Positions 1 to 64,000 of a stretch of 64,000 nucleotides of DNA are shown here, in pieces. The stretch spans positions 2,418,001 through 2,482,000 of the forward strand of contig NZ_AP031572.1 in assembly GCF_040436315.1 (NCBI RefSeq), given 5' to 3'. The DNA comes from Synechocystis sp. LKSZ1. GTDB lineage: Bacteria > Cyanobacteriota > Cyanobacteriia > Cyanobacteriales > Microcystaceae. Every line of letters starts with the position of its first letter. The stretch's first letter is position 1. Position numbers and translations under genes: made by a program. Under the pieces are notes generated by a model that was given only the letters and a program-made list of their open reading frames with translations, was not told where the DNA came from and made no database searches.

Positions 1-1020
1 CTCTTGCCATAGCCATTGTCGCAACTGGCCCTGTTGAATCAGTTGCTGAATCTGACTAATCAATCGGATGATGATCACTTCAGTCATTTCTTCGGCAATA
101 ATGGCCACGAATCCCTGCACCGCTTGACCGCGAATTTGGGCTAAGTTAATCAGTCTGGCCTGATCTAGTCGAATCAGTAAAGGAATAATCCGTAACCAGC
201 GGAATACGGGTAATAGCAAGAAAACATCGTACCAACGCCACAGCATGGCATCCCACCAGCTCACCCCTCGATAGCGTTGACTGATCAGACGAGTCCGCAC
301 CAGAAAATCGACTAGGAAAATGACGAAAAAAGGAAAATCTAGGAGGGGAAAATTATCCACAGGTTGGCCATTTTCACCAATAGCCCGAAAGTAATTACTG
401 GCGATTAACGGACGAATTTGTTCATCAAAAAACTTCAATTCCTGGCGAGACCCCTTTTCCAGCAAATAGGCCTTGCTCCAAAACCGCTCAAAGGCCTGCG
501 TTGCAGAAGCATCCTTGGTGCCGAAAACATGGAGACGCATCTTATTCTTAATCCGTTCTAGGGTTCCCGTTTTATTCGCAACCTGGAAGGGATTTTCAGC
601 AATCATTTGTTGGCTTTGCTCCCGGAGTTGGGCCAGGATGGTGTCGATCTCCGTCTGGGGCCGGGCCGGATTTCCCTCTAGGGCCCGTTGGTCAATTTCA
701 GCGGTGAGCTGATCCACTAAGGCCAAATAGGCTTCGGTACTGCGGTAGGGTTCAATGCCTTTGACCCAGTCGTAGGCGGGGGCCACGGAAATGGGCAGGA
801 TGCGGAGAGGTGGATTGGGGATCTCCTTTTCCCAAGGGCCAATTTTGAAGGTAATTTGGACGCGGCCCTGGAGCCAAAAATCCCGCAGAGGAATGTAGCT
901 TAGGTCAAATAAAACTAACAAATAGTTGACCAACACCAGCAGGGCCAGGCCCCGTTCAAACCAGAGGGGAACGGCAAGGCGCGTGGGCTGACGAGGAGAG
1001 ACAGAGGGCTTATTGACCAT
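1..1020 (-). CDS. conserved cyanobacterial membrane protein (3' part outside window)
   Basis: The open frame runs from an ATG at 1018-1020 to the window edge without a stop, so at least 340 residues are present and the C-terminus is missing. A hydrophobic helix lies near residues 20-42. A long soluble stretch (about 45-220) follows, rich in Glu, Gln and Arg and probably extracytoplasmic. A second membrane block then begins around residue 230. Its middle part (WRWYDVFLLLPVFRWLRIIP, then further spaced arginines) resembles a voltage-sensor-like S4 arrangement, but no pore motif is visible. I do not recognise a named family. A cyanobacterial ion-channel-like protein is a guess only. It is divergent from comB, separated by about 160 bp. 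Confidence 0.75.
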   Translation of the reverse strand, partial: MVNKPSVSPRQPTRLAVPLWFERGLALLVLVNYLLVLFDLSYIPLRDFWLQGRVQITFKIGPWEKEIPNPPLRILPISVAPAYDWVKGIEPYRSTEAYLALVDQLTAEIDQRALEGNPARPQTEIDTILAQLREQSQQMIAENPFQVANKTGTLERIKNKMRLHVFGTKDASATQAFERFWSKAYLLEKGSRQELKFFDEQIRPLIASNYFRAIGENGQPVDNFPLLDFPFFVIFLVDFLVRTRLISQRYRGVSWWDAMLWRWYDVFLLLPVFRWLRIIPLLIRLDQARLINLAQIRGQAVQGFVAIIAEEMTEVIIIRLISQIQQLIQQGQLRQWLWQE

Positions 1021-1182
1021 GGGCTGGAAGCGGTCCGACGGATCCTAGATATCTGGCTACGTCACCATTTTAGGCGGGTTACGGAGGGAATTTTTCTAGG
1101 ACAAACCAGGAACTCGCTAACGGAAAATATTGACTTTGCGCAAAAGCCAATGCCCGATAAGATAGAGTAACTCTTTTTGCAA

Positions 1183-1920
1183 ATGCCTTCAGTACCCGTG
1201 GAAGTTTTCGTTTACCATACGCCGGAATTAACCCCAGCCGATACTTTACCCGACTGTGCGGTTGTGATTGACGTTCTACGGGCCACCAGCACCATTGCCA
1301 CTGCCCTCAAGGTGGGAACCTGCGCCGTACAAACGTTTAGCTCCTTAACCGACCTCGTTAATGCGAGTCAGCAATGGCCAGCCTCCCAACGCTTGCTAGC
1401 GGGAGAACGGGGCGGGGCCAAAGTGGAAGGCTACGACTTGGGTAATTCTCCCCTGGATTGCACACCGGAATTAATGGCGGGGAAAAGGCTTTTCTTAAGT
1501 ACAACCAATGGCACCAGGGCCCTGCAACGGGTAACAGAGGCTAAAACCGTCCTGGCCGGTGCGCTAATTAACCGTCAAGCCATTGTTAACTATCTCCTCG
1601 ATCACCAACCCCAAACCCTGTGGCTCTTAGGTTCCGGCTGGGAGGGGGGCTACTCCCTCGAAGATACGGTTTGTGCAGGGGCCATTGCCAGCCTATTAAC
1701 CCAGACCGCTAGCTATCAAGTGGGTAATGATGAGGTGATTGCCGCCATTGCCCTGTACCAGCAGTGGCAAGACCGTCTGGGGGAACTTCTGCAACAGGCC
1801 AGCCATGGCCAACGCCTGCTCCGCCTCGGTTGTAACCAAGACCTCCACTACTGTGCCAGCCTGGATATCTTGGATATTGTCCCGATGCAGATGGGCCCTG
1901 GCTTGATGATGACGTTTTAG
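1183..1920 (+). CDS. comB: 2-phosphosulfolactate phosphatase family protein (ComB-like)
   Basis: This 245-residue protein has the ComB fold signatures: [14 protein letters not shown] near residue 30, [19 protein letters not shown] in the middle, STTNGTRAL, and a C-terminal [15 protein letters not shown]. The family hydrolyses 2-phosphosulfolactate in methanogen coenzyme M synthesis. Cyanobacteria do not make coenzyme M, so the true substrate here is unknown. I chose the ATG at 1183; a TTG two codons upstream is also in frame but adds nothing conserved. It is monocistronic by layout, since the neighbour on each side is on the opposite strand. Confidence 0.88.
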
Positions 1921-2006
1921 AAGCGGTTTTGAAGGTTTTATTTTGCGCCTAAATCCCTTCACCAGGGAGATGTCCTCGTTGCTCAGGGGAGTGTAACGGC
2001 AGACAT

Positions 2007-3365
2007 TTAGACCTTGGTGGCCCGGTTGGCACTGGCCTCCACCGCCCTGACCTTTTTGCCTCGCCAAAACAGCCGCAGGGGAGATCCTTGAAAACCGAGT
2101 TGCTTACGGAATTGGCCCTCAATGTAGCGACGATAGTTGTCGTTGAAGCGCTGGGGGTCGTTGACAAACAAAGCAATGGTGGGAGGCTGAGTGGAGACCT
2201 GGGTGCCGTAGTAGATTTTGCCCTGTTTACCCTGGCGCGTCGTCGGGGGAGAATGCCAACCCACGGCCTCTTCTAGGACTTCGTTGATCACGGCGGTACT
2301 GACTCGCCGACGGTGACTTTCCGCCGCCACATCCACCGCATCCAGGATTTTTTGCACCCGCTGGCCGGTCTGGGCACTAATAAAAATCATTTCGGCCCAT
2401 TCCATGAAATAGAGACGGGAAAGGAGGTCTTTTTGATAGTCGTAGATGGTGTAGTTATCCTTCTCTACCGCATCCCATTTATTAATCACTAAAATGACGG
2501 CCCGGCCCTCTTCAATAATTCGTCCCGCCAGTTTCAAGTCTTGCTCTGTGACCCCGTCTAGGACATCTAGTACAAACAGCACCACATCGGAACGACGAAT
2601 GGCCTTGAAGGAACGATTAATACTAAAAAACTCGGCTCCGTAGTCCACATTTTTTTTGCGGCGAATCCCAGCCGTGTCGATCAAGCGGTAGCGTTGGCCG
2701 TTTCGTTCCACCACAGTATCAATGGCATCCCGCGTCGTCCCGGCAATGGGACTGACAATGGCCCGCTTTTCCCCCGTCAGGGCATTGAGCAGGCTGGATT
2801 TCCCCACATTCGGCCGACCGATAATCGCCACCTTAATTTCATCCGGTTCGGCATCGGGGTCAATGATCGGCAGATGGTGCAAGAGGGCATCCAGCAATTC
2901 TCCGGTGCCACTGCCATGGATGGCAGAGATGGGAAAGGGTTCTCCCAGGCCGAGTTCCCAAAACTGGGCCGCTTGGATTAGGCCCTGGTCAGGGGATTCA
3001 CACTTATTCACGGCCAAAATCACAGGCACCGATTGATGGCGCAACCACTGGGCAATTTCCTCATCACTAGGGGTCGGGCCACTCTGGCCATCTACCACCA
3101 AAATGGCTACGCGGGCCTCCGCCAGGGCCAGGCTGGCCTGTTCACGGATTTGAGGCAGAAATTCACTATCATCATCAAATACTAGGCCCCCGGTATCCAC
3201 TACTTGGAACTCCCGGTCTAACCAAAAGGCGGGACGGTAGGTACGGTCTCGGGTAATCCCCGGCTGGTCGTGAACAATGGCCTGCTGATTACCGGCCAAG
3301 CGGTTGACCAGGGTCGATTTGCCCACATTAGGCCGGCCAATAACAGCAACAATCGGGAGAGGCAT
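2007..3365 (-). CDS. der: ribosome-assembly GTPase Der (EngA), two tandem G domains
   Basis: This 452-residue protein is the size typical of Der. The first G domain begins at residue 8 with P-loop GRPNVGKS, followed by DTGG and NKCE. The second begins near residue 180 with [12 protein letters not shown], then DTAGIRRK and NKWD. A basic KH-like domain ends the protein (about 355-452). Der acts in maturation of the 50S ribosomal subunit in the cytoplasm. The start ATG at 3363-3365 sits directly before the conserved first beta strand. The DUF177 gene upstream is co-oriented but separated by about 90 bp. Confidence 0.97.
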
Positions 3366-3454
3366 AGGGAAATAGTCGTGGAGGTGAGGATTTTTCCGAA
3401 ACTCCAGTCTAGCAGGAAACGCTAGGGGCCTCTTTTCCCCCTTGACAATGGACG

Positions 3455-3955
3455 CTAGTTCTGGGAAGACAATTGTTGTTTGAGGATTTCTAGGGCCGAC
3501 CAGCGCTGATCACGCAGGGCCTCGCCCGGGGGAGGAACAGGGGCCTGACAGGCCTTGCCACAGAGGCGTCGTAGGGGATGGGCCAGCATTAATTGTTCGT
3601 AGAGCCACTTCTCGGCATCAAAGTGGCCATCGGGGGGGAGTGTCTCCGACAGGTCTTCCCAGGCCAATTCCCGTTCTGCGCCGGGCACTTCCTCTCCTTG
3701 GGTTTTATCCAACCAGATCAATTCAGACGTTTCGACCACTAGACGGTGGTTATAGTTCTGGATACAGCGGTCACAGAGCAAGGTCACAATTGTTTCAGCT
3801 TTCAGGGTCACTTCCAAAAAGGTTCCTCCATGGCGCACCGTCAATTCTCCCCGCACAGGGGTCAAGGTTTCCAATTCCGGCACCATCTGATCCAGGTAGA
3901 GGGTCTGCCGGGTCTGGGGCATCTTCAGTAAATGGGGAATGTAGATCGGTTGCAT
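3455..3955 (-). CDS. DUF177 (YceD-like) metal-binding protein
   Basis: This 166-residue protein carries the DUF177 arrangement: an N-terminal beta-rich half, a CDRC pair near residue 78 and a second Cys pair in RLCGKACQ near residue 140. The four cysteines are a plausible zinc site. In many bacteria the family is encoded next to rpmF and is implicated in rRNA or ribosome biogenesis; here the neighbour is der, another ribosome-assembly gene. An in-frame ATG 13 codons upstream exists, but [10 protein letters not shown] is the conserved-looking beginning, so I start at 3955. The biochemical function is not established. Confidence 0.82.
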
Positions 3956-4066
3956 GGGTGACACCGTCAAAGAAATAAATAAAACCATGGGCAAGGTGGT
4001 TGCCGAGGGCTGATTGGCCGCCTCCCCACGAAGAGCATCGAAGCGGCCAGCTCCACACCCCCGACC

Positions 4067-4408
4067 CTAAGGATTCGTTTCTGAGGAGGATGGGGCTGGA
4101 GGAGCAGCATTTCTTTCACGCTCGACTTCTGCCTGGAGGGCCTCCCGTTCCGCTGGTGTCATATTGTCCCAACGCTTTTGGATCATGGCCTCCTCATAGT
4201 CCTTGATTTGCTGATGGTAGGTCATGTCGTGGGTAAATACCCGAAAAATATAGGACAACAACCAAAGCACCAGGCCCCCGACCAGAACCGCCTGAGTCCA
4301 AATCCCGGCTTTTTGGCTATCTACCCCAAGACCTAACAAAATGGCGTACACCAGTCCCCCGGAGAGGAAAAAGCCTAGCCCAATACCGAGGGCATCAATC
4401 CGTCGCAT
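4067..4408 (-). CDS. DUF3007 family two-helix membrane protein
   Basis: This 113-residue protein starts MRRIDALGIGLGFFLSGGLV and has two transmembrane helices (about 8-28 and 36-57). A charged C-terminal region follows, carrying YHQQIKDYEEAMIQKR and a Pro/Ser tail. This is the pattern of the DUF3007 family of cyanobacteria and plastids. It lies 38 bp downstream of ndhL on the same strand, an arrangement I recall from other cyanobacteria, which suggests a role around thylakoid complexes. No catalytic motif is visible and the function is unknown. Confidence 0.8.
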   Translation of the reverse strand: MRRIDALGIGLGFFLSGGLVYAILLGLGVDSQKAGIWTQAVLVGGLVLWLLSYIFRVFTHDMTYHQQIKDYEEAMIQKRWDNMTPAEREALQAEVERERNAAPPAPSSSETNP

Positions 4409-4446
4409 CGTCGTTTTAGCCTATGAAGAAATGAGTATCAGCGTCC

Positions 4447-4689
4447 CTAAACCGCCCGGCGTTGAGGACGAAAATTCAAAATCGGGCTTAGCAGGAGCAT
4501 CCCCGGAAAAGAGAAAAAGACCAGGAAGTACATGATCACTCGTTCCACGGAGCTAGCTACATACCAGCGACTATTGAGGTAGAAATAGACCACGGCTGGC
4601 AAAACCAGCAGATACACGCCACTGAGGACAAGGTAAAGTAGGGCCAGGAGGCCCGTATCTGAAATGATTAGGGGCAACAGAGCATTCAT
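4447..4689 (-). CDS. ndhL: NAD(P)H-quinone oxidoreductase subunit L
   Basis: This 80-residue protein has two hydrophobic helices and the conserved segment [15 protein letters not shown] followed by [18 protein letters not shown]. It matches NdhL (first named IctA from its inorganic carbon transport phenotype). NdhL is an oxygenic-photosynthesis-specific subunit of the thylakoid NDH-1 complex, needed for cyclic electron flow and CO2 uptake. Length agrees with the family. It is the first gene of a probable two-gene unit with the DUF3007 gene. Confidence 0.93.
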
Positions 4690-5011
4690 ATTGGAGAGGT
4701 TGACAATCGGTCTGCTCTAAACTGTAGCTTATTTCGCCTAGAACTTCGATCGCGGTTGCCAATAAAGTGAGGACAACTCAGTTCCCCTCGGCCAGCATGG
4801 AGAAAGGAATGAGAGCAAGGATAGAAGGGTTTCCTGCTGTTTTGAAATGACGGTAGGTGTCTGTGTGCTTGACAAAACGTTGATTGAGCCAAGAAAATAA
4901 TAGATTGTGTGTCTAATGCCCGGCTCGGATCAGGTTCAGGCATCATCATCCAAATCCACTGTTTTTGGGCAGTTGGATACCTGTACGGCAAATTACTAAA
5001 TAAAATCCACC
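4690..5011 (+). promoter_or_regulatory. divergent ndhL/rplU intergenic region with a possible rplU promoter
   Basis: No convincing gene is seen in these 322 bp. A perfect -35-like TTGACA lies at 4869-4874, followed by an AT-rich stretch at 4894-4903 containing TAATAG. The spacing to that element is long (about 23 bp), so the call is weak. The remaining 100 nt before rplU could form a leader, as ribosomal protein operons often have one, but I could not identify a defined structure. Confidence 0.3.
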
Positions 5012-5398
5012 ATGAGTTACGCCATTATTGAAGCTGGGGGCACCCAGTTACGGGTAGAACCCGGTCGCTTCTACGACATCAATCGTCTAGCAGGAGAACC
5101 TGAAGACGCCTACGTGATTGATAAAGTACTGCTCATTAACAACAATAACGACATTAGTGTTGGCCAGCCCTTTGTGGCCGGGGCCACCGTTGAAGGCGAA
5201 ATCCTTTCCCACCGTCGGGGTCGCAAAATTATTGTTTACAAAATGCGCCCGAAGAAGAAAACTCGCAAAAAACGGGGCCACCGTCAGGAACTTACTCGTT
5301 TGTTGATCAAGTCCATCAGTATTAATGGTCAAGCGATTGCAGCAGTCAGTGACGAAGATTTGAAGAAACCCGTGCTGGGGGCTTCGGAAGAAGACTAG
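5012..5398 (+). CDS. rplU: 50S ribosomal protein L21
   Basis: This 128-residue protein begins MSYAIIEAGGTQLRVEPGRF and contains the basic L21 signature around KMRPKKKTRKKRGHRQ, which contacts 23S rRNA. It has the acidic C-terminal extension (SDEDLKKPVLGASEED) often seen in cyanobacterial and plastid L21. It is co-oriented with rpmA 45 bp downstream, the universal rplU-rpmA pair. Confidence 0.98.
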   Translation: MSYAIIEAGGTQLRVEPGRFYDINRLAGEPEDAYVIDKVLLINNNNDISVGQPFVAGATVEGEILSHRRGRKIIVYKMRPKKKTRKKRGHRQELTRLLIKSISINGQAIAAVSDEDLKKPVLGASEED

Positions 5399-5443
5399 AT
5401 TACTCTCTATAATTTGGAATACAACTAGGAGTTAGCAAAGACC

Positions 5444-5710
5444 ATGGCTCATAAGAAAGGAACTGGCAGTACCCGTAACGGACGGGACTCAAATTCTAAG
5501 CGTCTCGGTGTCAAACGCTACGGTGGACAGGCGGTCACTGCAGGCAGTATCCTGATTCGTCAGCGGGGCACCCAGGTTCACCCCGGCGAAAATGTCGGTC
5601 GCGGTAGTGATGATACCCTCTTTGCCTTGATTGATGGCGTTGTGAAATTTGAATACAAAACCCGCAGTCGTCGCAAAGTTAGCGTCTATCCGGTAGCCAC
5701 CGAGGCCTAA
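5444..5710 (+). CDS. rpmA: 50S ribosomal protein L27
   Basis: This 88-residue protein starts [20 protein letters not shown] and continues with the conserved [16 protein letters not shown] and HPGENVGRG. Its basic N-terminus reaches the peptidyl-transferase centre of the ribosome. The sequence GGAGTTAGCAAAGACC before the ATG gives a reasonable ribosome binding site. It is the second gene of the rplU-rpmA operon, which ends at the terminator at 5748. Confidence 0.98.
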
Positions 5711-5747
5711 GTTCTTAGGCTAAAAACCTTGATAAGGATAGGAATGG

Positions 5748-5774
5748 GGTAGGTCTTTGACCTACCTTTTTTTT
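5748..5774 (+). terminator. intrinsic terminator of rplU-rpmA
   Basis: A perfect 8-bp stem, GGTAGGTC pairing with GACCTACC around a TTT loop, is followed at once by eight T residues. It lies 37 bp after the rpmA stop and before thrS. Confidence 0.93.
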
Positions 5775-5847
5775 GATCGGGGAGTGGCCCAGCGGAAGAC
5801 TATGATAAAAAAGAAGTTTCAGATTGATGTTGCATATCTAGACTGTG

Positions 5848-7662
5848 ATGGTAAACCAAGCCCCGTCCGCTCCTGAGCCAATCCAACTACTCCGTACCAG
5901 TGAATCGGAACAACTCAAAAAAATTCGTCATACCACCTCCCATGTGATGGCGATGGCTGTGCAGAAGCTCTTTCCCCAGGCGCAGGTTACCATTGGTCCC
6001 TGGACAGAAAATGGCTTCTACTACGACTTTGATATTGATCAGCCCTTTACCGAGCAGGATTTGAAGGCGATTAAAAAGGAAATGATCAAGATCATTAATC
6101 GGAAACTGCCTGTCCTGCGCGAAGAAGTCTCCCGAGAAGAGGCCCAGCGGCGTATTGAGGCCATCCAAGAACCCTACAAGCTAGAGATTTTAGCCAGTAT
6201 CCACGAACCCATTACCATCTATCATCTGGGCGACCAATGGTGGGATTTGTGCGCTGGCCCCCACCTGGAGAATACGGTCGAGTTAAATCCTAAGGCCATT
6301 GCCCTGGAAAGCGTGGCTGGGGCCTACTGGCGGGGCGATGCCAATAATGCCCAATTGCAACGCATCTATGGAACGGCCTGGGAAACCCCCGAACAACTAG
6401 CCGAATACCAACGCCGTAAGGAAGAGGCCCTGAAGCGGGACCACCGCAAATTGGGTAAAGAACTGGGCTTGTTTATGTTTGCCGATGCCGTCGGGCCAGG
6501 CCTACCCCTCTGGACGCCTAAAGGAACGATTATTCGCTCTCTGCTGGAGGATTTTCTCAAACAGGAACAGATTAAACGGGGGTATCAGCCGGTCGTGACC
6601 CCCCACATTGCCCGAGTGGATCTTTTTAAAACCTCGGGCCATTGGCAGAACTACAAGGAGGATATGTTCCCGTTGATGGCGGAGGATGCGGCCAGTGCGG
6701 CCCAGGAACAGGGTTTTGTACTCAAACCGATGAATTGCCCCTTCCATATCCAAATCTATAAACATGAACTGCGCTCCTACCGGGATTTACCCTTGCGCTT
6801 GGCAGAATTTGGCACCGTCTATCGTTTTGAACAATCGGGGGAACTAGGGGGCCTGACCCGAGTCCGGGGGTTTACCCAGGATGACTCCCACCTATTTGTT
6901 ACCCCGGATCAATTGGAAGCGGAATTCCTCAGTGTCGTAGATCTGATTTTGTCGGTGTTTCAGAGCCTCCAACTCAAGAACTTCCGGGCTCGTCTCAGTA
7001 CCCGTGACCCGGCTTCTAATAAGTATATTGGCGCTGATGAGGCCTGGCAAAAAGCAGAAAATGCCATTCGTCAGGCCCTCGACCACAAGGGCATGGCCTA
7101 TTTTGAGGCCCCAGGGGAAGCGGCGTTCTACGGGCCAAAACTCGATTTCATTTTTCGGGATGCCTTGGAACGGGAATGGCAGTTGGGAACGGTTCAAGTG
7201 GACTACAATCTCCCCGAACGCTTTAACCTGGAGTACATTGCCCAGGATGGCTCCCGTCAACGACCCGTGATGATTCACCGGGCCCCCTTTGGTTCCCTAG
7301 AGCGACTCATTGGCATTTTGATCGAAGAGTACGCCGGAGATTTTCCTCTCTGGTTAGCCCCGGTGCAGATTCGTCTCTTACCCGTCAGTGATGAGCAACG
7401 GCCCTTTGCCCAGGCCGTAGAAAAGCAAATGCGGCTTGTAGGAATTCGAGCCGAAGTGGATAGCAGTGGCGAACGCTTGGGCAAGATGATCCGCAACGCG
7501 GAGGTTCAAAAAATTCCAGTCATGGCCGTGGTGGGGGCCAAGGAGGTCGAGGCCCATAGCCTCAATGTCCGGACGCGAGCCGCTGGAGAATTAGGGGCCC
7601 TGCCGATAGAGGATGTCATCACTAAAATCCAGGCCGCGATTGATCAGCATCAATCCTTCTAG
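5848..7662 (+). CDS. thrS: threonyl-tRNA synthetase lacking the TGS domain
   Basis: This 604-residue class II synthetase charges tRNA-Thr. The protein opens with the editing (N2) domain, showing HTTSHV near residue 30 and the Cys/His site in DLCAGPH. The catalytic core follows with the motif 2 region FGTVYRFEQSGEL, GFTQDDSHLF and motif 3 PFGSLERLIG. The C-terminal anticodon-binding domain occupies about 505-604. The usual N-terminal TGS domain of roughly 60 residues is absent; the editing domain starts almost at once. A GTG one codon upstream is also in frame, but the ATG at 5848 is preferred. It has its own transcription unit after the rpmA terminator. Confidence 0.96.
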   Translation: MVNQAPSAPEPIQLLRTSESEQLKKIRHTTSHVMAMAVQKLFPQAQVTIGPWTENGFYYDFDIDQPFTEQDLKAIKKEMIKIINRKLPVLREEVSREEAQRRIEAIQEPYKLEILASIHEPITIYHLGDQWWDLCAGPHLENTVELNPKAIALESVAGAYWRGDANNAQLQRIYGTAWETPEQLAEYQRRKEEALKRDHRKLGKELGLFMFADAVGPGLPLWTPKGTIIRSLLEDFLKQEQIKRGYQPVVTPHIARVDLFKTSGHWQNYKEDMFPLMAEDAASAAQEQGFVLKPMNCPFHIQIYKHELRSYRDLPLRLAEFGTVYRFEQSGELGGLTRVRGFTQDDSHLFVTPDQLEAEFLSVVDLILSVFQSLQLKNFRARLSTRDPASNKYIGADEAWQKAENAIRQALDHKGMAYFEAPGEAAFYGPKLDFIFRDALEREWQLGTVQVDYNLPERFNLEYIAQDGSRQRPVMIHRAPFGSLERLIGILIEEYAGDFPLWLAPVQIRLLPVSDEQRPFAQAVEKQMRLVGIRAEVDSSGERLGKMIRNAEVQKIPVMAVVGAKEVEAHSLNVRTRAAGELGALPIEDVITKIQAAIDQHQSF

Positions 7663-7668
7663 GCTTGT

Positions 7669-8457
7669 CTAGGGAGTGGTTTTGCGCTTGATGGGCTTCG
7701 GTAAGGGCCGTCGCGGTTTTGGCTTCGGTAGCTCAGCGGTCGAATGTAGAGGACGGGGGGGCAGACTGTCCCCTTGGCCAAGGGGGCGTCGGGAGCGCTG
7801 AGGGGGGAAGGAGCGTGGCGTTGTGGGTCGTCGTTCGGAGCGGGGACGGATAATGAATCCGAGATCTTGAGCAGACTTCAGCACAAAGGTCTGGCCTTGG
7901 AGTTGGGCCTCCATCGACCAGAAACGGCCGACGGGCCGAGCCGAGAGGGTTCCTCGGATACGCACTTTAAAGAAAGAAGCCTTTTCACCGCTAGCTTTGG
8001 GGGATTGCCGGACTTTAACCACAATCAGTTGTTCTGCCGGGGCGACAAAAACCACCTCACCCCGGATGGAAAAATAACCCTTTTGTTGTTCTGCGGGTAA
8101 AGGAGGGGAAGAGGATGATAACGACAGTGGTATCTTAGAAACGCCGGGCCCTAGGGTCTGGGGATCCCAAATACCGGCCAGTTGGAGGTGGAGGTGATTG
8201 TCTTCGTCCCGAGCCCGAGGATAGACAATCCAGAGATGAGGTTGAGATAAGTTGAGGTGTTTTTTAAACAGGCTCAGCATTTTCCCCAACATGACTGCTT
8301 CAATAATGGCTCCGTCCTCTGTGGCTAAGACTCCCCGTGTTGGATACTCTTCACTGGGATAGTACTGTCCATACACCAATCCAATGGCCCGAAATTGTCG
8401 CGGATGACTCGGGGGGGGAATCGGATGTTGACGCTCGGGAAGGAAAAAGTCGGTCAT
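7669..8457 (-). CDS. conserved hypothetical protein with basic proline-rich tail
   Basis: The 262-residue protein has a central beta-rich domain. It begins around residue 22 with FRAIGLVYGQYYPSEEY and includes ATEDGAIIEAVMLGKML and PHLWIVYPRARDEDN. A second segment, YFSIRGEVVFVAPAEQLIVV, resembles an OB-like strand pattern. Residues 205-262 are rich in Arg, Pro and Ser and look disordered and nucleic-acid-friendly. I know similar proteins only as cyanobacterial hypotheticals. It is convergent with thrS, with only 6 bp between the two stop codons. Confidence 0.75.
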   Translation of the reverse strand: MTDFFLPERQHPIPPPSHPRQFRAIGLVYGQYYPSEEYPTRGVLATEDGAIIEAVMLGKMLSLFKKHLNLSQPHLWIVYPRARDEDNHLHLQLAGIWDPQTLGPGVSKIPLSLSSSSPPLPAEQQKGYFSIRGEVVFVAPAEQLIVVKVRQSPKASGEKASFFKVRIRGTLSARPVGRFWSMEAQLQGQTFVLKSAQDLGFIIRPRSERRPTTPRSFPPQRSRRPLGQGDSLPPRPLHSTAELPKPKPRRPLPKPIKRKTTP

Positions 8458-8571
8458 GACAGCAAAGAAAGGACAACATAAGGAAGCAACTAGGCCTATT
8501 CTAGGGGAGAAGCCAGGGCCGACAGAAGTTGGCTATGCTGGAAGCTAATGACTTGGAACGGAGAACTAATA

Positions 8572-9399
8572 ATGAAGGTGTCGCAACCCAAACGGAGTCG
8601 TTGGCTTTATCTTGGCTTGGGCTTAATGTTAACCGCTCTCATTTTATTTTCTATCTTGCCGTTGGCCACCAGTATCTGGCAACAGAGCCAAACTAATTCT
8701 AGTACGGGAGTGACCTCGGAAGCGGTCAAACGCTTAGAAAATCAGGCCCTGGGTTATCAAATGATCCTAGAGCGAGAACCCGGTAATCTTAACGCTCTCC
8801 AAGGCCTGCTAGAAACTCGCCTCCAACAAGGGGATCTGACCAAAGCCCTAATCCCCCTAGAGCAACTGGCCCAATTACAGCCGGAACAAATACAGTACAG
8901 TATTCTGCTGGCTCAGAGTAAACAGCAATTACAGGATGAAGAGGGGGCCGCCCGTATTTATCGTAATCTCCTAGCCAAACAACCCGACAGCTTACCGGCC
9001 CTCAAGGGTCTCAGCGATCTTTACTTGGCTCAAAACCGTCCTCAAGAGGCCATTGCCACCGTCCAAGCCGCCATTACCCAAAGTATCCAGGCCCAAGGCA
9101 ATCGCTCCGATTTGAAGAACCCGACGAATATCACCTCTTTGCAGTTACTTCTAGGGGAAATTTATCTCCAGCAAGAGCGGCCCCAGGAAGCTATTGCTCT
9201 CTACACGGCCGCCCATCAACTCAATCCCCAGGACTTTCGTCCCGTTTTGGCCCAGGCCATTGTACTCAAGCAACAGAAGCAGGACAGCCAGGCCAAGCCC
9301 TTATTTGATAAAGCCGTGGGCCTAGCGCCGGTAGAATACAAAGAAGCGATTAAGCAAATGGCTGTATCTACGCCGGCCGCCTCTACGCCAAAGCATTAG
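8572..9399 (+). CDS. membrane-anchored TPR repeat protein
   Basis: The 275-residue protein starts MKVSQPKRSRWLYLGLGLML, a basic N-terminus followed by one transmembrane helix (about 11-35). Tandem tetratricopeptide repeats follow: LNALQGLLETRLQQGDLTKA, a repeat around YSILLAQSKQQLQDEEGAAR, ALKGLSDLYLAQNRPQEAIA and LGEIYLQQERPQEAIALY. TPR arrays mediate protein assembly; the partner is unknown. I chose the ATG at 8572 because GGAG stands nine bases before it; an ATG at 8548 lacks such a site. Its 3' end overlaps convergent sipA by 17 bp. Confidence 0.85.
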   Translation: MKVSQPKRSRWLYLGLGLMLTALILFSILPLATSIWQQSQTNSSTGVTSEAVKRLENQALGYQMILEREPGNLNALQGLLETRLQQGDLTKALIPLEQLAQLQPEQIQYSILLAQSKQQLQDEEGAARIYRNLLAKQPDSLPALKGLSDLYLAQNRPQEAIATVQAAITQSIQAQGNRSDLKNPTNITSLQLLLGEIYLQQERPQEAIALYTAAHQLNPQDFRPVLAQAIVLKQQKQDSQAKPLFDKAVGLAPVEYKEAIKQMAVSTPAASTPKH

Positions 9400-9625
9400 G
9401 TTCTGTTGTCAGCACTTCTAGGTATTGGCTCTCTACCAAAAAAACACCCCGCTCGAAGCGAATGCTCCAATAGCCAGCGGGACGGCGCTCCAATACTCGG
9501 CCTTCCTCTCCAATACCCACGAGATCCGGTGGGCGGAGCATAGGCATCGGGTCTGCGGTTTTAAAATAGGTCGGCCGGGCGATTAATCGGACGTTACTGC
9601 CAACACTCAGGGGGATCTCAGACAT
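9383..9625 (-). CDS. sipA: NblS-interacting regulator SipA (DUF3148)
   Basis: This 80-residue SH3-like protein carries VGSNVRLIARPTYFKTADPM, the strongly conserved MPMLRPPDLV, and RRPAGYWSIRFERGVFL. This is the SipA/Ssl3451 pattern. SipA binds the sensor kinase NblS (Hik33) and stimulates its autophosphorylation, acting in high-light and nutrient-stress control. It overlaps the 3' end of the convergent TPR gene by 17 bp, so the two mRNAs could pair. The length equals that of known SipA proteins. Confidence 0.92.
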   Translation of the reverse strand: MSEIPLSVGSNVRLIARPTYFKTADPMPMLRPPDLVGIGEEGRVLERRPAGYWSIRFERGVFLVESQYLEVLTTEPNALA

Positions 9626-9716
9626 AGGATTTTATGATTCTTCCCGTTAGTTTAAGTCTAGATTAGGCACAAATGCCTGGACTTTTGAATACTTCTAAGA
9701 TTTTTCCCGATTGATT

Positions 9717-10655
9717 ATGCTTGATTTCCCAGAAACTCTGACGGCTATTCCCCAGGCCCCGCCTGATTTTAAATCGGGTTTTGTCGGTATCCTTGGCCGG
9801 CCCAATGTGGGGAAATCGACGCTGATGAACCATCTGGTGGGGGAGAAAATTGCCATTACCTCCCCGGTGTCTCAAACGACCCGTAACCGCCTCAGGGGAA
9901 TTTTGACAACGGAGCAGGCCCAGATAATTTTTGTGGATACACCGGGGATCCATCGCCCCCACCATGAATTAGGCAAAGTACTGGTCAAAAATGCAGAACG
10001 GGCCATCAATAGTGTGGATATCGTTCTGTTTGTGGTGGATAGCGCCGTACCCTTAGGGGGGGGAGATCGTTATGTTGCTGAGCTACTGAGCCGGGCCAAA
10101 ACCCCTGTGATTTTGGGGCTCAATAAAGCCGACCAACAAGGAAAGGATGCTCCAGAACTTGATCAAACCTATCAAGCTCTAGCGGAAGCCCAGGCCTGGC
10201 CTTGGTGCAAATTTTCCGCCTTGACAGGGCAGGGCCTAGCCGACCTCCAGCATCTTCTCCTAACTCATTTGGAACCCGGCCCCTACTACTATCCCCCCAG
10301 CCTCGTAACCGACCAGCCAGAGCGCTTTATCATGGCGGAGCTCATTCGCGAACAAATTCTCCTCCTAACTCGCCAGGAGGTGCCCCATTCTGTGGCCATT
10401 ACCATCGAAAAAGTGGAAGAGACCCCCGAGCGCACCCACGTCTTTGCCGCTATTACCGTAGAACGGTCTTCCCAGAAGGGAATTTTGATCGGGAAAGAGG
10501 GCAGTATGCTCAAGGAGATCGGGCGTGCCGCCCGTCAGCAAATGCAAAAGTTGGTGGATGGTGCTGTTTTTCTAAAATTGTTCGTCAAAATTGAGCCGAA
10601 ATGGCGTCAGTCTCGCCAGCAGTTGTTAGAATTTGGATACCGCGTTGAAGATTGA
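9717..10655 (+). CDS. era: GTPase Era
   Basis: The 312-residue protein has an N-terminal G domain with P-loop [11 protein letters not shown], then VSQTTRNRL, DTPGIHRPHH and NKAD. A C-terminal KH domain follows with VERSSQKGILIGKEGSMLKE. Era binds the 3' end of 16S rRNA and promotes 30S maturation. I start at ATG 9717 (MLDFPETLTA); a TTG two codons earlier is in frame. It stands alone between sipA and the chemotaxis-type kinase. Confidence 0.97.
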   Translation: MLDFPETLTAIPQAPPDFKSGFVGILGRPNVGKSTLMNHLVGEKIAITSPVSQTTRNRLRGILTTEQAQIIFVDTPGIHRPHHELGKVLVKNAERAINSVDIVLFVVDSAVPLGGGDRYVAELLSRAKTPVILGLNKADQQGKDAPELDQTYQALAEAQAWPWCKFSALTGQGLADLQHLLLTHLEPGPYYYPPSLVTDQPERFIMAELIREQILLLTRQEVPHSVAITIEKVEETPERTHVFAAITVERSSQKGILIGKEGSMLKEIGRAARQQMQKLVDGAVFLKLFVKIEPKWRQSRQQLLEFGYRVED

Positions 10656-10778
10656 GACCGGAACGAGAACAGGGCCAGCTTTTTGGGGCGGCATTCTGTT
10701 TCTCCTTTCCCTGAGGTGAATCAATCCAATTCGACCCTAGAGCCTTGCCTGCCCCGTTGACTCTGACAGGATTAAATC

Positions 10779-13700
10779 ATGATGAATAGTGACCCCCAAG
10801 CCACGCCAGCGATCGACAATTGGTTTGAAAATGACATGGAAGGGTTATTTCAGGATTTAGAGTCGGCAGACCAGCCAGCAGCTTCAGAAAATCTCGATGA
10901 ATTCAACGACTTAATGGACTTTTTTGATGATGACCCCGTCTCATCTGTGACGGATTTTGGCCTGCCCGCAGAGATTATATTAGACCCGGAATCAGAAACG
11001 CCTTTTCCCGAGGAGACAGTACCGGTAGAAGATGCCGTGGCAGAAGATTTGCCCCAGCGCATGGTGTTGTCCTTTGATAGCGCGGAAGCAGAACTAGAAG
11101 CCCTGTTTGATAACGCTAATGAAGCGGATGTGCAACCCAGTAGCACAGATCCCTACGAGACGGCCAACTGGCTGGAAATTGATCATTTGATGGCGGAACA
11201 ACCCGTGGCGGAAACCCCGGCCAACCACGATGACTTTGAAAACCTAGACCAGTGGTTTGATCAACAGGTAGAGGAGCAACCGGTTGACCTTAACAGTGCG
11301 GCCTTTGCGACGCTAAAACAGCCGGAGGATGCCGAGCTATTATCGGCTTTTGCGACGCTCAAGCAATCCGATCTCGATGACATTCTGAATGTGGCCCGTC
11401 AAACCCTACCGGAGAAGATAACGGTTACCCCCTTCGAGAACGAGTTAGATGACCTCCGGGAACTTTTGGGGCTTGAGAGTGAGGCCCCGGCGACCGAGAC
11501 TGCGGCTCCGTCCCTTGCGTTAGCACCAATATTCTATGATGACTTAGAACAATGGGATAACCTGCTAGCCCAAGGGCCAAGCTTTCCGGTGCCCGATTTA
11601 TTTAATCCCATCGCCCTAGAAAATCTCCTGAATGCACCGGCTCGAAGCGTCTCGACGCTCCAAGCACCACCGCTGACGCCAATTAAGCGCCCCGTCACGG
11701 CAGTAGCGGCCCCCACCGAGGAGATTGAAGATGAATTTAAAGACCTTGAGGCCCTGCTAGAACAAGCCGATCGAACCATGGGCGGCCCTCCCGCCATGGT
11801 CGCCGTTGGTGGTCAGCGCCTCCAATCCCGTAGCCGGGCAACAAAGGCCAAGGTCTTTGAGCAGACCATGCGGGTTCCGGTTAAGCAATTAGATAATTTG
11901 AGTAACTTAATTGGGGAACTGGTCATTAAACGTAACCGTTTGGAGCAGGATCAGGAACGTCTGCGGCAGTTTCTCGATAATTTACTCAATCAAACGCAAA
12001 ATTTGAGTGAGGTTGGCGACCGGATGCACGACCTTCATGAACGAACCCTGCTGGAGGGGGCCCTCTTGGCCAGTCGTCAGTCTGCCCGTTACCAGTCCAA
12101 AGTGACTTACCCCGGTGATAAAGCCACGGTGCCTGGGGCCAGTACCCTGGCCGACCAACCCTTCGATGCCCTAGAGATGGATCGGTTTACCGGCTTTCAC
12201 CTCTTGTCCCAGGAGATGATTGAGTTAATTGTTCGGGTACGGGAATCAGCGTCCGATATCCAATACCTGGTAGATGAAACCGACCAGTTGGCCCGTTCTC
12301 TGCGCCAGGTCACAACCCAACTCCAGGAGGGGATGACCCAGTCCCGGATGGTGCCCTTCGCCCAGACCGCAGACCGTCTGCCCCGAGCGATTCGGGAAGT
12401 GTCCCTCAAACTCAACAAAAAAGTTAATTTAGAGGTTGAGGGGCGAGAGGTGCTGATTGACAAAATGATCCTGGAGCAACTCTATAACCCCATGACCCAC
12501 CTGGTGAATAATGCCATTACCCACGGCATTGAAACGCCAGAGGTACGGCGTCAACTAGGCAAACTGGATGAGGGTAAGTTGAGCGTCAGGGCCTTTCTCC
12601 AAGGCAATCAGACCTTGATCACTGTGGCGGATGATGGGGCCGGCATTGATGCAGAACGGGTGAAACAAAAGGCCATCGAAAAAGGCCTAATTACGGCCCT
12701 GGAAGCCCAGAATATGGGGGAACAGGATGTCTATGACCTCCTCTTCCATGCAGGCTTTAGTACTAAAGACAAGGTTGATGACTTTGCCGGACGGGGCGTG
12801 GGTCTAGATGTTGTCCGCACGAGCCTCCTAGAAATTCGCGGGGGCGTAACCGTCGATTCCGCCCTTGGCAGGGGAACAACCTTTACCATTCGCCTTCCCA
12901 TTACCCTCAGTATCTGTAAAGCCCTCTGCTGTTTGAGCGAACGAGCCCGCATTGCCTTTCCCATGGATGGAGTTGAGGACACCAAGGACTACCTGCCCAG
13001 TGAGGTCTTCACCAACGAAGAGGGGCAAAAATGTGTGTCCTGGAACGACCAGCCCCTCCCCATCCATCCCCTCGGAGATCTCCTGAGCTATAACCGAATT
13101 CTCAGTCGTGGTACTGTTTATGGTGGTGCGCCGGAGGACGATAGTCTGGCCATTGTGATTCTGCGCGGCGGCAGTGGAAACCTTTTGGCCCTCCAGATAG
13201 ATCAGGTATTGGGGGAAGAAGAAATTGTCATCAAACAAATTGAAGGGCCAGTTCCCAAACCACCAGGGATTGCTGGAGCCACTGTACGCGGCGATGGCAG
13301 TATTATGCCCATCGGTGATGTTTTAGAATTGATGGAAATTGCCCAGGGCCGGATGCGCACCGACAGCAGTGGTGGCCTCTGGCGCAAGACCTTAACTCCA
13401 GCGGCTAGCGAACTTCAGTTAGAACCAACGGTGCTGATTGTGGATGACTCCATCACTGTGCGGGAATTACTGTCTTTGAGCTTCAGCAAGGCTGGTTATC
13501 GCGTAGAACAGGCCCGAGACGGACGCGAGGCCTTGGAAAAACTAAAATCAGGCCTTCCCTGCGACCTCGTCTTCTGCGATATTGAAATGCCGCGCATGAA
13601 TGGTTTAGAGTTACTTTCCCAACTCCAGGCCGATGAGATGCTAGCCAATCTTCCCGTGGCCCTGTTGACCTCCCGGGGGGCCGACCGCCACCGTAAAATG

Positions 13701-14309
13701 GCTGCTAAATTAGGGGCCAGCGGTTACTTTACTAAGCCTTACACCGAAAAAGACCTCCTGGATGCTGCTGGCCGGATGCTCCAAGGAGAAATTCTCCTCC
13801 CCGGTAGTGTTCGTCAGTCTAATTCCGTTCTCTCTCGCTTTAAACAGGCCAAGCTAGCGGCCCCGGAAGCGTCCCCACCCAAGCTGGAGATGCCCGAAAG
13901 TCATCCTCCCCGGGTGTTGATTATTGACGACTCTGTGATGGTGCGGGAAATGCTTTCCTTGACCTTCCGTAAGGCCAACTACATCACCGAGACGGCGCGG
14001 GATGGCCAGGACGCCTGGGAAAAACTACGGTCGGGTCTGCCCTGTGACTTGATCCTCTGCGATATTGAAATGCCCCGCATGAACGGTATGGAGTTGCTGG
14101 ATCGCCTACATGAAGACCCGGAACTCTCCCAAATTCCCATGGCCATGATTACCTCACGAGGCGCCCAAAAAATGCAACGGCTAGCAGCGGAGAAGGGGGC
14201 CAAGGGGTATTTTGTTAAACCTTATATTGAAGAGGCGTTGCTCGAAGCCAGTCAGCGACTGTTGGCCGGTGAGGTGTTATTGGATGTCAATGCTCTAGTC
14301 GAGGACTAA
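10779..14309 (+). CDS. pilL-C: CheA-like hybrid histidine kinase, PilL-C/Hik43 type (no HPt)
   Basis: This 1176-residue protein contains CheA modules P3-P4-P5 and two receivers. The dimerisation region lies at about 360-435 (MRVPVKQLDNLSNLIGELVI). The ATPase lies at about 515-700 (HLVNNAITHG, DDGAGID, GRGVGLDVV). The CheW-like domain is at about 704-850. Receivers at about 882-1000 and 1042-1165 each have DDS, CDIEMPRMNG and a conserved KPY. No HPt histidine motif is present: residues 1-355 are acidic and low-complexity with repeated short amphipathic segments. In Synechocystis the CheA of the type IV pilus system is split into PilL-N (HPt) and PilL-C (Slr0322), and this protein matches the latter. 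The phosphorylatable histidine should therefore be supplied in trans. The stop codon overlaps the next start. Confidence 0.9.
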   Translation: MMNSDPQATPAIDNWFENDMEGLFQDLESADQPAASENLDEFNDLMDFFDDDPVSSVTDFGLPAEIILDPESETPFPEETVPVEDAVAEDLPQRMVLSFDSAEAELEALFDNANEADVQPSSTDPYETANWLEIDHLMAEQPVAETPANHDDFENLDQWFDQQVEEQPVDLNSAAFATLKQPEDAELLSAFATLKQSDLDDILNVARQTLPEKITVTPFENELDDLRELLGLESEAPATETAAPSLALAPIFYDDLEQWDNLLAQGPSFPVPDLFNPIALENLLNAPARSVSTLQAPPLTPIKRPVTAVAAPTEEIEDEFKDLEALLEQADRTMGGPPAMVAVGGQRLQSRSRATKAKVFEQTMRVPVKQLDNLSNLIGELVIKRNRLEQDQERLRQFLDNLLNQTQNLSEVGDRMHDLHERTLLEGALLASRQSARYQSKVTYPGDKATVPGASTLADQPFDALEMDRFTGFHLLSQEMIELIVRVRESASDIQYLVDETDQLARSLRQVTTQLQEGMTQSRMVPFAQTADRLPRAIREVSLKLNKKVNLEVEGREVLIDKMILEQLYNPMTHLVNNAITHGIETPEVRRQLGKLDEGKLSVRAFLQGNQTLITVADDGAGIDAERVKQKAIEKGLITALEAQNMGEQDVYDLLFHAGFSTKDKVDDFAGRGVGLDVVRTSLLEIRGGVTVDSALGRGTTFTIRLPITLSICKALCCLSERARIAFPMDGVEDTKDYLPSEVFTNEEGQKCVSWNDQPLPIHPLGDLLSYNRILSRGTVYGGAPEDDSLAIVILRGGSGNLLALQIDQVLGEEEIVIKQIEGPVPKPPGIAGATVRGDGSIMPIGDVLELMEIAQGRMRTDSSGGLWRKTLTPAASELQLEPTVLIVDDSITVRELLSLSFSKAGYRVEQARDGREALEKLKSGLPCDLVFCDIEMPRMNGLELLSQLQADEMLANLPVALLTSRGADRHRKMAAKLGASGYFTKPYTEKDLLDAAGRMLQGEILLPGSVRQSNSVLSRFKQAKLAAPEASPPKLEMPESHPPRVLIIDDSVMVREMLSLTFRKANYITETARDGQDAWEKLRSGLPCDLILCDIEMPRMNGMELLDRLHEDPELSQIPMAMITSRGAQKMQRLAAEKGAKGYFVKPYIEEALLEASQRLLAGEVLLDVNALVED

Positions 14310-17300
14310 TGTCCGTTTCTCTGCCTGACCAGCTTACTGCATTCATCACTGCCTTACGCTGCCTTAGCCAAGTGGATGTCCAGTCCCAGTGGCGGCTCTG
14401 CTCGGCCCTGCCAACGCAACCGGTTGATTCAGTGAGCTATCCAATTGCTCCCCTCAACGACAAGGGCTACATCGTCTGGTCAAAAGGCCAGCAAGTCCAA
14501 TGGTTGGCCCAATCCTTTACCATTCCTCCGGCCCTCGCCGGTTATCCTCTCCAGGGCCTAGTTTTCCGTTTGGCCCTGACCTGGTGGGCGGAGGATGCTC
14601 AGATTTTTGTCCAGGGCCAGCTTGTCCAACAGGGCGACCTCTTTGATTCCAAGGCCCGCATTGTGCTCATGTCCCAGGCCCAACCAGGAGAAACGATCAC
14701 CGTTGCCCTACGTCTGGTGAGTCCTGGCCATGATATTGGGGCCTTGATGCAATCCCAATTGTTGTACGAGCGGGATTATCCGGCCCTCGACCCTGGTTTC
14801 GTCGCTGATGAACTGCAAGTACTGGCGGAGTATCTGGCCCGCTTTGCTCCTGAGAATTTGCTTCAACTTACCCAAGCAGTAGCGGCCTTTGAGGAAACGT
14901 CAGTAGCCGACCCAGAAAATGTTGACCAGGCCCTGGCAGAGTTGCGGCAACAGTTACTTCCCCTCGCGGCAGCAGTGGGCATTAAGCAACGCACCTTTCA
15001 CCTCCTTGGTCATGCCCACCTCGATATGGCTTGGCTCTGGCCCTTGGCGGAAACCTGGGAAGTTGGGCAAAGAACCTTTCAGTCTGTACTCACACTCCAA
15101 CAAGAATTTCCTGACCTGGTGTTTGGTCATACCAGCCCGGCCCTCTATGAATGGATTGAGCAAAACCGTCCGACTTTGTTTGCCCAGATCCAACAGGCGG
15201 TTAAAGAGAACCACTGGGAACTTTTGGGCGGGATGTGGATCGAACCCGATGCCAATCTCCCCTCCGGCGAGTCCCTGGCCCGGCAACTCCTCTACGGTCA
15301 GCGCTATTTTCAATCTCGTTTTGGTCGGGTCAGTCGAGTGGCCTGGCTACCGGACAGCTTCGGTTTCTGTAGTCAACTACCGCAATTACTAGCCCAGGCA
15401 GGAATTCCCTATTTTGTCACGGCTAAACTGCATTGGAATGATACAACGCTCTTTCCCCATGGGGTTTTTAACTGGCGTTCCCCGGATGGTAGTCAAGTGT
15501 TGACGGTGATGGGGCCGCCTAATGTAGCGGGGGTGATGGATACCCGACCCTTGGTTATGACCCAGTATGCCCTCGATTGGGAACCCCAAACTGGCCTCAA
15601 AGACATGCTCTGGCTACCCGGTGTGGGCGATCATGGTGGCGGGCCAACCAAGGATATGTGGCAGGTAAAACAACGCTGGCAGGCCTCTCCTTTCTTTCCG
15701 ACCCTCGTCAGTCAGCGGGCAGAGGATTATCTTCACCAGATCGAGCAACAACTGAGCCAAAACCCCATAGCAATCCCCACCTGGCAGAATGAACTTTATC
15801 TGCAATACCATCGGGGTTGCTATACCAACCATGCCGACCAAAAGGCCTATAATCGCCGGGCCGAGCATCTCCTCACTGAAGCTGAATTATGGTCGGCCTG
15901 TGCCACTCGTCTTGCCCAAACGCCCTATCCCCACGATGCTCTGGAAGCGGCCTGGAAAAAAGTTCTGCTTAATCAATTCCACGATATTTTGCCGGGAACG
16001 TCGATTCCAGAGGTCTTCGCCCAGGCCAACCAGGATTGGGAAACAGCGATCCAAGGGGCCACGGCCGTCATCCGCCAGGCCTTAACTGAGATTGCCCAAC
16101 AGATCGCTTGGCCCCGCCCCACCCACCCCCAGGCCCAACCACTTTTGGTCTTTAATGCCCTCAATTGGCACCAAACCGGGGTGATTTCTCTGCCCGTTTC
16201 GCCTCAGGATTGGCAGGTCTATGACAGCGAAGGCCAGGCCCTGCCTCAGCAGGCCAGTCATGATCAACATCTGTTATTTAAAACCCCATCCGTTCCCGGC
16301 CTCGGCTACCGTAGCTATTGGCTTGTGCCCCAATCCCATCCATCGCTTTCCCTCTCCAGCACAGCAGCCCCTATCCTCGATAATGGCCGGCTCCGGGTTT
16401 GCCTGGATGAGGAGACGGGAGAATTAGCGAGTATTTTTGACTACGACCTACAACGGGAGCTGTTGAGTGGGCCGGGGAATCAATTGCAGTTTTTCCAAGA
16501 CCAGGGCCAGTACTGGGATGCCTGGAACATTGACCCCCACTATGCCCAACACCCTTTACCTAGCGCTCAATTGGAATCCCTGGAGGTACTTGAGCAGGGC
16601 CCTCTACGCTGGCGAATTCGTGTCTATCGCACCTTTCAACAGTCCCGCTTCCAGCAAGATTATTGTTTGGAGGCAGATAGTTCCCTACTCCAGATCCAAA
16701 CCCAGGTCGATTGGCAAGAACGCCAGATTTTAGTCAAAGCCGCCTTTCCCCTGACCCTATGCAGTGATACCTTTACCACCGAGGCCCCCTGTGGTGTAGT
16801 CGAGCGCCCGACCCAGCCCCAAACAGAAGCCGAAAAGGCCCAGTGGGAAGTCCCCCACCAGCACTGGGTCGATGTGAGTGATCCAGAACAACACTGGGGC
16901 GTTAGCTTGCTCAATGATAGTAAGTATGGCTGTGATCTCCAGGGCCAACAAATGCGCTTAACCCTGCTCCGGGGGAGTCTCTGGCCCGATCCCGATTCTG
17001 ACCGAGGCGACCATTCCTTTAGCTATGGCTTCTATAGCCATCGAGGCAATTGGCGCGATGGAAAAACTGTTCAAAAGGGCTATGCCTTTAATCGTCCCCT
17101 GCGACCCTGGTATCCAAAATCAACATCCTCTAGTGGCACCTTAGCTCCGACTCAATCCCTGTTGTCTCTGGGGGCCGACCATCTGTGTTTGCTGGCCCTG
17201 AAGCGAGCAGAAGCTTCCGATACCACTTGGATTCTGCGGGTCTATGAAAGTTTAGGGCAACCTGCTGATTTCATTTTTGAAAATGCTTTAAACCTCCAAG

Positions 17301-17398
17301 TGGCCGCGAGGGTTAACCTTTTGGAAGAAGCCACTGAGTCATCTCATCGAGTTAATCCCTGGGCCATTGCCAGTTTTGCTCTACAGGCCCTGGACTAA
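14309..17398 (+). CDS. alpha-mannosidase, glycoside hydrolase family 38
   Basis: The 1029-residue protein has a beta-rich N-terminal domain, then the GH38 catalytic domain from about residue 228. Metal-ligand motif GHAHLDMAWLWP is followed by LPDSFGFCSQLPQ, which contains the expected nucleophile Asp, and by GVGDHGGGPT. A central helical bundle and C-terminal beta-sandwich domains complete the fold. GH38 enzymes remove alpha-mannosyl residues; no signal peptide is evident, so a cytoplasmic enzyme is likely. Its ATG shares a base with the pilL-C stop (TAATG), implying translational coupling. The same pair exists in Synechocystis (slr0322-slr0323). Its stop overlaps convergent psbN by 4 bp. Confidence 0.93.
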   Translation: MSVSLPDQLTAFITALRCLSQVDVQSQWRLCSALPTQPVDSVSYPIAPLNDKGYIVWSKGQQVQWLAQSFTIPPALAGYPLQGLVFRLALTWWAEDAQIFVQGQLVQQGDLFDSKARIVLMSQAQPGETITVALRLVSPGHDIGALMQSQLLYERDYPALDPGFVADELQVLAEYLARFAPENLLQLTQAVAAFEETSVADPENVDQALAELRQQLLPLAAAVGIKQRTFHLLGHAHLDMAWLWPLAETWEVGQRTFQSVLTLQQEFPDLVFGHTSPALYEWIEQNRPTLFAQIQQAVKENHWELLGGMWIEPDANLPSGESLARQLLYGQRYFQSRFGRVSRVAWLPDSFGFCSQLPQLLAQAGIPYFVTAKLHWNDTTLFPHGVFNWRSPDGSQVLTVMGPPNVAGVMDTRPLVMTQYALDWEPQTGLKDMLWLPGVGDHGGGPTKDMWQVKQRWQASPFFPTLVSQRAEDYLHQIEQQLSQNPIAIPTWQNELYLQYHRGCYTNHADQKAYNRRAEHLLTEAELWSACATRLAQTPYPHDALEAAWKKVLLNQFHDILPGTSIPEVFAQANQDWETAIQGATAVIRQALTEIAQQIAWPRPTHPQAQPLLVFNALNWHQTGVISLPVSPQDWQVYDSEGQALPQQASHDQHLLFKTPSVPGLGYRSYWLVPQSHPSLSLSSTAAPILDNGRLRVCLDEETGELASIFDYDLQRELLSGPGNQLQFFQDQGQYWDAWNIDPHYAQHPLPSAQLESLEVLEQGPLRWRIRVYRTFQQSRFQQDYCLEADSSLLQIQTQVDWQERQILVKAAFPLTLCSDTFTTEAPCGVVERPTQPQTEAEKAQWEVPHQHWVDVSDPEQHWGVSLLNDSKYGCDLQGQQMRLTLLRGSLWPDPDSDRGDHSFSYGFYSHRGNWRDGKTVQKGYAFNRPLRPWYPKSTSSSGTLAPTQSLLSLGADHLCLLALKRAEASDTTWILRVYESLGQPADFIFENALNLQVAARVNLLEEATESSHRVNPWAIASFALQALD

Positions 17399-17526
17399 TC
17401 TTCGTGGTCTTCGAAGGGGTCACTGAGTTCCGCCGAGGGGGGCCCAAAGGCGGTGTAAACAGAAAAACCCGTAATGGCTACGAGAATAACAGCGAAGGTG
17501 ATACCAACAACGATGGCAGGTTCCAT
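17395..17526 (-). CDS. psbN: photosystem II protein PsbN
   Basis: The frame encodes 43 residues starting MEPAIVVGITFAVILVAITG, then VYTAFGPPSAELSDPFEDHE, an unmistakable PsbN sequence. It has one transmembrane helix and a polar C-terminus. PsbN is not a stable PSII subunit but assists PSII assembly and repair in thylakoids. It is divergent from psbH across 95 bp, the conserved cyanobacterial and plastid arrangement. Its last codon overlaps the stop of the mannosidase gene. Confidence 0.97.
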   Translation of the reverse strand: MEPAIVVGITFAVILVAITGFSVYTAFGPPSAELSDPFEDHED

Positions 17527-17546
17527 AGGGTCTAGGAGAGGGTTAA

Positions 17547-17576
17547 TTGATAATGATGCCTGTTCTCCTATATTAT
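17547..17576 (+). promoter_or_regulatory. probable sigma-70 promoter of psbH
   Basis: A -35-like TTGATA (17547-17552) is followed after 18 bp by TATTAT (17571-17576), with an overlapping TATATT two bases earlier. The element lies about 45 bp upstream of the psbH ATG, in the psbN-psbH intergenic region. Confidence 0.5.
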
Positions 17577-17621
17577 GGCAGAAGATTAAAAATCTAAATT
17601 TAGCGATACGACGGGTAATCT

Positions 17622-17816
17622 ATGGCACAGCGTACTCGGTTAGGAGATATTCTCAGACCTTTAAATTCTGAATACGGCAAAGTGGTACCAGGTTGGGGCA
17701 CGACCCCTGTGATGGGCATCTTCATGTTGCTCTTTTTGGTCTTTTTGCTGATTATTCTGCAAATCTACAACTCCTCCCTGATCCTAGAAGGGTTTAACGT
17801 CGGTTGGCGAGGCTAG
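17622..17816 (+). CDS. psbH: photosystem II reaction centre protein H
   Basis: This 64-residue protein starts [20 protein letters not shown] and contains [20 protein letters not shown], the signature of PsbH. A single thylakoid-spanning helix follows the stromal N-terminus. PsbH stabilises the QB site region and binds near CP47. Length equals the cyanobacterial norm. A terminator follows 48 bp downstream. Confidence 0.98.
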
Positions 17817-17864
17817 GTATTGTAAGGTTAAACATTTGACCAACTTGTCAGCTATTGACCAACT

Positions 17865-17889
17865 GATCCCGGCTTGCCGGGGTCTTTTT
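17865..17889 (+). terminator. intrinsic terminator downstream of psbH
   Basis: GATCCCGG pairs with CCGGGGTC (one T-G wobble) around a short CTTG loop, followed by TTTTTC and further T-rich sequence. It separates psbH from tatA. Confidence 0.8.
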
Positions 17890-17921
17890 CTATTTTTTTG
17901 GTTTTATTCGGAGTCAACCCC

Positions 17922-18170
17922 ATGAATATCTTTGGCATTGGTTTGCCGGAAATGGCAATTATCCTGGTGATTGCCCTGCTGGTTTTCGGCCCCAAAAAGC
18001 TCCCCGAAATTGGCCGCAGTTTGGGCAAGACTCTGCGGAGTTTTCAAGAAGCGTCGAAGGATTTTGAAACAGAATTCAAGCGAGAAGCCGAAGCCATGGA
18101 AAAATCCGTACAAATGCAGGCCCAGTTAGAGTCAGAAAAATCCAAAACTCCACCGGACGCTCACGGATAG
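17922..18170 (+). CDS. tatA: twin-arginine translocase subunit TatA/TatB family
   Basis: This 82-residue protein reads MNIFGIGLPEMAIILVIALL, then VFGPKKLPEIGRSLGKTLRS, the canonical short N-terminal helix, hinge and amphipathic helix of TatA/Hcf106. A charged, helical C-terminus ends it. It forms part of the Sec-independent channel in thylakoid and plasma membranes that exports folded proteins such as Rieske and phycobilin-linked factors. A TTG 16 codons upstream overlaps the terminator and is unlikely to be the start. TatA and TatB cannot be separated from sequence alone here. Confidence 0.92.
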   Translation: MNIFGIGLPEMAIILVIALLVFGPKKLPEIGRSLGKTLRSFQEASKDFETEFKREAEAMEKSVQMQAQLESEKSKTPPDAHG

Positions 18171-18269
18171 GCAGAATCCTTATCTAAGGCCCATCGCTGA
18201 TTGTGTTGGGTTCCCCTCAACTAGTAAACTTGGCATAACCCATGTTTTGTCAGTCGGGGAGGCTCTCGC

Positions 18270-19046
18270 TTGGACGATACCTATCAAATCTATGTGAATC
18301 GGGTGGCACGTCTCACCCTACCCGCATCCTATCAAAGCCAATTGGCTAATATTCAGCCATCACCCAAGTTTCAACAGGGCCAGCCTCTGGCCTTCCCTGG
18401 CTACAGCATTATTACCCCGCCAGCTGCCGAAGATAGCCTTAATACTCAGTTTTATCACCACCTGAGCGAGGTTCAACAGGAAGTCAGCCAATGCTTTGGT
18501 CAACGATTAAATACGGTTCCCCAAGAGAGCTTCCATCTGACCATTGCGGATTTGATCTGGGATGCCCAGTACCAAGGGGTCTTGGCAGAGAATCCCCACT
18601 TTGAGACCCAACTCAAGGCCTGTATCCAGAAAAGCTTTGAGCAATACCAGCCAACGTGGGCAGAGGATAGCCAAGTACAATGGCAAATTCTGGGGCTATT
18701 GATTTTACCGAGGGCCTTGGCAGTGGCTCTGGTGCCCCGCACGGAAGCTGACTATCCCCCCATTTTGCAACTACGCCGTTTACTCTACCAAAGTCCCGAC
18801 CTCATCACCTTGGGTATCGAACAACAATATCACTACACAGCCCACATTACGCTGGGGTATTTTGGTGAAGCATTGCCAACCAATGAAATCGAGGCCCTGA
18901 CGGAGCAATTGAGTGGACTGAACGACCGCTGGCTAGAATTAACACCCCAAACCCTCCAGATTGCCCAGGTGGAACTTCGTCATTTCAAAGATATGACGAC
19001 CTTCCTGCGTCAGGCTGATTATCCTCAGTTAAGCCTACGGCCCTAG
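18270..19046 (+). CDS. DUF1868-like protein of the 2H phosphoesterase superfamily
   Basis: The 258-residue protein has two spaced HxT motifs, SFHLTIADL near residue 90 and YTAHITLGYF near residue 190. This is the hallmark of the 2H phosphoesterase fold, whose members act on cyclic nucleotides or RNA 2',3' ends. The middle segment LLILPRALAVALVPRTEADY fits the same fold. The start codon appears to be TTG at 18270: GGGGAGG stands seven bases upstream, and the next in-frame candidate (GTG at 18294) would cut the conserved N-terminus. The substrate is unknown. Confidence 0.78.
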   Translation: MDDTYQIYVNRVARLTLPASYQSQLANIQPSPKFQQGQPLAFPGYSIITPPAAEDSLNTQFYHHLSEVQQEVSQCFGQRLNTVPQESFHLTIADLIWDAQYQGVLAENPHFETQLKACIQKSFEQYQPTWAEDSQVQWQILGLLILPRALAVALVPRTEADYPPILQLRRLLYQSPDLITLGIEQQYHYTAHITLGYFGEALPTNEIEALTEQLSGLNDRWLELTPQTLQIAQVELRHFKDMTTFLRQADYPQLSLRP

Positions 19047-19048
19047 CC

Positions 19049-20074
19049 TTAATAACGAATGCGGGGGTCGATATAGGCATTAATAATGTCAATGAGTAGA
19101 CTCATCACGACCACAATCACACCAAAAAAAATCATCAGGCCCTGCACAGTAGGATAGTCCCGTAGGGCAATGGCTTCGTAGAGGCGATTACCCAGACCAG
19201 GCCAGGAAAAGGTGACCTCCGTTAACACGGCACCTCCCAGGAGAGAGGCAAAAGTTAATCCCAATACGGTAATCACCGGAATCAGGGCATTTTTGAGAGC
19301 ATGGGCCAACAAAATTCGTCCTTCAGGAATGCCCCGTGCCCGTGCTGCTTCCACGTAATCAGCCGCCAAGGTTTGTTGTAAATTAATCCGCACCATCCGC
19401 TCAAAGATACCACTGAGCAATAGGCCGAGGGTCAAACTGGGCAAGGTTAGATAGTACAAAGCCGTTGCCAGTTGGCCAAACTGCCCACTCAAGAGACTAT
19501 CGAGGGTGTACAGGCCCGTCCACCCCTGGGGTGGCGTTTCACTTAATGGGAAACGGGTACCGAGGGGAAACAGCTTTAAATTGACAGCAAAAATAAGCTG
19601 TAGCAACATCCCGGCCCAAAAAACCGGTAGGGAATAGGTCACGATGCTAAAAATTCGGCCCCCAGCATCCAGGGCTGTGCCGGAGCGGGAAGCGGCTAAA
19701 ACCCCTAAGCTCACACCTACGGTAACAGCGACCAAGAGACTATAGACCGTTAATTCCACCGTTGCCGGAAAATGCTGTTGGATGATTTGCCATACTGTAG
19801 TTCCCTGGCGAGTAATTGACTCCCCCAAGTCCAGGCGTAGTAATTGGCCCAAATAATCAACGTATTGCCCTAGTAGGGATTGATTCAGACCCAATTGTTC
19901 CCGCAGGGCCTGTTTAGCAGCTTCTGGGGCACGATTGCCCAAAATGGCATCCACGGGGTCTCCTGGTGTAGCTCGGAGGAGCAGAAAAACCAGGGTTACA
20001 ATTGTCCAAATCATTAAAGGGGCCAGGAGGAGACGAGCCGTAATGTAGTATTGAAGCGCTTTTGCACGAGACAT
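19049..20074 (-). CDS. peptide-type ABC transporter permease, DppB/OppB family
   Basis: This 341-residue permease has six predicted membrane helices. The family N-terminus LLRATPGDPVDAILGNRAPE is followed by LRLDLGESITRQG, TYSLPVFWAGMLLQL and the EAA-like loop EAARARGIPEGRILLAHALK, which contacts the ATPase. It ends with the typical IDIINAYIDPRIRY. It would import oligopeptides or similar solutes through the plasma membrane. No solute-binding protein or ATPase gene is adjacent, but a matching DppC-type permease lies at 48321-49193. It is convergent with the 2H gene, 2 bp apart. Confidence 0.92.
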   Translation of the reverse strand: MSRAKALQYYITARLLLAPLMIWTIVTLVFLLLRATPGDPVDAILGNRAPEAAKQALREQLGLNQSLLGQYVDYLGQLLRLDLGESITRQGTTVWQIIQQHFPATVELTVYSLLVAVTVGVSLGVLAASRSGTALDAGGRIFSIVTYSLPVFWAGMLLQLIFAVNLKLFPLGTRFPLSETPPQGWTGLYTLDSLLSGQFGQLATALYYLTLPSLTLGLLLSGIFERMVRINLQQTLAADYVEAARARGIPEGRILLAHALKNALIPVITVLGLTFASLLGGAVLTEVTFSWPGLGNRLYEAIALRDYPTVQGLMIFFGVIVVVMSLLIDIINAYIDPRIRY

Positions 20075-20149
20075 GGATAAAACCCTGCATGAAATCCCTA
20101 GCAGGCAAAATTATAGCCGCTCGTCTCTCAAAAAAATGGTTGCTGGGGG

Positions 20150-20788
20150 CTAACAGACGGACTGAATCCAGGCCCAGAAGGCCTTGATGGTTTTATTTCT
20201 GCCATCGATGGGTATGCATTGGAGGGATTGGGGAATGACCTGTTTGAGGGGAAGTTGGAGAAATAAAGGACTCAATTCTTGTTCTTGGTATTGGCCCTAT
20301 TCTAGACAATGAATTCGGAATTGGCCCTGCTCAAAGCGCCACACTTCAGGTACGCCTAACTGGGCATAGATTTCTCGGTAGGTACGGGAGGTGACATCCA
20401 CCTTTAGGGCCAGATCCGGCGGGGGATCAATAGTCATATCCAAACGATTTTAACCCCGTACTTTTGCTTCATTTTGGATATAGAAGCAGCTATCTGGCTC
20501 TAGACCTAGGCTGAGTAGTTTATGTTTAAAGGTGGTCGAACCCAGGGGGTAGAATTCAATATCGAATTCCTCTAGCAAAATTTCTACCAGGTTTGAGATG
20601 AGTCTCTTGCCAATTTTGTGTTCCGGTAAGGGGGCCATCGTGTCCAGTTGGTGCTGGTGGTAGGCCATGAGAGAATGTCGATATTCTCCCAGTTCCTCTA
20701 GAATCTGTTCCATTTCCTCCCAGTCTACATCCCGCAAAATTAAGGTCTGGCCAGGGAGCACACTAATCCGTTCTAGGGCTAGTAACAT
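20150..20788 (-). pseudogene. Uma2-family (DUF820) endonuclease pseudogene with two in-frame stops
   Basis: Reading from ATG 20786-20788, the frame shows a Uma2-like N-terminal half (VDWEEMEQILEELGEYR, AYHQHQLDTMAPLPEHKIG, LVEILLEEFDIEFYPLGSTT). It then meets TAA at 20450-20452. The same frame continues with DPPPDLALKVDVTSRTYREI and GVPEVWRFEQGQFRIH, the conserved Uma2 core, and meets TAG at 20297-20299. It finally runs through an open tail ending AFWAWIQSV at a TAG at 20150-20152. Both breaks are simple substitutions; no frameshift is needed. The intact gene would encode about 212 residues, normal for Uma2. The family has a restriction-endonuclease-like fold and unclear roles. Confidence 0.87.
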
Positions 20789-20931
20789 AGTCGATATTTC
20801 GCTAGCGGGTTTGCCTCCTATTATGCCCCAGGGCCTAAAAATCCCTAGAAAAACCATGGCTCTCATCGCCTTGCCTAATGGTGAGGGCCTTGGCCTGGAG
20901 TTCTAGAATGCTCCAAGCCAGGGAAAGTGAC

Positions 20932-21309
20932 TTATTTTTTCAAGTCCTTGGCCATTTGGCGGAACATATCCAGGTTGCTATCCTGGCGGCGGCGTTCGTT
21001 GTCAACAGGAGCCGTGGTTTCGGCCTCAGTGATAGGCTTAACTGGAGTTGCCGGCCGGCCATTTTCCTGGAGACGTACTTTTTCTAGGGAGGAAACTTGT
21101 TGCACGAATTCCCCACCACCACCATTGACAGTTTTGGGAAAACTGCGTTTGATGGTTACGGGTTTACGCATAAATTCGCTATTTCCTAGGCTTTTGGCCG
21201 CATCGGGTTCTAGAAAAAAGGCATCTTTTTTTTCCGGGGAGGATTCTACCGTATCTTTTTCATCGACGTACTTAGTACGACCGCCAAAAAGTCCAAAAAG
21301 TCCAGCCAT
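20932..21309 (-). CDS. conserved cyanobacterial hypothetical protein
   Basis: The 125-residue protein begins MAGLFGLFGGRTKYVDEK and is otherwise polar and low-complexity, with no membrane helix. KPVTIKRSFPKTVNGGGGEF and QVSSLEKVRLQENGR in the centre, and a C-terminal helix NLDMFRQMAKDLKK, look conserved in style. An FG-rich N-terminus before a disordered body is seen in other small cyanobacterial proteins, including the one at 23994 here. I do not recognise a function. It is divergent from the NAGPA-like gene. Confidence 0.72.
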   Translation of the reverse strand: MAGLFGLFGGRTKYVDEKDTVESSPEKKDAFFLEPDAAKSLGNSEFMRKPVTIKRSFPKTVNGGGGEFVQQVSSLEKVRLQENGRPATPVKPITEAETTAPVDNERRRQDSNLDMFRQMAKDLKK

Positions 21310-21357
21310 GTTGTCTATCTCCGGAATCGATTGAGAAATGAAGGTTGTTATTACTTT

Positions 21358-23220
21358 ATGTTAAATTTTATCAAAATTTATAAAGGATTTGCCCCTGGGC
21401 GGCTCTTCTGCCGGGGATTGGGGAGCCGGTTTTGGTTTGCGGGCCTCCTCCTCGGACTGGTACTCCACGGGGTACTCAGTGGGGGAATTTCCGGAGTTCA
21501 GGCCCAAGGGGAACCGAGCTCCTTGCAACGAGGAACAACGGTCAAACTAGTCGGTAAAAGTTACCCAGTGGCTTGGGCCCAATGGCAAGACCAGGGCCAA
21601 CTCCGAACCGGGCTGAGTGATACTGGCGCCTGGCAAATTTTAGGTCTTGAACTGCTCTCGAATCAACAGCCTCAGCGGCAACCCGTACAGTGGTTCTCGG
21701 CGCAACCGCTTCCTCTAGTCGCTCGATTTCTGTCCCCCTATCGTTACCTAGATGTGACGGAATTATTAACCGACAGTCAACCCCAGACCCAGGGAGATTC
21801 CTTGGTGCTGGCGCCTCCCCCAGCAGAGATTTTGGCCGTTCGGGAAGGGCAACAGGCCTGGGGCAAACGAGTGGTGCTGGAGCTGTCCCGTCCCGTGTAT
21901 TGGCAAAGTAGCCAGGCGAAGAATGAAGCGGTCATTTCCCTCGCCGCGACGAAGCGTCGTGATCTTGGGGAAACAGGTCAGAATGGCCCTGTATCGGCTC
22001 CCGCTTCCATCGATGAGGACGACCTCGGTAGTGGAGCGATGTCAGCCGGGACTCCTCGTTTTTATCTGGAAAATCTGGCAGAGGGGACAAAAGTTCATTT
22101 TCACTTGCCGACTGCTCATAAACTCCAGGTTACGACCCTCTCGAATCCCCCCCGACTGGTGATCGATGTCCGTCCGGATGCGCCGGCCCCTCGGCACATT
22201 GCCTGGACTCAGGGCCTAACCTGGCATCAAGATTTTGTGGCCCTGAAAAGTGGCCTCCGTTTTCCCGTCACCTGGCTAGAACTAGACCCCCAAGCCCCGA
22301 ATTTACGTCTGCAACCGCTAACGGCAACGCCTCAGGGCCAGACGGGCATTACCCCCCTAGTTAGCCTGGCTCGTGCTCGACAGGCCTCCGCGGCTATCAA
22401 TGCGGGTTTTTTCAATCGCCAGACCCAACTCCCCCTTGGGGCCCTGAAGGGAGATCAGCGTTGGTTTTCGGGCCCAATCCTCAATCGGGGGGCCCTGGCC
22501 TGGAATGATCAGGGCCAAGTCAAAATCGGGCGACTGCAATTACGGGAAACGCTAACAACAGATAACGGTCAAAAACTAGAGATTACCCACCTCAACAGTG
22601 GCTATAGTCAAAAGGGCCTGGCCCGCTATAGCCCAGAGTGGGGCACCGTCTATCGGCCTCTAACGGATAATGAGACGGTTTTTGTCGTACAAAACCAACG
22701 AATTAGCCAACAGCAGGTCAGCGGCAAGGCCGGCCAAAGTACGATCCCTATTCCCCCGGATGGTTATCTACTGGCCCTGCGGGGGAATGCCTTTTCACCG
22801 AACCTTTTAGCAACCGGCACTCGGATAACCCTGGAAAGTATGACCATCCCGGCGGATTTCAACCGTTATCCTCATCTCATCGCTGGTGGGCCTCTCTTGC
22901 TGGATCAAGGGCAGATCGTTCTCAATGCTGAGGCGGAAAAATTTAATGCCAGTTTCCAACAGCAGACGGCCTCTCGTTCGGCTATTGCGGTGGATCCGCG
23001 GGGAAGAATTTTATTGGTGGCAGTGCATCATCGCATTGGTGGTAGTGGGCCAACCCTAGCGGAAATGGCCCAACTGTTACAGGCCCTGGGGGCCCGTTCG
23101 GCCCTGAATTTAGATGGAGGTAGTTCCACCTCCCTCGTGTTGGGTGACCAGTTAATCGACCGTTCAGCGGTGACAGCGGCGAGGATTAACAATGGCCTGG
23201 GCATTTTTGTTCGGCCCTAA
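21358..23220 (+). CDS. secreted phosphodiester glycosidase-like protein (NAGPA domain)
   Basis: The 620-residue protein starts with a basic N-terminus and a hydrophobic signal helix (about 28-50, ending near SGVQAQG). A middle AMIN-like region includes VHFHLPTAHKL and PPRLVIDVRPDAP. The C-terminal half is a NAGPA/DUF2233 domain: SAAINAGFFNRQTQLPLGAL, RSAIAVDPRGRILLV and ALNLDGGSSTSLVL. The family hydrolyses phosphodiester-linked sugars and includes exopolysaccharide-related enzymes. An AMIN-like region would suggest periplasmic peptidoglycan contact, but that assignment is tentative. I prefer the ATG at 21358 over a TTG at 21331. Confidence 0.83.
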   Translation: MLNFIKIYKGFAPGRLFCRGLGSRFWFAGLLLGLVLHGVLSGGISGVQAQGEPSSLQRGTTVKLVGKSYPVAWAQWQDQGQLRTGLSDTGAWQILGLELLSNQQPQRQPVQWFSAQPLPLVARFLSPYRYLDVTELLTDSQPQTQGDSLVLAPPPAEILAVREGQQAWGKRVVLELSRPVYWQSSQAKNEAVISLAATKRRDLGETGQNGPVSAPASIDEDDLGSGAMSAGTPRFYLENLAEGTKVHFHLPTAHKLQVTTLSNPPRLVIDVRPDAPAPRHIAWTQGLTWHQDFVALKSGLRFPVTWLELDPQAPNLRLQPLTATPQGQTGITPLVSLARARQASAAINAGFFNRQTQLPLGALKGDQRWFSGPILNRGALAWNDQGQVKIGRLQLRETLTTDNGQKLEITHLNSGYSQKGLARYSPEWGTVYRPLTDNETVFVVQNQRISQQQVSGKAGQSTIPIPPDGYLLALRGNAFSPNLLATGTRITLESMTIPADFNRYPHLIAGGPLLLDQGQIVLNAEAEKFNASFQQQTASRSAIAVDPRGRILLVAVHHRIGGSGPTLAEMAQLLQALGARSALNLDGGSSTSLVLGDQLIDRSAVTAARINNGLGIFVRP

Positions 23221-23307
23221 GGCCCTGGCCCTCCCTGGAACTTTGGGATCCCTATGTTAGTCTAGACAAACTTAACCTGCTACTTTTGCCAAGGAATCCT
23301 TACGTCT

Positions 23308-23709
23308 ATGGTCTCTACCCTCACACCAGAATTAACTCTGCCCGCCGTGGATTCTTTTCCTGGAACAGGGGTAACGGAAACTCGGCCCTGGGGGTCGTTT
23401 ACCACCCTAGAGGAGGGGAATGGCTACAAAATTAAACGTATTGAGGTCAATCCTGGCCATCGCCTCAGCCTACAAATGCACTACCATCGCAGTGAGCACT
23501 GGATTATTCTTTCGGGAACGGCCAAAGTGACCTGTGGCGATACGGTTGAGTTGCTGGAAGCCAATCAATCCACCTATGTCCCCCAATGTACGGCCCATCG
23601 CCTGGAAAATCCGGGGGTAATCAAGTTGGTGATTATCGAAGTCCAAAACGGCGAATATCTGGGCGAGGACGATATTGTGCGTTTTCAAGACGACTATGCT
23701 CGTCTTTAG
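23308..23709 (+). CDS. type II mannose-6-phosphate isomerase-like cupin
   Basis: The 133-residue protein is one cupin domain: RPWGSFTTLEEGNGYKIKR, then PGHRLSLQMHYHRSEHWIIL with metal-binding HxH and a Glu, SGTAKVTCGD, PQCTAHRLENPG with the last His, and IEVQNGEYLGEDDIVRFQD. It equals the C-terminal isomerase domain of bifunctional ManC/AlgA enzymes without the nucleotidyltransferase part. It would interconvert mannose-6-phosphate and fructose-6-phosphate for GDP-mannose and polysaccharide synthesis. It follows the NAGPA-like gene by 87 bp on the same strand. Confidence 0.92.
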   Translation: MVSTLTPELTLPAVDSFPGTGVTETRPWGSFTTLEEGNGYKIKRIEVNPGHRLSLQMHYHRSEHWIILSGTAKVTCGDTVELLEANQSTYVPQCTAHRLENPGVIKLVIIEVQNGEYLGEDDIVRFQDDYARL

Positions 23710-23993
23710 GCGCTGTTGGTCAAGCCCCCGACTCCTCAGCCCCAATACTGGGGGGAGCATGACCAATATTTCGCCAAGCCTAGAGTCACTCTGAACTGCT
23801 CAAACACGCTCTTAGGGACGGTTGAGGAGATTGCTCATAGTTGCGTTAAGAAGCGGTCTGAAAACCTAGATTTTCCCCCAAAGGCCTTGGTAAATATCAA
23901 GCAGGCCCCGCTTGCCGATAAAATAACTAGCATTCCAAGAACTTGACTTTGACCCCTAAACCTGACTTAACAAACCATTGGGAGAACTCACAA

Positions 23994-24359
23994 ATGCTTA
24001 AAAAATTATTCGGCGGCAAAAAAGAAGAGTTTTTTATCCAACTCGATGAAACTAACGCTAAATCGGCCGAACCCGCTGATGTTGCTCCGACCCCCGAGGC
24101 CCCCGTTGCTGAGACCGAAGTGACTGAGGCCCCTGAGGCTCCGGCTAAGGCTAAGAAAACCTCGATTAAAAAGAGCGCTAAACAGATCGCCCCTGCGGCC
24201 CCTGCGAAACCCGCTCCCGTTGCAGCCGCCGCCAAGGTCGAGCCTCAGCAGGTGGAATTTGCGACCCAATATTTACTGACCCAGACCCTGGTGCGTCGCC
24301 AGCCTGGCCCCAGCCTCAACAAATTCAAGGCCATGGCCCGCCAGGTCAAAACCCGTTAG
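23994..24359 (+). CDS. conserved cyanobacterial hypothetical protein, Ala/Pro-rich
   Basis: The 121-residue protein starts MLKKLFGGKKEEFFIQLDE. A disordered Ala/Pro/Glu then Lys-rich linker (residues 20-80) follows, and a conserved-looking C-terminus FATQYLLTQTLVRRQPGPSL. The start at 23994 is supported by GGGAG nine bases upstream; a TTG at 23943 is in frame but lacks this. The gene has its own clear terminator. I do not recognise a function; the short basic head and the C-terminal motif suggest a scaffold or adaptor, which is inference only. Confidence 0.75.
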   Translation: MLKKLFGGKKEEFFIQLDETNAKSAEPADVAPTPEAPVAETEVTEAPEAPAKAKKTSIKKSAKQIAPAAPAKPAPVAAAAKVEPQQVEFATQYLLTQTLVRRQPGPSLNKFKAMARQVKTR

Positions 24360-24393
24360 TCTTGACGAAATTTTTGAAACCTAGACTATGCTG

Positions 24394-24421
24394 AACCCAG
24401 AATCGTTCTGGGTTTATTTTT
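24394..24421 (+). terminator. intrinsic terminator
   Basis: AACCCAGAA pairs perfectly with TTCTGGGTT around a TCG loop, followed by TATTTTT. It lies 34 bp after the stop of the Ala/Pro-rich protein gene and isolates it from lysC. Confidence 0.92.
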
Positions 24422-24545
24422 GACCAAAATTTTGCCCCTAGCCGCAAGAAATGTAACACTGGCTAAATTTTTGGGGAGGGATTTTGCTAACGTAGGAGAT
24501 CTGAAAATTTTTCCTGCGCCCATTGAGGGGTGTTAACGAATTACC

Positions 24546-26348
24546 ATGGCTCTCATTGTCCAAAAGTACGGTGGTACCTCAGTTGGAACGGTAGAACGCA
24601 TTCAAGCGGTGGCCCAGCGCGTTTGTCGGACGGTGCGCGAAGGTAATGCTGTCGTGGTTGTTGTTTCGGCTATGGGTAAGACAACGGACACCCTCGTTAA
24701 CTTGGCCAGGGAAATTTCCCCGAATCCCTCACGGCGGGAAATGGATATGTTGCTTTCAACGGGGGAACAGGTTTCCATTGCCCTTCTCAGTATGGCCCTC
24801 CAGGAACAGGGCCAGGCGGCCATTTCCTTAACGGGGGCTCAGGTCGGTATTGTGACGGAGGCCGAGCATAGCCGGGCGCGGATTCTAGAAATTAAGCCGG
24901 ATCGTTTGAGCCAGCACCTGGAGGAAGGCAAGGTTGTTGTTGTGGCTGGTTTTCAGGGCATTAGTAGCCTAGGCCAGTGGGAAATTACCACTCTGGGCCG
25001 GGGCGGTTCGGATACCTCGGCGGTGGCCCTGGCGGCGGCCCTCAAGGCCGATTGCTGTGAAATTTATACCGATGTGCCGGGAATTTTAACCACTGACCCC
25101 CGTCTGGTACCAGAGGCCCAACTAATGGCCGAAATCACCTGCGACGAGATGCTCGAGCTAGCCAGTTTAGGGGCCAAAGTCCTTCATCCCCGAGCCGTAG
25201 AAATAGCCCGCAATTACGGCATTACCCTAGTGGTGCGTTCCAGTTGGAGTGATGAACCCGGCACGAAAGTATTGGCCCCGCCCCCCCAACCCCGTTCTTT
25301 AGTGGGTCTGGAAATTACTAAAGCCGTCGATGGCGTGGCCTTGGATGCCGACCAGGCCAAGGTGGCCCTACTGCGAGTTCCTGACCGCCCTGGGGTCGCC
25401 GCTAAACTCTTCCGAGAAATTGCCCGCCAAAGCGTTGATGTGGACTTGATTATTCAATCCATCCACGAAGGCAACAGCAATGATATTGCCTTTACCGTCG
25501 TTAAACCGGCTCTCACCAAAGCAGAAGCCGTCGCCCAGGCCATTGCCCCGGCCCTCCGCAGTCACCCCAACCACACTGAAGAAGCCGAAATCCTCGTCGA
25601 AAAACGCATTGCTAAAATTGCCATTGCCGGAGCCGGTATGATTGGTCGGCCGGGCATTGCCGCCAAAATTTTTCGTACCCTAGCTGAGGCAGGAGTCAAC
25701 ATCGAGATGATTTCCACCTCGGAAGTAAAGGTGAGTTGCGTGATCGAGGAACAGGATGCTGACCGGGCCATTCGTCTTCTGGCGGAGGCCTTTGGTATTT
25801 CCTCTTCCGTGATCCAGTCGGGCCAGCGTAATGAACAGTTACCGGCGGTGCGGGGCGTGGCCTTAGATCAACATCAGGCCCAGATTGCGTTGCGTCATGT
25901 TCCCGACCGGCCCGGCATGGCCGCCCAGATTTTTACGGCCCTGGCCGACCAGAATATCAGTGTGGATATGATTATCCAATCCCAGCGCTGTCGCATTGTC
26001 CAGGATACGCCCTGCCGTGATATTGCCTTTACCGTGGCTCAGGCTGATCTCGCCACGGCCCAGGGAGTCTTAGAACCCCTAGCCCAGAGCCTTGGCAGTG
26101 GGGCCGTCGATGTCAATGCCGATATTGCCAAGGTTAGTATTGTCGGTGCGGGAATGGTGGGCCAACCGGGAGTGGCGGCGCAATTTTTTGAGGCTTTGGC
26201 TCAGGCGAGTATCAATATTGAAATGATTGCTACCTCAGATATCAAAATCAGTTGCGTCGTTCCCCAAGCCCAGGGGGTACAGGCCCTTAAAGTCGTCCAC
26301 GAGGCCTTTGGCCTAGCTGGCCAGACTGCCATTACGGTTCCCGCCTAG
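24546..26348 (+). CDS. lysC: aspartate kinase with four ACT domains
   Basis: The 600-residue protein has the N-terminal kinase domain ([48 protein letters not shown]) to about residue 265. Two near-duplicate regulatory blocks of paired ACT domains follow. The repeats are easily seen: [13 protein letters not shown] and [13 protein letters not shown], and later [17 protein letters not shown] and [17 protein letters not shown]. It catalyses the first step of the Lys/Thr/Met/Ile pathway and should be feedback-inhibited by lysine and/or threonine. Four ACT domains are the usual cyanobacterial type. thrC and dapF of the same pathway lie elsewhere in the window. Confidence 0.97.
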
Positions 26349-26376
26349 TTTTTCCCGACTATTGACCCAACTTACT

Positions 26377-27267
26377 ATGCAAATCCGCCGTCGTCCTCCC
26401 AATCCCCATGTTGCCGTCGAACACCTCCGCTATCAAATTCAACATCCGGAGTCCCAGCCCCGCCATATCCTCGAAAAAATTGTCTGGCATAAGGAAGTCG
26501 AGGTAGAAAAACTGCGGGAAAAACTACCCCTGCTCCAATTGCAAAAAGGGGTGATAGAACAAACGCCAGCCCGTGATTTTCTGGGGGCCCTGCGCCGGAG
26601 TCCTCGTCAGCCGGCCCTAATTGCGGAAGTGAAAAAGGCCTCTCCCAGCAAAGGGGTGATTCGGGCCGATTTTGACCCCGTGGCCATTGCCCAGGCCTAC
26701 GAGCAGGGAGGGGCCAGTTGCTTGTCTGTGTTGACGGATGCCGAGTTTTTCCAGGGCAGTTTTGATAATCTGGCCCGAGTCCGCCAGGCCGTTGACCTGC
26801 CCCTGCTGTGCAAGGAATTTATTATTTATCCCTACCAAATTTATCTGGCTCGCTACCACGGCGCCGATGCGATTTTGTTGATTGCGGCCATTCTCCACGA
26901 CCGGGACTTGCAGTATTTTTTAAAAATCATCCAGGCCCTAGGGATGACAGCCCTGGTAGAAGTCCATACCCTCGCCGAACTCGACCGTGTGCTGGCCCTG
27001 GAAGGTGTACAACTCATCGGCATCAATAACCGCAATCTAGAAACCTTTAGCGTGGATTTGCAAACCACCCAGCAACTGCTCCAAGCGAGAGGGCCTCAGT
27101 TGCAGGAGCGACAAATTCTAGTGGTCAGTGAATCCGGCCTCCATGGCCCGGAAGATTTAGCCTTCGTCCGTCAGGCCGGTGCTCAGGCCATTCTCGTGGG
27201 GGAATCCCTGGTGAAACAGCCCGACTCAACCCAGGCCATTGCGGCCCTGTACGGTAACGCTGCCTAG
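26377..27267 (+). CDS. trpC: indole-3-glycerol phosphate synthase
   Basis: The 296-residue TIM-barrel protein shows [65 protein letters not shown] and [13 protein letters not shown], all conserved in TrpC. It closes the indole ring in tryptophan synthesis. An extra N-terminal segment (about 35 residues, [20 protein letters not shown]) is typical of cyanobacterial forms. I start at the ATG at 26377; a TTG at 26362 is also in frame. The gene follows lysC by 28 bp and may be cotranscribed. Its stop overlaps the convergent lipoprotein gene by 4 bp. Confidence 0.96.
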
Positions 27268-28055
27268 GGTTGAGGATCAGAGCCAACGGCCGGCAAGACC
27301 CCCGGCCAGCGCCGATACTTCAGGTAAAATCCCCCGAAACATAGGACAATAACCAGCAAAGACCCCAGGGCCAAGTAACTGGGTACCCAAAAGACCGCTT
27401 CAATCGTGTTAATTTGGCCGGGTTTCAGTTGCCAATGGCGTTGTCCTAGACCGGCCTCAGGTTCAGCCCCTAAGACCTCAGGGTTTTCTGGAATTGTCAG
27501 CCAGAGCGGTGTTTGCAGGCCAAAGGAGAGGTCGATCAGGGAGCCGGGACTGAGGATAATATTGCCCTGTTGGGAGAGCACGCCCAGGGCTCGCAGATCA
27601 ACGCTGAGGGTCAGGTGATTGCGGTCGAACAGGAGCCAATTTTGCTGGTCTAGGGCCATTTCCGCCTTGAGTTGGAGCAGGTCTAACTGCTCAGCTTTGG
27701 GTTTGGCCCGATTGCCGGAGGCGGGAGGATTAAAAAATTGATTGAATTTACTGACCAGCTCTTGGCCGTTACCAAAGGGAATGGTGATCTCCAACTCTTG
27801 GGGGGATAACCGTTTGGCCTTCCCCTGCAGGGCGCGGGCCCGAGTTTCCAGACTAGCTAGCCAACGGTCGGCCTCCGCCTGACTGAGGGTCGTCAACTGT
27901 TCCCCTAGACGGATGTGCTGGACAATGTCGCCCCGGTGTTGCTCGGCAAAATGAACGCCCACGTCGTAGCGGACACAGCCCCCCAGCAGGAGACTCAGAC
28001 CAAGCAGGAAGGGGAGTAAGCTTCCCCAAAGACGCTGTTGAAAAAACCCTTGCAT
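27264..28055 (-). CDS. DUF3153 lipoprotein
   Basis: The 263-residue protein has a signal sequence ending in the lipobox LLLGGC (Cys near residue 27), so it is probably lipid-anchored. A mostly beta body follows ([20 protein letters not shown] and [15 protein letters not shown]), ending with one C-terminal transmembrane helix and a short basic cytoplasmic tail. This is the DUF3153 layout of cyanobacteria. The function is unknown. Its ATG overlaps the upstream zam stop (TAATG), so translation is probably coupled. An ATG five codons upstream lies inside zam. Confidence 0.85.
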
Positions 28056-30310
28056 TATTCCTCTTCCCAATCTGCTTCAATCGCGGTGGCGGTACTGCCC
28101 CCTCCCACGGTGACCAGATCAATCTGTTGACGGTAATAGTCTACACTCTTGACCTGGACATCGACTTCATTGCCGAGGCGATAGGCGGTGCGGTTTTTGC
28201 GGCCGACCAGACAACTATGACGGGCCCGGTATTCGTACCAGTCGTCCTTAAGGGAACTGACGTGAACCAGGCCTTCCACGAGTAAGTCTTCGAGTTCAAC
28301 AAAGAAACCGTAGGATTGCACCCCGGTAATCAGGCCCCGGAAGACTTGTCCTGTACGTTCCTTCATTTTCTCCGATTTCTTCAGGCCCCGGAGGTCGGTT
28401 TCTGCGTCCTCAGCCACTTTTTCTCGGTCGTTGAGGTGGCTGACCAAATGGTGCAATTCCTCGGCTAACTTCTCGTGGGTGATGGGGGGCAATACACTCC
28501 AGCTAATCTGGCCCCGGCATTCCAACGTGGTGAGATTAACCCCAACTTTACTGTGCTTCGTTCGGCGGTCGCGGCCCTCACTCAGAACCAGTTTAAGGAT
28601 TCTTTGTACCACTAAATCAGCGTAGCGTTGGCCGGGAGCGATGCAATGGGTATAACCATCCGGGTAGGCCAAACCAAAGTGAGATGCGGGATGACTGCTA
28701 TATTTTTCCGTCTTGAGGGTCGCTTCGAGGAGATGGTTGAGAATACGGGAGGCGGGTAATTTGGCCAGGGCCTGACTGAGACGGGCGTAGTCCTGGGGCT
28801 TGACATCCGCTTCGGTGTCAAAGGTTTGCTCCGACCCCAGGTTGGTGACCAGCTTCAACAGGTCGGTCAGTTCTTCCCAATCCGGCTCGGGTTGAATACA
28901 GTAAAGGCTCGGAACCCCCAGGGCCGTTAATTGATCAGCAACAACTTTCTGCACCAAAATGACTAGCTCAGCCAGCAGGGTTCGCAGAGGCAGGGCCTCG
29001 GTGACTAGCAGGGTTCCCAAACGTCCTTCATCGAGGAAGGGAACTAAGGTATCGGACAGAATTTCAAAGCCACCCCGTTGTAGGCGCTGGGATTTGGCCA
29101 GGGCACTCAGGTTGAAAAAGAGAGTGCGAAAACGTTCCTGGAAGGGGGCCAGGGCCGGTTCTCCCTGGTCACTATTGGCCAGCAGGGACTGTACTTCTGC
29201 AAAACTGAACTGGCGGTCTACCTGAATGACACTACTCTGGAACTGAAAGGCCGTCAGGGCGCCACTGGCATCGAGGGTGACAAAAAAGGAAAGGGCCAAA
29301 CGCTCGGCTCCAGGCACCAAGGAACAACGCTGTTGGACAGCATCGGGAAAGAGAGAACATACCTTGTCCCCCAGATAAACTGCCGTTCCCCGTTTGCGGG
29401 CAGCCCGGTCAAGAGGAGTATCTTCGGCAATATAGTGGGCGACGTCTGCGATATGAACACCGAGACACCATTGGTCGTCCTGAGCTTCGAGGCTAAAGGC
29501 GGTTTCTATCCAAGGATTTAGGCTTTGGAGGCGATCATCGACGAAGGTGAAGGTGAGGAGGGCACGCAGGTCAGCCCGCTGTGAGTATTCCGTGGGGTTG
29601 AAACCCAAGGGGAGTTTATCTGCCTGCTGTTGTAGGTCTTCTGGCCACTGGAGGGGCAGATCATGTTTACAACTAACAATATCTGTGTCGGCGGCGGCCT
29701 CAGCATCACTCCCGAGGATCTTGGTGATGCGACCCAAGGGGGGATACTCGCCAATGGCATAGCGAACAACCGCCACATGGACAAGGTGATTAATGGCTTG
29801 GGTTAGGTCTTGGCCATTGGCCTCTAAATTAAGCTCAAACAATAGTCGGTCATCCAGGGGCACGGCTCGGAAAACCTCCTCGGCCTGTTTGACCTGGGCT
29901 AGCAAGGACGGATTGGCCCGTTCCAAGATCAACCGAACTTCTCCTTCCGGTGAACGGCGCCGCGTTCCATCTTTAATGATCCTGACCAAAACCCGGTCGC
30001 CATTCCAGGCATTACTCAGGTGGGCCTCCCGCACGTAGATATCATCGGCATCTTCATCATCTTGAATGGCAAAACAGAAGCCCTTACTGGAACAGCGCAA
30101 TTTGGCCTCGACGACGTTATCTTCCAGCACACGGCGATATTTGCCCCGTTCCTTGACTAAGAGGCCAGCCCGTTCTAAAGCATCTAGAATAATTTGTAAT
30201 TTCTCGATGGCTAGCTCATCTTCACAACCGAGCTTTTTTTCGAGTACCTTACCGGCGACTAATTTATCATCACTAAAGTGCGAGAGGAGTGTGGCGAGGG
30301 AGAAGTCCAT
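28055..30310 (-). CDS. zam: Zam-type RNB-family protein with degenerate active site
   Basis: The 751-residue protein has RNase II/R architecture: N-terminal winged helix (1-60), cold-shock domains, an RNB domain (about 245-570) and a C-terminal S1 domain (about 640-725, GLITGVQSYGFFVELEDLLV). The catalytic aspartate cluster expected before GVHIADVAHYI is missing: the aligned segment reads SLNPWIETAFSL (residues about 263-275) instead of the DxxDAxDFDDA pattern. Cysteines 73 and 79 (LRCSSKGFCF) stand close together. Cyanobacterial Zam proteins are known RNB members with a decayed active site and redox-active cysteines, affecting acetazolamide resistance and photosynthesis. A true RNase R is the alternative, but the lost residues argue against it. 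Confidence 0.82.
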   Translation of the reverse strand: MDFSLATLLSHFSDDKLVAGKVLEKKLGCEDELAIEKLQIILDALERAGLLVKERGKYRRVLEDNVVEAKLRCSSKGFCFAIQDDEDADDIYVREAHLSNAWNGDRVLVRIIKDGTRRRSPEGEVRLILERANPSLLAQVKQAEEVFRAVPLDDRLLFELNLEANGQDLTQAINHLVHVAVVRYAIGEYPPLGRITKILGSDAEAAADTDIVSCKHDLPLQWPEDLQQQADKLPLGFNPTEYSQRADLRALLTFTFVDDRLQSLNPWIETAFSLEAQDDQWCLGVHIADVAHYIAEDTPLDRAARKRGTAVYLGDKVCSLFPDAVQQRCSLVPGAERLALSFFVTLDASGALTAFQFQSSVIQVDRQFSFAEVQSLLANSDQGEPALAPFQERFRTLFFNLSALAKSQRLQRGGFEILSDTLVPFLDEGRLGTLLVTEALPLRTLLAELVILVQKVVADQLTALGVPSLYCIQPEPDWEELTDLLKLVTNLGSEQTFDTEADVKPQDYARLSQALAKLPASRILNHLLEATLKTEKYSSHPASHFGLAYPDGYTHCIAPGQRYADLVVQRILKLVLSEGRDRRTKHSKVGVNLTTLECRGQISWSVLPPITHEKLAEELHHLVSHLNDREKVAEDAETDLRGLKKSEKMKERTGQVFRGLITGVQSYGFFVELEDLLVEGLVHVSSLKDDWYEYRARHSCLVGRKNRTAYRLGNEVDVQVKSVDYYRQQIDLVTVGGGSTATAIEADWEEE

Positions 30311-30633
30311 GTAATGAGTTTCCTTGGGTGGAGAGGGCGAGGAATGGGCAGATCAGATGTCGTATTTCACGCTGGGGGCGGCAACTGAAGCAAACTGCTT
30401 GTCGAGACCACTGCCCTAACCAGGGAAAACGCAAGGGAAACAGCCGGGAAGCATTCTAAACCGAAATTGCAGGGGATTTTAGAACGAATCCAGTCCTTGA
30501 CGATGGGAGAAAGGAGCATACCCTAAGCTGAGTTAACTGTCCATTGTATCAAGATTGTGGCCCCCTTAAAGACAAAGGGCCAAAACCCAGGGATGGGTAA
30601 TCCAGATTTTTTGTACCCATTAATCATCGCCGC
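30311..30633 (-). other. intergenic region upstream of zam
   Basis: No gene is seen in these 323 bp. They contain the zam 5' region and the 3' end of the hybrid kinase unit. GGCCC (30559-30563) and GGGCC (near 30580) could pair, but no T-run follows, so I do not call a terminator. Confidence 0.4.
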
Positions 30634-33600
30634 TCAACTTTCAGGGTTTAGCAGGCTCTGTATCAACAGGGTCAACTCTTTGAGCTTGATGGGTTTACTG
30701 AAATAGTAGTTCGCGCCGGCCTTTAAGCATTTCTCTTCATCTCCCTCCATGGCCAAGGCTGTCAGGGCCACAATGGGGAGTTCAGTTAACCCCAATTCCT
30801 GCCGAATTTTCCGAATTGCTGTTAGGCCATCCATCACCGGCATTTGAATATCCATTAATACCAAATCAGGACTTTCTTGTTGGATTAAAGCAATGGCGGC
30901 TTCGCCATTAGGAGCATGTCGCATCCGATAACCTTTGGCCTCAAAATAGCTCATAACAGTCATGGCGTTAGCTTCATTATCTTCGGCTAACAAAATCAAA
31001 AAAGACGAGGAAGTTGCCAGGCTAGGGGCTGGGGCCGACTCCAAATTGGCAATAGACTCAGTCGCGGTGAGGCTATCGGTTGGTATTACCGGTAAGCTGA
31101 CAGTAAAAGTACTACCTATATCCAAGCGGCTAAACACTTTGACTTCCCCTCCATGCAACTCTACCAGTTGTTTGACCAAGGCTAAACCTAAGCCGGTTCC
31201 TTCGTATTGACGATTGAGGGCGCTATCAATTTGTATAAAGGGTTTAAATAGTTTATGCACATTTTCCGGCGCAATGCCAATACCCGTATCGGTAATAGAA
31301 ATTTCTACAAACGAGGAGGGCCTGGACTGTTCAAGATTCGGCATCGGCTGAACAAGAGAGACTCGTTCAATCCCCTTTAAGGCCTCGTGATTGTGTGGCA
31401 GTAATGGGGACACCAGCAAACGAACTGTTAAGGTAATACGTCCCCCTGTTGGGGTAAATTTGACAGCATTATTGAGTAGATTAATCAGAATTTGACGTAG
31501 GCGTCGTTCGTCTCCCCATACATTGGGAAGATTGTCGGAAATCTGGCGCACCACTTGAATATTTTTTTTATGAGCTAGTTGCTTGACAAAAACTAAACTA
31601 TCATCGCAGAGACGTTTTACGGAAAGGCTCGTACAATTGAGAACGACTTCCCCCGCTTCAATTTTGGCCACATCCAGAATGTCGTTAATCAAGGACAGTA
31701 AATGATTGCCGCTACGCTCCACGGTTTCTAAAGAACTGCACTGCTTGTCCGTCAAAGGGCCAAAGACCCCTTCTAGTAGGGCTTCCGTTAATCCCAAAAT
31801 GGCGTTGAGGGGAGTTCGCAGTTCATGGCTCATATTGGCCAGAAATTCGTCCTTAAGACGGGTCGCCCTGGCTAATTGTTGATTCATCATCGCCAGTTCC
31901 TCGTTGCGTTCGCTGAGTTGCTCTTGGGCGGATTCCCGTTGGGCTAACTCCTGTTGCAATCGCTGATATAAATCCGCCTGTTGGATAGCAATTGCCAATT
32001 GATTGGCCACCCGTCGCAGTAAATTAATTTCCCAATCCTGCCAATTACGGGGGCCATCGCATTGATGGGCAATCACTAAACCCCAAAGTTTGTCCTGTTG
32101 CACAATTGGCACAACTAATTTAGCTTGCACCCCAATTTCCCTGAGAAAATCGATTAAGCAGGGTAAAACGATTTTGCTTTGGGCACGGCGATCATACAGA
32201 GCAAAAATCCGTCCGTTGGCGTAGCGTTCATAATTTTGCTTAGGAAAAACTTCCTCCGGAAAAACGCGGTCCAATAACCGTTCCCAGCGAGGCAGTACCG
32301 ATTCGGCGATGGCGGCCCCTGTGCCATTATCAAAGATGCGATAGATCAAAACCCGGTCTGCCTGCAATATGTCCTGCAAAGACTTCACTGTTGTCGTTAA
32401 TACTGCGTCCAACTCGATGGAAGAGCGCATTCGCTCGATGATTTGAGTCAAGACTCGTTCTTGTTGGGCTTGACGCTGTAACTGGCTTTCCACCAGCTTC
32501 CGTTGGGTGATGTCCTGGGCAACGCCGACCACCTGTTGCACCTGTCCCATGGCATTGCGTTTATAAATCACATCCTGACTCAAAAACCAGCGCCAACTCC
32601 CGTCCTTTGCCCGTACTCGGTATTCATTTTCGATAATCATGCCCGGTTCGGCCCGCTGAATACGCTCAAAATGCTTGAGAGAGTTACCTAGGTCATCAGG
32701 GTGAATTAACGTTAATAAAAACCGCTCCCCCATCGCTTGAATTTCTTCGGCCGAATATCCTAGTATGTGACTACCTTTGCGATTAACATAAATATTGCGT
32801 TGCTCAATGACATCAAACACATACAGCACATCGGGAGATGCATCAGTAATGCCTTGGATCAAGGCCTGACTATCTTTTAACTTTAGTTCGTTTTGTTTCT
32901 GTTGAGTAATATCAATATGCCCCCCCACCATTCGTAGAGGGTGCCCTTGCTCATCCCATTCAATCACTTTTCCCGCGCAGAGTACCCAAACTATCGAGCC
33001 ATTCTTGTGGCGATAGCGCACTTCGTTGCGATGGGAAGTTTGACCCCGACTTTGGATATGGCGTTCTAAACTGTGTTGGATAATAGGTAAATCCTCGGGA
33101 ACAAGAACATCTTGAAAACTGGTGATATCCGTCGCGTTCGCATCGGCTTCATAACCGAACATGCGGCGAAAACCAGGGCTTAAATATTCTTTATTGGTAA
33201 CCATATCCCAGGCCCAATAGCCACCGATCACGTCGTCGAGGACTGTTTCCACCACCGTTAACTCATCTTCTAGACTCTGTTTCTGTGCCGCTTCCTGTTT
33301 TAAGGCTATCTCGTTGGAAATATCCTGCCGGGGGCCTAATGCTGTCAGTTTCTTTTGAGATGCGTGCAAGGATGACTCTAACCGTTGCCGTTCGTTGATT
33401 TCTGCTTTTAATGCCGCGACTAAATTACTTTGTTGAATCGCAATTGCCAATTGCACGGATAAATCTTGCACAATTTGGGCTTCTATCGATTGCCATTGGC
33501 GTGTACCGTGACAATGATGGGCAATCAACAGACCCCACATTTTTTCTGCCACATAAATGCTCTGCACTAAGCTTGCTGCCACGCCAGATTGTTCCAGTAA

Positions 33601-33981
33601 TTTCACATGGCAGGGTTCATAGCCCATTTCATAGATGCTATTGGCAATGATCGGTGCTTTTCCCTGGAGTGCTAAGCCCTGCCACTTTTGAAAACAACTA
33701 TCGTCGATGCGATGGCCCAATACCGAGGCAATGCCCTCCGCCACGGACTCCGCGACAATCACCCCCGACCAATCGGGTTGAAATTGGTAGATGAGCAGGC
33801 GATCGCTATGGAGACAGGCCCTTAATTCGGTGACACAAGTCTGCAAAATCTCTGGTAATTCCAGGCTCTGCCGAATTTGCAACGCCATCCGATTCACCAG
33901 ACCCTCGCACTCAGATTGATCTAGATTGAAAGAGACGATAGGGGCACTGCTTGAGTCAGAAGAAGTCGCAACATTTGCCAT
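30634..33981 (-). CDS. cyanobacteriochrome-like hybrid sensor histidine kinase (GAF-PAS-PAS-GAF-HK-REC)
   Basis: The 1115-residue soluble protein has GAF1 (about 28-188), two PAS/PAC units (about 245-360 and 370-495), GAF2 (about 508-675), HisKA with H719 (NMSHELRTPLNAI), HATPase (DTGIGIAPENV, GTGLGLALV) and a C-terminal receiver (LLAEDNEANA, LMDIQMPVMDG, FSKP). GAF1 has the marks of a bilin-binding cyanobacteriochrome: canonical Cys124-His125 (YEPCHVKLLEQ) and an upstream DSCF motif (Cys96), the DXCF type associated with blue/green-absorbing forms. GAF2 also has a Cys at the chromophore position (LPCLIDFL, Cys608) but lacks the His. It is probably a photosensor feeding a phosphorelay. The target is unknown. 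No response-regulator gene is adjacent. Confidence 0.88.
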   Translation of the reverse strand: MANVATSSDSSSAPIVSFNLDQSECEGLVNRMALQIRQSLELPEILQTCVTELRACLHSDRLLIYQFQPDWSGVIVAESVAEGIASVLGHRIDDSCFQKWQGLALQGKAPIIANSIYEMGYEPCHVKLLEQSGVAASLVQSIYVAEKMWGLLIAHHCHGTRQWQSIEAQIVQDLSVQLAIAIQQSNLVAALKAEINERQRLESSLHASQKKLTALGPRQDISNEIALKQEAAQKQSLEDELTVVETVLDDVIGGYWAWDMVTNKEYLSPGFRRMFGYEADANATDITSFQDVLVPEDLPIIQHSLERHIQSRGQTSHRNEVRYRHKNGSIVWVLCAGKVIEWDEQGHPLRMVGGHIDITQQKQNELKLKDSQALIQGITDASPDVLYVFDVIEQRNIYVNRKGSHILGYSAEEIQAMGERFLLTLIHPDDLGNSLKHFERIQRAEPGMIIENEYRVRAKDGSWRWFLSQDVIYKRNAMGQVQQVVGVAQDITQRKLVESQLQRQAQQERVLTQIIERMRSSIELDAVLTTTVKSLQDILQADRVLIYRIFDNGTGAAIAESVLPRWERLLDRVFPEEVFPKQNYERYANGRIFALYDRRAQSKIVLPCLIDFLREIGVQAKLVVPIVQQDKLWGLVIAHQCDGPRNWQDWEINLLRRVANQLAIAIQQADLYQRLQQELAQRESAQEQLSERNEELAMMNQQLARATRLKDEFLANMSHELRTPLNAILGLTEALLEGVFGPLTDKQCSSLETVERSGNHLLSLINDILDVAKIEAGEVVLNCTSLSVKRLCDDSLVFVKQLAHKKNIQVVRQISDNLPNVWGDERRLRQILINLLNNAVKFTPTGGRITLTVRLLVSPLLPHNHEALKGIERVSLVQPMPNLEQSRPSSFVEISITDTGIGIAPENVHKLFKPFIQIDSALNRQYEGTGLGLALVKQLVELHGGEVKVFSRLDIGSTFTVSLPVIPTDSLTATESIANLESAPAPSLATSSSFLILLAEDNEANAMTVMSYFEAKGYRMRHAPNGEAAIALIQQESPDLVLMDIQMPVMDGLTAIRKIRQELGLTELPIVALTALAMEGDEEKCLKAGANYYFSKPIKLKELTLLIQSLLNPES

Positions 33982-34469
33982 TAGGACACGCTGGACAAAA
34001 GAAGAGGCTAATAATTTATTTTATGATTGTGTATACTTAACGACAATACGGCTGTTAATTTTTTGTGATAAACAGACTTCTCTATGAACAGACAGTCTAT
34101 AAACCCCTAATCCTTGACTATTCAACTACTCTTTGATCTTAATGCATGGAGCCCAATCAATTTAGCACAAAAGAGTCAGGATAAATCAAGGGTTAAAGCA
34201 GAAATAGGAAAATGAAATAAGATATTAATAAGTCTACTTGATAGACTTTCGTGATGAACAATGGGCAATTATCAAACCCAGAATTTTCAAAGTGAATCAT
34301 TCAATTAAGTAACGTATTAGTCGTTGCTGACTCTCAAATTACTAGGCAAAGATAGAGGCCCCTGATTTTCCCATCACCATAATGGCAGGTCAGCATAGAG
34401 TACAAAACGGCCGGATACTCTTGCAAAAGACCGGAAACCTCTCTGTTAGGATGGAGAACAGTTAATCTT
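33982..34469. other. AT-rich divergent promoter region without genes
   Basis: This 488-bp stretch is visibly AT-richer than its surroundings and has no supported ORF. It separates the divergent hybrid kinase and the 34470 gene. A perfect 7-bp inverted repeat, AAGTCTA (34230-34236) and TAGACTT (34242-34248), lies inside it. AGACTT followed closely by ATGAACA occurs twice (34074-34090 and 34243-34260). Confidence 0.5.
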
Positions 34470-35321
34470 ATGCCTATCATGTTCAGTCAATTCCGTGCCC
34501 AGTATCCCCAGGGGAGCCTCACCAGTGAACTTCTCCAGATTGACCATGGCCGCTACATCGTCCGTGCCTTGGTGGTGGTGGATGGCGTGACGCTAGCCAG
34601 TGGTCTGGCCGCCGATCTGGCCCTTGAAACCGCCGAGGATCAGGCCCGTTTGCGGGCCTTGGCCCTGCTGAATCTCGATACTGCCCTAACCCGCACGGAA
34701 TCGCCTGGCCCTCTGCTCCAGACTGAACCAATGCAGAGTCCACCGGCCCCCGAACCACCGCCGTTGGCGACTAGCCCGACACCTAGCGCGATTGCCTCTC
34801 CTCCCCCAGCCAAGGTGACCCCCGTTCCTATCCCAGACCCCTTGCCGATAGAGAAAAAAGCAGAGAAAGCGGAGAAAGACGAAATTCCCCCGGTTCCCAG
34901 TGCTCCATCCATCAAGGAAACGGCCCCAGAGGTAGAGGCCCTGCCGCTCCCTGCCATTACCGTGGCTCCCCAGTCCAACAGCCTTCCCCCCAAGACTGAT
35001 GTGATTCAACCTGAGGTGGAATCGATACCAATTCCCCACCCGGCCCCGCTTACCGAAAGCCCTGCTCCCCTGCTGACTTTTATTCCTGAAACCGAGGTAC
35101 CACCGGCTACGTCCTCTCCTGCTCCCGTGCTTGAGGAACCCATTGATTTTTCTGAAGTGATTGCCCGCAGTAATGTGGAGTTGAAACGCCTGGGCTGGAC
35201 GAGTGACCAAGGACGAAATTATCTCCTACAGACCTACGGTAAACGCTCCCGCCAGTTGCTGTCCGATGAAGAATTACTAGAGTTTTTACAATATTTGGAA
35301 AGCCAGCCGACCCCCAACTAG
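34470..35321 (+). CDS. cyanobacterial hypothetical protein with proline-rich linker
   Basis: The 283-residue protein has three parts. Residues 1-75 form a compact domain (YPQGSLTSELLQIDHGRYIV then ETAEDQARLRALALL) whose strand-then-helix pattern with AEDxARxRAL recalls Rad52-like single-strand annealing folds, a tentative comparison. Residues 80-225 are a Pro/Ala/Glu-rich linker. Residues 228-283 form a conserved helical module, ARSNVELKRLGWTSDQGRNY then TYGKRSRQLLSDEELLEFLQ. I cannot name a function. It precedes ispH by about 50 bp on the same strand. Confidence 0.72.
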   Translation: MPIMFSQFRAQYPQGSLTSELLQIDHGRYIVRALVVVDGVTLASGLAADLALETAEDQARLRALALLNLDTALTRTESPGPLLQTEPMQSPPAPEPPPLATSPTPSAIASPPPAKVTPVPIPDPLPIEKKAEKAEKDEIPPVPSAPSIKETAPEVEALPLPAITVAPQSNSLPPKTDVIQPEVESIPIPHPAPLTESPAPLLTFIPETEVPPATSSPAPVLEEPIDFSEVIARSNVELKRLGWTSDQGRNYLLQTYGKRSRQLLSDEELLEFLQYLESQPTPN

Positions 35322-35374
35322 GGGCCCCCGGAATGGGTTAAATTTGAGACCACAGTCTAACAGTCACCAGCGCT

Positions 35375-36592
35375 ATGGATACAAAAGCCTTTAAACGGTC
35401 ATTGCAGAAATCAGACAACTACCACCGCAAGGGATTTGGCCACGGCTCCGAAGTGATGGGCGTGATGAATACGGAGTACCAGAGCACGCTGATCCAGGAA
35501 ATTCGTCAAAATGATTATTGCTTAGAGCGGGGGGAAGTTACTATTCGCTTGGCTGAGGCCTTTGGCTTTTGTTGGGGGGTCGAACGGGCCGTTGCCATGG
35601 CCTACGAAACGCGCCAGCACTTTCCCAACGAACGACTGTGGATTACCAACGAGATTATTCACAATCCCTCGGTGAATCAACGATTACGGGAGATGGAAGT
35701 CGGCTTTATTCCGGTTCAAGATGGCGACAAGGATTTTTCGGTGGTGGAATCCGGGGATGTGGTGATTTTGCCCGCCTTCGGGGCCAGTGTCACCGAAATG
35801 CAATTACTCAACGACAAGGGCTGTACGATTGTGGATACCACTTGTCCCTGGGTTTCTAAGGTCTGGAATTCCGTCGAAAAGCACAAGAAAAAAGAATATA
35901 CATCGATCATTCACGGCAAATACAACCACGAAGAAACTATTGCGACGAGTTCCTTTGCCGGGACTTACCTCATCGTCTTGAACCTGGCCCAGGCCCAGCG
36001 GGTTTGTGATTATATCCTCCAGGGGGGGGATAAAGCAGAATTTTTGACCTACTTTAAAAACGCCTACTCGGAAGGTTTCGATCCTGACCGCGACCTTGTT
36101 CGTCTGGGTGTGGCCAATCAAACCACGATGCTCAAGAGTGAAACCGAACAAATTGGCAAATTGTTTGAAAAAACCATGCTCCAAAAGTATGGCCCGACGG
36201 AACTCAACGAGCATTTCATGAGTTTTAATACCATCTGCGATGCCACCCAGGAACGTCAGGATGCCATGTTTAAGTTGGTGGAGGAAGATTTATCCTTGAT
36301 GGTTGTTATCGGTGGCTACAATTCCTCCAACACCACCCACCTCCAAGAAATTGCCATTGAACGGGGCATTCCTTCCTACCACATTGATAGTGCCCATCGC
36401 ATTGGCCCTGGTAATCGCGTCGAACATAAACCCCTCGGCCAAGATTTGGTGGTGTTAGAGCCTTGGTTACCGGCCGGTAAAATTACGGTTGGGGTTACTT
36501 CCGGGGCCTCCACCCCAGACAAGGTGGTGGAAGAGGTGATGGAGCGGATTTTAGCGATCAAGGCCGACCTCGCCGCTACGGTCATGGCCTAA
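35375..36592 (+). CDS. ispH: 4-hydroxy-3-methylbut-2-enyl diphosphate reductase
   Basis: The 405-residue protein is the long cyanobacterial/plastid IspH form. The three cysteines that bind the iron-sulfur cluster are visible in [20 protein letters not shown] and [27 protein letters not shown] and [11 protein letters not shown] are also conserved. It performs the last step of the MEP pathway, giving IPP and DMAPP for carotenoids, phytol and quinones, with electrons from ferredoxin. An N-terminal extension of about 60 residues precedes the core, as is usual in this group. Confidence 0.97.
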
Positions 36593-36602
36593 CTCACCGA
36601 CC

Positions 36603-36791
36603 ATGCTAAACCCGACTACCCGCTTGTTACTCAAGGTTTTCTTGCTCTCCTGGGGAGTTTCCTGGGCCATTAAGGCCCTTGGGCCGGGCCTCAATTTTGT
36701 ACCCAGTGACACCAATGCTTGGCTAGGGGCCAGCCTCACGTCCTTGGTGATCGCTCTCCTCCTGGCATGGCAATCAGGGCCAGGGAGATAG
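36603..36791 (+). CDS. small two-helix membrane protein
   Basis: A 62-residue frame with two hydrophobic segments (about 8-25 and 43-57) separated by a loop ALGPGLNFVPSDTNAW. It fits exactly between ispH (10 bp before) and the AI-2E gene (5 bp after), suggesting an operon. The function is unknown. Composition matches the neighbours, and the next start (36797) only becomes sensible if this gene ends at 36791, so I regard it as real. Confidence 0.65.
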   Translation: MLNPTTRLLLKVFLLSWGVSWAIKALGPGLNFVPSDTNAWLGASLTSLVIALLLAWQSGPGR

Positions 36792-36796
36792 ACGAA

Positions 36797-37891
36797 ATGC
36801 AGTTTGCCCAATGGCTCGGTTTAATTAGCCTCCTGTTGGTGGTGCTGACCCTGTGGCGCATTCGCCAACTGTTACTCCTACTGTTTGCCGCCGTGGTCGT
36901 GGCCAATGGGCTTAATCATTTAGCCACTTATTTTCAGCGCCAGGGCCTAAAACGCGGCCTGGCTATTGCCTTGGCGGTGGGCTGTTTCCTGGGGAGTTTA
37001 GGCCTGTTTATCTGGCGCATTATCCCCCCCTTTCTCCAGGAGTTTCAGCAATTATTAACGCTGGTGCCCCAGGGCATTAATGAACTGAATACTTGGCTCG
37101 GCACGATGCTGGCCCAGTTTGACCCTAACCTAGTGGCCCTCCTACCCACGGCCCAACAACTCAATCAACAATTTCAACCGCTTCTGACCCAGATCGCCGG
37201 GCGAGGCGTGAATTTGTTCTATGGAACTCTCGGTCTGCCCCTTAGTTTTTTGCTCTTGCTGGTGCTGAGCCTAATGCTTTTGGCCGACCCCCAGGCCTAC
37301 CGTCGTGGCTTTATTCGCCTATTTCCGGCCTTCTACCGTCAACGTCTGGACTATATTCTGACCTGCTGTGAGGCCCAATTAGAGGAATGGCTGGTAACGA
37401 TGCTGTTGAGCCTGGTCAGCGTCTCTGTCCTGACTTTTTTAGGCCTGTTAATCTTGGGCATTCCCCTGCCCCTGGCCCTGGCCCTCTTAGCGGGTCTGCT
37501 GTCGATCATTCCCAATATTGGCCCTTTGCTAAGTGTGATTCCCCCTATGGCTATTGCCCTCCTCGATACCCCTGGTAAGGCCTTAGCTGTATTGGTGGTG
37601 TATGTCGCCATTCAGCAATTGGAGAGTCACTACATTGTGCCCCGTCTGTTGGGGAAACCCTTGGCTCTGCTCCGGGGCCTCTTGCTCCTGGCCCAGGTAT
37701 TTTTTGCCAGCATCTTTGGCATTCTGGGTTTAGTTTTGGCGGCCCCGTTGACAGTGATTACCCAAGTCCTGTTTAAGGAAATTCTGGTGAGGGATATTCT
37801 TGACCCCTGGCAAGGCCGACGTTACGGAGCAGCAGAACCTCGCTTAGCGCCTAATAATGACTACCCGATTTACGGTGATGAATCGCCGTGA
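36797..37891 (+). CDS. AI-2E family transporter (YdiK/TqsA-like permease)
   Basis: The 364-residue protein has about eight membrane helices and family motifs: FAAVVVANGLNHLATYFQRQ, a loop with FQQLLTLVPQGINELNTW, SIIPNIGPLLSVIPPMAI and QLESHYIVPRLLGKPLAL. Members export small molecules such as autoinducer-2 or act in Na+/H+ exchange; the substrate here is not known. I start at ATG 36797, preceded by GGGAG; a TTG at 36719 lies inside the preceding small gene. Its 3' end overlaps the convergent flavodiiron gene by 41 bp, an unusually long overlap. Confidence 0.9.
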   Translation: MQFAQWLGLISLLLVVLTLWRIRQLLLLLFAAVVVANGLNHLATYFQRQGLKRGLAIALAVGCFLGSLGLFIWRIIPPFLQEFQQLLTLVPQGINELNTWLGTMLAQFDPNLVALLPTAQQLNQQFQPLLTQIAGRGVNLFYGTLGLPLSFLLLLVLSLMLLADPQAYRRGFIRLFPAFYRQRLDYILTCCEAQLEEWLVTMLLSLVSVSVLTFLGLLILGIPLPLALALLAGLLSIIPNIGPLLSVIPPMAIALLDTPGKALAVLVVYVAIQQLESHYIVPRLLGKPLALLRGLLLLAQVFFASIFGILGLVLAAPLTVITQVLFKEILVRDILDPWQGRRYGAAEPRLAPNNDYPIYGDESP

Positions 37892-39566
37892 CCCCTTCCT
37901 GGAGCAACTGTCCCCGCTCCGTAGCGGCGTACAATACCCAATGATCGCCACATTCGAGTCGGTCTTGGACGCGACACTCTAGGTAAGCCAGGGCCTGTTT
38001 GAGGATGGGCGCACCATTCTGGGCGGTTTCTGTTTCAATCCCTTCAAAGCGGTCGGCGCCGGGCCCAAAAGGCTTCAGGAAATGCTTCATCAGGCCGAGG
38101 TGCTCTCCTTCCGCCAAGATATTCAGAACAAAATTACTGTTTTTATAGAGCAGGGATTCAATGGCCCTTTCCTTGGCTACGGCGAGGGTTAATCCCGGTG
38201 GACTAAAGGTGGCCTGGGAGACCCAGGAGGCCAACATGGCCCCTTTGACGTCTCCCTGCTGGGTAGTGACAATACAAAGCGACCCCACCAAGCGCCCCAA
38301 GGCCTGTTCCGCCCGAGCCGATTGGGACTCACTTACCGAAGCCTTAGGTTGACGGGCCTTTTTAGCTTTTTTAATGGCCTGGGCAAAGTCTGTTCCCGCC
38401 TCCTCGCACATTTTGAGCACAGCGTCGGTCGGTTTGAACTTGACCCGGATAGTCTCGAAACCAAAGCGAAAACCTGCATCGCGAAACTTTGCCTCCAACA
38501 GATCAATGGCCTCGCCACTCCAACCAAAGGAACCAAAGACCCCACAGAGTTGATTGCGGTCAGCATTGGCCAGGGTAATCCCCAGGGCCGTTTGAATGGG
38601 TGTGGGGGCATGGCCACCCAGGGTGGGAGAACCAAAGATAAATCCCGCCGATTGCTGGATGGCTTGCTTGATCTCTTCTCCCGTTGCTATTTCTGCATTA
38701 ATGGCCTCGACGCTTACTCCAGCTTTACCCACTCCCCGAGCAATAGCCTGGGCCAGGGTGGCTGTATTACCGTAGGCGGAGGCATAGATGAGCGCTACTT
38801 TGAGTTCTTTACTTTCCTGCTCCGTTAACCAGTGACCGTAACTGATTTTGAGTTCCTGGAGGCCATAGCGTACTAAAGGTCCATGACCGGGTGCGTAGAG
38901 CCGCGCTGGTTTAAAGTTCAATTTCTCTAAGGCGGTTGCTACCTGCCGTACCGCTGAAGCCAGGACACAATCGAAATAGTAGCGTCGGTCTTCTTGGTAA
39001 ATGCTCCAGCCTTCGTCCAACACTTGGTCGCCGCAGACGTGGGCCCCAAAGAGTTTGTCGGTGTAGAGGACTTGGGTCTGGGGGTCGTAGGTACAGAGTT
39101 GGTCGGGAAAACGGGGATGGGGCGTTAAAACAAATTCCAACTGATGGCCTTGGCCTAAATCCAAGCTTTCCTCTCCCTTGATCACCTTAACTGAGGCGGA
39201 ATTACCTTCCAAAATTTTTTCCAAGGTCAGGGCCGCTGGATTAGAACAAACAATGGTGGCCTGGGGGGCCAGGGCCAACAAGGCTTGAAGTGTAGCCCCC
39301 CGGTTAGGATTGAGATGACCCAGGATAATGTAGTCCAAACGGCTCAAATCCAGGCGTTGTTGGAGGGCCGCTAGAAAGATGGCAGTAAAGGATTCCCCCG
39401 GCGGATCCAGTAGAGCCGTTTTATCCCCTTGGATCAGATAGGCATTGGCGGTGGTTCCCCGTTGCAGGCCGTACTCAATTTCAAACTTCAGACGCTCCCA
39501 GGTGCGAGAACGCAGGACAAGGGTGTGTTCAGCTAGCGGGAAAACTTGTACGTCTTTGGTTTTCAT
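37851..39566 (-). CDS. flv1: diflavin flavodiiron protein, Flv1/Flv4 group
   Basis: The 571-residue protein has a beta-lactamase-like domain (1-245), flavodoxin (about 255-395, IYASAYGNTATLAQ, FGSPTLGGHAPTP) and a C-terminal flavin reductase domain (about 415-571, MLASWVSQATFSPPGLTLAV). The last is found only in oxygenic phototrophs. The diiron ligand motif HxExDH is replaced by HLNPNR. A later His and Asp appear as Arg (TPHPRFPD) and Lys (TDKLFG). This marks the Flv1/Flv4 class, which pairs with Flv3 or Flv2 to reduce oxygen downstream of PSI or in PSII photoprotection. Overall resemblance favours Flv1; Flv4 is the alternative. Confidence 0.88.
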   Translation of the reverse strand: MKTKDVQVFPLAEHTLVLRSRTWERLKFEIEYGLQRGTTANAYLIQGDKTALLDPPGESFTAIFLAALQQRLDLSRLDYIILGHLNPNRGATLQALLALAPQATIVCSNPAALTLEKILEGNSASVKVIKGEESLDLGQGHQLEFVLTPHPRFPDQLCTYDPQTQVLYTDKLFGAHVCGDQVLDEGWSIYQEDRRYYFDCVLASAVRQVATALEKLNFKPARLYAPGHGPLVRYGLQELKISYGHWLTEQESKELKVALIYASAYGNTATLAQAIARGVGKAGVSVEAINAEIATGEEIKQAIQQSAGFIFGSPTLGGHAPTPIQTALGITLANADRNQLCGVFGSFGWSGEAIDLLEAKFRDAGFRFGFETIRVKFKPTDAVLKMCEEAGTDFAQAIKKAKKARQPKASVSESQSARAEQALGRLVGSLCIVTTQQGDVKGAMLASWVSQATFSPPGLTLAVAKERAIESLLYKNSNFVLNILAEGEHLGLMKHFLKPFGPGADRFEGIETETAQNGAPILKQALAYLECRVQDRLECGDHWVLYAATERGQLLQEGVTAIHHRKSGSHY

Positions 39567-39625
39567 AGAAATAGGGCCATGAATTGGGGAATGAGTTGAA
39601 GGAAAAGGAACTAATAATTTTAATT

Positions 39626-39657
39626 ATAAAAAAAAGGCTCTACCCAATGGCAGAGCA
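39626..39657 (-). terminator. intrinsic terminator of psaL-psaI
   Basis: On the minus strand GCTCTGCC pairs with GGTAGAGC (one G-T pair) around a four-base loop, followed by eight T residues (39628-39635 as A on the plus strand). It lies about 28 bp downstream of psaI. Confidence 0.85.
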
Positions 39658-39684
39658 CCCTAGCAATTTGCTCACGGTGAAGAA

Positions 39685-39801
39685 TTAGGATTCACTTTCT
39701 ATATGGATAAAGAGCAGACCCATGGTGACAGCAGGGAATAACCAACCGACGATGGGAATTAAAATCCAAGGCAAATAGGAAGCGGCGTAAGCTCCGGTCA
39801 T
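39685..39801 (-). CDS. psaI: photosystem I subunit VIII (PsaI)
   Basis: The frame encodes 38 residues, [20 protein letters not shown] followed by [18 protein letters not shown], a typical PsaI with one transmembrane helix. AAGGAG lies nine bases upstream of the ATG, an ideal ribosome binding site. PsaI sits beside PsaL and supports PSI trimer formation. It is the second gene after psaL (63 bp), the conserved cyanobacterial pair. Confidence 0.97.
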
Positions 39802-39864
39802 GGTCGTAATCTCCTTAAAAATTGAGGTTGACAAAAAGGAATTTTGCTAAAAAAATGCCAGCGC

Positions 39865-40338
39865 CTAATTGACTAAGCCCCGGAAAATGCTATCGACAAC
39901 AGCGATATTTTCCAGCAAGAAATAGGCCACAAAGGCACCGCCCATACCACCAACAAAGAAACCCGCTGCAAACTGGCTCCAGCCTTCGGAGGATTGCAGA
40001 GAATCAGCACCGCCTTGTTCCCCTTGGAAGGAGACGAGACCGTAGCTACTGAGGGCTGTGGTCGCGATTAACACCAAGGCCAAAGCGCCAATCAGACCAC
40101 CCAGGGCTGGGTTATCCCCATCCCGGAGGGGGCCCAACAGGGTCCAGGGGCCGACGAGGAAATAGCCGTGGGCCATACCAACTTCTAGGCCGCGCAGAAT
40201 GGGAGAGAGGCCTTTGCGGTAGGCGGGTAGATTACCAATAAAAGTTCTCGTAAAGTCGGAATCAGAAATAGGGGTAGAGAGGTGCCCGGTAAAAGGGTCA
40301 TCGTTATAGGCTTTGACGACCTGAGTATATTCAGCCAT
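39865..40338 (-). CDS. psaL: photosystem I subunit XI (PsaL)
   Basis: The 157-residue protein starts MAEYTQVVKAYNDDPFTGHL and continues with NLPAYRKGLSPILRGLEVGM, typical of PsaL, followed by helices (VGPWTLLGPLRD, ALALVLIATTALSSYGLVSF, FFVGGMGGAFVAYFLLE). PsaL makes the centre of the PSI trimer. GAGGAG lies about 11 bases before the ATG at 40338; an in-frame upstream ATG would add 13 unconserved residues. It is transcribed together with psaI. Confidence 0.97.
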   Translation of the reverse strand: MAEYTQVVKAYNDDPFTGHLSTPISDSDFTRTFIGNLPAYRKGLSPILRGLEVGMAHGYFLVGPWTLLGPLRDGDNPALGGLIGALALVLIATTALSSYGLVSFQGEQGGADSLQSSEGWSQFAAGFFVGGMGGAFVAYFLLENIAVVDSIFRGLVN

Positions 40339-40558
40339 CTTAATTGAGTTCTCCTCGTAACGAGTGGGTATAGTCAAACTTAACAGATTATTCTACGCAG
40401 GTCAGGGGCGTCTGACGGCTAATTGGGGGACAAGCGTTAAAAAAGTTCATGAAGTTTTTTGACATCGGCCTTGGCAGCGGAGAAAGTAGCTAAGGAGAAA
40501 CTTCGGTTTAAGATGAAGTCATTATTTATATTTCATTCCAGCATTGCTTTAACTCAAT

Positions 40559-41284
40559 ATGAATCGGATGTTTTCTCCCCTCGGCTGGTTCCGCGCCCTT
40601 GGGCAAGGGTTACTGGGGCTGGCCCTTCTGTTGACCGTTGTTCTCGGGTTTAATGCCCCCCCCGCTAGGGCCACCAGCGTTTATGATTTACCCGTACTCA
40701 GTGCCGGTTCCCCAACTTTCTTGGTGGATGCCGCCGACGCCATTAGTTTGGCTAACGAGGGCCGTTTGAATAATGACCTGAAAAAATTGGCCCAAAAAAC
40801 CGGTCAGGAAGTGCGGTTTGTCGTTATCCGTCGCCTAGATTTTGATACCACCATGGACGGCTTTGCCGACCAACTCTTTCAAACCTGGTATCCTACCCCG
40901 GAAGAACAGGCTCAGCAAACTTTGCTGGTGTTAGATACCCTCACCAACAGTACCGCTCTACGGCATGGCGAAGCGGTCAAAAGCCTTCTGAATGATGAGC
41001 AAGTGACGAGCATCACTAACGAAACTATCGCCGTTCCCCTCAAAGATGGCGCTAAGTATAATCAGGCCCTGCTGGAGGCAGACAAACGTCTTGTCGCTAT
41101 TCTCTCGGGCCAAACCGACCCCGGCCCTCCCCGTGTAGCGGAAATTAGCCTGGAGGGAACCTTTGCCACGGCGGAGGAAACCGATGACCGCAGTGCGACG
41201 CTTTGGGTTGTCGTTTTACTGGCCCTGGCGACGCTGATCCCAATGGTGACTTATTTTTGGTACGTTGGCCTGCCGGGCCGTTAA
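40559..41284 (+). CDS. psb32: Psb32-like TPM-domain thylakoid protein
   Basis: The 241-residue protein has an N-terminal signal helix ending near [12 protein letters not shown] and a TPM domain. The domain shows [40 protein letters not shown] and [22 protein letters not shown]-terminal transmembrane anchor occupies about 216-236. This is the layout of cyanobacterial Psb32, found in PSII preparations and linked to protection or repair from photodamage. It is divergent from psaL and convergent with the pentapeptide gene, overlapping its stop by 4 bp. Confidence 0.88.
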
Positions 41285-41793
41285 TCGCAAAAGAGGGTGT
41301 CGCGGGTGGCCCGCCCGGTTTCTGGGTTGGTTCCCCGAGCCCGTTCACAGAGGTAGGCTTCCACATCGGGGCGTAGGATCATGTCCGTAAAGTCGGCCCC
41401 TTCAATATTGGCTTCACCCACCTTAATGTTGGTACCAAAGGCCCCCTCTAGCACCGCATTTTTAAAGTTGGCATGGGTCAACCGGGCCGATTCAAAATCC
41501 GTAACCCGCAGGTTGGCTCCCTCAAAATTGGCGCCCTCCAGATTCGCGGCAAAAAAACGAACTCCCCGCAGGTCTGAGTAACTAAAATCGGAGCCCCGTA
41601 GATTGGCATGGTCAAAGTTGGCATCCCGCAGGTCTTGGTGGGAAAAGTCCGCATCCACGAGACTGGCTTTAACGTAACTGACTGCCTCCGCCGGTAGGGA
41701 CAAGGTCAACCATAACCAGAGGACAGTCAGGACTAGTAGCCGTTGATGCCCTTGGAAAACGAGACGACGGAGGGGATAGAACAACTGCAACAT
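41281..41793 (-). CDS. pentapeptide-repeat protein, probably lumenal or periplasmic
   Basis: The 170-residue protein has a signal-like hydrophobic segment (about 18-38). A run of A(D/N)Lxx repeats follows, as in [38 protein letters not shown] and ANIEGADF, forming a right-handed quadrilateral helix of about 15 coils. The C-terminus [20 protein letters not shown] then LFCD has two cysteines that could form a disulfide. This matches the TL17-like thylakoid-lumen group. Its function is not known. Adjacency to psb32 fits a thylakoid location. Confidence 0.85.
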
Positions 41794-41905
41794 GGGGGAG
41801 CGGCCTCAGGGGCAAAAAAGCAAGCAATTACGAAGAAAATCCGGTTAAATTCTGGGTTTTAGCCCGACCGTGCTCTAGAATTTTAGCAAACTTGCGTAAG
41901 CCTTC

Positions 41906-42340
41906 ATGACGGACATTGGGGAAATCGGAGAGCAACTCGTTGCCCATTGGCTCCGCCAACAGGGATGGATGCTCCGGTACCACCGTTGGCGTTGTCGCTG
42001 GGGAGAAATTGACCTCATTGTCCAGGGGGAAGAGCCAACGACTCTAGCCTTTGTGGAGGTTAAAACCCGTCGAGGACGCAGTTGGGATGAGGGGGGTTTG
42101 CTGGCTATCGTACCAACAAAGCAGCGAAAATTGATTGTGACGGCCCAGCACTTTTTGACCCAGCATCCCCACTTGAGTTCTCTGCCTTGTCGCTTTGATG
42201 TGGCTCTCGTGCAGTACCGCCAAAATCCCCAAGCCCAGGCCGGCCAACTCCCGTCCCAGTTGGGCCTAGGGCAATATTGTTCCTGGCAGGGTTACGAGAT
42301 TTGTTTACAGAATTACTTGGTGGGGGCCTTTGAGGGCTAA
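41906..42340 (+). CDS. YraN family (UPF0102) endonuclease-like protein
   Basis: The 144-residue protein starts MTDIGEIGEQLVAHWLRQQG and contains RCRWGEIDLIVQ followed by LAFVEVKTRRGRSWDEGG. These are the D and ExK residues of the restriction-endonuclease-like fold of YraN, related to Holliday-junction resolvases. The C-terminal third is longer than in many homologues. Activity of the family is poorly documented. It stands alone, 97 bp upstream of pgi. Confidence 0.9.
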   Translation: MTDIGEIGEQLVAHWLRQQGWMLRYHRWRCRWGEIDLIVQGEEPTTLAFVEVKTRRGRSWDEGGLLAIVPTKQRKLIVTAQHFLTQHPHLSSLPCRFDVALVQYRQNPQAQAGQLPSQLGLGQYCSWQGYEICLQNYLVGAFEG

Positions 42341-42436
42341 AGTCTTATTGATGTCCGTCAATACGGATACTCGGCCATGCCCCGATTTCTTCCTATAATA
42401 CCGTCGAGCAAAAGCACTCTACAGTAAAAATTGTTT

Positions 42437-44044
42437 ATGAATAATCAAGAACTCTGGCAACGTTATCAAGATTGGCTATATTTTCACCCCGGTCTTGAAT
42501 TTTACTTAGACATCAGTCGGATGGGCTTTGATGAGCGGTTTGTAGCCAGTCTTGAACCGAAATTTAAGCAAGCTTTTCAGAGTATGGCCGCCCTAGAAAA
42601 AGGGGCTATTGCTAACCCCGATGAACAACGGATGGTGGGTCACTACTGGCTCCGTAATCCTGACCTGGCTCCCAACGCGGCCCTGAGACAGGAAATCACC
42701 GAACCCCTAGCCCAAATTCTTCGCTTTGCTCAGCAAGTACACCAAGGCCAGGTCAAGCCCCCCCAAGCCGAACGCTTCACCCAGATTTTGGCCATTGGCA
42801 TTGGCGGCTCAGCCCTCGGCCCCCAGTTTGTTTCCCAGGCCCTGGCCCCAGATTTCCCTCCCCTAGAGATTCAATTCATTGATAACATTGACCCCGCCGG
42901 CATTGACCGAATTTTTCAGCGCTTGGGAGACCACCTGAAGAGTACCCTTGTGATTACCACGAGTAAGTCCGGGGGCACCCCTGAACCTCGCAATGGTCTT
43001 GCGGAAACCCAGGCCGTTTTTCAGCGTCAGGGCCTGAATTTCCCAGCCCAGGCCGTAGCTGTCACCATGCCGGGCAGTCACTTGGATCAACAGGCCAAAG
43101 CCGAACAGTGGTTGGCCATTTTCCCGATGCAGGACTGGGTAGGGGGCCGCACCTCGGAGCTATCCGCCGTTGGTCTCCTGCCAGCAGCCCTCCAGGGTAT
43201 CGATATTCAGGCCATGCTAGACGGAGCCAAGGTGATGGATGAAGCCACCCGTGTTCCCGATCTAAAAACCAATCCCGCTGCTTTATTGGCCCTGGCCTGG
43301 TACTACGCCGGTAATGGCCGGGGGGAAAAGGACATGGTCATCCTCCCCTACAAGGATAGTTTGTTGCTCTTTAGCCGCTACCTCCAACAATTGGTGATGG
43401 AATCCCTGGGCAAGGAACGTGACCTAGACGGCAATCTAGTGTACCAGGGTATTGCGGTCTATGGTAATAAGGGTTCTACCGACCAGCACGCCTACGTCCA
43501 ACAACTGCGGGAAGGGGTTCCCAACTTTTTTGCCACCTTCATTGAAGTTCTGGAAGACCGTTCTGGCCCTTCCCTGGAATTGGAACCCGGCATCACCAGT
43601 GGCGACTTTCTCTCGGGCTTTTTACAGGGAACGCGCCAGGCCCTGTTTGATAATCATCGGGATTCGATTACCGTCACCATTCCCCAGGTTAATCCGCGTA
43701 CTGTGGGGGCCCTGATTGCGCTCTACGAACGGGCCGTGAGTCTTTACGCCTGTCTGGTTAATATCAATGCCTATCATCAGCCGGGCGTAGAAGCGGGGAA
43801 AAAAGCAGCGGCGGCCATCCTGGCTTTGCAAAAAACCGTCCTCCAGGTTCTCCAGTCCCAATCGGTTCCGATTTCCCTAGAAGCATTAGCAGTAAAAGCA
43901 GAGGCCCCAGAACAGGTTGAAACCATTTATAAAATTGTCCGTCACTTAGCGGCCAATCAGCGGGGGGTCGTACTCACAGGGGATCTGCGTCAGCTAACCC
44001 GTTTGCAAGTGATTTGGCAGAAAGTGGTTGAGATACATAACTAA
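42437..44044 (+). CDS. pgi: glucose-6-phosphate isomerase
   Basis: The 535-residue protein has PGI signatures: [77 protein letters not shown] and a C-terminal helical lobe with the catalytic-base region. It interconverts glucose-6-phosphate and fructose-6-phosphate in glycolysis, gluconeogenesis and the oxidative pentose-phosphate pathway, central to dark carbon metabolism. I use the ATG at 42437; a TTG two codons upstream is in frame. Confidence 0.97.
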
Positions 44045-44082
44045 CTTAATCAGTAGCGTTTCAATGGAGTGGAGATACTTCT

Positions 44083-44184
44083 GCTATCAGTAATTGGGAG
44101 AGGAAATGGGAGTGAGAGCAATAATTAAACAGCTTCACTTTTTTAAGCTCTCTCAGTCTGGCTTATCTTTCCCTCTCTGATAGC
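44083..44184. repeat. long imperfect inverted repeat between pgi and the PfkB gene
   Basis: Outer arms GCTATCAG (44083-44090) and CTGATAGC (44177-44184) are exact complements. Inside them GAGAGGAAA faces TTTCCCTCTC with one bulge, and GTGAGAGC faces GCTCTCTC, leaving a central AT-rich loop. The whole could fold as one hairpin of about 100 nt. It sits in a 333-bp gap (44045-44377) without genes. It may be a miniature transposable-element remnant, an RNA structure or a transcription-end element; no long T-run follows. Confidence 0.55.
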
Positions 44185-44377
44185 CGTTTCTCTGAGCTAG
44201 TATTGGCCCTCATCCTAGCCTGAGCTTCCTCACTTATCCAGTCCCCTGGTATTAAGCATTGATACTCGGTCATACATAAAATATAGAATTGGCACACCTT
44301 CTTCTTGTTCGCCCGGCTTGAAGCAGAGCCCCTGCCAGCGTAAGATAACTCTGAAAATTATTAACATCACGCAATCT

Positions 44378-45385
44378 ATGAGTCGCCGCTATCACGTCTA
44401 TGGGATCGGAAATGCCCTGGTGGATATGGAATTTACCGTCACGCCGGAACAGCTAGAAGCCCTGGGAATTGACAAGGGCGTGATGACCTTAGTGGATGAG
44501 CAACGGGAAAATGAATTGATTGCCCAGCTCCAGTCCCAACGCTGTAAGCAGAGCGGTGGAGGGTCAGCAGCCAATACGATGGTGGCCCTGGCACAACTGG
44601 GGGGTAAGGGGTTTTATTCCTGCAAAGTAGCTCAGGATGAAGCTGGCACTTTTTATCTCGCAGACCTCCAGGCCTGTGGCCTAACGACCAATCTCCACAA
44701 CGGAGATCGCCAACCGGGGATTACCGGCAAATGTCTGGTGCTGATTACCCCCGATGCTGACCGTACCATGAACACCTTTTTGGGAATTACGGCCCATCTT
44801 TCAACGGCGGAATTAGTCCCCGAGGCCCTCCAGGATTCCGACTATCTCTACATCGAAGGCTATTTGGTGACCTCTCCCACCGCCAAAGCCTGCGCCATTG
44901 AAGCAAAGGCCCTCGCTGAGGCGGCCGGGGTTAAAACCAGCTTGTCGTTATCTGACCCCAACATGACCACCTATTTCAAAGAGGGCCTATTGGAAATGAT
45001 TGGCTCTGGGGTTGATTTACTCTTTGCCAATGAATCTGAGGCCATGACCCTGGCCGGAACCCCGGACTCTAACGAAACCCTCGCCTACTGCAAGACCCTG
45101 GCCAAAAGCTTTGCCATTACCAAAGGCTCCCAAGGCTCCGTCATTTTTGATGGTGAGAAGTTCTTAGAAATTCCGACGACGCCCGTCCAGGCCATTGATA
45201 CCGTAGGGGCCGGCGATATGTATGCGGGCGGATTACTCTACGGTCTGACCCAGGGTTGGGATTATGGACAGGCCGCGACCTTGGCCTCTCGTCTAGCGGC
45301 TAAGGTGGTCACTTGCTATGGCCCTCGCCTGGAACCTTCGGTGATCCAAGCAATTACCACAGAAGTGCTGCAAGACCGGGGTTAA
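44378..45385 (+). CDS. PfkB-family sugar/nucleoside kinase
   Basis: The 335-residue protein begins [20 protein letters not shown] and has the PfkB signatures [18 protein letters not shown] near residue 60 and [16 protein letters not shown] near residue 280, which carries the catalytic Asp and the anion hole. It most resembles the adenosine kinase or ribokinase-like branch common in cyanobacteria. The substrate cannot be fixed from sequence. An in-frame TTG 20 codons upstream is not supported by conservation. Confidence 0.92.
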
Positions 45386-45534
45386 TATATTGAGCATGGT
45401 GGCTGTTCTTTTGAGAGTGTGAATATCACAATTGTTAAAGAATGGACGCAATGATTTTACTCATTCAACTCTACGATATGCACTGGATAGATATGACTTC
45501 AAACAGCAGAGGTGATAGACTTTTTACAAATTTT

Positions 45535-46431
45535 CTACTTCAAACAACGACGGAAGAAATCAGTAACTTTATCTACATATAATCTCGGGTCTGTATTATA
45601 ACTCTCGGGATGTGTTTGAGCATCGGTCTCCCAGTATTCTGCTGGGGGATATGCCGCTTTGAGCTGGTAAGCATTGTCAACAGAGGTATAGGGGTCAAGT
45701 TTACTATGAATAAGCAAGACCGGTCGCGGGGACAAGTGGTGAATTTCTTGCACCGGTTTCGATGATGTCAGATCATAGCCAGTAAGCAAACGGCCAAATA
45801 TCATTACAGAAGGTAAAAAGACATCTGGTAGTCCCGAGGCCGATTGCCAATGTTTTTGCATAATCGGGTAAACTTCTGCATAACCGCTGTCTATCACAAT
45901 AGCGGCAATATCTGGGGTATCGGCAGCCGCTCCGATAACACAAGCCGATCCCATCGATACGCCTAAAACTCCAATTTTTCCAGCTCGGAAACCCTTGTGT
46001 TTAAGCCAATGGGCTGCAGCAATAATATCTTTTCGTTCAGTCAAGCCAAAGGTCAATTTGGCATCAGAACTCTGCCCGTGCCCTCGCAAATCTATCATCA
46101 GGATAGAAAAGCCCTGTCGATTCAGCGCGGCCCCAAATTCAGTAAATTGACCTGCAAATTCTTGGGTGCGACTGGAATGTAAACCATGTACTAAGATAAT
46201 AGCCTGATCTGATGATTTAGATTCAAGATACCATCCAGCAATATTTTGATGATCTGATGTCAAGATGTAAACATCCTCTGGTTCAGCGTCAAAAACAAAT
46301 CTTTTGTTTGGATCAAATATCCTGATTGGTTTAATCAGTTTTCTGGCGGCGGTCGCTGACATTCCCAGATAGGCAAAAATGACTGCTAATAGCCCCCAGA
46401 GAATTCCCTTAGTGTATAGATCCCAAGTCAT
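45535..46431 (-). CDS. membrane-anchored alpha/beta hydrolase
   Basis: The 298-residue protein has an N-terminal helix (about 6-25) and an alpha/beta-hydrolase domain. It shows ILVHGLHSSRTQEF, LMIDLRGHGQSSD, the nucleophile elbow GVSMGSACVIGAA, HSKLDPYTSVDN with the acid Asp, and a late His in DAQTHPESY. All triad members are present, so it should be active; the substrate is unknown. The coding region is AT-richer than its neighbours (the first 60 bases from 45541 are about one third GC), which may reflect transfer. The start is uncertain: ATG 46431 has GGAG only two bases before it, and a TTG lies at 46443. Confidence 0.85.
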   Translation of the reverse strand: MTWDLYTKGILWGLLAVIFAYLGMSATAARKLIKPIRIFDPNKRFVFDAEPEDVYILTSDHQNIAGWYLESKSSDQAIILVHGLHSSRTQEFAGQFTEFGAALNRQGFSILMIDLRGHGQSSDAKLTFGLTERKDIIAAAHWLKHKGFRAGKIGVLGVSMGSACVIGAAADTPDIAAIVIDSGYAEVYPIMQKHWQSASGLPDVFLPSVMIFGRLLTGYDLTSSKPVQEIHHLSPRPVLLIHSKLDPYTSVDNAYQLKAAYPPAEYWETDAQTHPESYNTDPRLYVDKVTDFFRRCLK

Positions 46432-46510
46432 ACTCCACTGCAAACAGAAAAGGAGCTAGAAATCTGCGTCCTAGCCCCTATAAAGCAACACAAACTTGTC
46501 GAGAGAGTCC

Positions 46511-46786
46511 CTAGCCTCCCGCTACGGCGGGGACAATGCTGACTTCATCGCCATCGCTGAGGGCCGTGGCCGTTCCTTCGAGGAAACGAATATCCTCACT
46601 GTTGACGTAAAAGTTAAGAAAGCGGCGGGGTTTGCCCTCTTCATCACAGAGGCGGGCCTTAATGCCGGGGCAATTGTTTTCTAGGGACTCGATCAGTTCC
46701 CCTACATTGCTGGCAGAGCACTCGATGGTGGCCTGCTCATTGGTAAATTTTTGCAGGGGGGTGGGAATTAGGACTTTGACGGCCAT
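46511..46786 (-). CDS. MoaD/ThiS-family sulfur carrier protein
   Basis: The 91-residue beta-grasp protein contains [39 protein letters not shown] and ends [14 protein letters not shown]. The terminal Gly-Gly is what E1-like enzymes adenylate and thiocarboxylate. It is too long for ThiS and resembles CysO and the MoaD-like carriers used in amino-acid sulfur transfer. It lies 57 bp downstream of thrC on the same strand, so the two are probably an operon. The partner activating enzyme is not in the window. Confidence 0.9.
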
Positions 46787-46843
46787 AGGTTACAAAACAG
46801 TTAACAACGTAATTGAAATCAAGGATCAAGGATTGGGCTCAAC

Positions 46844-48145
46844 CTAAACCAAAACCTGTTGCCATTCCAGGCGCTCTAGGGTGCGAGACCGTTCCAGGGC
46901 CCGCTCGAAGCTATCGAGTTTGGGGTCAATCACCAGGGGTTCACCGATGTAGCCTTGCACCGCTTCTTGGGTTTTCAGACCATTGCCGGTGATGTAGGCC
47001 ACGGTGGTTTCTTCCGGGTCAATTTTACCGGCTTCCACCAGCTTTTTGAGTACTGCGATGGTGGTACCGCCAGCGGTTTCGGTGAAGATGCCTTCCGTTT
47101 CCGCCAACAGTTTGATGCCTTCCACAATTTCAGCATCGGTAACACTTTCGATATAACCATTGGTTTTACGGGCCAGCTCTAGAGCATAGACCCCATCCGC
47201 CGGATTACCGATAGCAATAGATTTAGCAATGGTGTTGGGTTTGACAGGGGAAATGAAGTCCCGACCTTCCTTAAAGGCGGTGGCGATGGGGGAACACCCT
47301 TCGGCCTGGGCACCGCTGAACCGCACGGCTTTGTCTTCCACTAGGCCCACTTTGATAAATTCTTGGAAGCCTTTGTGGATTTTGGTGTAGAGAGAACCGG
47401 AGGCCAAGGGGGCTACCACATGATCAGGGAGTTTCCAGCCCAATTGCTCGGCAACTTCAAAGCCCAGGGTTTTGGAGCCTTCGGAGTAGTAGGGCCGCAG
47501 GTTAATGTTGACAAAGCCCCAGCCATAGGTGTTACCAACTTCACAACAGAGGCGGTTGACTTGGTCGTAGTTGCCTTTGACGGCCATCACCGTCGGGTTG
47601 TAGATAAGGGTTCCCAGGATTTTACCGGCTTCGAGATCCGCTGGAATGAAGACACAGCAATCAAGACCGGCATGGGCTGCAATGGCCGCCGTCGAGTTGG
47701 CCAAGTTCCCCGTACTCGCACAGGAAACGGTGGTGAAACCCAATTCCCGCGCCCGCGTTAAGGCAACGGAAACTACCCGGTCTTTAAAGCTCAGGGTGGG
47801 CATATTGACCGCATCGTTTTTGATGTAGAGATTTTTCAGGCCCAGACGGCGGGCTAAACGATGGGATTTGACCAAGGGGGTCATGCCGGTACCCACATCG
47901 ATCAGGTCATTGCCTTCGACGGGCAAAAAGGCCCGGTAGCGCCAGATGGAGTTGGGGCCGGCTTGGATGGTTTCACGGGTAACGTGGCGACGAATCAGGT
48001 CGTAGTCGTAGGCTACTTCCAGGGGCGCAAAGGTTTCTTCACAGATGTGAATGGCCTTGAGGGGATATTCGGTGCCGCCTTCCTTGGAAACCAGTTTGGT
48101 GCAGGCAGAGGTAAAAGTTGGGGTTGTTTGTGTTGCTACGGTCAT
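46844..48145 (-). CDS. thrC: threonine synthase
   Basis: The 433-residue PLP enzyme has NMPTLSFKDRVVSVALTRAR, with the PLP lysine in SFKDR, then SCASTGNLANSTAAIAAHAG, VMAVKGNYDQVNRLCCEVGN, GFVNINLRPYYSEGSKTLGF and EGIFTETAGGTTIAVLKKLV. It converts O-phosphohomoserine to threonine. An N-terminal zone with CEETFAPLEVAYDY matches the plant/cyanobacterial type. I start at ATG 48145 (MTVATQTTP), with an AGGA 12 bases before it; an ATG eight codons upstream is possible. Confidence 0.93.
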   Translation of the reverse strand: MTVATQTTPTFTSACTKLVSKEGGTEYPLKAIHICEETFAPLEVAYDYDLIRRHVTRETIQAGPNSIWRYRAFLPVEGNDLIDVGTGMTPLVKSHRLARRLGLKNLYIKNDAVNMPTLSFKDRVVSVALTRARELGFTTVSCASTGNLANSTAAIAAHAGLDCCVFIPADLEAGKILGTLIYNPTVMAVKGNYDQVNRLCCEVGNTYGWGFVNINLRPYYSEGSKTLGFEVAEQLGWKLPDHVVAPLASGSLYTKIHKGFQEFIKVGLVEDKAVRFSGAQAEGCSPIATAFKEGRDFISPVKPNTIAKSIAIGNPADGVYALELARKTNGYIESVTDAEIVEGIKLLAETEGIFTETAGGTTIAVLKKLVEAGKIDPEETTVAYITGNGLKTQEAVQGYIGEPLVIDPKLDSFERALERSRTLERLEWQQVLV

Positions 48146-48320
48146 GACAAGAAAAATCCTTTTCTCCATGGGTCTTGCAGAATCCTAACACGGGGCAAAA
48201 GGGTCGTCAAATATACCCGACAAAAATAGTCGGGATTAATCTTTTTGCACTTGTTAACCGGACAACCGGGGCGCTTGCCGATACAATGGCCGGCAATCCC
48301 TTGCTTAATCAACCGCCGCC

Positions 48321-49193
48321 GTGACGACGTTTCGCTTACCACTGATCTCCGCCCTCCGTCCCAGTTTGTCCCAGCGCCTGATGCTGACCGGGCTGATCCT
48401 GACGGGGGGATTTGTGCTGATGGCGGTTCTGGCCCCCCTTTTCCAGGCCCTGCACCTGATTGCCGACCCCCAAGATATTCTGAGTAGTCTGCCCCTAGAG
48501 GCTCCAAGTCCTAGCCATTGGTTTGGCACTAATGTGCGCGGCTATGATGTCTTTTCTCGTACGTTGTTTGGAACGCAGGCGGCCCTGCAAGTGGTGATTT
48601 TGGCCACAACCCTATCCCTGGTGATCGGCGTTCCCTTGGGGATGATCAGCGGTTACCTAGGCGGAAAGGTTGATAAGTGCTTACTGTTTTTGATGGACAC
48701 GCTGTATACTCTGCCCGGTTTACTGTTGTCCATTACCCTGGCCTTCATCCTGGGCCGGGGCCTGCTCAATGTGGCGGTAGCCGTGAGTATTACCTACATT
48801 CCCCAGTACTATCGCCTGGTGCGCAACCACACGACCAGTGTTAAAACCGAATTGTTTATCGAAGCCGCTAGGGCCATGGGGGCCAGTCCCCGCCGTGTTT
48901 TATCTCGCTATCTCTTCGGTAACGTCATCCAGAGTGTCCCCGTGCTATTTACCCTCAATGCCGCTGATGCCATTTTGATCCTAGGAGGCCTGGGTTTCCT
49001 GGGTTTGGGGCTACCAGAGGAACTACCGGAATGGGGCCATGATCTGAAAGAGGCCCTACCGGATCTGTCCACAGGCATTTGGTGGACAACCCTATTTCCA
49101 GGCCTGTTTCTAACTACTCTAGTCGTGGGCATTTCTTTCATTGGCGAAGGGGTGAGTGAACTCCTCAATCCCCGCCTCCGCCAACAACGCTAA
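48321..49193 (+). CDS. peptide-type ABC transporter permease, DppC/OppC family
   Basis: The 290-residue permease has six helices and family features: an N-terminal helix, SHWFGTNVRGYDVFSRTLFG, GVPLGMISGYLGGKVDKCLL, the EAA loop EAARAMGASPRRVLSRYLFG, and GFLGLGLPEELPEWGHDLKE then GIWWTTLFPG. It would pair with a DppB-type subunit, probably that at 19049-20074. The start codon is GTG. It is divergent from thrC and convergent with dapF, 22 bp apart. Confidence 0.92.
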   Translation: MTTFRLPLISALRPSLSQRLMLTGLILTGGFVLMAVLAPLFQALHLIADPQDILSSLPLEAPSPSHWFGTNVRGYDVFSRTLFGTQAALQVVILATTLSLVIGVPLGMISGYLGGKVDKCLLFLMDTLYTLPGLLLSITLAFILGRGLLNVAVAVSITYIPQYYRLVRNHTTSVKTELFIEAARAMGASPRRVLSRYLFGNVIQSVPVLFTLNAADAILILGGLGFLGLGLPEELPEWGHDLKEALPDLSTGIWWTTLFPGLFLTTLVVGISFIGEGVSELLNPRLRQQR

Positions 49194-49215
49194 GACGAGA
49201 TTTTTGCCTTAGAGT

Positions 49216-50076
49216 CTAAACAGTAGTTGAGCCTACTTCGATGAGACCCTGGAAAACAGGCTGAGCTGGCCCTGTCATATATACCCGGCCATCCGCCATC
49301 GACCATTCAATGTCCAGGCAACCACCGGGTAACTCCACCGTACAGCGCCGTTCACTCCGCCCCGTCAGCACCGCTGCCACCACGGAGGCACAGGCCCCCG
49401 TCCCACAGGCCAGGGTAATGCCGGCCCCCCGTTCCCAGACCCGCATTTTGAGGTAGTCCGGGGCCAGCACTTGAATAAATTCCGTATTGGTTCGTTGAGG
49501 AAAGACCGGATGATGCTCAAACAAAGGGCCAATCTGGGCGAGGGGAATAGCAGCCGTATCTGGAACAAAGGTAATACAGTGGGGGTTGCCCATGCTGACA
49601 CAGGTGACGGGCCAGGCTTGTTCCGCAACCGTGAGGGGAGACTCAATGACTTTTTCCCCCGGCTGGCCTAGGGTCGTCGGAATTTGCTGGGCCAGGAGTT
49701 GCGGTTCCCCCATATCGACTCTGACCTGGCCCTCGGGGGTTAATTGAGGCGAAATCACCCCAGCCAAGGTGTGGATGCGATAGGTTTTGCCGGGGGTTAC
49801 CTGGCCCTCTAGCTCGGCCAAAAAATGGGCCAAACAACGAATGCCGTTGCCGCACATTTCCGGTTCGGAACCATCTGAGTTAAAGATCCGCATGGTGTAG
49901 TCCGTATCCCCTTGGCCCGGCAGGGCGAAAATCACCCCATCGGCCCCAATGCCAAAATGCCGGTCGCACCATTGCACCGCCGTTGCCGGGGAGATGATCG
50001 GTTCGTCGTGATGGCGATTGTCGATCAAGATAAAGTCATTGCCGAGGCCTTGGTATTTGGTGAAGGGTTGTGCCAT
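49216..50076 (-). CDS. dapF: diaminopimelate epimerase
   Basis: The 286-residue protein shows the two catalytic cysteines in [13 protein letters not shown] and [11 protein letters not shown], plus [43 protein letters not shown] and [14 protein letters not shown]. It converts LL- to meso-diaminopimelate for lysine and peptidoglycan. The frame extends 33 codons further upstream, but that extension is unconserved, so I start at 50076. Confidence 0.97.
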
Positions 50077-50266
50077 GAGCGTTATTCCAGCTGGGTGATA
50101 GAAAATGTGGGTCTCGACTCCCCCGGATATCTGGCTGGAGTCCCCTTCTTGTGTTGTATCACGGGCCGTCCCCAAGACAGCAGGGCCATGCTATGTTAAG
50201 TTCTGTTACGTTTCCCGCCCAAGGGATTCACGCCGTTGCTGTCCGACCATTGGGGAAATCTAGAAG

Positions 50267-51067
50267 ATGTTAGAGCTTTATCAATTTGAACTATCCCAGT
50301 ACTCTGAAAAAATTCGTCTGATCCTCGACTACAAAGGCCTGGACTATCGCAAAATTGAAGTCGTACCAGGGGTTGGCCAGTTTGAACTGTTTCGCCTATC
50401 GGGCCAGGCCAAGGTTCCCGTGCTCAAGGATGGCGACACGATTATCGCCGACTCTACGGAAATTGCCCTCTACCTCGACCGCAAGTTTCCCGAAAAACCG
50501 TTAATTCCCACGGATCCGGTACTGCGGGGCCGCTGTTTATTGATGGAAGAATGGGCCGATGAATCCATTGGTTTAAAAGGACGGACTGCCTTTATTGGGG
50601 CCTTGAACCAGAATCCCCAGTTTCGGACGTCCCTTTTACCCAAGGAAACACCCGGATTGCTTAAGAATTTAGTCAGCGCTGTGCCTGGGGATATGCTCGA
50701 CTTGTTGGGAACCGGCATTGGTTTTGGGGGAGAAGCCGTCAAGGAGGCCCTGCGGGGATTACATCAGGATCTAGAGGCCCTGACCCTAATTTTGCAGCAT
50801 CAACCCTATTTGGTCACCGACCATCCCACCTTGGCGGACTTGGCTGTAGCTGGACTGAGCATGATCCTCAAATTTCCGGGAGATGGTTACCTGAAAATTC
50901 CCCAGGGCCTGAAGGGCAAAGGCATTCCTGGCCTGGGAGACAACAGTGCCTATGCCCCCTTCTTTGAATGGCGTGACCGACTGTATCAGCAGTACCGCAA
51001 ATCGGGGGGAGATTTTTCGACGCCGGCCCAGGGAAGTAGTAATCCCACTACCATCACCATTGAATAG
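50267..51067 (+). CDS. glutathione S-transferase family protein
   Basis: The 266-residue protein has an N-terminal thioredoxin-like domain (LYQFELSQYSEKIRLILDYK, GQAKVPVLKDGDTIIADSTE with the cis-Pro and Ser of the glutathione site). An all-helical C-terminal domain follows (about 90-250) containing HPTLADLAVAGLSMILKFP. The active-site region has Ser-Gln-Tyr rather than Cys. Exact substrate is unknown; detoxification is likely. It overlaps convergent menD by 14 bp. Confidence 0.9.
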   Translation: MLELYQFELSQYSEKIRLILDYKGLDYRKIEVVPGVGQFELFRLSGQAKVPVLKDGDTIIADSTEIALYLDRKFPEKPLIPTDPVLRGRCLLMEEWADESIGLKGRTAFIGALNQNPQFRTSLLPKETPGLLKNLVSAVPGDMLDLLGTGIGFGGEAVKEALRGLHQDLEALTLILQHQPYLVTDHPTLADLAVAGLSMILKFPGDGYLKIPQGLKGKGIPGLGDNSAYAPFFEWRDRLYQQYRKSGGDFSTPAQGSSNPTTITIE

Positions 51068-52790
51068 TCTCAAACTGGCCCATTAACTGCTGTAGCCATT
51101 GGGCCTCCTCTCGACGGTTGCTGGCAATTTCCCACACTCGGATGCCGGGGGGAAAGTCCAAAGCCAGGGCCTGCTCTAGGGCCGGGAGGCTAGCGATGAC
51201 GTGATGGGCCACGCCATAGGTGCGACAGAGTTGAGCAAAATCGATAACCTGGGGAGTGGCAAAGTAACGCTCAAAAACCTCGGAAAATTGAGTAATGGGC
51301 AACATTTCAAAGATGCCACCTCCCTGGTTATTCACCAAAATAATGGTTAAGCTCCCCTGGAAAAGGGGCCCTAGGAGAAAGCCATTGCTGTCGTGGAGCA
51401 GGGAAAGGTCGCCGGTGAGCAACACCGTCGGCCAGTCACGATGGGCCAGGCCCAGGGCCGTCGAAAGCGTGCCATCAATGCCATTAGCCCCGCGATTAAA
51501 GTAAATCTCATATTTTTGCTGAGTCCTCGGCCAAAAAAACTCCATGTACCGCACCGGCATACTGTTGGCAACCATCAGTACCGTTTCGGGTGGTAAACCC
51601 TGGGCTAAGTGGGGCATCAGGTTACTTTCCGCCAGGGTATCTCGATGCAGAAGGGCCTTGTGCAGAAGGGCTTGAGTCTGGTCTTCGTAGGCCTGCCACT
51701 GTTGGGGGTAGTTATCAGCCCGAACGTTAGAAAACTGGGGGCGTAGCGCGGCCACCAAGGCCGGTAGGGAGCAACGTAGGGAACGAACCGAGCCGTGGAG
51801 GGGGTCGAAATTTTCCCCCGTCGGGTCGAGGATGTAGCGCGGTACCGCGAGACTATTTAACCAGTTTCGTAGTTGTTTGCTGGTAGGAAGTTCGCCAATT
51901 TGTAGGACACAACTCGGTTGTAATGCTGCTTGGGCTGAGGGAGAGCGCAAAATAAAATCGTAGCCCGTCACTAAAGAATAATCTCCCCTAAATCGATGGC
52001 GGAGAGGCGAGAGGGCATCACTCAGGACGGGATAATTCAGGCCCTGGGCTAGATCAGCAATCAGGGTGGCATAGGTCTCTGGCTCTGGCCCTTGATACAG
52101 GCCGGCAACAATGAGGCCCCCTGCTGGCAAGGAGGGAAGCTCAATCAGGGAATCTGAGACAGACATCCCGGTTTTGGATGACAGATGGCGAAAAAAGTTG
52201 GCCTGGGGAAAAGCCGGCCCGAGGGACTGGATACTGGGGTCAGGAATCGGGGCCAAAGGTTCAGTGAAGGGGCAGTTAAGGTGAACAACGCCAGAGCGGG
52301 GATAGATAGTTCGTTCCCAGGCGTAGGCCAGGGTTTGGCGCAGGTATTGCAGGGCCATTAAATCCGCACTGGGCAGGGCGAGTTCCGTCTGCCACTGGGG
52401 ATAGGCACCGTACAGCTTAAATTGATCAATGGTCTGACCCGCATGGCAATGGCGCAGGTGGGGAGGGCGGTCAGCCGTTAACACCAAAAGGGGAACTTGA
52501 CTTTCCTTGGCCTCAATGATGGCAGGGAAAAAATTGGCCGCCGCAGTTCCCGATGTACAGACCAAGACCACTGGCCCGTGAAGGCGTTTGGCCCGACCCA
52601 AGGCAAAAAAGGCCGCCGACCGTTCATCAAGAATCGGAATCACCTCTAGCTGGGGATGACGGGCCAGGGCCACGGTGAGGGGCGTAGAGCGAGAACCCGG
52701 ACAGACGACCGCTAGCTTTAGGCCAAGACTAACCAGGGTTTCTACCAGGACAGAAGACCAAAGACTATTGACATTAGAAAAATCTAGCAT
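51054..52790 (-). CDS. menD: SEPHCHC synthase MenD
   Basis: The 578-residue thiamine diphosphate enzyme starts with VNSLWSSVLVETLVSLGLKL, then VVCPGSRSTPLTVALARHPQ, LVCTSGTAAANFFPAIIEAK and LTADRPPHLRHCHAGQTIDQ. The C-terminal ThDP site is LTGDLSLLHDSNGFLLGP with VNNQGGGIFEMLP. It makes SEPHCHC from isochorismate and 2-oxoglutarate, leading to phylloquinone of PSI. It lies 5 bp after the PP2C gene on the same strand, so cotranscription is likely. Confidence 0.96.
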   Translation of the reverse strand: MLDFSNVNSLWSSVLVETLVSLGLKLAVVCPGSRSTPLTVALARHPQLEVIPILDERSAAFFALGRAKRLHGPVVLVCTSGTAAANFFPAIIEAKESQVPLLVLTADRPPHLRHCHAGQTIDQFKLYGAYPQWQTELALPSADLMALQYLRQTLAYAWERTIYPRSGVVHLNCPFTEPLAPIPDPSIQSLGPAFPQANFFRHLSSKTGMSVSDSLIELPSLPAGGLIVAGLYQGPEPETYATLIADLAQGLNYPVLSDALSPLRHRFRGDYSLVTGYDFILRSPSAQAALQPSCVLQIGELPTSKQLRNWLNSLAVPRYILDPTGENFDPLHGSVRSLRCSLPALVAALRPQFSNVRADNYPQQWQAYEDQTQALLHKALLHRDTLAESNLMPHLAQGLPPETVLMVANSMPVRYMEFFWPRTQQKYEIYFNRGANGIDGTLSTALGLAHRDWPTVLLTGDLSLLHDSNGFLLGPLFQGSLTIILVNNQGGGIFEMLPITQFSEVFERYFATPQVIDFAQLCRTYGVAHHVIASLPALEQALALDFPPGIRVWEIASNRREEAQWLQQLMGQFETIQW

Positions 52791-52795
52791 TCCGT

Positions 52796-54664
52796 CTAGG
52801 GCGTAATCGGCAAGGTGGGAGCAGGGGAAGGAGAGTCCGTCGGCCGGGAGAATAAATCCGGAAAAGCCAAGACCACGAACCAGGACAGCAGTAGTAGACC
52901 GACCAAACCGGAAAGGCTTAAAGCCCAGACCGAGTTTTGCGGTGTAGAAGCGGGAACAGAGGGAGGGGTTAGGGTCAAGCTCGGAAGAGCCGGGAGAGGC
53001 TCTGGGGACTCTGCCACAACGACGGGAGGAAGGGTAGATTTATCCCCGACTTTGTTGACGCCTGGGTGAGGATAGGCCAGGGATTGGAAGGTTTCCGGTG
53101 CTTGAATTTGGCAGTGAACAAGGGCCACGGTGACATTGTCATGGCCGTTGACCTCGTTGGCCATTTGAATTAACGCATCTCCGGCAGTGAGCAAGTCCAT
53201 TTCCCCACTTAATACAGGGGCTAGTAAGCGAGGCCAGTACTGATCAACGCGATAAAAATCACACAGGCCATCGGAGCAAAGTAAAAAGAGAGAGTTTTCG
53301 GGAACTACCACTTGTTGAATGGAAGGATGGAGACGCTGAGAGCTGTCCAGGCCAATCACCTGGGTCAAGGCACCGGAACGGGGCAGTTTTAGTGCATCGC
53401 GGTAGAGCATATAGCCCAGACGCACTTCTCGACAGGCCAGATCATCATCCACCGTCGCCTGGAGACAGCTTTGGGGCGTAATCCAGTAACAGCGGGAATC
53501 CCCCACGTTAACGATGTAAAGATGGTGCTGTTGGGCCAGGCTCATTACCAGGGTCGTCCCCATCCGCTCCCGTTCCTGGCGATTTTCTTGATTATTCCGT
53601 TGGTTGAGTTGGTCGTTGACCTGATTGAGACAGGTCTCGATGAGCGGCGCTAGGCGACGATGGGGGGCCTTGCCGCCGAGTTCGGGTTGATTGGCAATAG
53701 CTAGGGGTAAATGTTCAACAACCCACTGGGATGCAATTTCGCCTCCTTCCTGGCCCCCAACGCCATCACAGACAATGGTCAAAGTTGTAAGGAGTTGTTG
53801 ACCTTGCTGGAGCACTTGAGTCGGCGGATAGCAGGCGTCCTCATTGTGGTCTCGGTTTGGCCCCCGGTCGGTTCGCGTACAAATTTGGTAATGGTGCTGG
53901 TACTGACTAGCCAACTGCTCAAGCCCTTGCCCAAGAATATCCAGGAGTTGCCCATCGTGGTGAATCTTGCCCTGCTCTAACTGTTGGTGGAGCGTCTGGC
54001 AAAAATCGGCAATGGCCGCGTGGGCCTGGAGCAGGAGTGGCCCCCAGACTGAGGCTAAATGCTTGGGCTCATAGAATTGGTGCTCATCTACCTGGAGTTC
54101 CCGGAGTTGCACCTGGGCCCCATTCACCTTTAAAAACTCTGGCTGGAGAAGACTCGACACCACCCCCTGGGCTTGGAAAGGATGCCAAAGCTGGGCCATT
54201 TGCCAGAGCCAAGTGAGTTGTTGGAGGGGCGAAGCAGTAATCCATTGACTAGTCAGGGCCGGCAAGAGTTCAGGGTAAAGCGGTTCTCCCTGTTCATTGA
54301 GGGGAATTGGGCCGTAGTCCAAAAACCAGAGACTGAGATCTAATTCTGCATCCGTACTAGGGAAAAAATCATAAACTTGAGGGACATGTAAACGATAGGG
54401 AAACAGCTTAAGGTAGGGCGTAATGTAGGCAGGAATTTCCTCCGGACCATCTATCAATAAAGCTGGTTGAGTATCAAGTAATATTCGCGGTTGGACTAGC
54501 TCGTAGCGTTCATCGATCATCTGGCCTAGCGGATAGGCTTTAATCCAGTCTCCCACGACCCAGAGGTAACGCTTGAGTAACAGCGTTTGACAGGTTTCGC
54601 AGTGCTGGTGACTCAGGGGATTAGGGGTTTGACAGCGCGGATTCGGACAGCAGATCGGGGCCAC
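52796..54664 (-). CDS. PP2C-type Ser/Thr protein phosphatase with zinc ribbon and C-terminal anchor
   Basis: The 622-residue protein has an N-terminal Cys-rich zinc ribbon (CCPNPRCQTPN and HCETCQ, residues 5-28). A region of about 220 residues resembling a degenerate kinase or adaptor domain follows. The PP2C domain occupies about 262-520: NRDHNEDACYP, TIVCDGVGGQEGGEIASQWV, ERMGTTLVMS, VNVGDSRCYW, LLCSDGLCDF and GHDNVTVALV. These include the metal-binding aspartates. A Pro/Ser-rich linker and one transmembrane helix (about 582-602) end the protein, leaving the catalytic domain in the cytoplasm if the tail is outside. Target proteins are unknown. It is upstream of menD. Confidence 0.9.
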   Translation of the reverse strand: MAPICCPNPRCQTPNPLSHQHCETCQTLLLKRYLWVVGDWIKAYPLGQMIDERYELVQPRILLDTQPALLIDGPEEIPAYITPYLKLFPYRLHVPQVYDFFPSTDAELDLSLWFLDYGPIPLNEQGEPLYPELLPALTSQWITASPLQQLTWLWQMAQLWHPFQAQGVVSSLLQPEFLKVNGAQVQLRELQVDEHQFYEPKHLASVWGPLLLQAHAAIADFCQTLHQQLEQGKIHHDGQLLDILGQGLEQLASQYQHHYQICTRTDRGPNRDHNEDACYPPTQVLQQGQQLLTTLTIVCDGVGGQEGGEIASQWVVEHLPLAIANQPELGGKAPHRRLAPLIETCLNQVNDQLNQRNNQENRQERERMGTTLVMSLAQQHHLYIVNVGDSRCYWITPQSCLQATVDDDLACREVRLGYMLYRDALKLPRSGALTQVIGLDSSQRLHPSIQQVVVPENSLFLLCSDGLCDFYRVDQYWPRLLAPVLSGEMDLLTAGDALIQMANEVNGHDNVTVALVHCQIQAPETFQSLAYPHPGVNKVGDKSTLPPVVVAESPEPLPALPSLTLTPPSVPASTPQNSVWALSLSGLVGLLLLSWFVVLAFPDLFSRPTDSPSPAPTLPITP

Positions 54665-54965
54665 GGGCAGTTTCGCAAAAGCAAGGTCAAGTTAATTTTA
54701 GAGAAAATTGCCCTTGGGGGCATAGATGGGGGCCAGAAAGCTTCCAGACCATTTGTGAAGTGATCTAACTCAGAGCCACCGATTTTGAATAACATTGATA
54801 GGATAAAAATAGAGCATCCGCCGATCTCTAGCCTAGACGGGTTGACGGGGCATCCCAGAAATTCCCATCATCTCTCCCCTTTTTTGAATACATTAACTAA
54901 TACACTATTTGGATGGATGACAATCCCCCGGCAAAGTCCTTTGATTCCCTTGGTATGAGACTCCT
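54665..54965. other. divergent intergenic region, PP2C gene / comFB
   Basis: These 301 bp hold no supported gene. AT-rich sequence around 54880-54915 (CTTTTTTGAATACATTAACT and TACACT) could contain the promoter of the ComFB gene, but I see no well-spaced -35/-10 pair. Confidence 0.35.
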
Positions 54966-55520
54966 ATGACAACCAACTCCCAAACGGCGAAGACCTACAT
55001 CAATGTGATGGAGGCTTTGGTACAACAAGAAATCGAGAAACAACTGAAGTTTTATCCCCAGAATCTAAGATCATACCTTAATACTGTTGAAGTAGCCACC
55101 TACGCCCTTAATCGCCTGCCGCCCCTCTATGCCTCCAGCACCACAGGACAACGGCAACAGGAATACCAAGGGGGTAAAAAATACAAAGAAGAAATTACCT
55201 CCGCCGTTCGTCGTGCCATTGCCGCCGTTGAGCGAGACCCGCTCCGGAGTTGCACCCCCATTGTTTCAGAAATGGAACTCCAGTATGAAGAAGCGGCTCA
55301 GGTTCTCCATGGCATTCAGGCCCTTTTGAGTGAACGGGGCCTGTTAGACTATCCCGGTCAGACCTTGAATTGGGAAAATTGCCTACGGGTTCTTAAAAAA
55401 GCCTTTGACCGAGCTACGGGTAAGGCAACAACGCCACCACCTTCTTTTACGCGTAACGTACCACCGCCACCACCAGCTCCCAATCCCCGTCGTACTAACT
55501 CGAATGCAACCCTGTGGTAG
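54966..55520 (+). CDS. ComFB-domain protein
   Basis: The 184-residue protein has a ComFB domain: TYINVMEALVQQEIEKQLKF, NTVEVATYALNRLPPLYASS and a following helical region with EEITSAVRRAIAAVERDP. The domain was named from a Bacillus competence gene; recent work describes ComFB proteins as cyclic di-nucleotide receptors. A C-terminal Pro/Arg/Asn tail (residues 158-184) looks disordered. It probably acts in second-messenger signalling, for example motility or competence, but this is inference. It overlaps the convergent Rieske oxygenase gene by 26 bp. Confidence 0.87.
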   Translation: MTTNSQTAKTYINVMEALVQQEIEKQLKFYPQNLRSYLNTVEVATYALNRLPPLYASSTTGQRQQEYQGGKKYKEEITSAVRRAIAAVERDPLRSCTPIVSEMELQYEEAAQVLHGIQALLSERGLLDYPGQTLNWENCLRVLKKAFDRATGKATTPPPSFTRNVPPPPPAPNPRRTNSNATLW

Positions 55521-56607
55521 CGCCTTGGGCCTGTTGACGGATTAGTTTTTGCACAGCGGCCAGGGCCGGGTTAACTTCGTAGCTCCGTTGCTCAGGATGA
55601 CGGAGATAGGCCTGTTGTTCTTGCTCGATCATCATCACGTCCTGCTCCACCAGGCCCTCTAGCAGTCTGCGGGCGGAACCGAAGAGCCGGTTTTTTAAAA
55701 ATTGCCGAAAGGCGACGGGCAGTTTATGGAGGTTAGGAAAGGCCTGGAGAGAGGTGAAATGAACCAAGTAGGCGCGGGTGTGGGTCTCACTGACGGGGCA
55801 AAAAAGACAGTAAATCTTGAAGTCTTCCCCCAGACTAGAGGCCCAGTGGGGGTAATGGTAGCTGACGGTTAAGGGCTCAGGATGGAGACGACGCAGGGCC
55901 GGAAAAAAGAGCTGGGAAATCGACCAGATTTTATCAATTCTGTAGTAGCTCTGGGCTTCGTAGTAGGCATGGACGCAGTCCGGAGTCGCTTCGATACGCT
56001 GGAGGGAGGCGGAGGCCCAGGCCTGGTAGTTATCGTGGAGATGGCCATGGTACATATCCATCAGATTTTCGATTAGGAAGGAAAAATGGCCCTGGCAGTC
56101 AATGGTGGTAAAACTAGCAATATAGTTCAAATGCTTCCATTCCGGTAGGCCCATGGGTTCAATAGCCTGCTGAGCAAGTTGCTCAGGATCACCGGGATAA
56201 AGCCAGATAAAGCCATCCAGTTCGCGGACGGGATAGGTTCGCAAACGACACTGGGGGCGTTTCTGTCGTTCTGTTAAATACGGAATTTCTACACAGTGGC
56301 CTGTACCATCAAACTGCCAGCCATGGTAAGCACATTCTAGATGATTCCCTACCACCTTGCCTTCACTCAATTTGACCTGCCGGTGGGGACAGCGGTCTTC
56401 GATGGCCTGAATTTGGCCCTGGGCATCCCGAAACAGTACAATTGGTTGGTGCCAGAGGGTGACACTGAGGGGCCGTTGGTGGACTTCGCCACTCTGGGCC
56501 ACAACGTACCAATGCTCGAGATGAATGGGGCAGACACGCAGGGGGATCTTGCTGGAACGAGTTGTCGAAACCACGGACATAGGCAGGGGGGGAACAGGAA
56601 ATGCCAT
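55495..56607 (-). CDS. Rieske non-haem iron oxygenase
   Basis: The 370-residue protein has a Rieske centre, EDRCPHRQVKLSEG then LECAYHGWQFDG (CxH and CxxH), at about residues 70-95. A mononuclear-iron site follows: IENLMDMYHGHLHDN near residue 185, with one Asp and two His. A helical C-terminal domain ends it. It belongs with the cyanobacterial and plastid group around pheophorbide a oxygenase and Tic55; the substrate cannot be stated. No C-terminal membrane helices or CxxC motif, typical of the plant enzymes, are seen. Starts at 56607 or 56580 are both possible. Confidence 0.88.
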   Translation of the reverse strand: MAFPVPPLPMSVVSTTRSSKIPLRVCPIHLEHWYVVAQSGEVHQRPLSVTLWHQPIVLFRDAQGQIQAIEDRCPHRQVKLSEGKVVGNHLECAYHGWQFDGTGHCVEIPYLTERQKRPQCRLRTYPVRELDGFIWLYPGDPEQLAQQAIEPMGLPEWKHLNYIASFTTIDCQGHFSFLIENLMDMYHGHLHDNYQAWASASLQRIEATPDCVHAYYEAQSYYRIDKIWSISQLFFPALRRLHPEPLTVSYHYPHWASSLGEDFKIYCLFCPVSETHTRAYLVHFTSLQAFPNLHKLPVAFRQFLKNRLFGSARRLLEGLVEQDVMMIEQEQQAYLRHPEQRSYEVNPALAAVQKLIRQQAQGATTGLHSS

Positions 56608-56902
56608 CTAGACTAGCATTAGCAGATACGAAAGCCATCGTCTAAGTTCCCACATCAGCCCTGCGAGGGCCAGCAGTCTGGATCTTGGCCAAGAGAAAAT
56701 GACTAAGATTATCCATCGCTAACCGTAGGGTTAAAGCCAGAGGGTTTTATGGCTTCCCAAAACTGCCACGCTCTATAATCAGACCGGACTGTTGCGTCGA
56801 GCGCCATTCCCATCCAATACCATCTAACTAGTCCAATATTAGGATAAGTATCCCCATAGCCCCATCCATTCTGCCAGTCTTCTCTTCTTTGGTCATTACT
56901 CT

Positions 56903-58126
56903 GTGAAATCCGCTTCTCCTCGGTTCCAGCCTCAACTGAATTTAGTCATTACCTGGGCCGGAGGGGCTACAGAAGAGAGTCCCTTGGGCCAGCTTCGTCA
57001 GCAAACTATGGCCCTCCTGCGTTGGCTGATCCCTGGACTAGAGGGCTGGTTCTGGGAATTTCCAGTGGCCCAAGTATTGAAACTCCATTGCTACAGCGCT
57101 CCCCTCAGCAAATCTTTTCTTTGCTTTTGTCAGGAAATGATTGAAGGCTACCAAGCCGATTTCCAGCAGGGCCAGGCCTACTTTGCTCACTTCGACCCCC
57201 CGGAGATTCTCGGTTTCTCCGCTGACCAGGACACCTATTCTTTACCATTTCTCTTCCTTCCCTGTCTTTACCAGGGCCAGTACCTGGGGGGAATGTGTCT
57301 GGGTCATCCCGGCCCTCCCATGTGGCATCAACAGCAACTCCAGCCCCTTCAAATCATTGTCGAACAGTACAGCCTTGGCTATACCCTAGCTCAATCCTCC
57401 CCAGCGGCCTCTCTGGGGACGATGGCCTTAGACCTCTCCCATCTACACCACGAACTCCGGACACCGCTGACGGGAATCTTGGGGTTTTCTAAAATGCTTA
57501 AGGAAGAACTGTACGGGCCGCTCAACGATAAGCAACGACAGTACGTTCAAGGCATTCTACTCTCGGGGGAGCATCTCCTTTCCCTCGTCAACGATTTTCT
57601 AGACCTAGCTAAAATTGATGCTCGGCGGGAAGAACTCTTTTTAGAAGTGGTGGCGGTGGAAGACCTCTGCTGGGCGGCCCTATCTATGGTACAAATTAAT
57701 GCCAGGGAAAAGGGCCTAGACCTTAAACTTGAGATAGCCCCGGAGGTGGATTTTTGTCGAGTGGATCAGAAGCGGGTTAAGCAAATTCTACTCAATCTGC
57801 TGTCCAACGCCATTAAATTTACTCTGGAGGGAGGCGTAACGCTCCGGGTTGAGCGACAAGGGGAGTTCTTAACCTTGGCGGTGATCGATACCGGCATTGG
57901 CATTGAAGCAGCAGACCAAGCCCAGTTATTTCAACCGTTTAAGCAACTCAAGCATCCCCTCAACCGCCAGACCAAAGGAACAGGTCTGGGCCTGGTACTA
58001 TCCCGCAAGTTGGCCCAGTTGCACGGTGGCGATATTTACCTAGAATCCTGCCCAGGCCAGGGGAGTTGCTTTACTCTCCAGCTTCCCCTAGAAAATTTAG
58101 GCTCAGCAGATGAGTCTGAGGCCTAA
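56903..58126 (+). CDS. sensor histidine kinase with GAF-like sensor
   Basis: The 407-residue soluble protein has a GAF-like N-terminal domain (about 20-170, with FLFLPCLYQGQYLGGMCLGH). HisKA follows with DLSHLHHELRTPLTGILGFS near residue 185. The ATPase domain shows RVKQILLNLLSNAIKFT, VIDTGIGIEAADQAQLFQPF, GTGLGLVLSRKL and GQGSCFTLQLP. All catalytic boxes are intact. No ligand can be named. The start is GTG at 56903 with no obvious ribosome binding site. It lies 53 bp upstream of the NDH-2 operon on the same strand and may regulate it or be part of it. Confidence 0.9.
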   Translation: MKSASPRFQPQLNLVITWAGGATEESPLGQLRQQTMALLRWLIPGLEGWFWEFPVAQVLKLHCYSAPLSKSFLCFCQEMIEGYQADFQQGQAYFAHFDPPEILGFSADQDTYSLPFLFLPCLYQGQYLGGMCLGHPGPPMWHQQQLQPLQIIVEQYSLGYTLAQSSPAASLGTMALDLSHLHHELRTPLTGILGFSKMLKEELYGPLNDKQRQYVQGILLSGEHLLSLVNDFLDLAKIDARREELFLEVVAVEDLCWAALSMVQINAREKGLDLKLEIAPEVDFCRVDQKRVKQILLNLLSNAIKFTLEGGVTLRVERQGEFLTLAVIDTGIGIEAADQAQLFQPFKQLKHPLNRQTKGTGLGLVLSRKLAQLHGGDIYLESCPGQGSCFTLQLPLENLGSADESEA

Positions 58127-58179
58127 TCCTTGGCTATCATAGGCGGTGTCTCCTGCCACGGGTTTAACCTCCAGGGCCT

Positions 58180-59637
58180 ATGTCAAACGCGTCTCAGTCC
58201 ACGGTTATTGTGGGGGCCGGTTTTGCCGGTTTATTTACGGCCCTGCACCTGCGCCATCGCCAATACGGAGAGCCCATTTTCCTGATGGATCCCCAGGAAC
58301 GGTTTGTCTTTAAGCCCATGCTCTACGAACTGTTGACGGGGGAATTACCGGAATCTGTTGTCTGTCCCCAATACGAAACCCTGCTCGAACATAGTCGCAT
58401 CACCTTTGTTCAAGACCGGGTAACGGGCATTGATTTACAACAGCGGCAATTAGAATTGGCCAGCGGCCAACGCCAGGCCTTTAACCATCTGGTACTCACC
58501 GTCGGAGCTAGTCAAGGCTATTTAGGAACTCAAGGGGCCGAAGCCACCGCCTTTGCCTTCCGCTCACGGGAGCAGGCCCTGGCCCTGCGGCAACATCTCC
58601 AGGATTTACTTCGCCAGGCCCAGCAAACGACCGACCGAGAACACCGCCGTCAGCTTTTGACCGTGGCCATCGTGGGGGCCGGCCCTGCCGGGGTTGAAAT
58701 GGCGGCCACCCTTGCAGATTTATTGCCCAGTTGGTACGCCAAGATGGGGGGGGATATCCGTGATATTCGCCTTTGTTTGATCAACCATGCCGACTCCATT
58801 TTGGCCGGGGATGCCAATGCTCGCCTGAAAAAAGAGGCCCTGGCGGCCCTGCACCAGCGCATGATTCCGGTCGAACTTTTGCTAGGCATCGGAGTCAAGG
58901 CGGTTTATGGTGATCATCTGGAGTACCAAAAAAAGGGCGAGACCGATATTCAATCCCTGCCGGCCCACACCACCATCTGGACAGCGGGAACGGCCGTGAA
59001 TCCGCTGATAAAGGAGATTGCGACCCAGCTCAGACCCGAAAATCTCGACCGCCACGGCCAACCCTTGGTGACAGAAACCCTGCAATTACCAGATTTTGAT
59101 TATGTCTTTGCCGCTGGGGACTGCGTTACCGTCCAGGGCCAACCCCAACCGGCTCTGGCCCAGATTGCCTACCAGCAGGGCGCGGTAATTGCCCATAATA
59201 TCCAGGCCCTCAGCCAAGGCCGGCCCCTCAAACCGGCTCAACCCACCCTACGGGGTACTTTGATGAAACTGGGCCTGGGCAACGGTGTGGCTAATCTCTT
59301 CGACAAAGTCCAAATTCACGGCAAGGTGGGCGACCTACTCCGCAATGCCACCTATCTAGAACTTCTGCCTACTCCTCTGCATAATTTCAAGGCAACGACC
59401 CAATGGCTAGAAGAAGAAACCATCCATCGTTACCATCGGCCCCAGGCCCTGTCTCCCCAAGCAGTCGCAGAACTGCGGCTCTCCGCAGCCGACCGCCGGG
59501 CCCTGGGCTGGGTCAAAACTTTGGCCGTTGCGGCTCCTATCGTCTTTCTCGTGGCGGTGTTTCTGGGCCTACAAACGCCTAGCAATGAACGTCAGCCCTT
59601 TCGTCCCCTGCCTACCCCTGTTGCACCGACACGCTAG
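58180..59637 (+). CDS. type II NAD(P)H:quinone oxidoreductase (NDH-2)
   Basis: The 485-residue flavoprotein has an FAD-binding motif VIVGAGFAGLFTALHLRHR at the N-terminus and a second dinucleotide fold VAIVGAGPAGVEMAATLADL near residue 163. DYVFAAGDCVTVQGQPQPAL, the FAD-contacting AAGDC box, lies near residue 307. A C-terminal hydrophobic segment (about 450-470) may anchor it to the membrane. It would pass electrons from NAD(P)H to plastoquinone without pumping protons. It is the first gene of a four-gene unit with only 3 bp to the next start. Assignment as NdbA, B or C is not attempted. Confidence 0.93.
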   Translation: MSNASQSTVIVGAGFAGLFTALHLRHRQYGEPIFLMDPQERFVFKPMLYELLTGELPESVVCPQYETLLEHSRITFVQDRVTGIDLQQRQLELASGQRQAFNHLVLTVGASQGYLGTQGAEATAFAFRSREQALALRQHLQDLLRQAQQTTDREHRRQLLTVAIVGAGPAGVEMAATLADLLPSWYAKMGGDIRDIRLCLINHADSILAGDANARLKKEALAALHQRMIPVELLLGIGVKAVYGDHLEYQKKGETDIQSLPAHTTIWTAGTAVNPLIKEIATQLRPENLDRHGQPLVTETLQLPDFDYVFAAGDCVTVQGQPQPALAQIAYQQGAVIAHNIQALSQGRPLKPAQPTLRGTLMKLGLGNGVANLFDKVQIHGKVGDLLRNATYLELLPTPLHNFKATTQWLEEETIHRYHRPQALSPQAVAELRLSAADRRALGWVKTLAVAAPIVFLVAVFLGLQTPSNERQPFRPLPTPVAPTR

Positions 59638-59640
59638 CCC

Positions 59641-60129
59641 ATGTTTAGCTTAAATAACCAAAATCTGCCCTATCCCGACACTCTGCATCCGATTATTGTC
59701 CATTTTGTGATTGCCATGGTTTTTTTCGCCTATTTTTGCGATTTAACCGGCTATCTCACCCGCCGGCCCCATTGGTTTGAAGTGAGTTGGTGGAATCTGG
59801 TGGTGGCCTCCATTGCTATTTTTTTTGCTGTCATCTTTGGGGAATTTGAGGCGGCCCTGGCCCTGCCCTACCCAGCGGCCCAACCGGCCCTGGATTGGCA
59901 TACGGTCAATGGTTGGTCTCTATCGGCTCTACTAGTGGGCTTAACGGCCTGGCGGGGCGTCTTGCGAGTACGCAATCCCCTCAAGCTTTCGGTGCTTTAC
60001 CTGGGAGCGGCGACGGTGCTGATGTGCCTCATTTGTCTACAGATTTACCTCGGCTCCCTGGTGGATTGGGTCTTTGGACTCCATAGTGTACCGGTGGTGG
60101 AGGCCACCAAGGCAGGAAAATTGCAATGA
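59641..60129 (+). CDS. DUF2231 membrane protein 1
   Basis: The 162-residue protein has four hydrophobic helices. Conserved histidines sit in the first (LHPIIVHFVIAMVFFAYFCD) and before the third (DWHTVNGWSLSALLVGLTAW); another lies near the end (GLHSVPV). This is the DUF2231 pattern. Paired histidines on helices suggest possible haem binding, which is inference. Its start is 3 bp after the NDH-2 stop and its stop overlaps the next start (ATGA), so translation is tightly coupled. Confidence 0.85.
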   Translation: MFSLNNQNLPYPDTLHPIIVHFVIAMVFFAYFCDLTGYLTRRPHWFEVSWWNLVVASIAIFFAVIFGEFEAALALPYPAAQPALDWHTVNGWSLSALLVGLTAWRGVLRVRNPLKLSVLYLGAATVLMCLICLQIYLGSLVDWVFGLHSVPVVEATKAGKLQ

Positions 60130-60740
60130 ATCCCTCCTTGATTGACCAACTGCAACAACTGGCCCTGGAACTGGGCACCAATGGCCTGCCCTACCGTTTT
60201 CCCCTCCATCCCAACCTCGTTCATTTGACCTTAGGCCTGTTTATTATTGCGCTGATTTTTGATTTTGCCGGCACCTTCTTTTTTCTAGAACGCCCCATTC
60301 TTAAGGCTTTTGCTATCCCTGTTAGCCGCCAGAGTTTCTTTGATGTTGGTTGGTATAATGCCGTCGCTGGGTCCTTGGTGACGTTTTTCACCGTCGCGGC
60401 GGGCTTTTTTGAAATCCTCCTGGCCCAAGCCCCCAGCAACCAGACCAGTGATTGGGGCTTAGGGGCCGGTAGTACGATGCTCCTCCATGGCGTTGGTGGT
60501 GTCCTCCTCCTAGCGATGATGGTGGCCATGACCCTTTGGCGGGGCTATCTCCGCTATGCTTGGCGCAAGGACAACCCCCAGCAGGTAGATGGTTGGTATT
60601 TAATGGCCGGCCTATTCCTAATGGCCTATATGGCCCTGCACGGCACCCTGGGGGCCCAATTGGGGGCCGAGTTTGGTGTGCATAATACCGCGGCGCATCT
60701 CCTGCGGATGGGCCAAAATCCCAATCAAGTTCTCCAGTAG
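60126..60740 (+). CDS. DUF2231 membrane protein 2
   Basis: The 204-residue protein is a paralogue of the preceding one, with the same HPNLVH in helix one (LHPNLVHLTLGLFIIALIFD). A second histidine is in LHGVGGVLLLAMMVAMTLWR, matching the TAWRG segment of its neighbour, and further histidines are in ALHGTLGAQL and HNTAAH. Four helices are predicted, plus a longer N-terminus and C-terminus. A tandem duplication next to an oxidase gene is striking. Function is unknown. Confidence 0.85.
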   Translation: MNPSLIDQLQQLALELGTNGLPYRFPLHPNLVHLTLGLFIIALIFDFAGTFFFLERPILKAFAIPVSRQSFFDVGWYNAVAGSLVTFFTVAAGFFEILLAQAPSNQTSDWGLGAGSTMLLHGVGGVLLLAMMVAMTLWRGYLRYAWRKDNPQQVDGWYLMAGLFLMAYMALHGTLGAQLGAEFGVHNTAAHLLRMGQNPNQVLQ

Positions 60741-60749
60741 GTGAAGTGC

Positions 60750-61712
60750 ATGCAGGCATTTAATTGGCTTCTGTTGACCGTCTATACCTTGATGAGTCTG
60801 GCTTTGAGTCATTGGTTGGGCCAACAGGCCTATGGTTGGCTCCCTCCAGCGGCGGCCCTGGAAGCGGAACCCATTGGTGATCTATTGAGCTTTATGACCC
60901 GCCTGGCCACCCTGATTTTTATGGGGGTCATGGGGGCCTTGTTATATTCTTTGCTGTTCTATCGGGCCCGGCCGGGACAGGAAGAGGGGGCACCGATTCG
61001 AGGCAATACCCAACTGGAAATTATTTGGACGGTGATCCCCATTTTGTTAGTCACCTGGATTGCCCTTTATAGCTATCAGATCTACCAACGCATGAATGTG
61101 CTTGGCCCCCTACCGATTGTCGAAGTGCCGAATCCCCTGGATGCTCCCGCCCTGGCCCAAGGAGAAGCATCCCCTAGTTCTATAACAGTTCCAGAAAATA
61201 TTGAAGTCCGCGTCAAACAATGGGCCTGGGCCTTTACCTATCCCCGTGCTGGTGTGACCAGTGCCGAACTGCATCTCCCCGTCAATCGCCCGATTCATTT
61301 TCAAATGACCTCAGAAGATGTGATCCACGGTTTTTACATTCCCAATTTTCGGCTGAAACAGGACATTGTCCCTAACCGCACTATTGAGCTGAGCGTGACA
61401 CCAAGTCGAGAGGGCCAATACCAACTGCGGGATTCCCAATATAGCGGCACCTATTTTGCGGTCATGACCGCTCCCGTTTTCGTTGAATCCCCGGCGGCCT
61501 ACGAACAATGGCTCCAGGCCCAGGTTACATCTAAGCCAAGCCCTAACCCGGCTCATCAGGAACATCAAAATCCACCGCCAACGCGCCTCAAGAGTGGTTG
61601 GCCCACGGTGAAACCGGTAGAATCCTTCGACCCTGCGCTAGAAAAACCTCAACTAGAGGCTAAGGCATTAGTCATGGCAATAATCCAGGGTACAGGAGTT
61701 GAACCTGTCTAG
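60750..61712 (+). CDS. ctaC2: haem-copper oxidase subunit II, alternative (ARTO/quinol-oxidase type)
   Basis: The 320-residue protein has two N-terminal membrane helices and a periplasmic or lumenal cupredoxin domain with the family motif DVIHGFYIPNFRLKQDIVPN. The CuA loop, normally CxExCxxxHxxM, here reads DSQYSGTYFAVM (61431-61466). Both cysteines, the Glu and the second His are lost, while the first His and the Met remain. It therefore cannot hold a normal CuA centre and cannot take electrons from cytochrome c. This matches CtaCII of the cyanobacterial alternative respiratory terminal oxidase, thought to oxidise quinol. Subunits I and III are not in the window. A GTG at 60741 is also possible. 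Its 3' end lies inside a tRNA gene. Confidence 0.88.
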   Translation: MQAFNWLLLTVYTLMSLALSHWLGQQAYGWLPPAAALEAEPIGDLLSFMTRLATLIFMGVMGALLYSLLFYRARPGQEEGAPIRGNTQLEIIWTVIPILLVTWIALYSYQIYQRMNVLGPLPIVEVPNPLDAPALAQGEASPSSITVPENIEVRVKQWAWAFTYPRAGVTSAELHLPVNRPIHFQMTSEDVIHGFYIPNFRLKQDIVPNRTIELSVTPSREGQYQLRDSQYSGTYFAVMTAPVFVESPAAYEQWLQAQVTSKPSPNPAHQEHQNPPPTRLKSGWPTVKPVESFDPALEKPQLEAKALVMAIIQGTGVEPV

Positions 61713-61756
61713 GGCGAATTATGAGTTCGCTGCCTCAACCGCTCGGCCAACCCTGG
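61684..61756 (-). tRNA. tRNA with CAU anticodon, probably tRNA-Ile(CAU)
   Basis: The minus strand folds into a complete 73-nt cloverleaf. The acceptor stem is CCAGGGT with ACCCTGG and discriminator A; the D stem is GCC/GGC. The anticodon stem GCGAA/TTCGC encloses loop CTCATAA, and the T stem ACAGG/CCTGT encloses TTCAACT. Anticodon CAU can mean elongator or initiator Met, or Ile (lysidine-modified). The paired first position excludes a typical initiator, and the D-arm resembles plastid trnI-CAU, so Ile is favoured. The 3' CCA is not encoded. It overlaps the 3' end of the oxidase subunit II gene by 29 bp on the opposite strand. Confidence 0.9.
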
Positions 61757-61773
61757 GGAGTTTTTGCTCCCTA

Positions 61774-62054
61774 TTATAGGCTAGAATCGGCGTCTTCCCC
61801 AGTACCCAGGTGATATTTGCTTTGCACCAACCCATTCGTAAACACAGTGGTTTCAATATGAATAAGAGCCAGGGCCTGATCCAGTGCTCCAAATAGGGGA
61901 ATCCCTTTCCCCAGGAGAATTGGCATCCGAGTAATGATCAGTGTTTGAAGAAGGCCCTCGCGGAGGAAGCTCTGGATAGTCTGGCCCCCATCAATGTAGA
62001 GATGCTGACAAAACCATCCACACTGGTCGCAATATAGGCTGTTGTTTTAATCAT
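61774..62054 (-). pseudogene. DHFR-like (RibD C-terminal domain) pseudogene with internal deletion
   Basis: From ATG 62052-62054 the frame reads MIKTTAYIATSVDGFVSI, the classic N-terminus of the DHFR/RibD_C family. It then jumps, in another reading frame, directly to the family C-terminus LYIDGGQTIQSFLREGLLQT, MPILLGKGIPLFGALDQALA and KYHLGTGEDADSSL, ending at a TAA (61774-61776). About 90 central residues of a normal ~180-residue protein are missing, with the join near 62000. Sequence on both sides is still well preserved, so the deletion seems recent. Members are reductases of folate/riboflavin-like substrates, often of unknown role. Confidence 0.83.
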
Positions 62055-62224
62055 CTTGTCTCTGGAATGTCAATTATTCTTGATACGCTTCCCATGGCCA
62101 GGATTAGAAATCGTTAAGATAGAATACTAACTACTTGCTCCCACCTTCTTCTCCTGCTGACGTTGTCTGCTATTGATGCATCTCAATCTCAGACCGTATT
62201 TCTGCCCTATTTCGCCATCATTTT

Positions 62225-62512
62225 ATGATAGAAGCTACAGCAAGTCCCTCCGCGAGTTCCTCAGAAGAATCCCTACTATCGGGGGAAGAACGGGTCACCC
62301 AAATTCGGCATCTAATCGAAACCCTGCGTGTTGCCGATGAGGTTGCAAGTAAAGGCTATCTGATTACCAGTTCAGAATTAGCAGATTTAATGGATATTAA
62401 TGCCAGTGCGGTCACGAGTCGGGGCGACCATTGGTCTTGGCGCAATTGGGTGGTTTCCCGAGTCCGGCGGGAGGGCAATCAAATCCTTTGGCAATTAGAG
62501 CGTGTTGATTAG
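62225..62512 (+). CDS. small HTH-like conserved cyanobacterial protein
   Basis: The 95-residue protein has a Ser/Glu-rich head, then helix ERVTQIRHLIETLRVADEV. A helix-turn-helix-like stretch LITSSELADLMDINASAVTS follows, with a basic strand WSWRNWVVSRVRREGNQILW resembling the wing of a winged helix. It may bind DNA or act as an adaptor. It is 9 bp upstream of the MlaF-type ATPase gene, so they are probably cotranscribed and functionally linked. No named family is recognised. Confidence 0.75.
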   Translation: MIEATASPSASSSEESLLSGEERVTQIRHLIETLRVADEVASKGYLITSSELADLMDINASAVTSRGDHWSWRNWVVSRVRREGNQILWQLERVD

Positions 62513-62521
62513 GGCCAAGCG

Positions 62522-63304
62522 ATGGTTGAACCCTTAATCCAACTCCAGGGGGTTTCCAAATCCTTTGGGGAGCGCCGAGTTCTAGACCAGATTGACCTGG
62601 CTATTTATCCTGGAGAGGCCCTGGTGATTATTGGCCCCTCTGGGACGGGAAAATCGACGATTCTCCGCATTATTGCTGGGCTTTTACCCCCCGATTCCGG
62701 CCAAGTATTAATCAAAAATCAAGTTCGACAGGGCCTGGTAGAAGATGGAGAAGATTTAATTCGCATTGCCTTGGTCTTTCAGCAATCGGCACTGTTTGAT
62801 TCCCTCACCGTCGAAGAAAATGTGGGGTTTTTTCTCCATGAGCATTCCCAATTACCCCGAGAGACGATTCGCAGTCTAGTGGAAGAAAAATTGGCCCTAG
62901 TTGGCCTCCAGGGTATTGCTGACGATTATCCAGCCCAGCTATCGGGAGGGATGCGAAAACGGGTCAGCTTCGCCCGGGCCATCATGTCCAACCCCAGTAA
63001 TCCCAAGGACAATCCAGAAATTATTCTCTACGACGAACCAACGGCGGGCCTAGATCCCATTGCGTCAACGGTGATCGAAGACCTGGTGCGCCATCTCCAG
63101 CAGGCCCCCCAGGGTTGTGGCACCTACGTCATGGTCAGTCACCAGGAAAGTACGATTCGCCGGACTGCCGACCGCGTTGTTTTTTTGTACGACGGCAAAA
63201 TTCAGTGGCAGGGCCTGGCGAAGGAGATTGAAACCACAAGCCATCCCATGGTGCGTCAATTCTTTGCCGCTAGGACGGATGGGCCAATTCACGTTTTAGA
63301 TTAA
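62522..63304 (+). CDS. MlaF-type lipid ABC transporter ATPase
   Basis: The 260-residue protein has Walker A GPSGTGKST, Q-loop LVFQQSALFDSLTVEENVGF, signature QLSGGMRKRVSFARAIMSNP, Walker B IILYDEPTAGLDPIAS and the switch His in VSHQ. The FQQSALFDSLTV and GGMRKR features belong to the MlaF/TGD3 family, which powers phospholipid transport between membranes with MlaE and MlaD-type partners encoded elsewhere. Its stop overlaps the convergent larE stop by 4 bp (TTAA). Confidence 0.92.
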   Translation: MVEPLIQLQGVSKSFGERRVLDQIDLAIYPGEALVIIGPSGTGKSTILRIIAGLLPPDSGQVLIKNQVRQGLVEDGEDLIRIALVFQQSALFDSLTVEENVGFFLHEHSQLPRETIRSLVEEKLALVGLQGIADDYPAQLSGGMRKRVSFARAIMSNPSNPKDNPEIILYDEPTAGLDPIASTVIEDLVRHLQQAPQGCGTYVMVSHQESTIRRTADRVVFLYDGKIQWQGLAKEIETTSHPMVRQFFAARTDGPIHVLD

Positions 63305-64000
63305 GGTTTAACTGCCGTCAGGGCGCGATTGAGTTTACCACTGGCGTATCCTTCCAGATCGAGGGTGACATACACAAAACCAAGATCTTGAAAGGTCTGC
63401 ACCACTTCCGCTAGGGGAACATTGGCCACAAAGGCCTGAATGTCTTCTGGAGATAATTCAATACGAGCCGTGTCTTTTTCGGAACGCACCCGCAGATTTT
63501 GGTAGCCCCATTGGCGTAGGTAAATTTCGGCCCGACCAACCCGGCGGAGTTTTTCCACGGTAATTGCTTCACCGTAGGGAAAGCGGGAGCTAAGACAGGG
63601 CTGGGCCGGTTTATTCCACCAAGGCAGGCCTAACTGCTGGGACAGTTGCCGCACCTCCCATTTACTCAGGCCCACTTCGGCTAAAGGAGAACGGGCCCCC
63701 CGCTCCTGGGCCGCCTGGATACCTGGCCGATAGTCCTGGAGATCGTCTCCATTCACGCCATCCACCACGTAGGGATAACCCCGGTCCAGGGCCAGGGGTT
63801 TGAGGGTGTTGTGGAGTTCACTTTTGCAAAAATAACAGCGATTTTCGGGATTGGCGGTGTAGTTGGGATTCTCCATTTCCCGCGTTACCACCAGTTCATG
63901 GCGAATGCCGATCCACCGGGCCTGATCCTCCGCCTCCACTAATTCCTCCGGCAGAAGAGAGGGGGAAACCGCTGTGACTGCCAGGGCCTGGTCGCCCAGA
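63301..64000 (-). CDS. larE: ATP-dependent sacrificial sulfur transferase LarE family (5' part outside window)
   Basis: The frame is open from the right window edge through 63301, giving at least 232 C-terminal residues; the N-terminal PP-loop ATP-binding motif lies outside. The visible part has NRCYFCKSELHNTL, PYVVDGVNGDDLQDYRPGIQ, RSPLAEVGLSKWEVRQLSQQ and PAQPCLSSRFPYGEAITVEK. LarE donates sulfur to pyridinium dicarboxylate to build the nickel pincer cofactor of lactate racemase. Three cysteines (CYFC and the PCLSSR one) match the iron-sulfur-cluster type rather than the single-cysteine sacrificial type. Many genomes keep larE homologues without lactate racemase, so the in vivo role is open. 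Confidence 0.9.
   Translation of the reverse strand, partial: LGDQALAVTAVSPSLLPEELVEAEDQARWIGIRHELVVTREMENPNYTANPENRCYFCKSELHNTLKPLALDRGYPYVVDGVNGDDLQDYRPGIQAAQERGARSPLAEVGLSKWEVRQLSQQLGLPWWNKPAQPCLSSRFPYGEAITVEKLRRVGRAEIYLRQWGYQNLRVRSEKDTARIELSPEDIQAFVANVPLAEVVQTFQDLGFVYVTLDLEGYASGKLNRALTAVKP

What the first reader, a model, noticed from the sequence alone, without database searches (positions are those of the whole stretch)
56903..61712. NDH-2 / two DUF2231 proteins / CuA-less oxidase subunit operon with a histidine kinase upstream
NDH-2, two paralogous DUF2231 membrane proteins and an ARTO-type subunit II are arranged with 3-bp, -4-bp and under-10-bp junctions, indicating one translationally coupled unit. 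NDH-2 reduces quinone and a CuA-less oxidase should oxidise quinol, so the unit could form a short NAD(P)H-to-oxygen module. The DUF2231 proteins could be haem or assembly partners. The kinase upstream could sense redox state. The linkage of NDH-2 and DUF2231 proteins to ARTO is, to my knowledge, little described.
Basis: partly seen in the sequence, partly recalled or inferred. Interest (0 to 1): 0.62.

Follow-up and report, generated by a model that had tools for sequence, protein, structure and literature searches.

The report
DUF2231 pair tied to quinol-type oxidase
Two unstudied membrane proteins accompany a poorly understood cyanobacterial oxygen-reducing enzyme in nearly every examined genome that has it, sometimes with an NAD(P)H dehydrogenase gene, and may be the missing part that feeds it electrons.

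Summary
NDH-2, two DUF2231 proteins and a CuA-less oxidase subunit II (CtaC2) form one tight run at 58180-61712. The upstream histidine kinase is not conserved and drops out. Oxidase subunits I and III lie elsewhere in this genome (3.37 and 0.10 Mb).

The DUF2231 pair is the constant partner of this oxidase (ARTO): at the thresholds used, its second member is in 152 of 152 ARTO-positive genomes and 11 of 138 others. Of those 11, three pair it with another oxidase, two proved to have CtaC2 beside the pair, and six were not inspected. The Anabaena operon alr2729-alr2730-coxBAC3 is already in print, so that linkage is not new.

Apparently new: in four genomes the same pair sits behind a cbb3-like CcoN-CcoO, with NDH-2 following in three. 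NDH-2 of this type lies near the pair in several lineages, in five arrangements. Eight histidines are invariant in 94 of 94 pairs. CtaD2 lacks the bo3 quinol-site residues; CtaC2 lacks the CuA cysteines.

Best reading: the pair is an electron-input unit, probably haem- or quinol-binding, taking quinol electrons into oxidases without standard entry sites. Association is shown; cofactor and electron transfer are inferred.

The parts
58180..59637 (+). NDH-2, NdbC-like type II NAD(P)H dehydrogenase: Rossmann FAD/NAD domain, AQIAYQ at residue 327 (the meaning of the AQxAxQ quinone motif is recalled), one C-terminal hydrophobic segment
   Evidence: the equivalent gene of Fischerella NIES-4106 plasmid2 is annotated ndbC
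59641..60129 (+). DUF2231-a (Da), 162 aa, four predicted long helices; H16, H21, H87, H148 invariant
60126..60740 (+). DUF2231-b (Db), 204 aa, four predicted long helices; H28, H33, H121, H186 invariant; starts inside the stop of Da
60741..61712 (+). CtaC2, subunit II of the CuA-less oxidase ARTO; probable start ATG 60750; last codons run into an antisense tRNA
61684..61756 (-). tRNA-Met(cat), antisense to the 3' end of ctaC2: possible edge of the rearrangement that parted it from ctaD2 and ctaE2 (inferred)
56903..58126 (+). Histidine kinase, upstream neighbour; judged NOT part of the module

Best explanation
The two DUF2231 proteins are dedicated membrane partners, probably subunits, of the CuA-less oxidase ARTO. 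They most likely serve as its electron-input unit: a pair of four-helix membrane proteins whose invariant histidines hold haem b (or another His-bound cofactor) near the outer face of the membrane, oxidise plastoquinol and pass electrons to haem a of subunit I. NDH-2 makes plastoquinol from NAD(P)H close by in those lineages that have it. The same pair serves a cbb3-like CcoN-CcoO oxidase in a few cyanobacteria. Shown: gene order, co-occurrence, two oxidase contexts, invariant histidines, loss of CuA ligands, absence of bo3-type quinol-site residues. Inferred: cofactor, quinol oxidation, physical complex, direction of electrons.
For: Co-occurrence: Db is in 152 of 152 ARTO-positive and 11 of 138 ARTO-negative genomes at the thresholds used. 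Two of the 11 (G298, G106) proved to carry CtaC2 right beside the pair and three carry CcoN-CcoO-Da-Db. Kept after linkage is lost: in three assemblies of the window's own genus (G065, G069, G082) CtaC2 is not next to Db, yet both remain (the G082 contig ends 0.6 kb after Db). The pair follows CcoN-CcoO at 0-171 bp in 4 of 9 CcoN-bearing genomes, with NDH-2 next in 3 of the 4. One genome (G211) has separate pairs with ARTO and with CcoNO (a third Db match was not inspected). Eight histidines are invariant in 94 of 94 pairs of both contexts, while Db H172 and Da C33 are not. Loops 1 and 3 carry more Lys/Arg than loops 0 and 2, which places these histidines toward the outer face. CtaC2 lacks both CuA Cys in 73 of 73 rows; none of R71, D75, H98, Q101 of the bo3 quinol site is kept in 66 of 66 CtaD2 rows. 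NDH-2 of this subtype occurs in 15 of 44 genomes, all 15 with Db, and lies near the pair or its ARTO in 11.
Against: No cofactor was tested. Foldseek gave no match at E<=0.001 for either model, and VIA-align matches are generic helical bundles: COX subunit III, designed bundles, chemoreceptor domains. No sequence relative in the PDB up to E 10. Absence of the bo3 site does not exclude another quinol site in CtaD2 or CtaC2; the literature classes ARTO as a bo3-type quinol oxidase (PMC6616624; PMC9313322). CcoO has its own haem c motif and could take electrons from a soluble carrier. Five CcoN-CcoO loci lack the pair. Lone pairs without a neighbouring oxidase exist (L068, L190), and one ARTO trio lacks a neighbouring pair (L133), though that genome has pairs elsewhere. 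Six Db-positive genomes without detected ARTO were not inspected. The NDH-2 subtype is absent from 17 of 32 pair-bearing genomes. Loop 4 of Da has as many Lys/Arg as loop 1, so the topology call is soft.
Confidence: 0.48

Rival explanations
1. The DUF2231 pair is an assembly factor for these oxidases (haem or copper insertion into subunit I) and not part of the working enzyme.
For: Near-obligate co-occurrence and operon position fit an assembly factor equally well; invariant histidines could hand over copper or haem; a gene annotated protoheme IX farnesyltransferase precedes the operon in Fischerella NIES-4106.
Against: A-type and C-type oxidases generally use different assembly factors (recalled), yet the same kind of pair accompanies both. 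The aa3 oxidase of the same genome has no pair of its own: the only two DUF2231 genes of this genome are in the window.
Confidence: 0.25
2. The pair is a structural or regulatory accessory of the oxidase, four-helix units with no redox role, perhaps packing against subunit I like subunit III.
For: VIA-align places Da close to subunit III of many oxidases (Z 10.3 to 11.7), and Foldseek's first rows for Da are also mostly subunit III (E about 1).
Against: Subunit III is already encoded (CtaE2). Eight invariant histidines would be unusual for a purely structural role. Such Z values are within the background for helical bundles (note).
Confidence: 0.14
3. The module sends electrons to periplasmic ferric iron as well as oxygen: the DUF2231 pair is a cytochrome b561-like ferric reductase beside ARTO.
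For: A Synechocystis ARTO mutant has less ferric reductase activity and iron uptake (Kranzler 2014 as cited in PMC7676907, passages); the invariant histidines face outward by charge.
Against: No test of the DUF2231 proteins; the deletion phenotype may be indirect; iron regulation of this cluster was not examined.
Confidence: 0.08
4. Ordinary operon packing: the neighbours share a promoter but no machinery.
For: The kinase upstream is indeed a chance neighbour; the NDH-2 subtype is missing from about half of the pair-bearing genomes.
Against: Co-retention in 152 of 152 genomes, including genomes where linkage is broken, and a second oxidase context.
Confidence: 0.03

Closest known systems
Type-1 ARTO (Cox3/Qox) operon of Anabaena PCC 7120, alr2729-alr2730-coxB3-coxA3-coxC3
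   Same: Two small membrane proteins ahead of subunits II, I and III; operon named in PMC6616624. Their DUF2231 identity is inferred from annotated homologues in Trichormus and Nostoc. alr2729-alr2732 fall together in PMC7065334, and PMC3898017 lists an NtcA-bound region at alr2729. All passages only
   Different: Window has NDH-2 in front, and subunits I and III elsewhere in the chromosome
Fischerella NIES-4106 plasmid2 cluster: farnesyltransferase-ndbC-two hypothetical proteins-subunit II-ctaDII-ctaEII
   Same: Same order NDH-2, pair, CtaC2, with 62, 75, 72 and 55% identity to the window proteins
   Different: Complete; the window copy has lost subunits I and III from the cluster
cbb3-type oxidase of Synechococcus elongatus PCC 7942 (SYNPCC7942_RS01020/RS01025; PMC13208690, passages)
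   Same: L126 and L145 show CcoN-CcoO-Da-Db-NDH-2; that these genomes are S. elongatus is inferred from length (recalled)
   Different: Subunit I is C-type (best solved relative 3mk7), with a mono-haem CcoO and no CcoP over cut-off
SoxABCD quinol oxidase of Sulfolobus (recalled)
   Same: CuA-less subunit II combined with an extra cytochrome b that handles quinol: what the pair would work like
   Different: SoxC is a bc1-type cytochrome b (recalled); no sequence comparison with it was made here
bo3 ubiquinol oxidase CyoAB of E. coli
   Same: No CuA cysteines in subunit II
   Different: CtaD2 lacks all four bo3 quinol-site residues examined

Membership tests
ARTO (CuA-less A-type oxidase of cyanobacteria) | Subunit II without CuA ligands | tested here: met
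   Both Cys replaced in 73 of 73 rows, second His is Phe in 73 of 73; first His and Met remain
ARTO (CuA-less A-type oxidase of cyanobacteria) | Cognate subunits I and III in the genome | tested here: met
   CtaD2 1023.9 bits at C1:3370514; second COX3 at C1:104188; neither is in the window
ARTO (CuA-less A-type oxidase of cyanobacteria) | Quinol oxidase activity | not testable with these tools
   no biochemical data
bo3-type ubiquinol oxidase | QH-site residues R71, D75, H98, Q101 in subunit I (roles recalled; letters checked in E. coli CyoB) | tested here: not met
   0 of 66 CtaD2 rows have any of the four; the aa3 subunit I of the same genome has Q101 only
DUF2231 (PF09990) | Profile match over the curated cut-off | tested here: met
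   142 and 128.9 bits against 26.4; the only two in this genome
NDH-2 (NdbC type) | Two-dinucleotide-binding flavoprotein fold with AQxAxQ motif (motif recalled) | tested here: met
   Pyr_redox_2 114.2 bits; AQIAYQ at 327, and AQxAxQ in 25 of 25 linked-type rows, two of them repeats of the same contigs
NDH-2 (NdbC type) | Orthology to Synechocystis NdbC | tested here: inconclusive
   Only a record annotation (ndbC) and a distinct subtype by score
cbb3 oxidase (for the L126-type loci) | CcoN with CcoO and CcoP | tested here: inconclusive
   CcoN 204 and CcoO 79 bits, both below NCBIfam cut-offs; no CcoP over cut-off in 6 of 6 genomes, weak cytochrome c matches only
Cytochrome b561-like / four-helix haem b proteins | Haem b bound by histidines of paired helices | not testable with these tools
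   Invariant His present; no haem test, no coordinates available to measure
Cytochrome b561-like / four-helix haem b proteins | Fold match to a solved haem b membrane protein | tested here: inconclusive
   No Foldseek match at E<=0.001; VIA rows generic

The most novel reading that the evidence does not exclude
DUF2231 heterodimers are a previously unrecognised, swappable cytochrome-b-like quinol dehydrogenase that feeds heme-copper oxidases of two classes (CuA-less A-type and CcoP-less C-type). With a membrane-anchored NDH-2 they form a self-contained NAD(P)H:O2 oxidoreductase that works without cytochrome b6f, plastocyanin or soluble cytochrome c.
Probability: 0.3. Interest if true: 0.85.

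Novelty: new variant of a known kind. Interest (0 to 1): 0.6.

Why it matters
How ARTO gets its electrons is not explained by the sites known from relatives: it has neither the CuA cysteines nor the bo3 quinol-site residues. ARTO matters for heterocyst respiration, plasma-membrane respiration and possibly iron reduction. A pair of proteins found in all 152 ARTO genomes detected, with eight invariant histidines and a second life beside a cbb3-like oxidase, is a concrete candidate for the missing input site, testable in Synechocystis, Anabaena and S. elongatus. It would also give a first function to PF09990 in this setting.

Tried and rejected
Histidine kinase as member: rejected. ARTO as a plain bo3-type quinol oxidase: the QH residues are absent. 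Solved relatives of the DUF2231 proteins by sequence: none up to E 10. Fold searches: Foldseek no significant match; VIA-align rows are generic bundles; a family not listed there is not excluded. No model coordinates were found in the Python box, so His-His distances could not be measured. DUF2231 outside cyanobacteria was not examined beyond the 14 control genomes (hits in three, one of them a cyanobacterium; one search failed). A recalled guess about the Synechocystis gene numbers of the pair was dropped after one search showed sll1486 to be listed as homologue of a transporter.

Papers: ten searches. DUF2231 with cyanobacteria 0 papers; DUF2231 alone 1 paper (listing only); PF09990, DUF2231 or COG4244 2 papers (listing only); cbb3 with S. 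elongatus and terminal oxidase 5 papers, one read in passages; ctaCII, ctaDII, ndbC, operon 1 paper, read in passages (PCC 11901 has ARTO but no NdbC). No paper describing the pair with cbb3 genes turned up; most subscription papers are not held, and Schmetterer 2016 on cyanobacterial terminal oxidases was seen only as a reference. Against full co-regulation: alr2729 and alr2730 are listed lower in an Anabaena sigE mutant, while the text says coxB3 is not regulated by SigE (PMC4390870, passages).

Promoter and terminator scan of 56600-62300 gave numbers near those of shuffles (3 against 4.3; 11 against 7.8). Rfam gave only the tRNA. Rows dropped: one search left out hits under 75% coverage or without a stop; one search left out hits under 60 bits and unrelated gene classes; one search left out three loci that repeat contigs already used and kept 94 pairs; the tree used 55 of the 94. 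Structure alignments used 48 Da and 46 Db rows.
Full report
1. The observation. One search gives five + strand ORFs at the stated place; one search names them HisKA/HATPase, Pyr_redox_2, DUF2231, DUF2231 and COX2. The NDH-2 to Da gap is 3 bp, Da and Db overlap by 4 bp, and Db to CtaC2 is 0 or 9 bp depending on the start (Met4 aligns with Met in 62 of 73 rows). The kinase ends 53 bp before NDH-2.

2. What else the genome holds. G000 is one 3,671,396-base contig. It has two DUF2231 proteins, both here; two COX2, the aa3 one and this one; three COX1: the aa3 one, a lone CtaD2 at 3.37 Mb and a third, NorB-like by my reading, at 0.94 Mb; and two COX3, one with aa3 and one alone at 0.10 Mb. ARTO is therefore spread over three places. 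In a congener (G065) NDH-2-Da-Db, CtaC2 and CtaD2-CtaE are three separate places (L127, L128, L129). A tRNA-Met lies antisense to the end of ctaC2 here, possibly the edge of the rearrangement; that last step is inference.

3. Neighbourhood survey, first set. Of the 80 best Db loci in genome contigs (249 relatives, best 80 kept), Da directly precedes Db in 79; the exception, L043, starts about 170 bp before Db. CtaC2 follows in 75 of 80 and CtaD2 in 70 of 80. Some misses are contig ends, but L008 and L068 are true misses with full flanks, and L009 belongs to a genome (G082) with CtaC2 on another contig. An NDH-2 of at least 46% identity is in 7 of 80 (L009-L013, L025, L065); a 31% one in L030 was not counted. 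This set is biased to close relatives of Db.

4. Second set, unbiased by neighbourhood. Of 98 genomes drawn from the phylum, 29 have Db (E<=0.001), all among the 44 of the class; 0 of 54 others. In those 44, CtaC2 separates cleanly from other subunits II (at least 365 against at most 259 bits), as does CtaD2 (at least 934 against at most 817, one broken copy apart). 28 genomes have ARTO, and all 28 have Db; of 16 without ARTO one has it (G031). Db and CtaC2 are adjacent in 25 of 28; the other three are the window's congeners G065, G069 and G082 (the G082 contig ends 0.6 kb after Db). Enlarged to 290 genomes of the class, at least 90% complete: CtaC2 at E<=1e-95, a limit set inside that gap, in 152; Db at E<=1e-25 in 163; Db in 152 of 152 and in 11 of 138 (Fisher p about 6e-70, which ignores kinship). 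Of the 11, G031, G118 and G326 have the oxidase of point 5; G298 and G106 turned out to have CtaC2 beside the pair, under the limit or cut by a contig end; six (G108, G152, G180, G187, G202, G323) were not inspected.

5. A second oxidase. In G031 the pair follows a COX1-family gene and a mono-haem cytochrome c gene, and NDH-2 comes next. These two are cbb3-like CcoN and CcoO (204 and 79 bits, both under the NCBIfam cut-offs), and CcoN aligns with solved cbb3 subunit I (3mk7). 9 of 290 genomes have such a CcoN (E<=1e-30). In 4 of 9 (G031, G118, G326, G211) the order is CcoN-CcoO-Da-Db, with NDH-2 following in 3; the other 5, with 35-38% identical CcoN, have no DUF2231 there and are not among the 163 Db-positive genomes. 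No CcoP passes its cut-off in the 6 genomes tested. From genome length G118 looks like S. elongatus PCC 6301 (recalled); a paper lists cbb3 genes for PCC 7942 and calls their function in cyanobacteria unclear (PMC13208690, passages).

6. NDH-2. The subtype of the window (at least 48% identity and 307 bits; all other matches at most 184 bits) is in 15 of 44 genomes, all with Db, against 0 of the 12 without it. It is near the pair or its ARTO in 11 of the 15; G069, G090, G005 and G021 have it elsewhere. Positions differ: before Da (window, L009-L013, L127, L134, L188), divergent from Da (L131), after CtaE (L065, L177, L178; convergent in L025), after Db behind CcoNO (L126, L145, L146), and between Db and CtaC2 (L192). 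NDH-2 is not needed everywhere: 17 of 32 pair-bearing genomes lack the subtype, and PCC 11901 has ARTO without NdbC (PMC9313322, passages). AQxAxQ is present in 25 of 25 linked-type rows (two repeat the same contigs); 21 of 25 have a C-terminal hydrophobic segment, not L013, L182, L183 and L186.

7. Tree. On joined Da+Db (55 of 94 pairs), the CcoNO-linked pairs form one side of a branch (100/99). The ARTO pairs fall into the window's group (NDH-2 in 6 of 7), a second group (7 of 9) and the large classical group (1 of 35). NDH-2 linkage thus marks three of four deep groups and may be ancestral; the root is not inferred, L147 is a long branch and some of these rows are near-copies, so this is a suggestion.

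8. Residues. H16, H21, H87, H148 of Da and H28, H33, H121, H186 of Db are invariant in 94 of 94 pairs, including the four CcoNO ones; Db H172 is Gln in 7, among them all four CcoNO ones. Models are four-helix (mean pLDDT 86.4 and 84.4). Loops 1 and 3 carry more Lys/Arg than loops 0 and 2 (loop 4 of Da is ambiguous), which puts the histidines toward the outer face. Against E. coli CyoB, CtaD2 has none of R71, D75, H98, Q101 in 66 of 66 rows, while the six haem and CuB histidines are kept; the aa3 subunit I of the same genome, as control, has only Q101. CtaC2 lacks both CuA Cys in 73 of 73.

9. Reading. The association of the pair with ARTO is shown. That it supplies the electron entry is the reading that uses most facts: two oxidases of different class, the lack of known entry sites, the invariant histidines, and a quinone reductase next door. 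No cofactor evidence exists, so assembly remains a serious rival.

10. Known or new. The Anabaena ARTO operon including the two genes is in print (PMC6616624); alr2729-alr2732 fall together in one expression study (PMC7065334), less so in another (PMC4390870); an NtcA-bound region is listed at alr2729 (PMC3898017). NdbB, NdbC and ARTO in the plasma membrane as a simple chain are in print (PMC6878006), though a thylakoid site is argued for PCC 7002 (PMC9313322). A role of ARTO in ferric reduction is reported (PMC7676907 citing Kranzler 2014). All were read in passages only. In the ten searches listed under Tried and rejected I found no paper on the function of the pair, on its link with CcoNO, or on the invariant histidines.

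Noticed in passing
window 61684-61756 (-): tRNA-Met(cat) antisense to the last 29 nt of the ctaC2 ORF; possible breakpoint where ctaD2 and ctaE2 were lost from the cluster
   Followed up: partly
L126 5578-10657 (-), L145, L146, L147: cbb3-like CcoN-CcoO operons carrying the DUF2231 pair, with NDH-2 in three of four; the Db ORFs there are 304-311 aa against 204 in the window
   Followed up: partly
L068 7498-8606 and L190 5516-6627: Lone DUF2231 pairs without an oxidase, both near SDR-like and glyoxalase (VOC) genes; L133 has an ARTO trio without the pair among similar-looking neighbours
   Followed up: partly
L134 8611-11864: Apparently decayed ARTO copy: shortened CtaC2 (105 aa) and CtaD2 (452 aa) behind NDH-2 and a DUF2231 pair
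   Followed up: no
L148-L152: A second kind of cyanobacterial CcoN-CcoO locus without DUF2231; L149-L152 have an ORF of 80-82 aa next
   Followed up: no
L090 4050-6873 (C1 about 0.939-0.942 Mb): 776-aa COX1-family protein, NorB-like by my reading, followed by a 144-aa ORF that looks globin-like (recalled, not searched)
   Followed up: no
window 55495-55520: Convergent ComFB (+) and Rieske oxygenase (-) ORFs overlap by 26 bp
   Followed up: no
G108, G152, G180, G187: Db matches at the lower score level of the CcoNO group, with neither ARTO nor CcoN found; may reveal a further oxidase partner
   Followed up: no
   Followed up: partly
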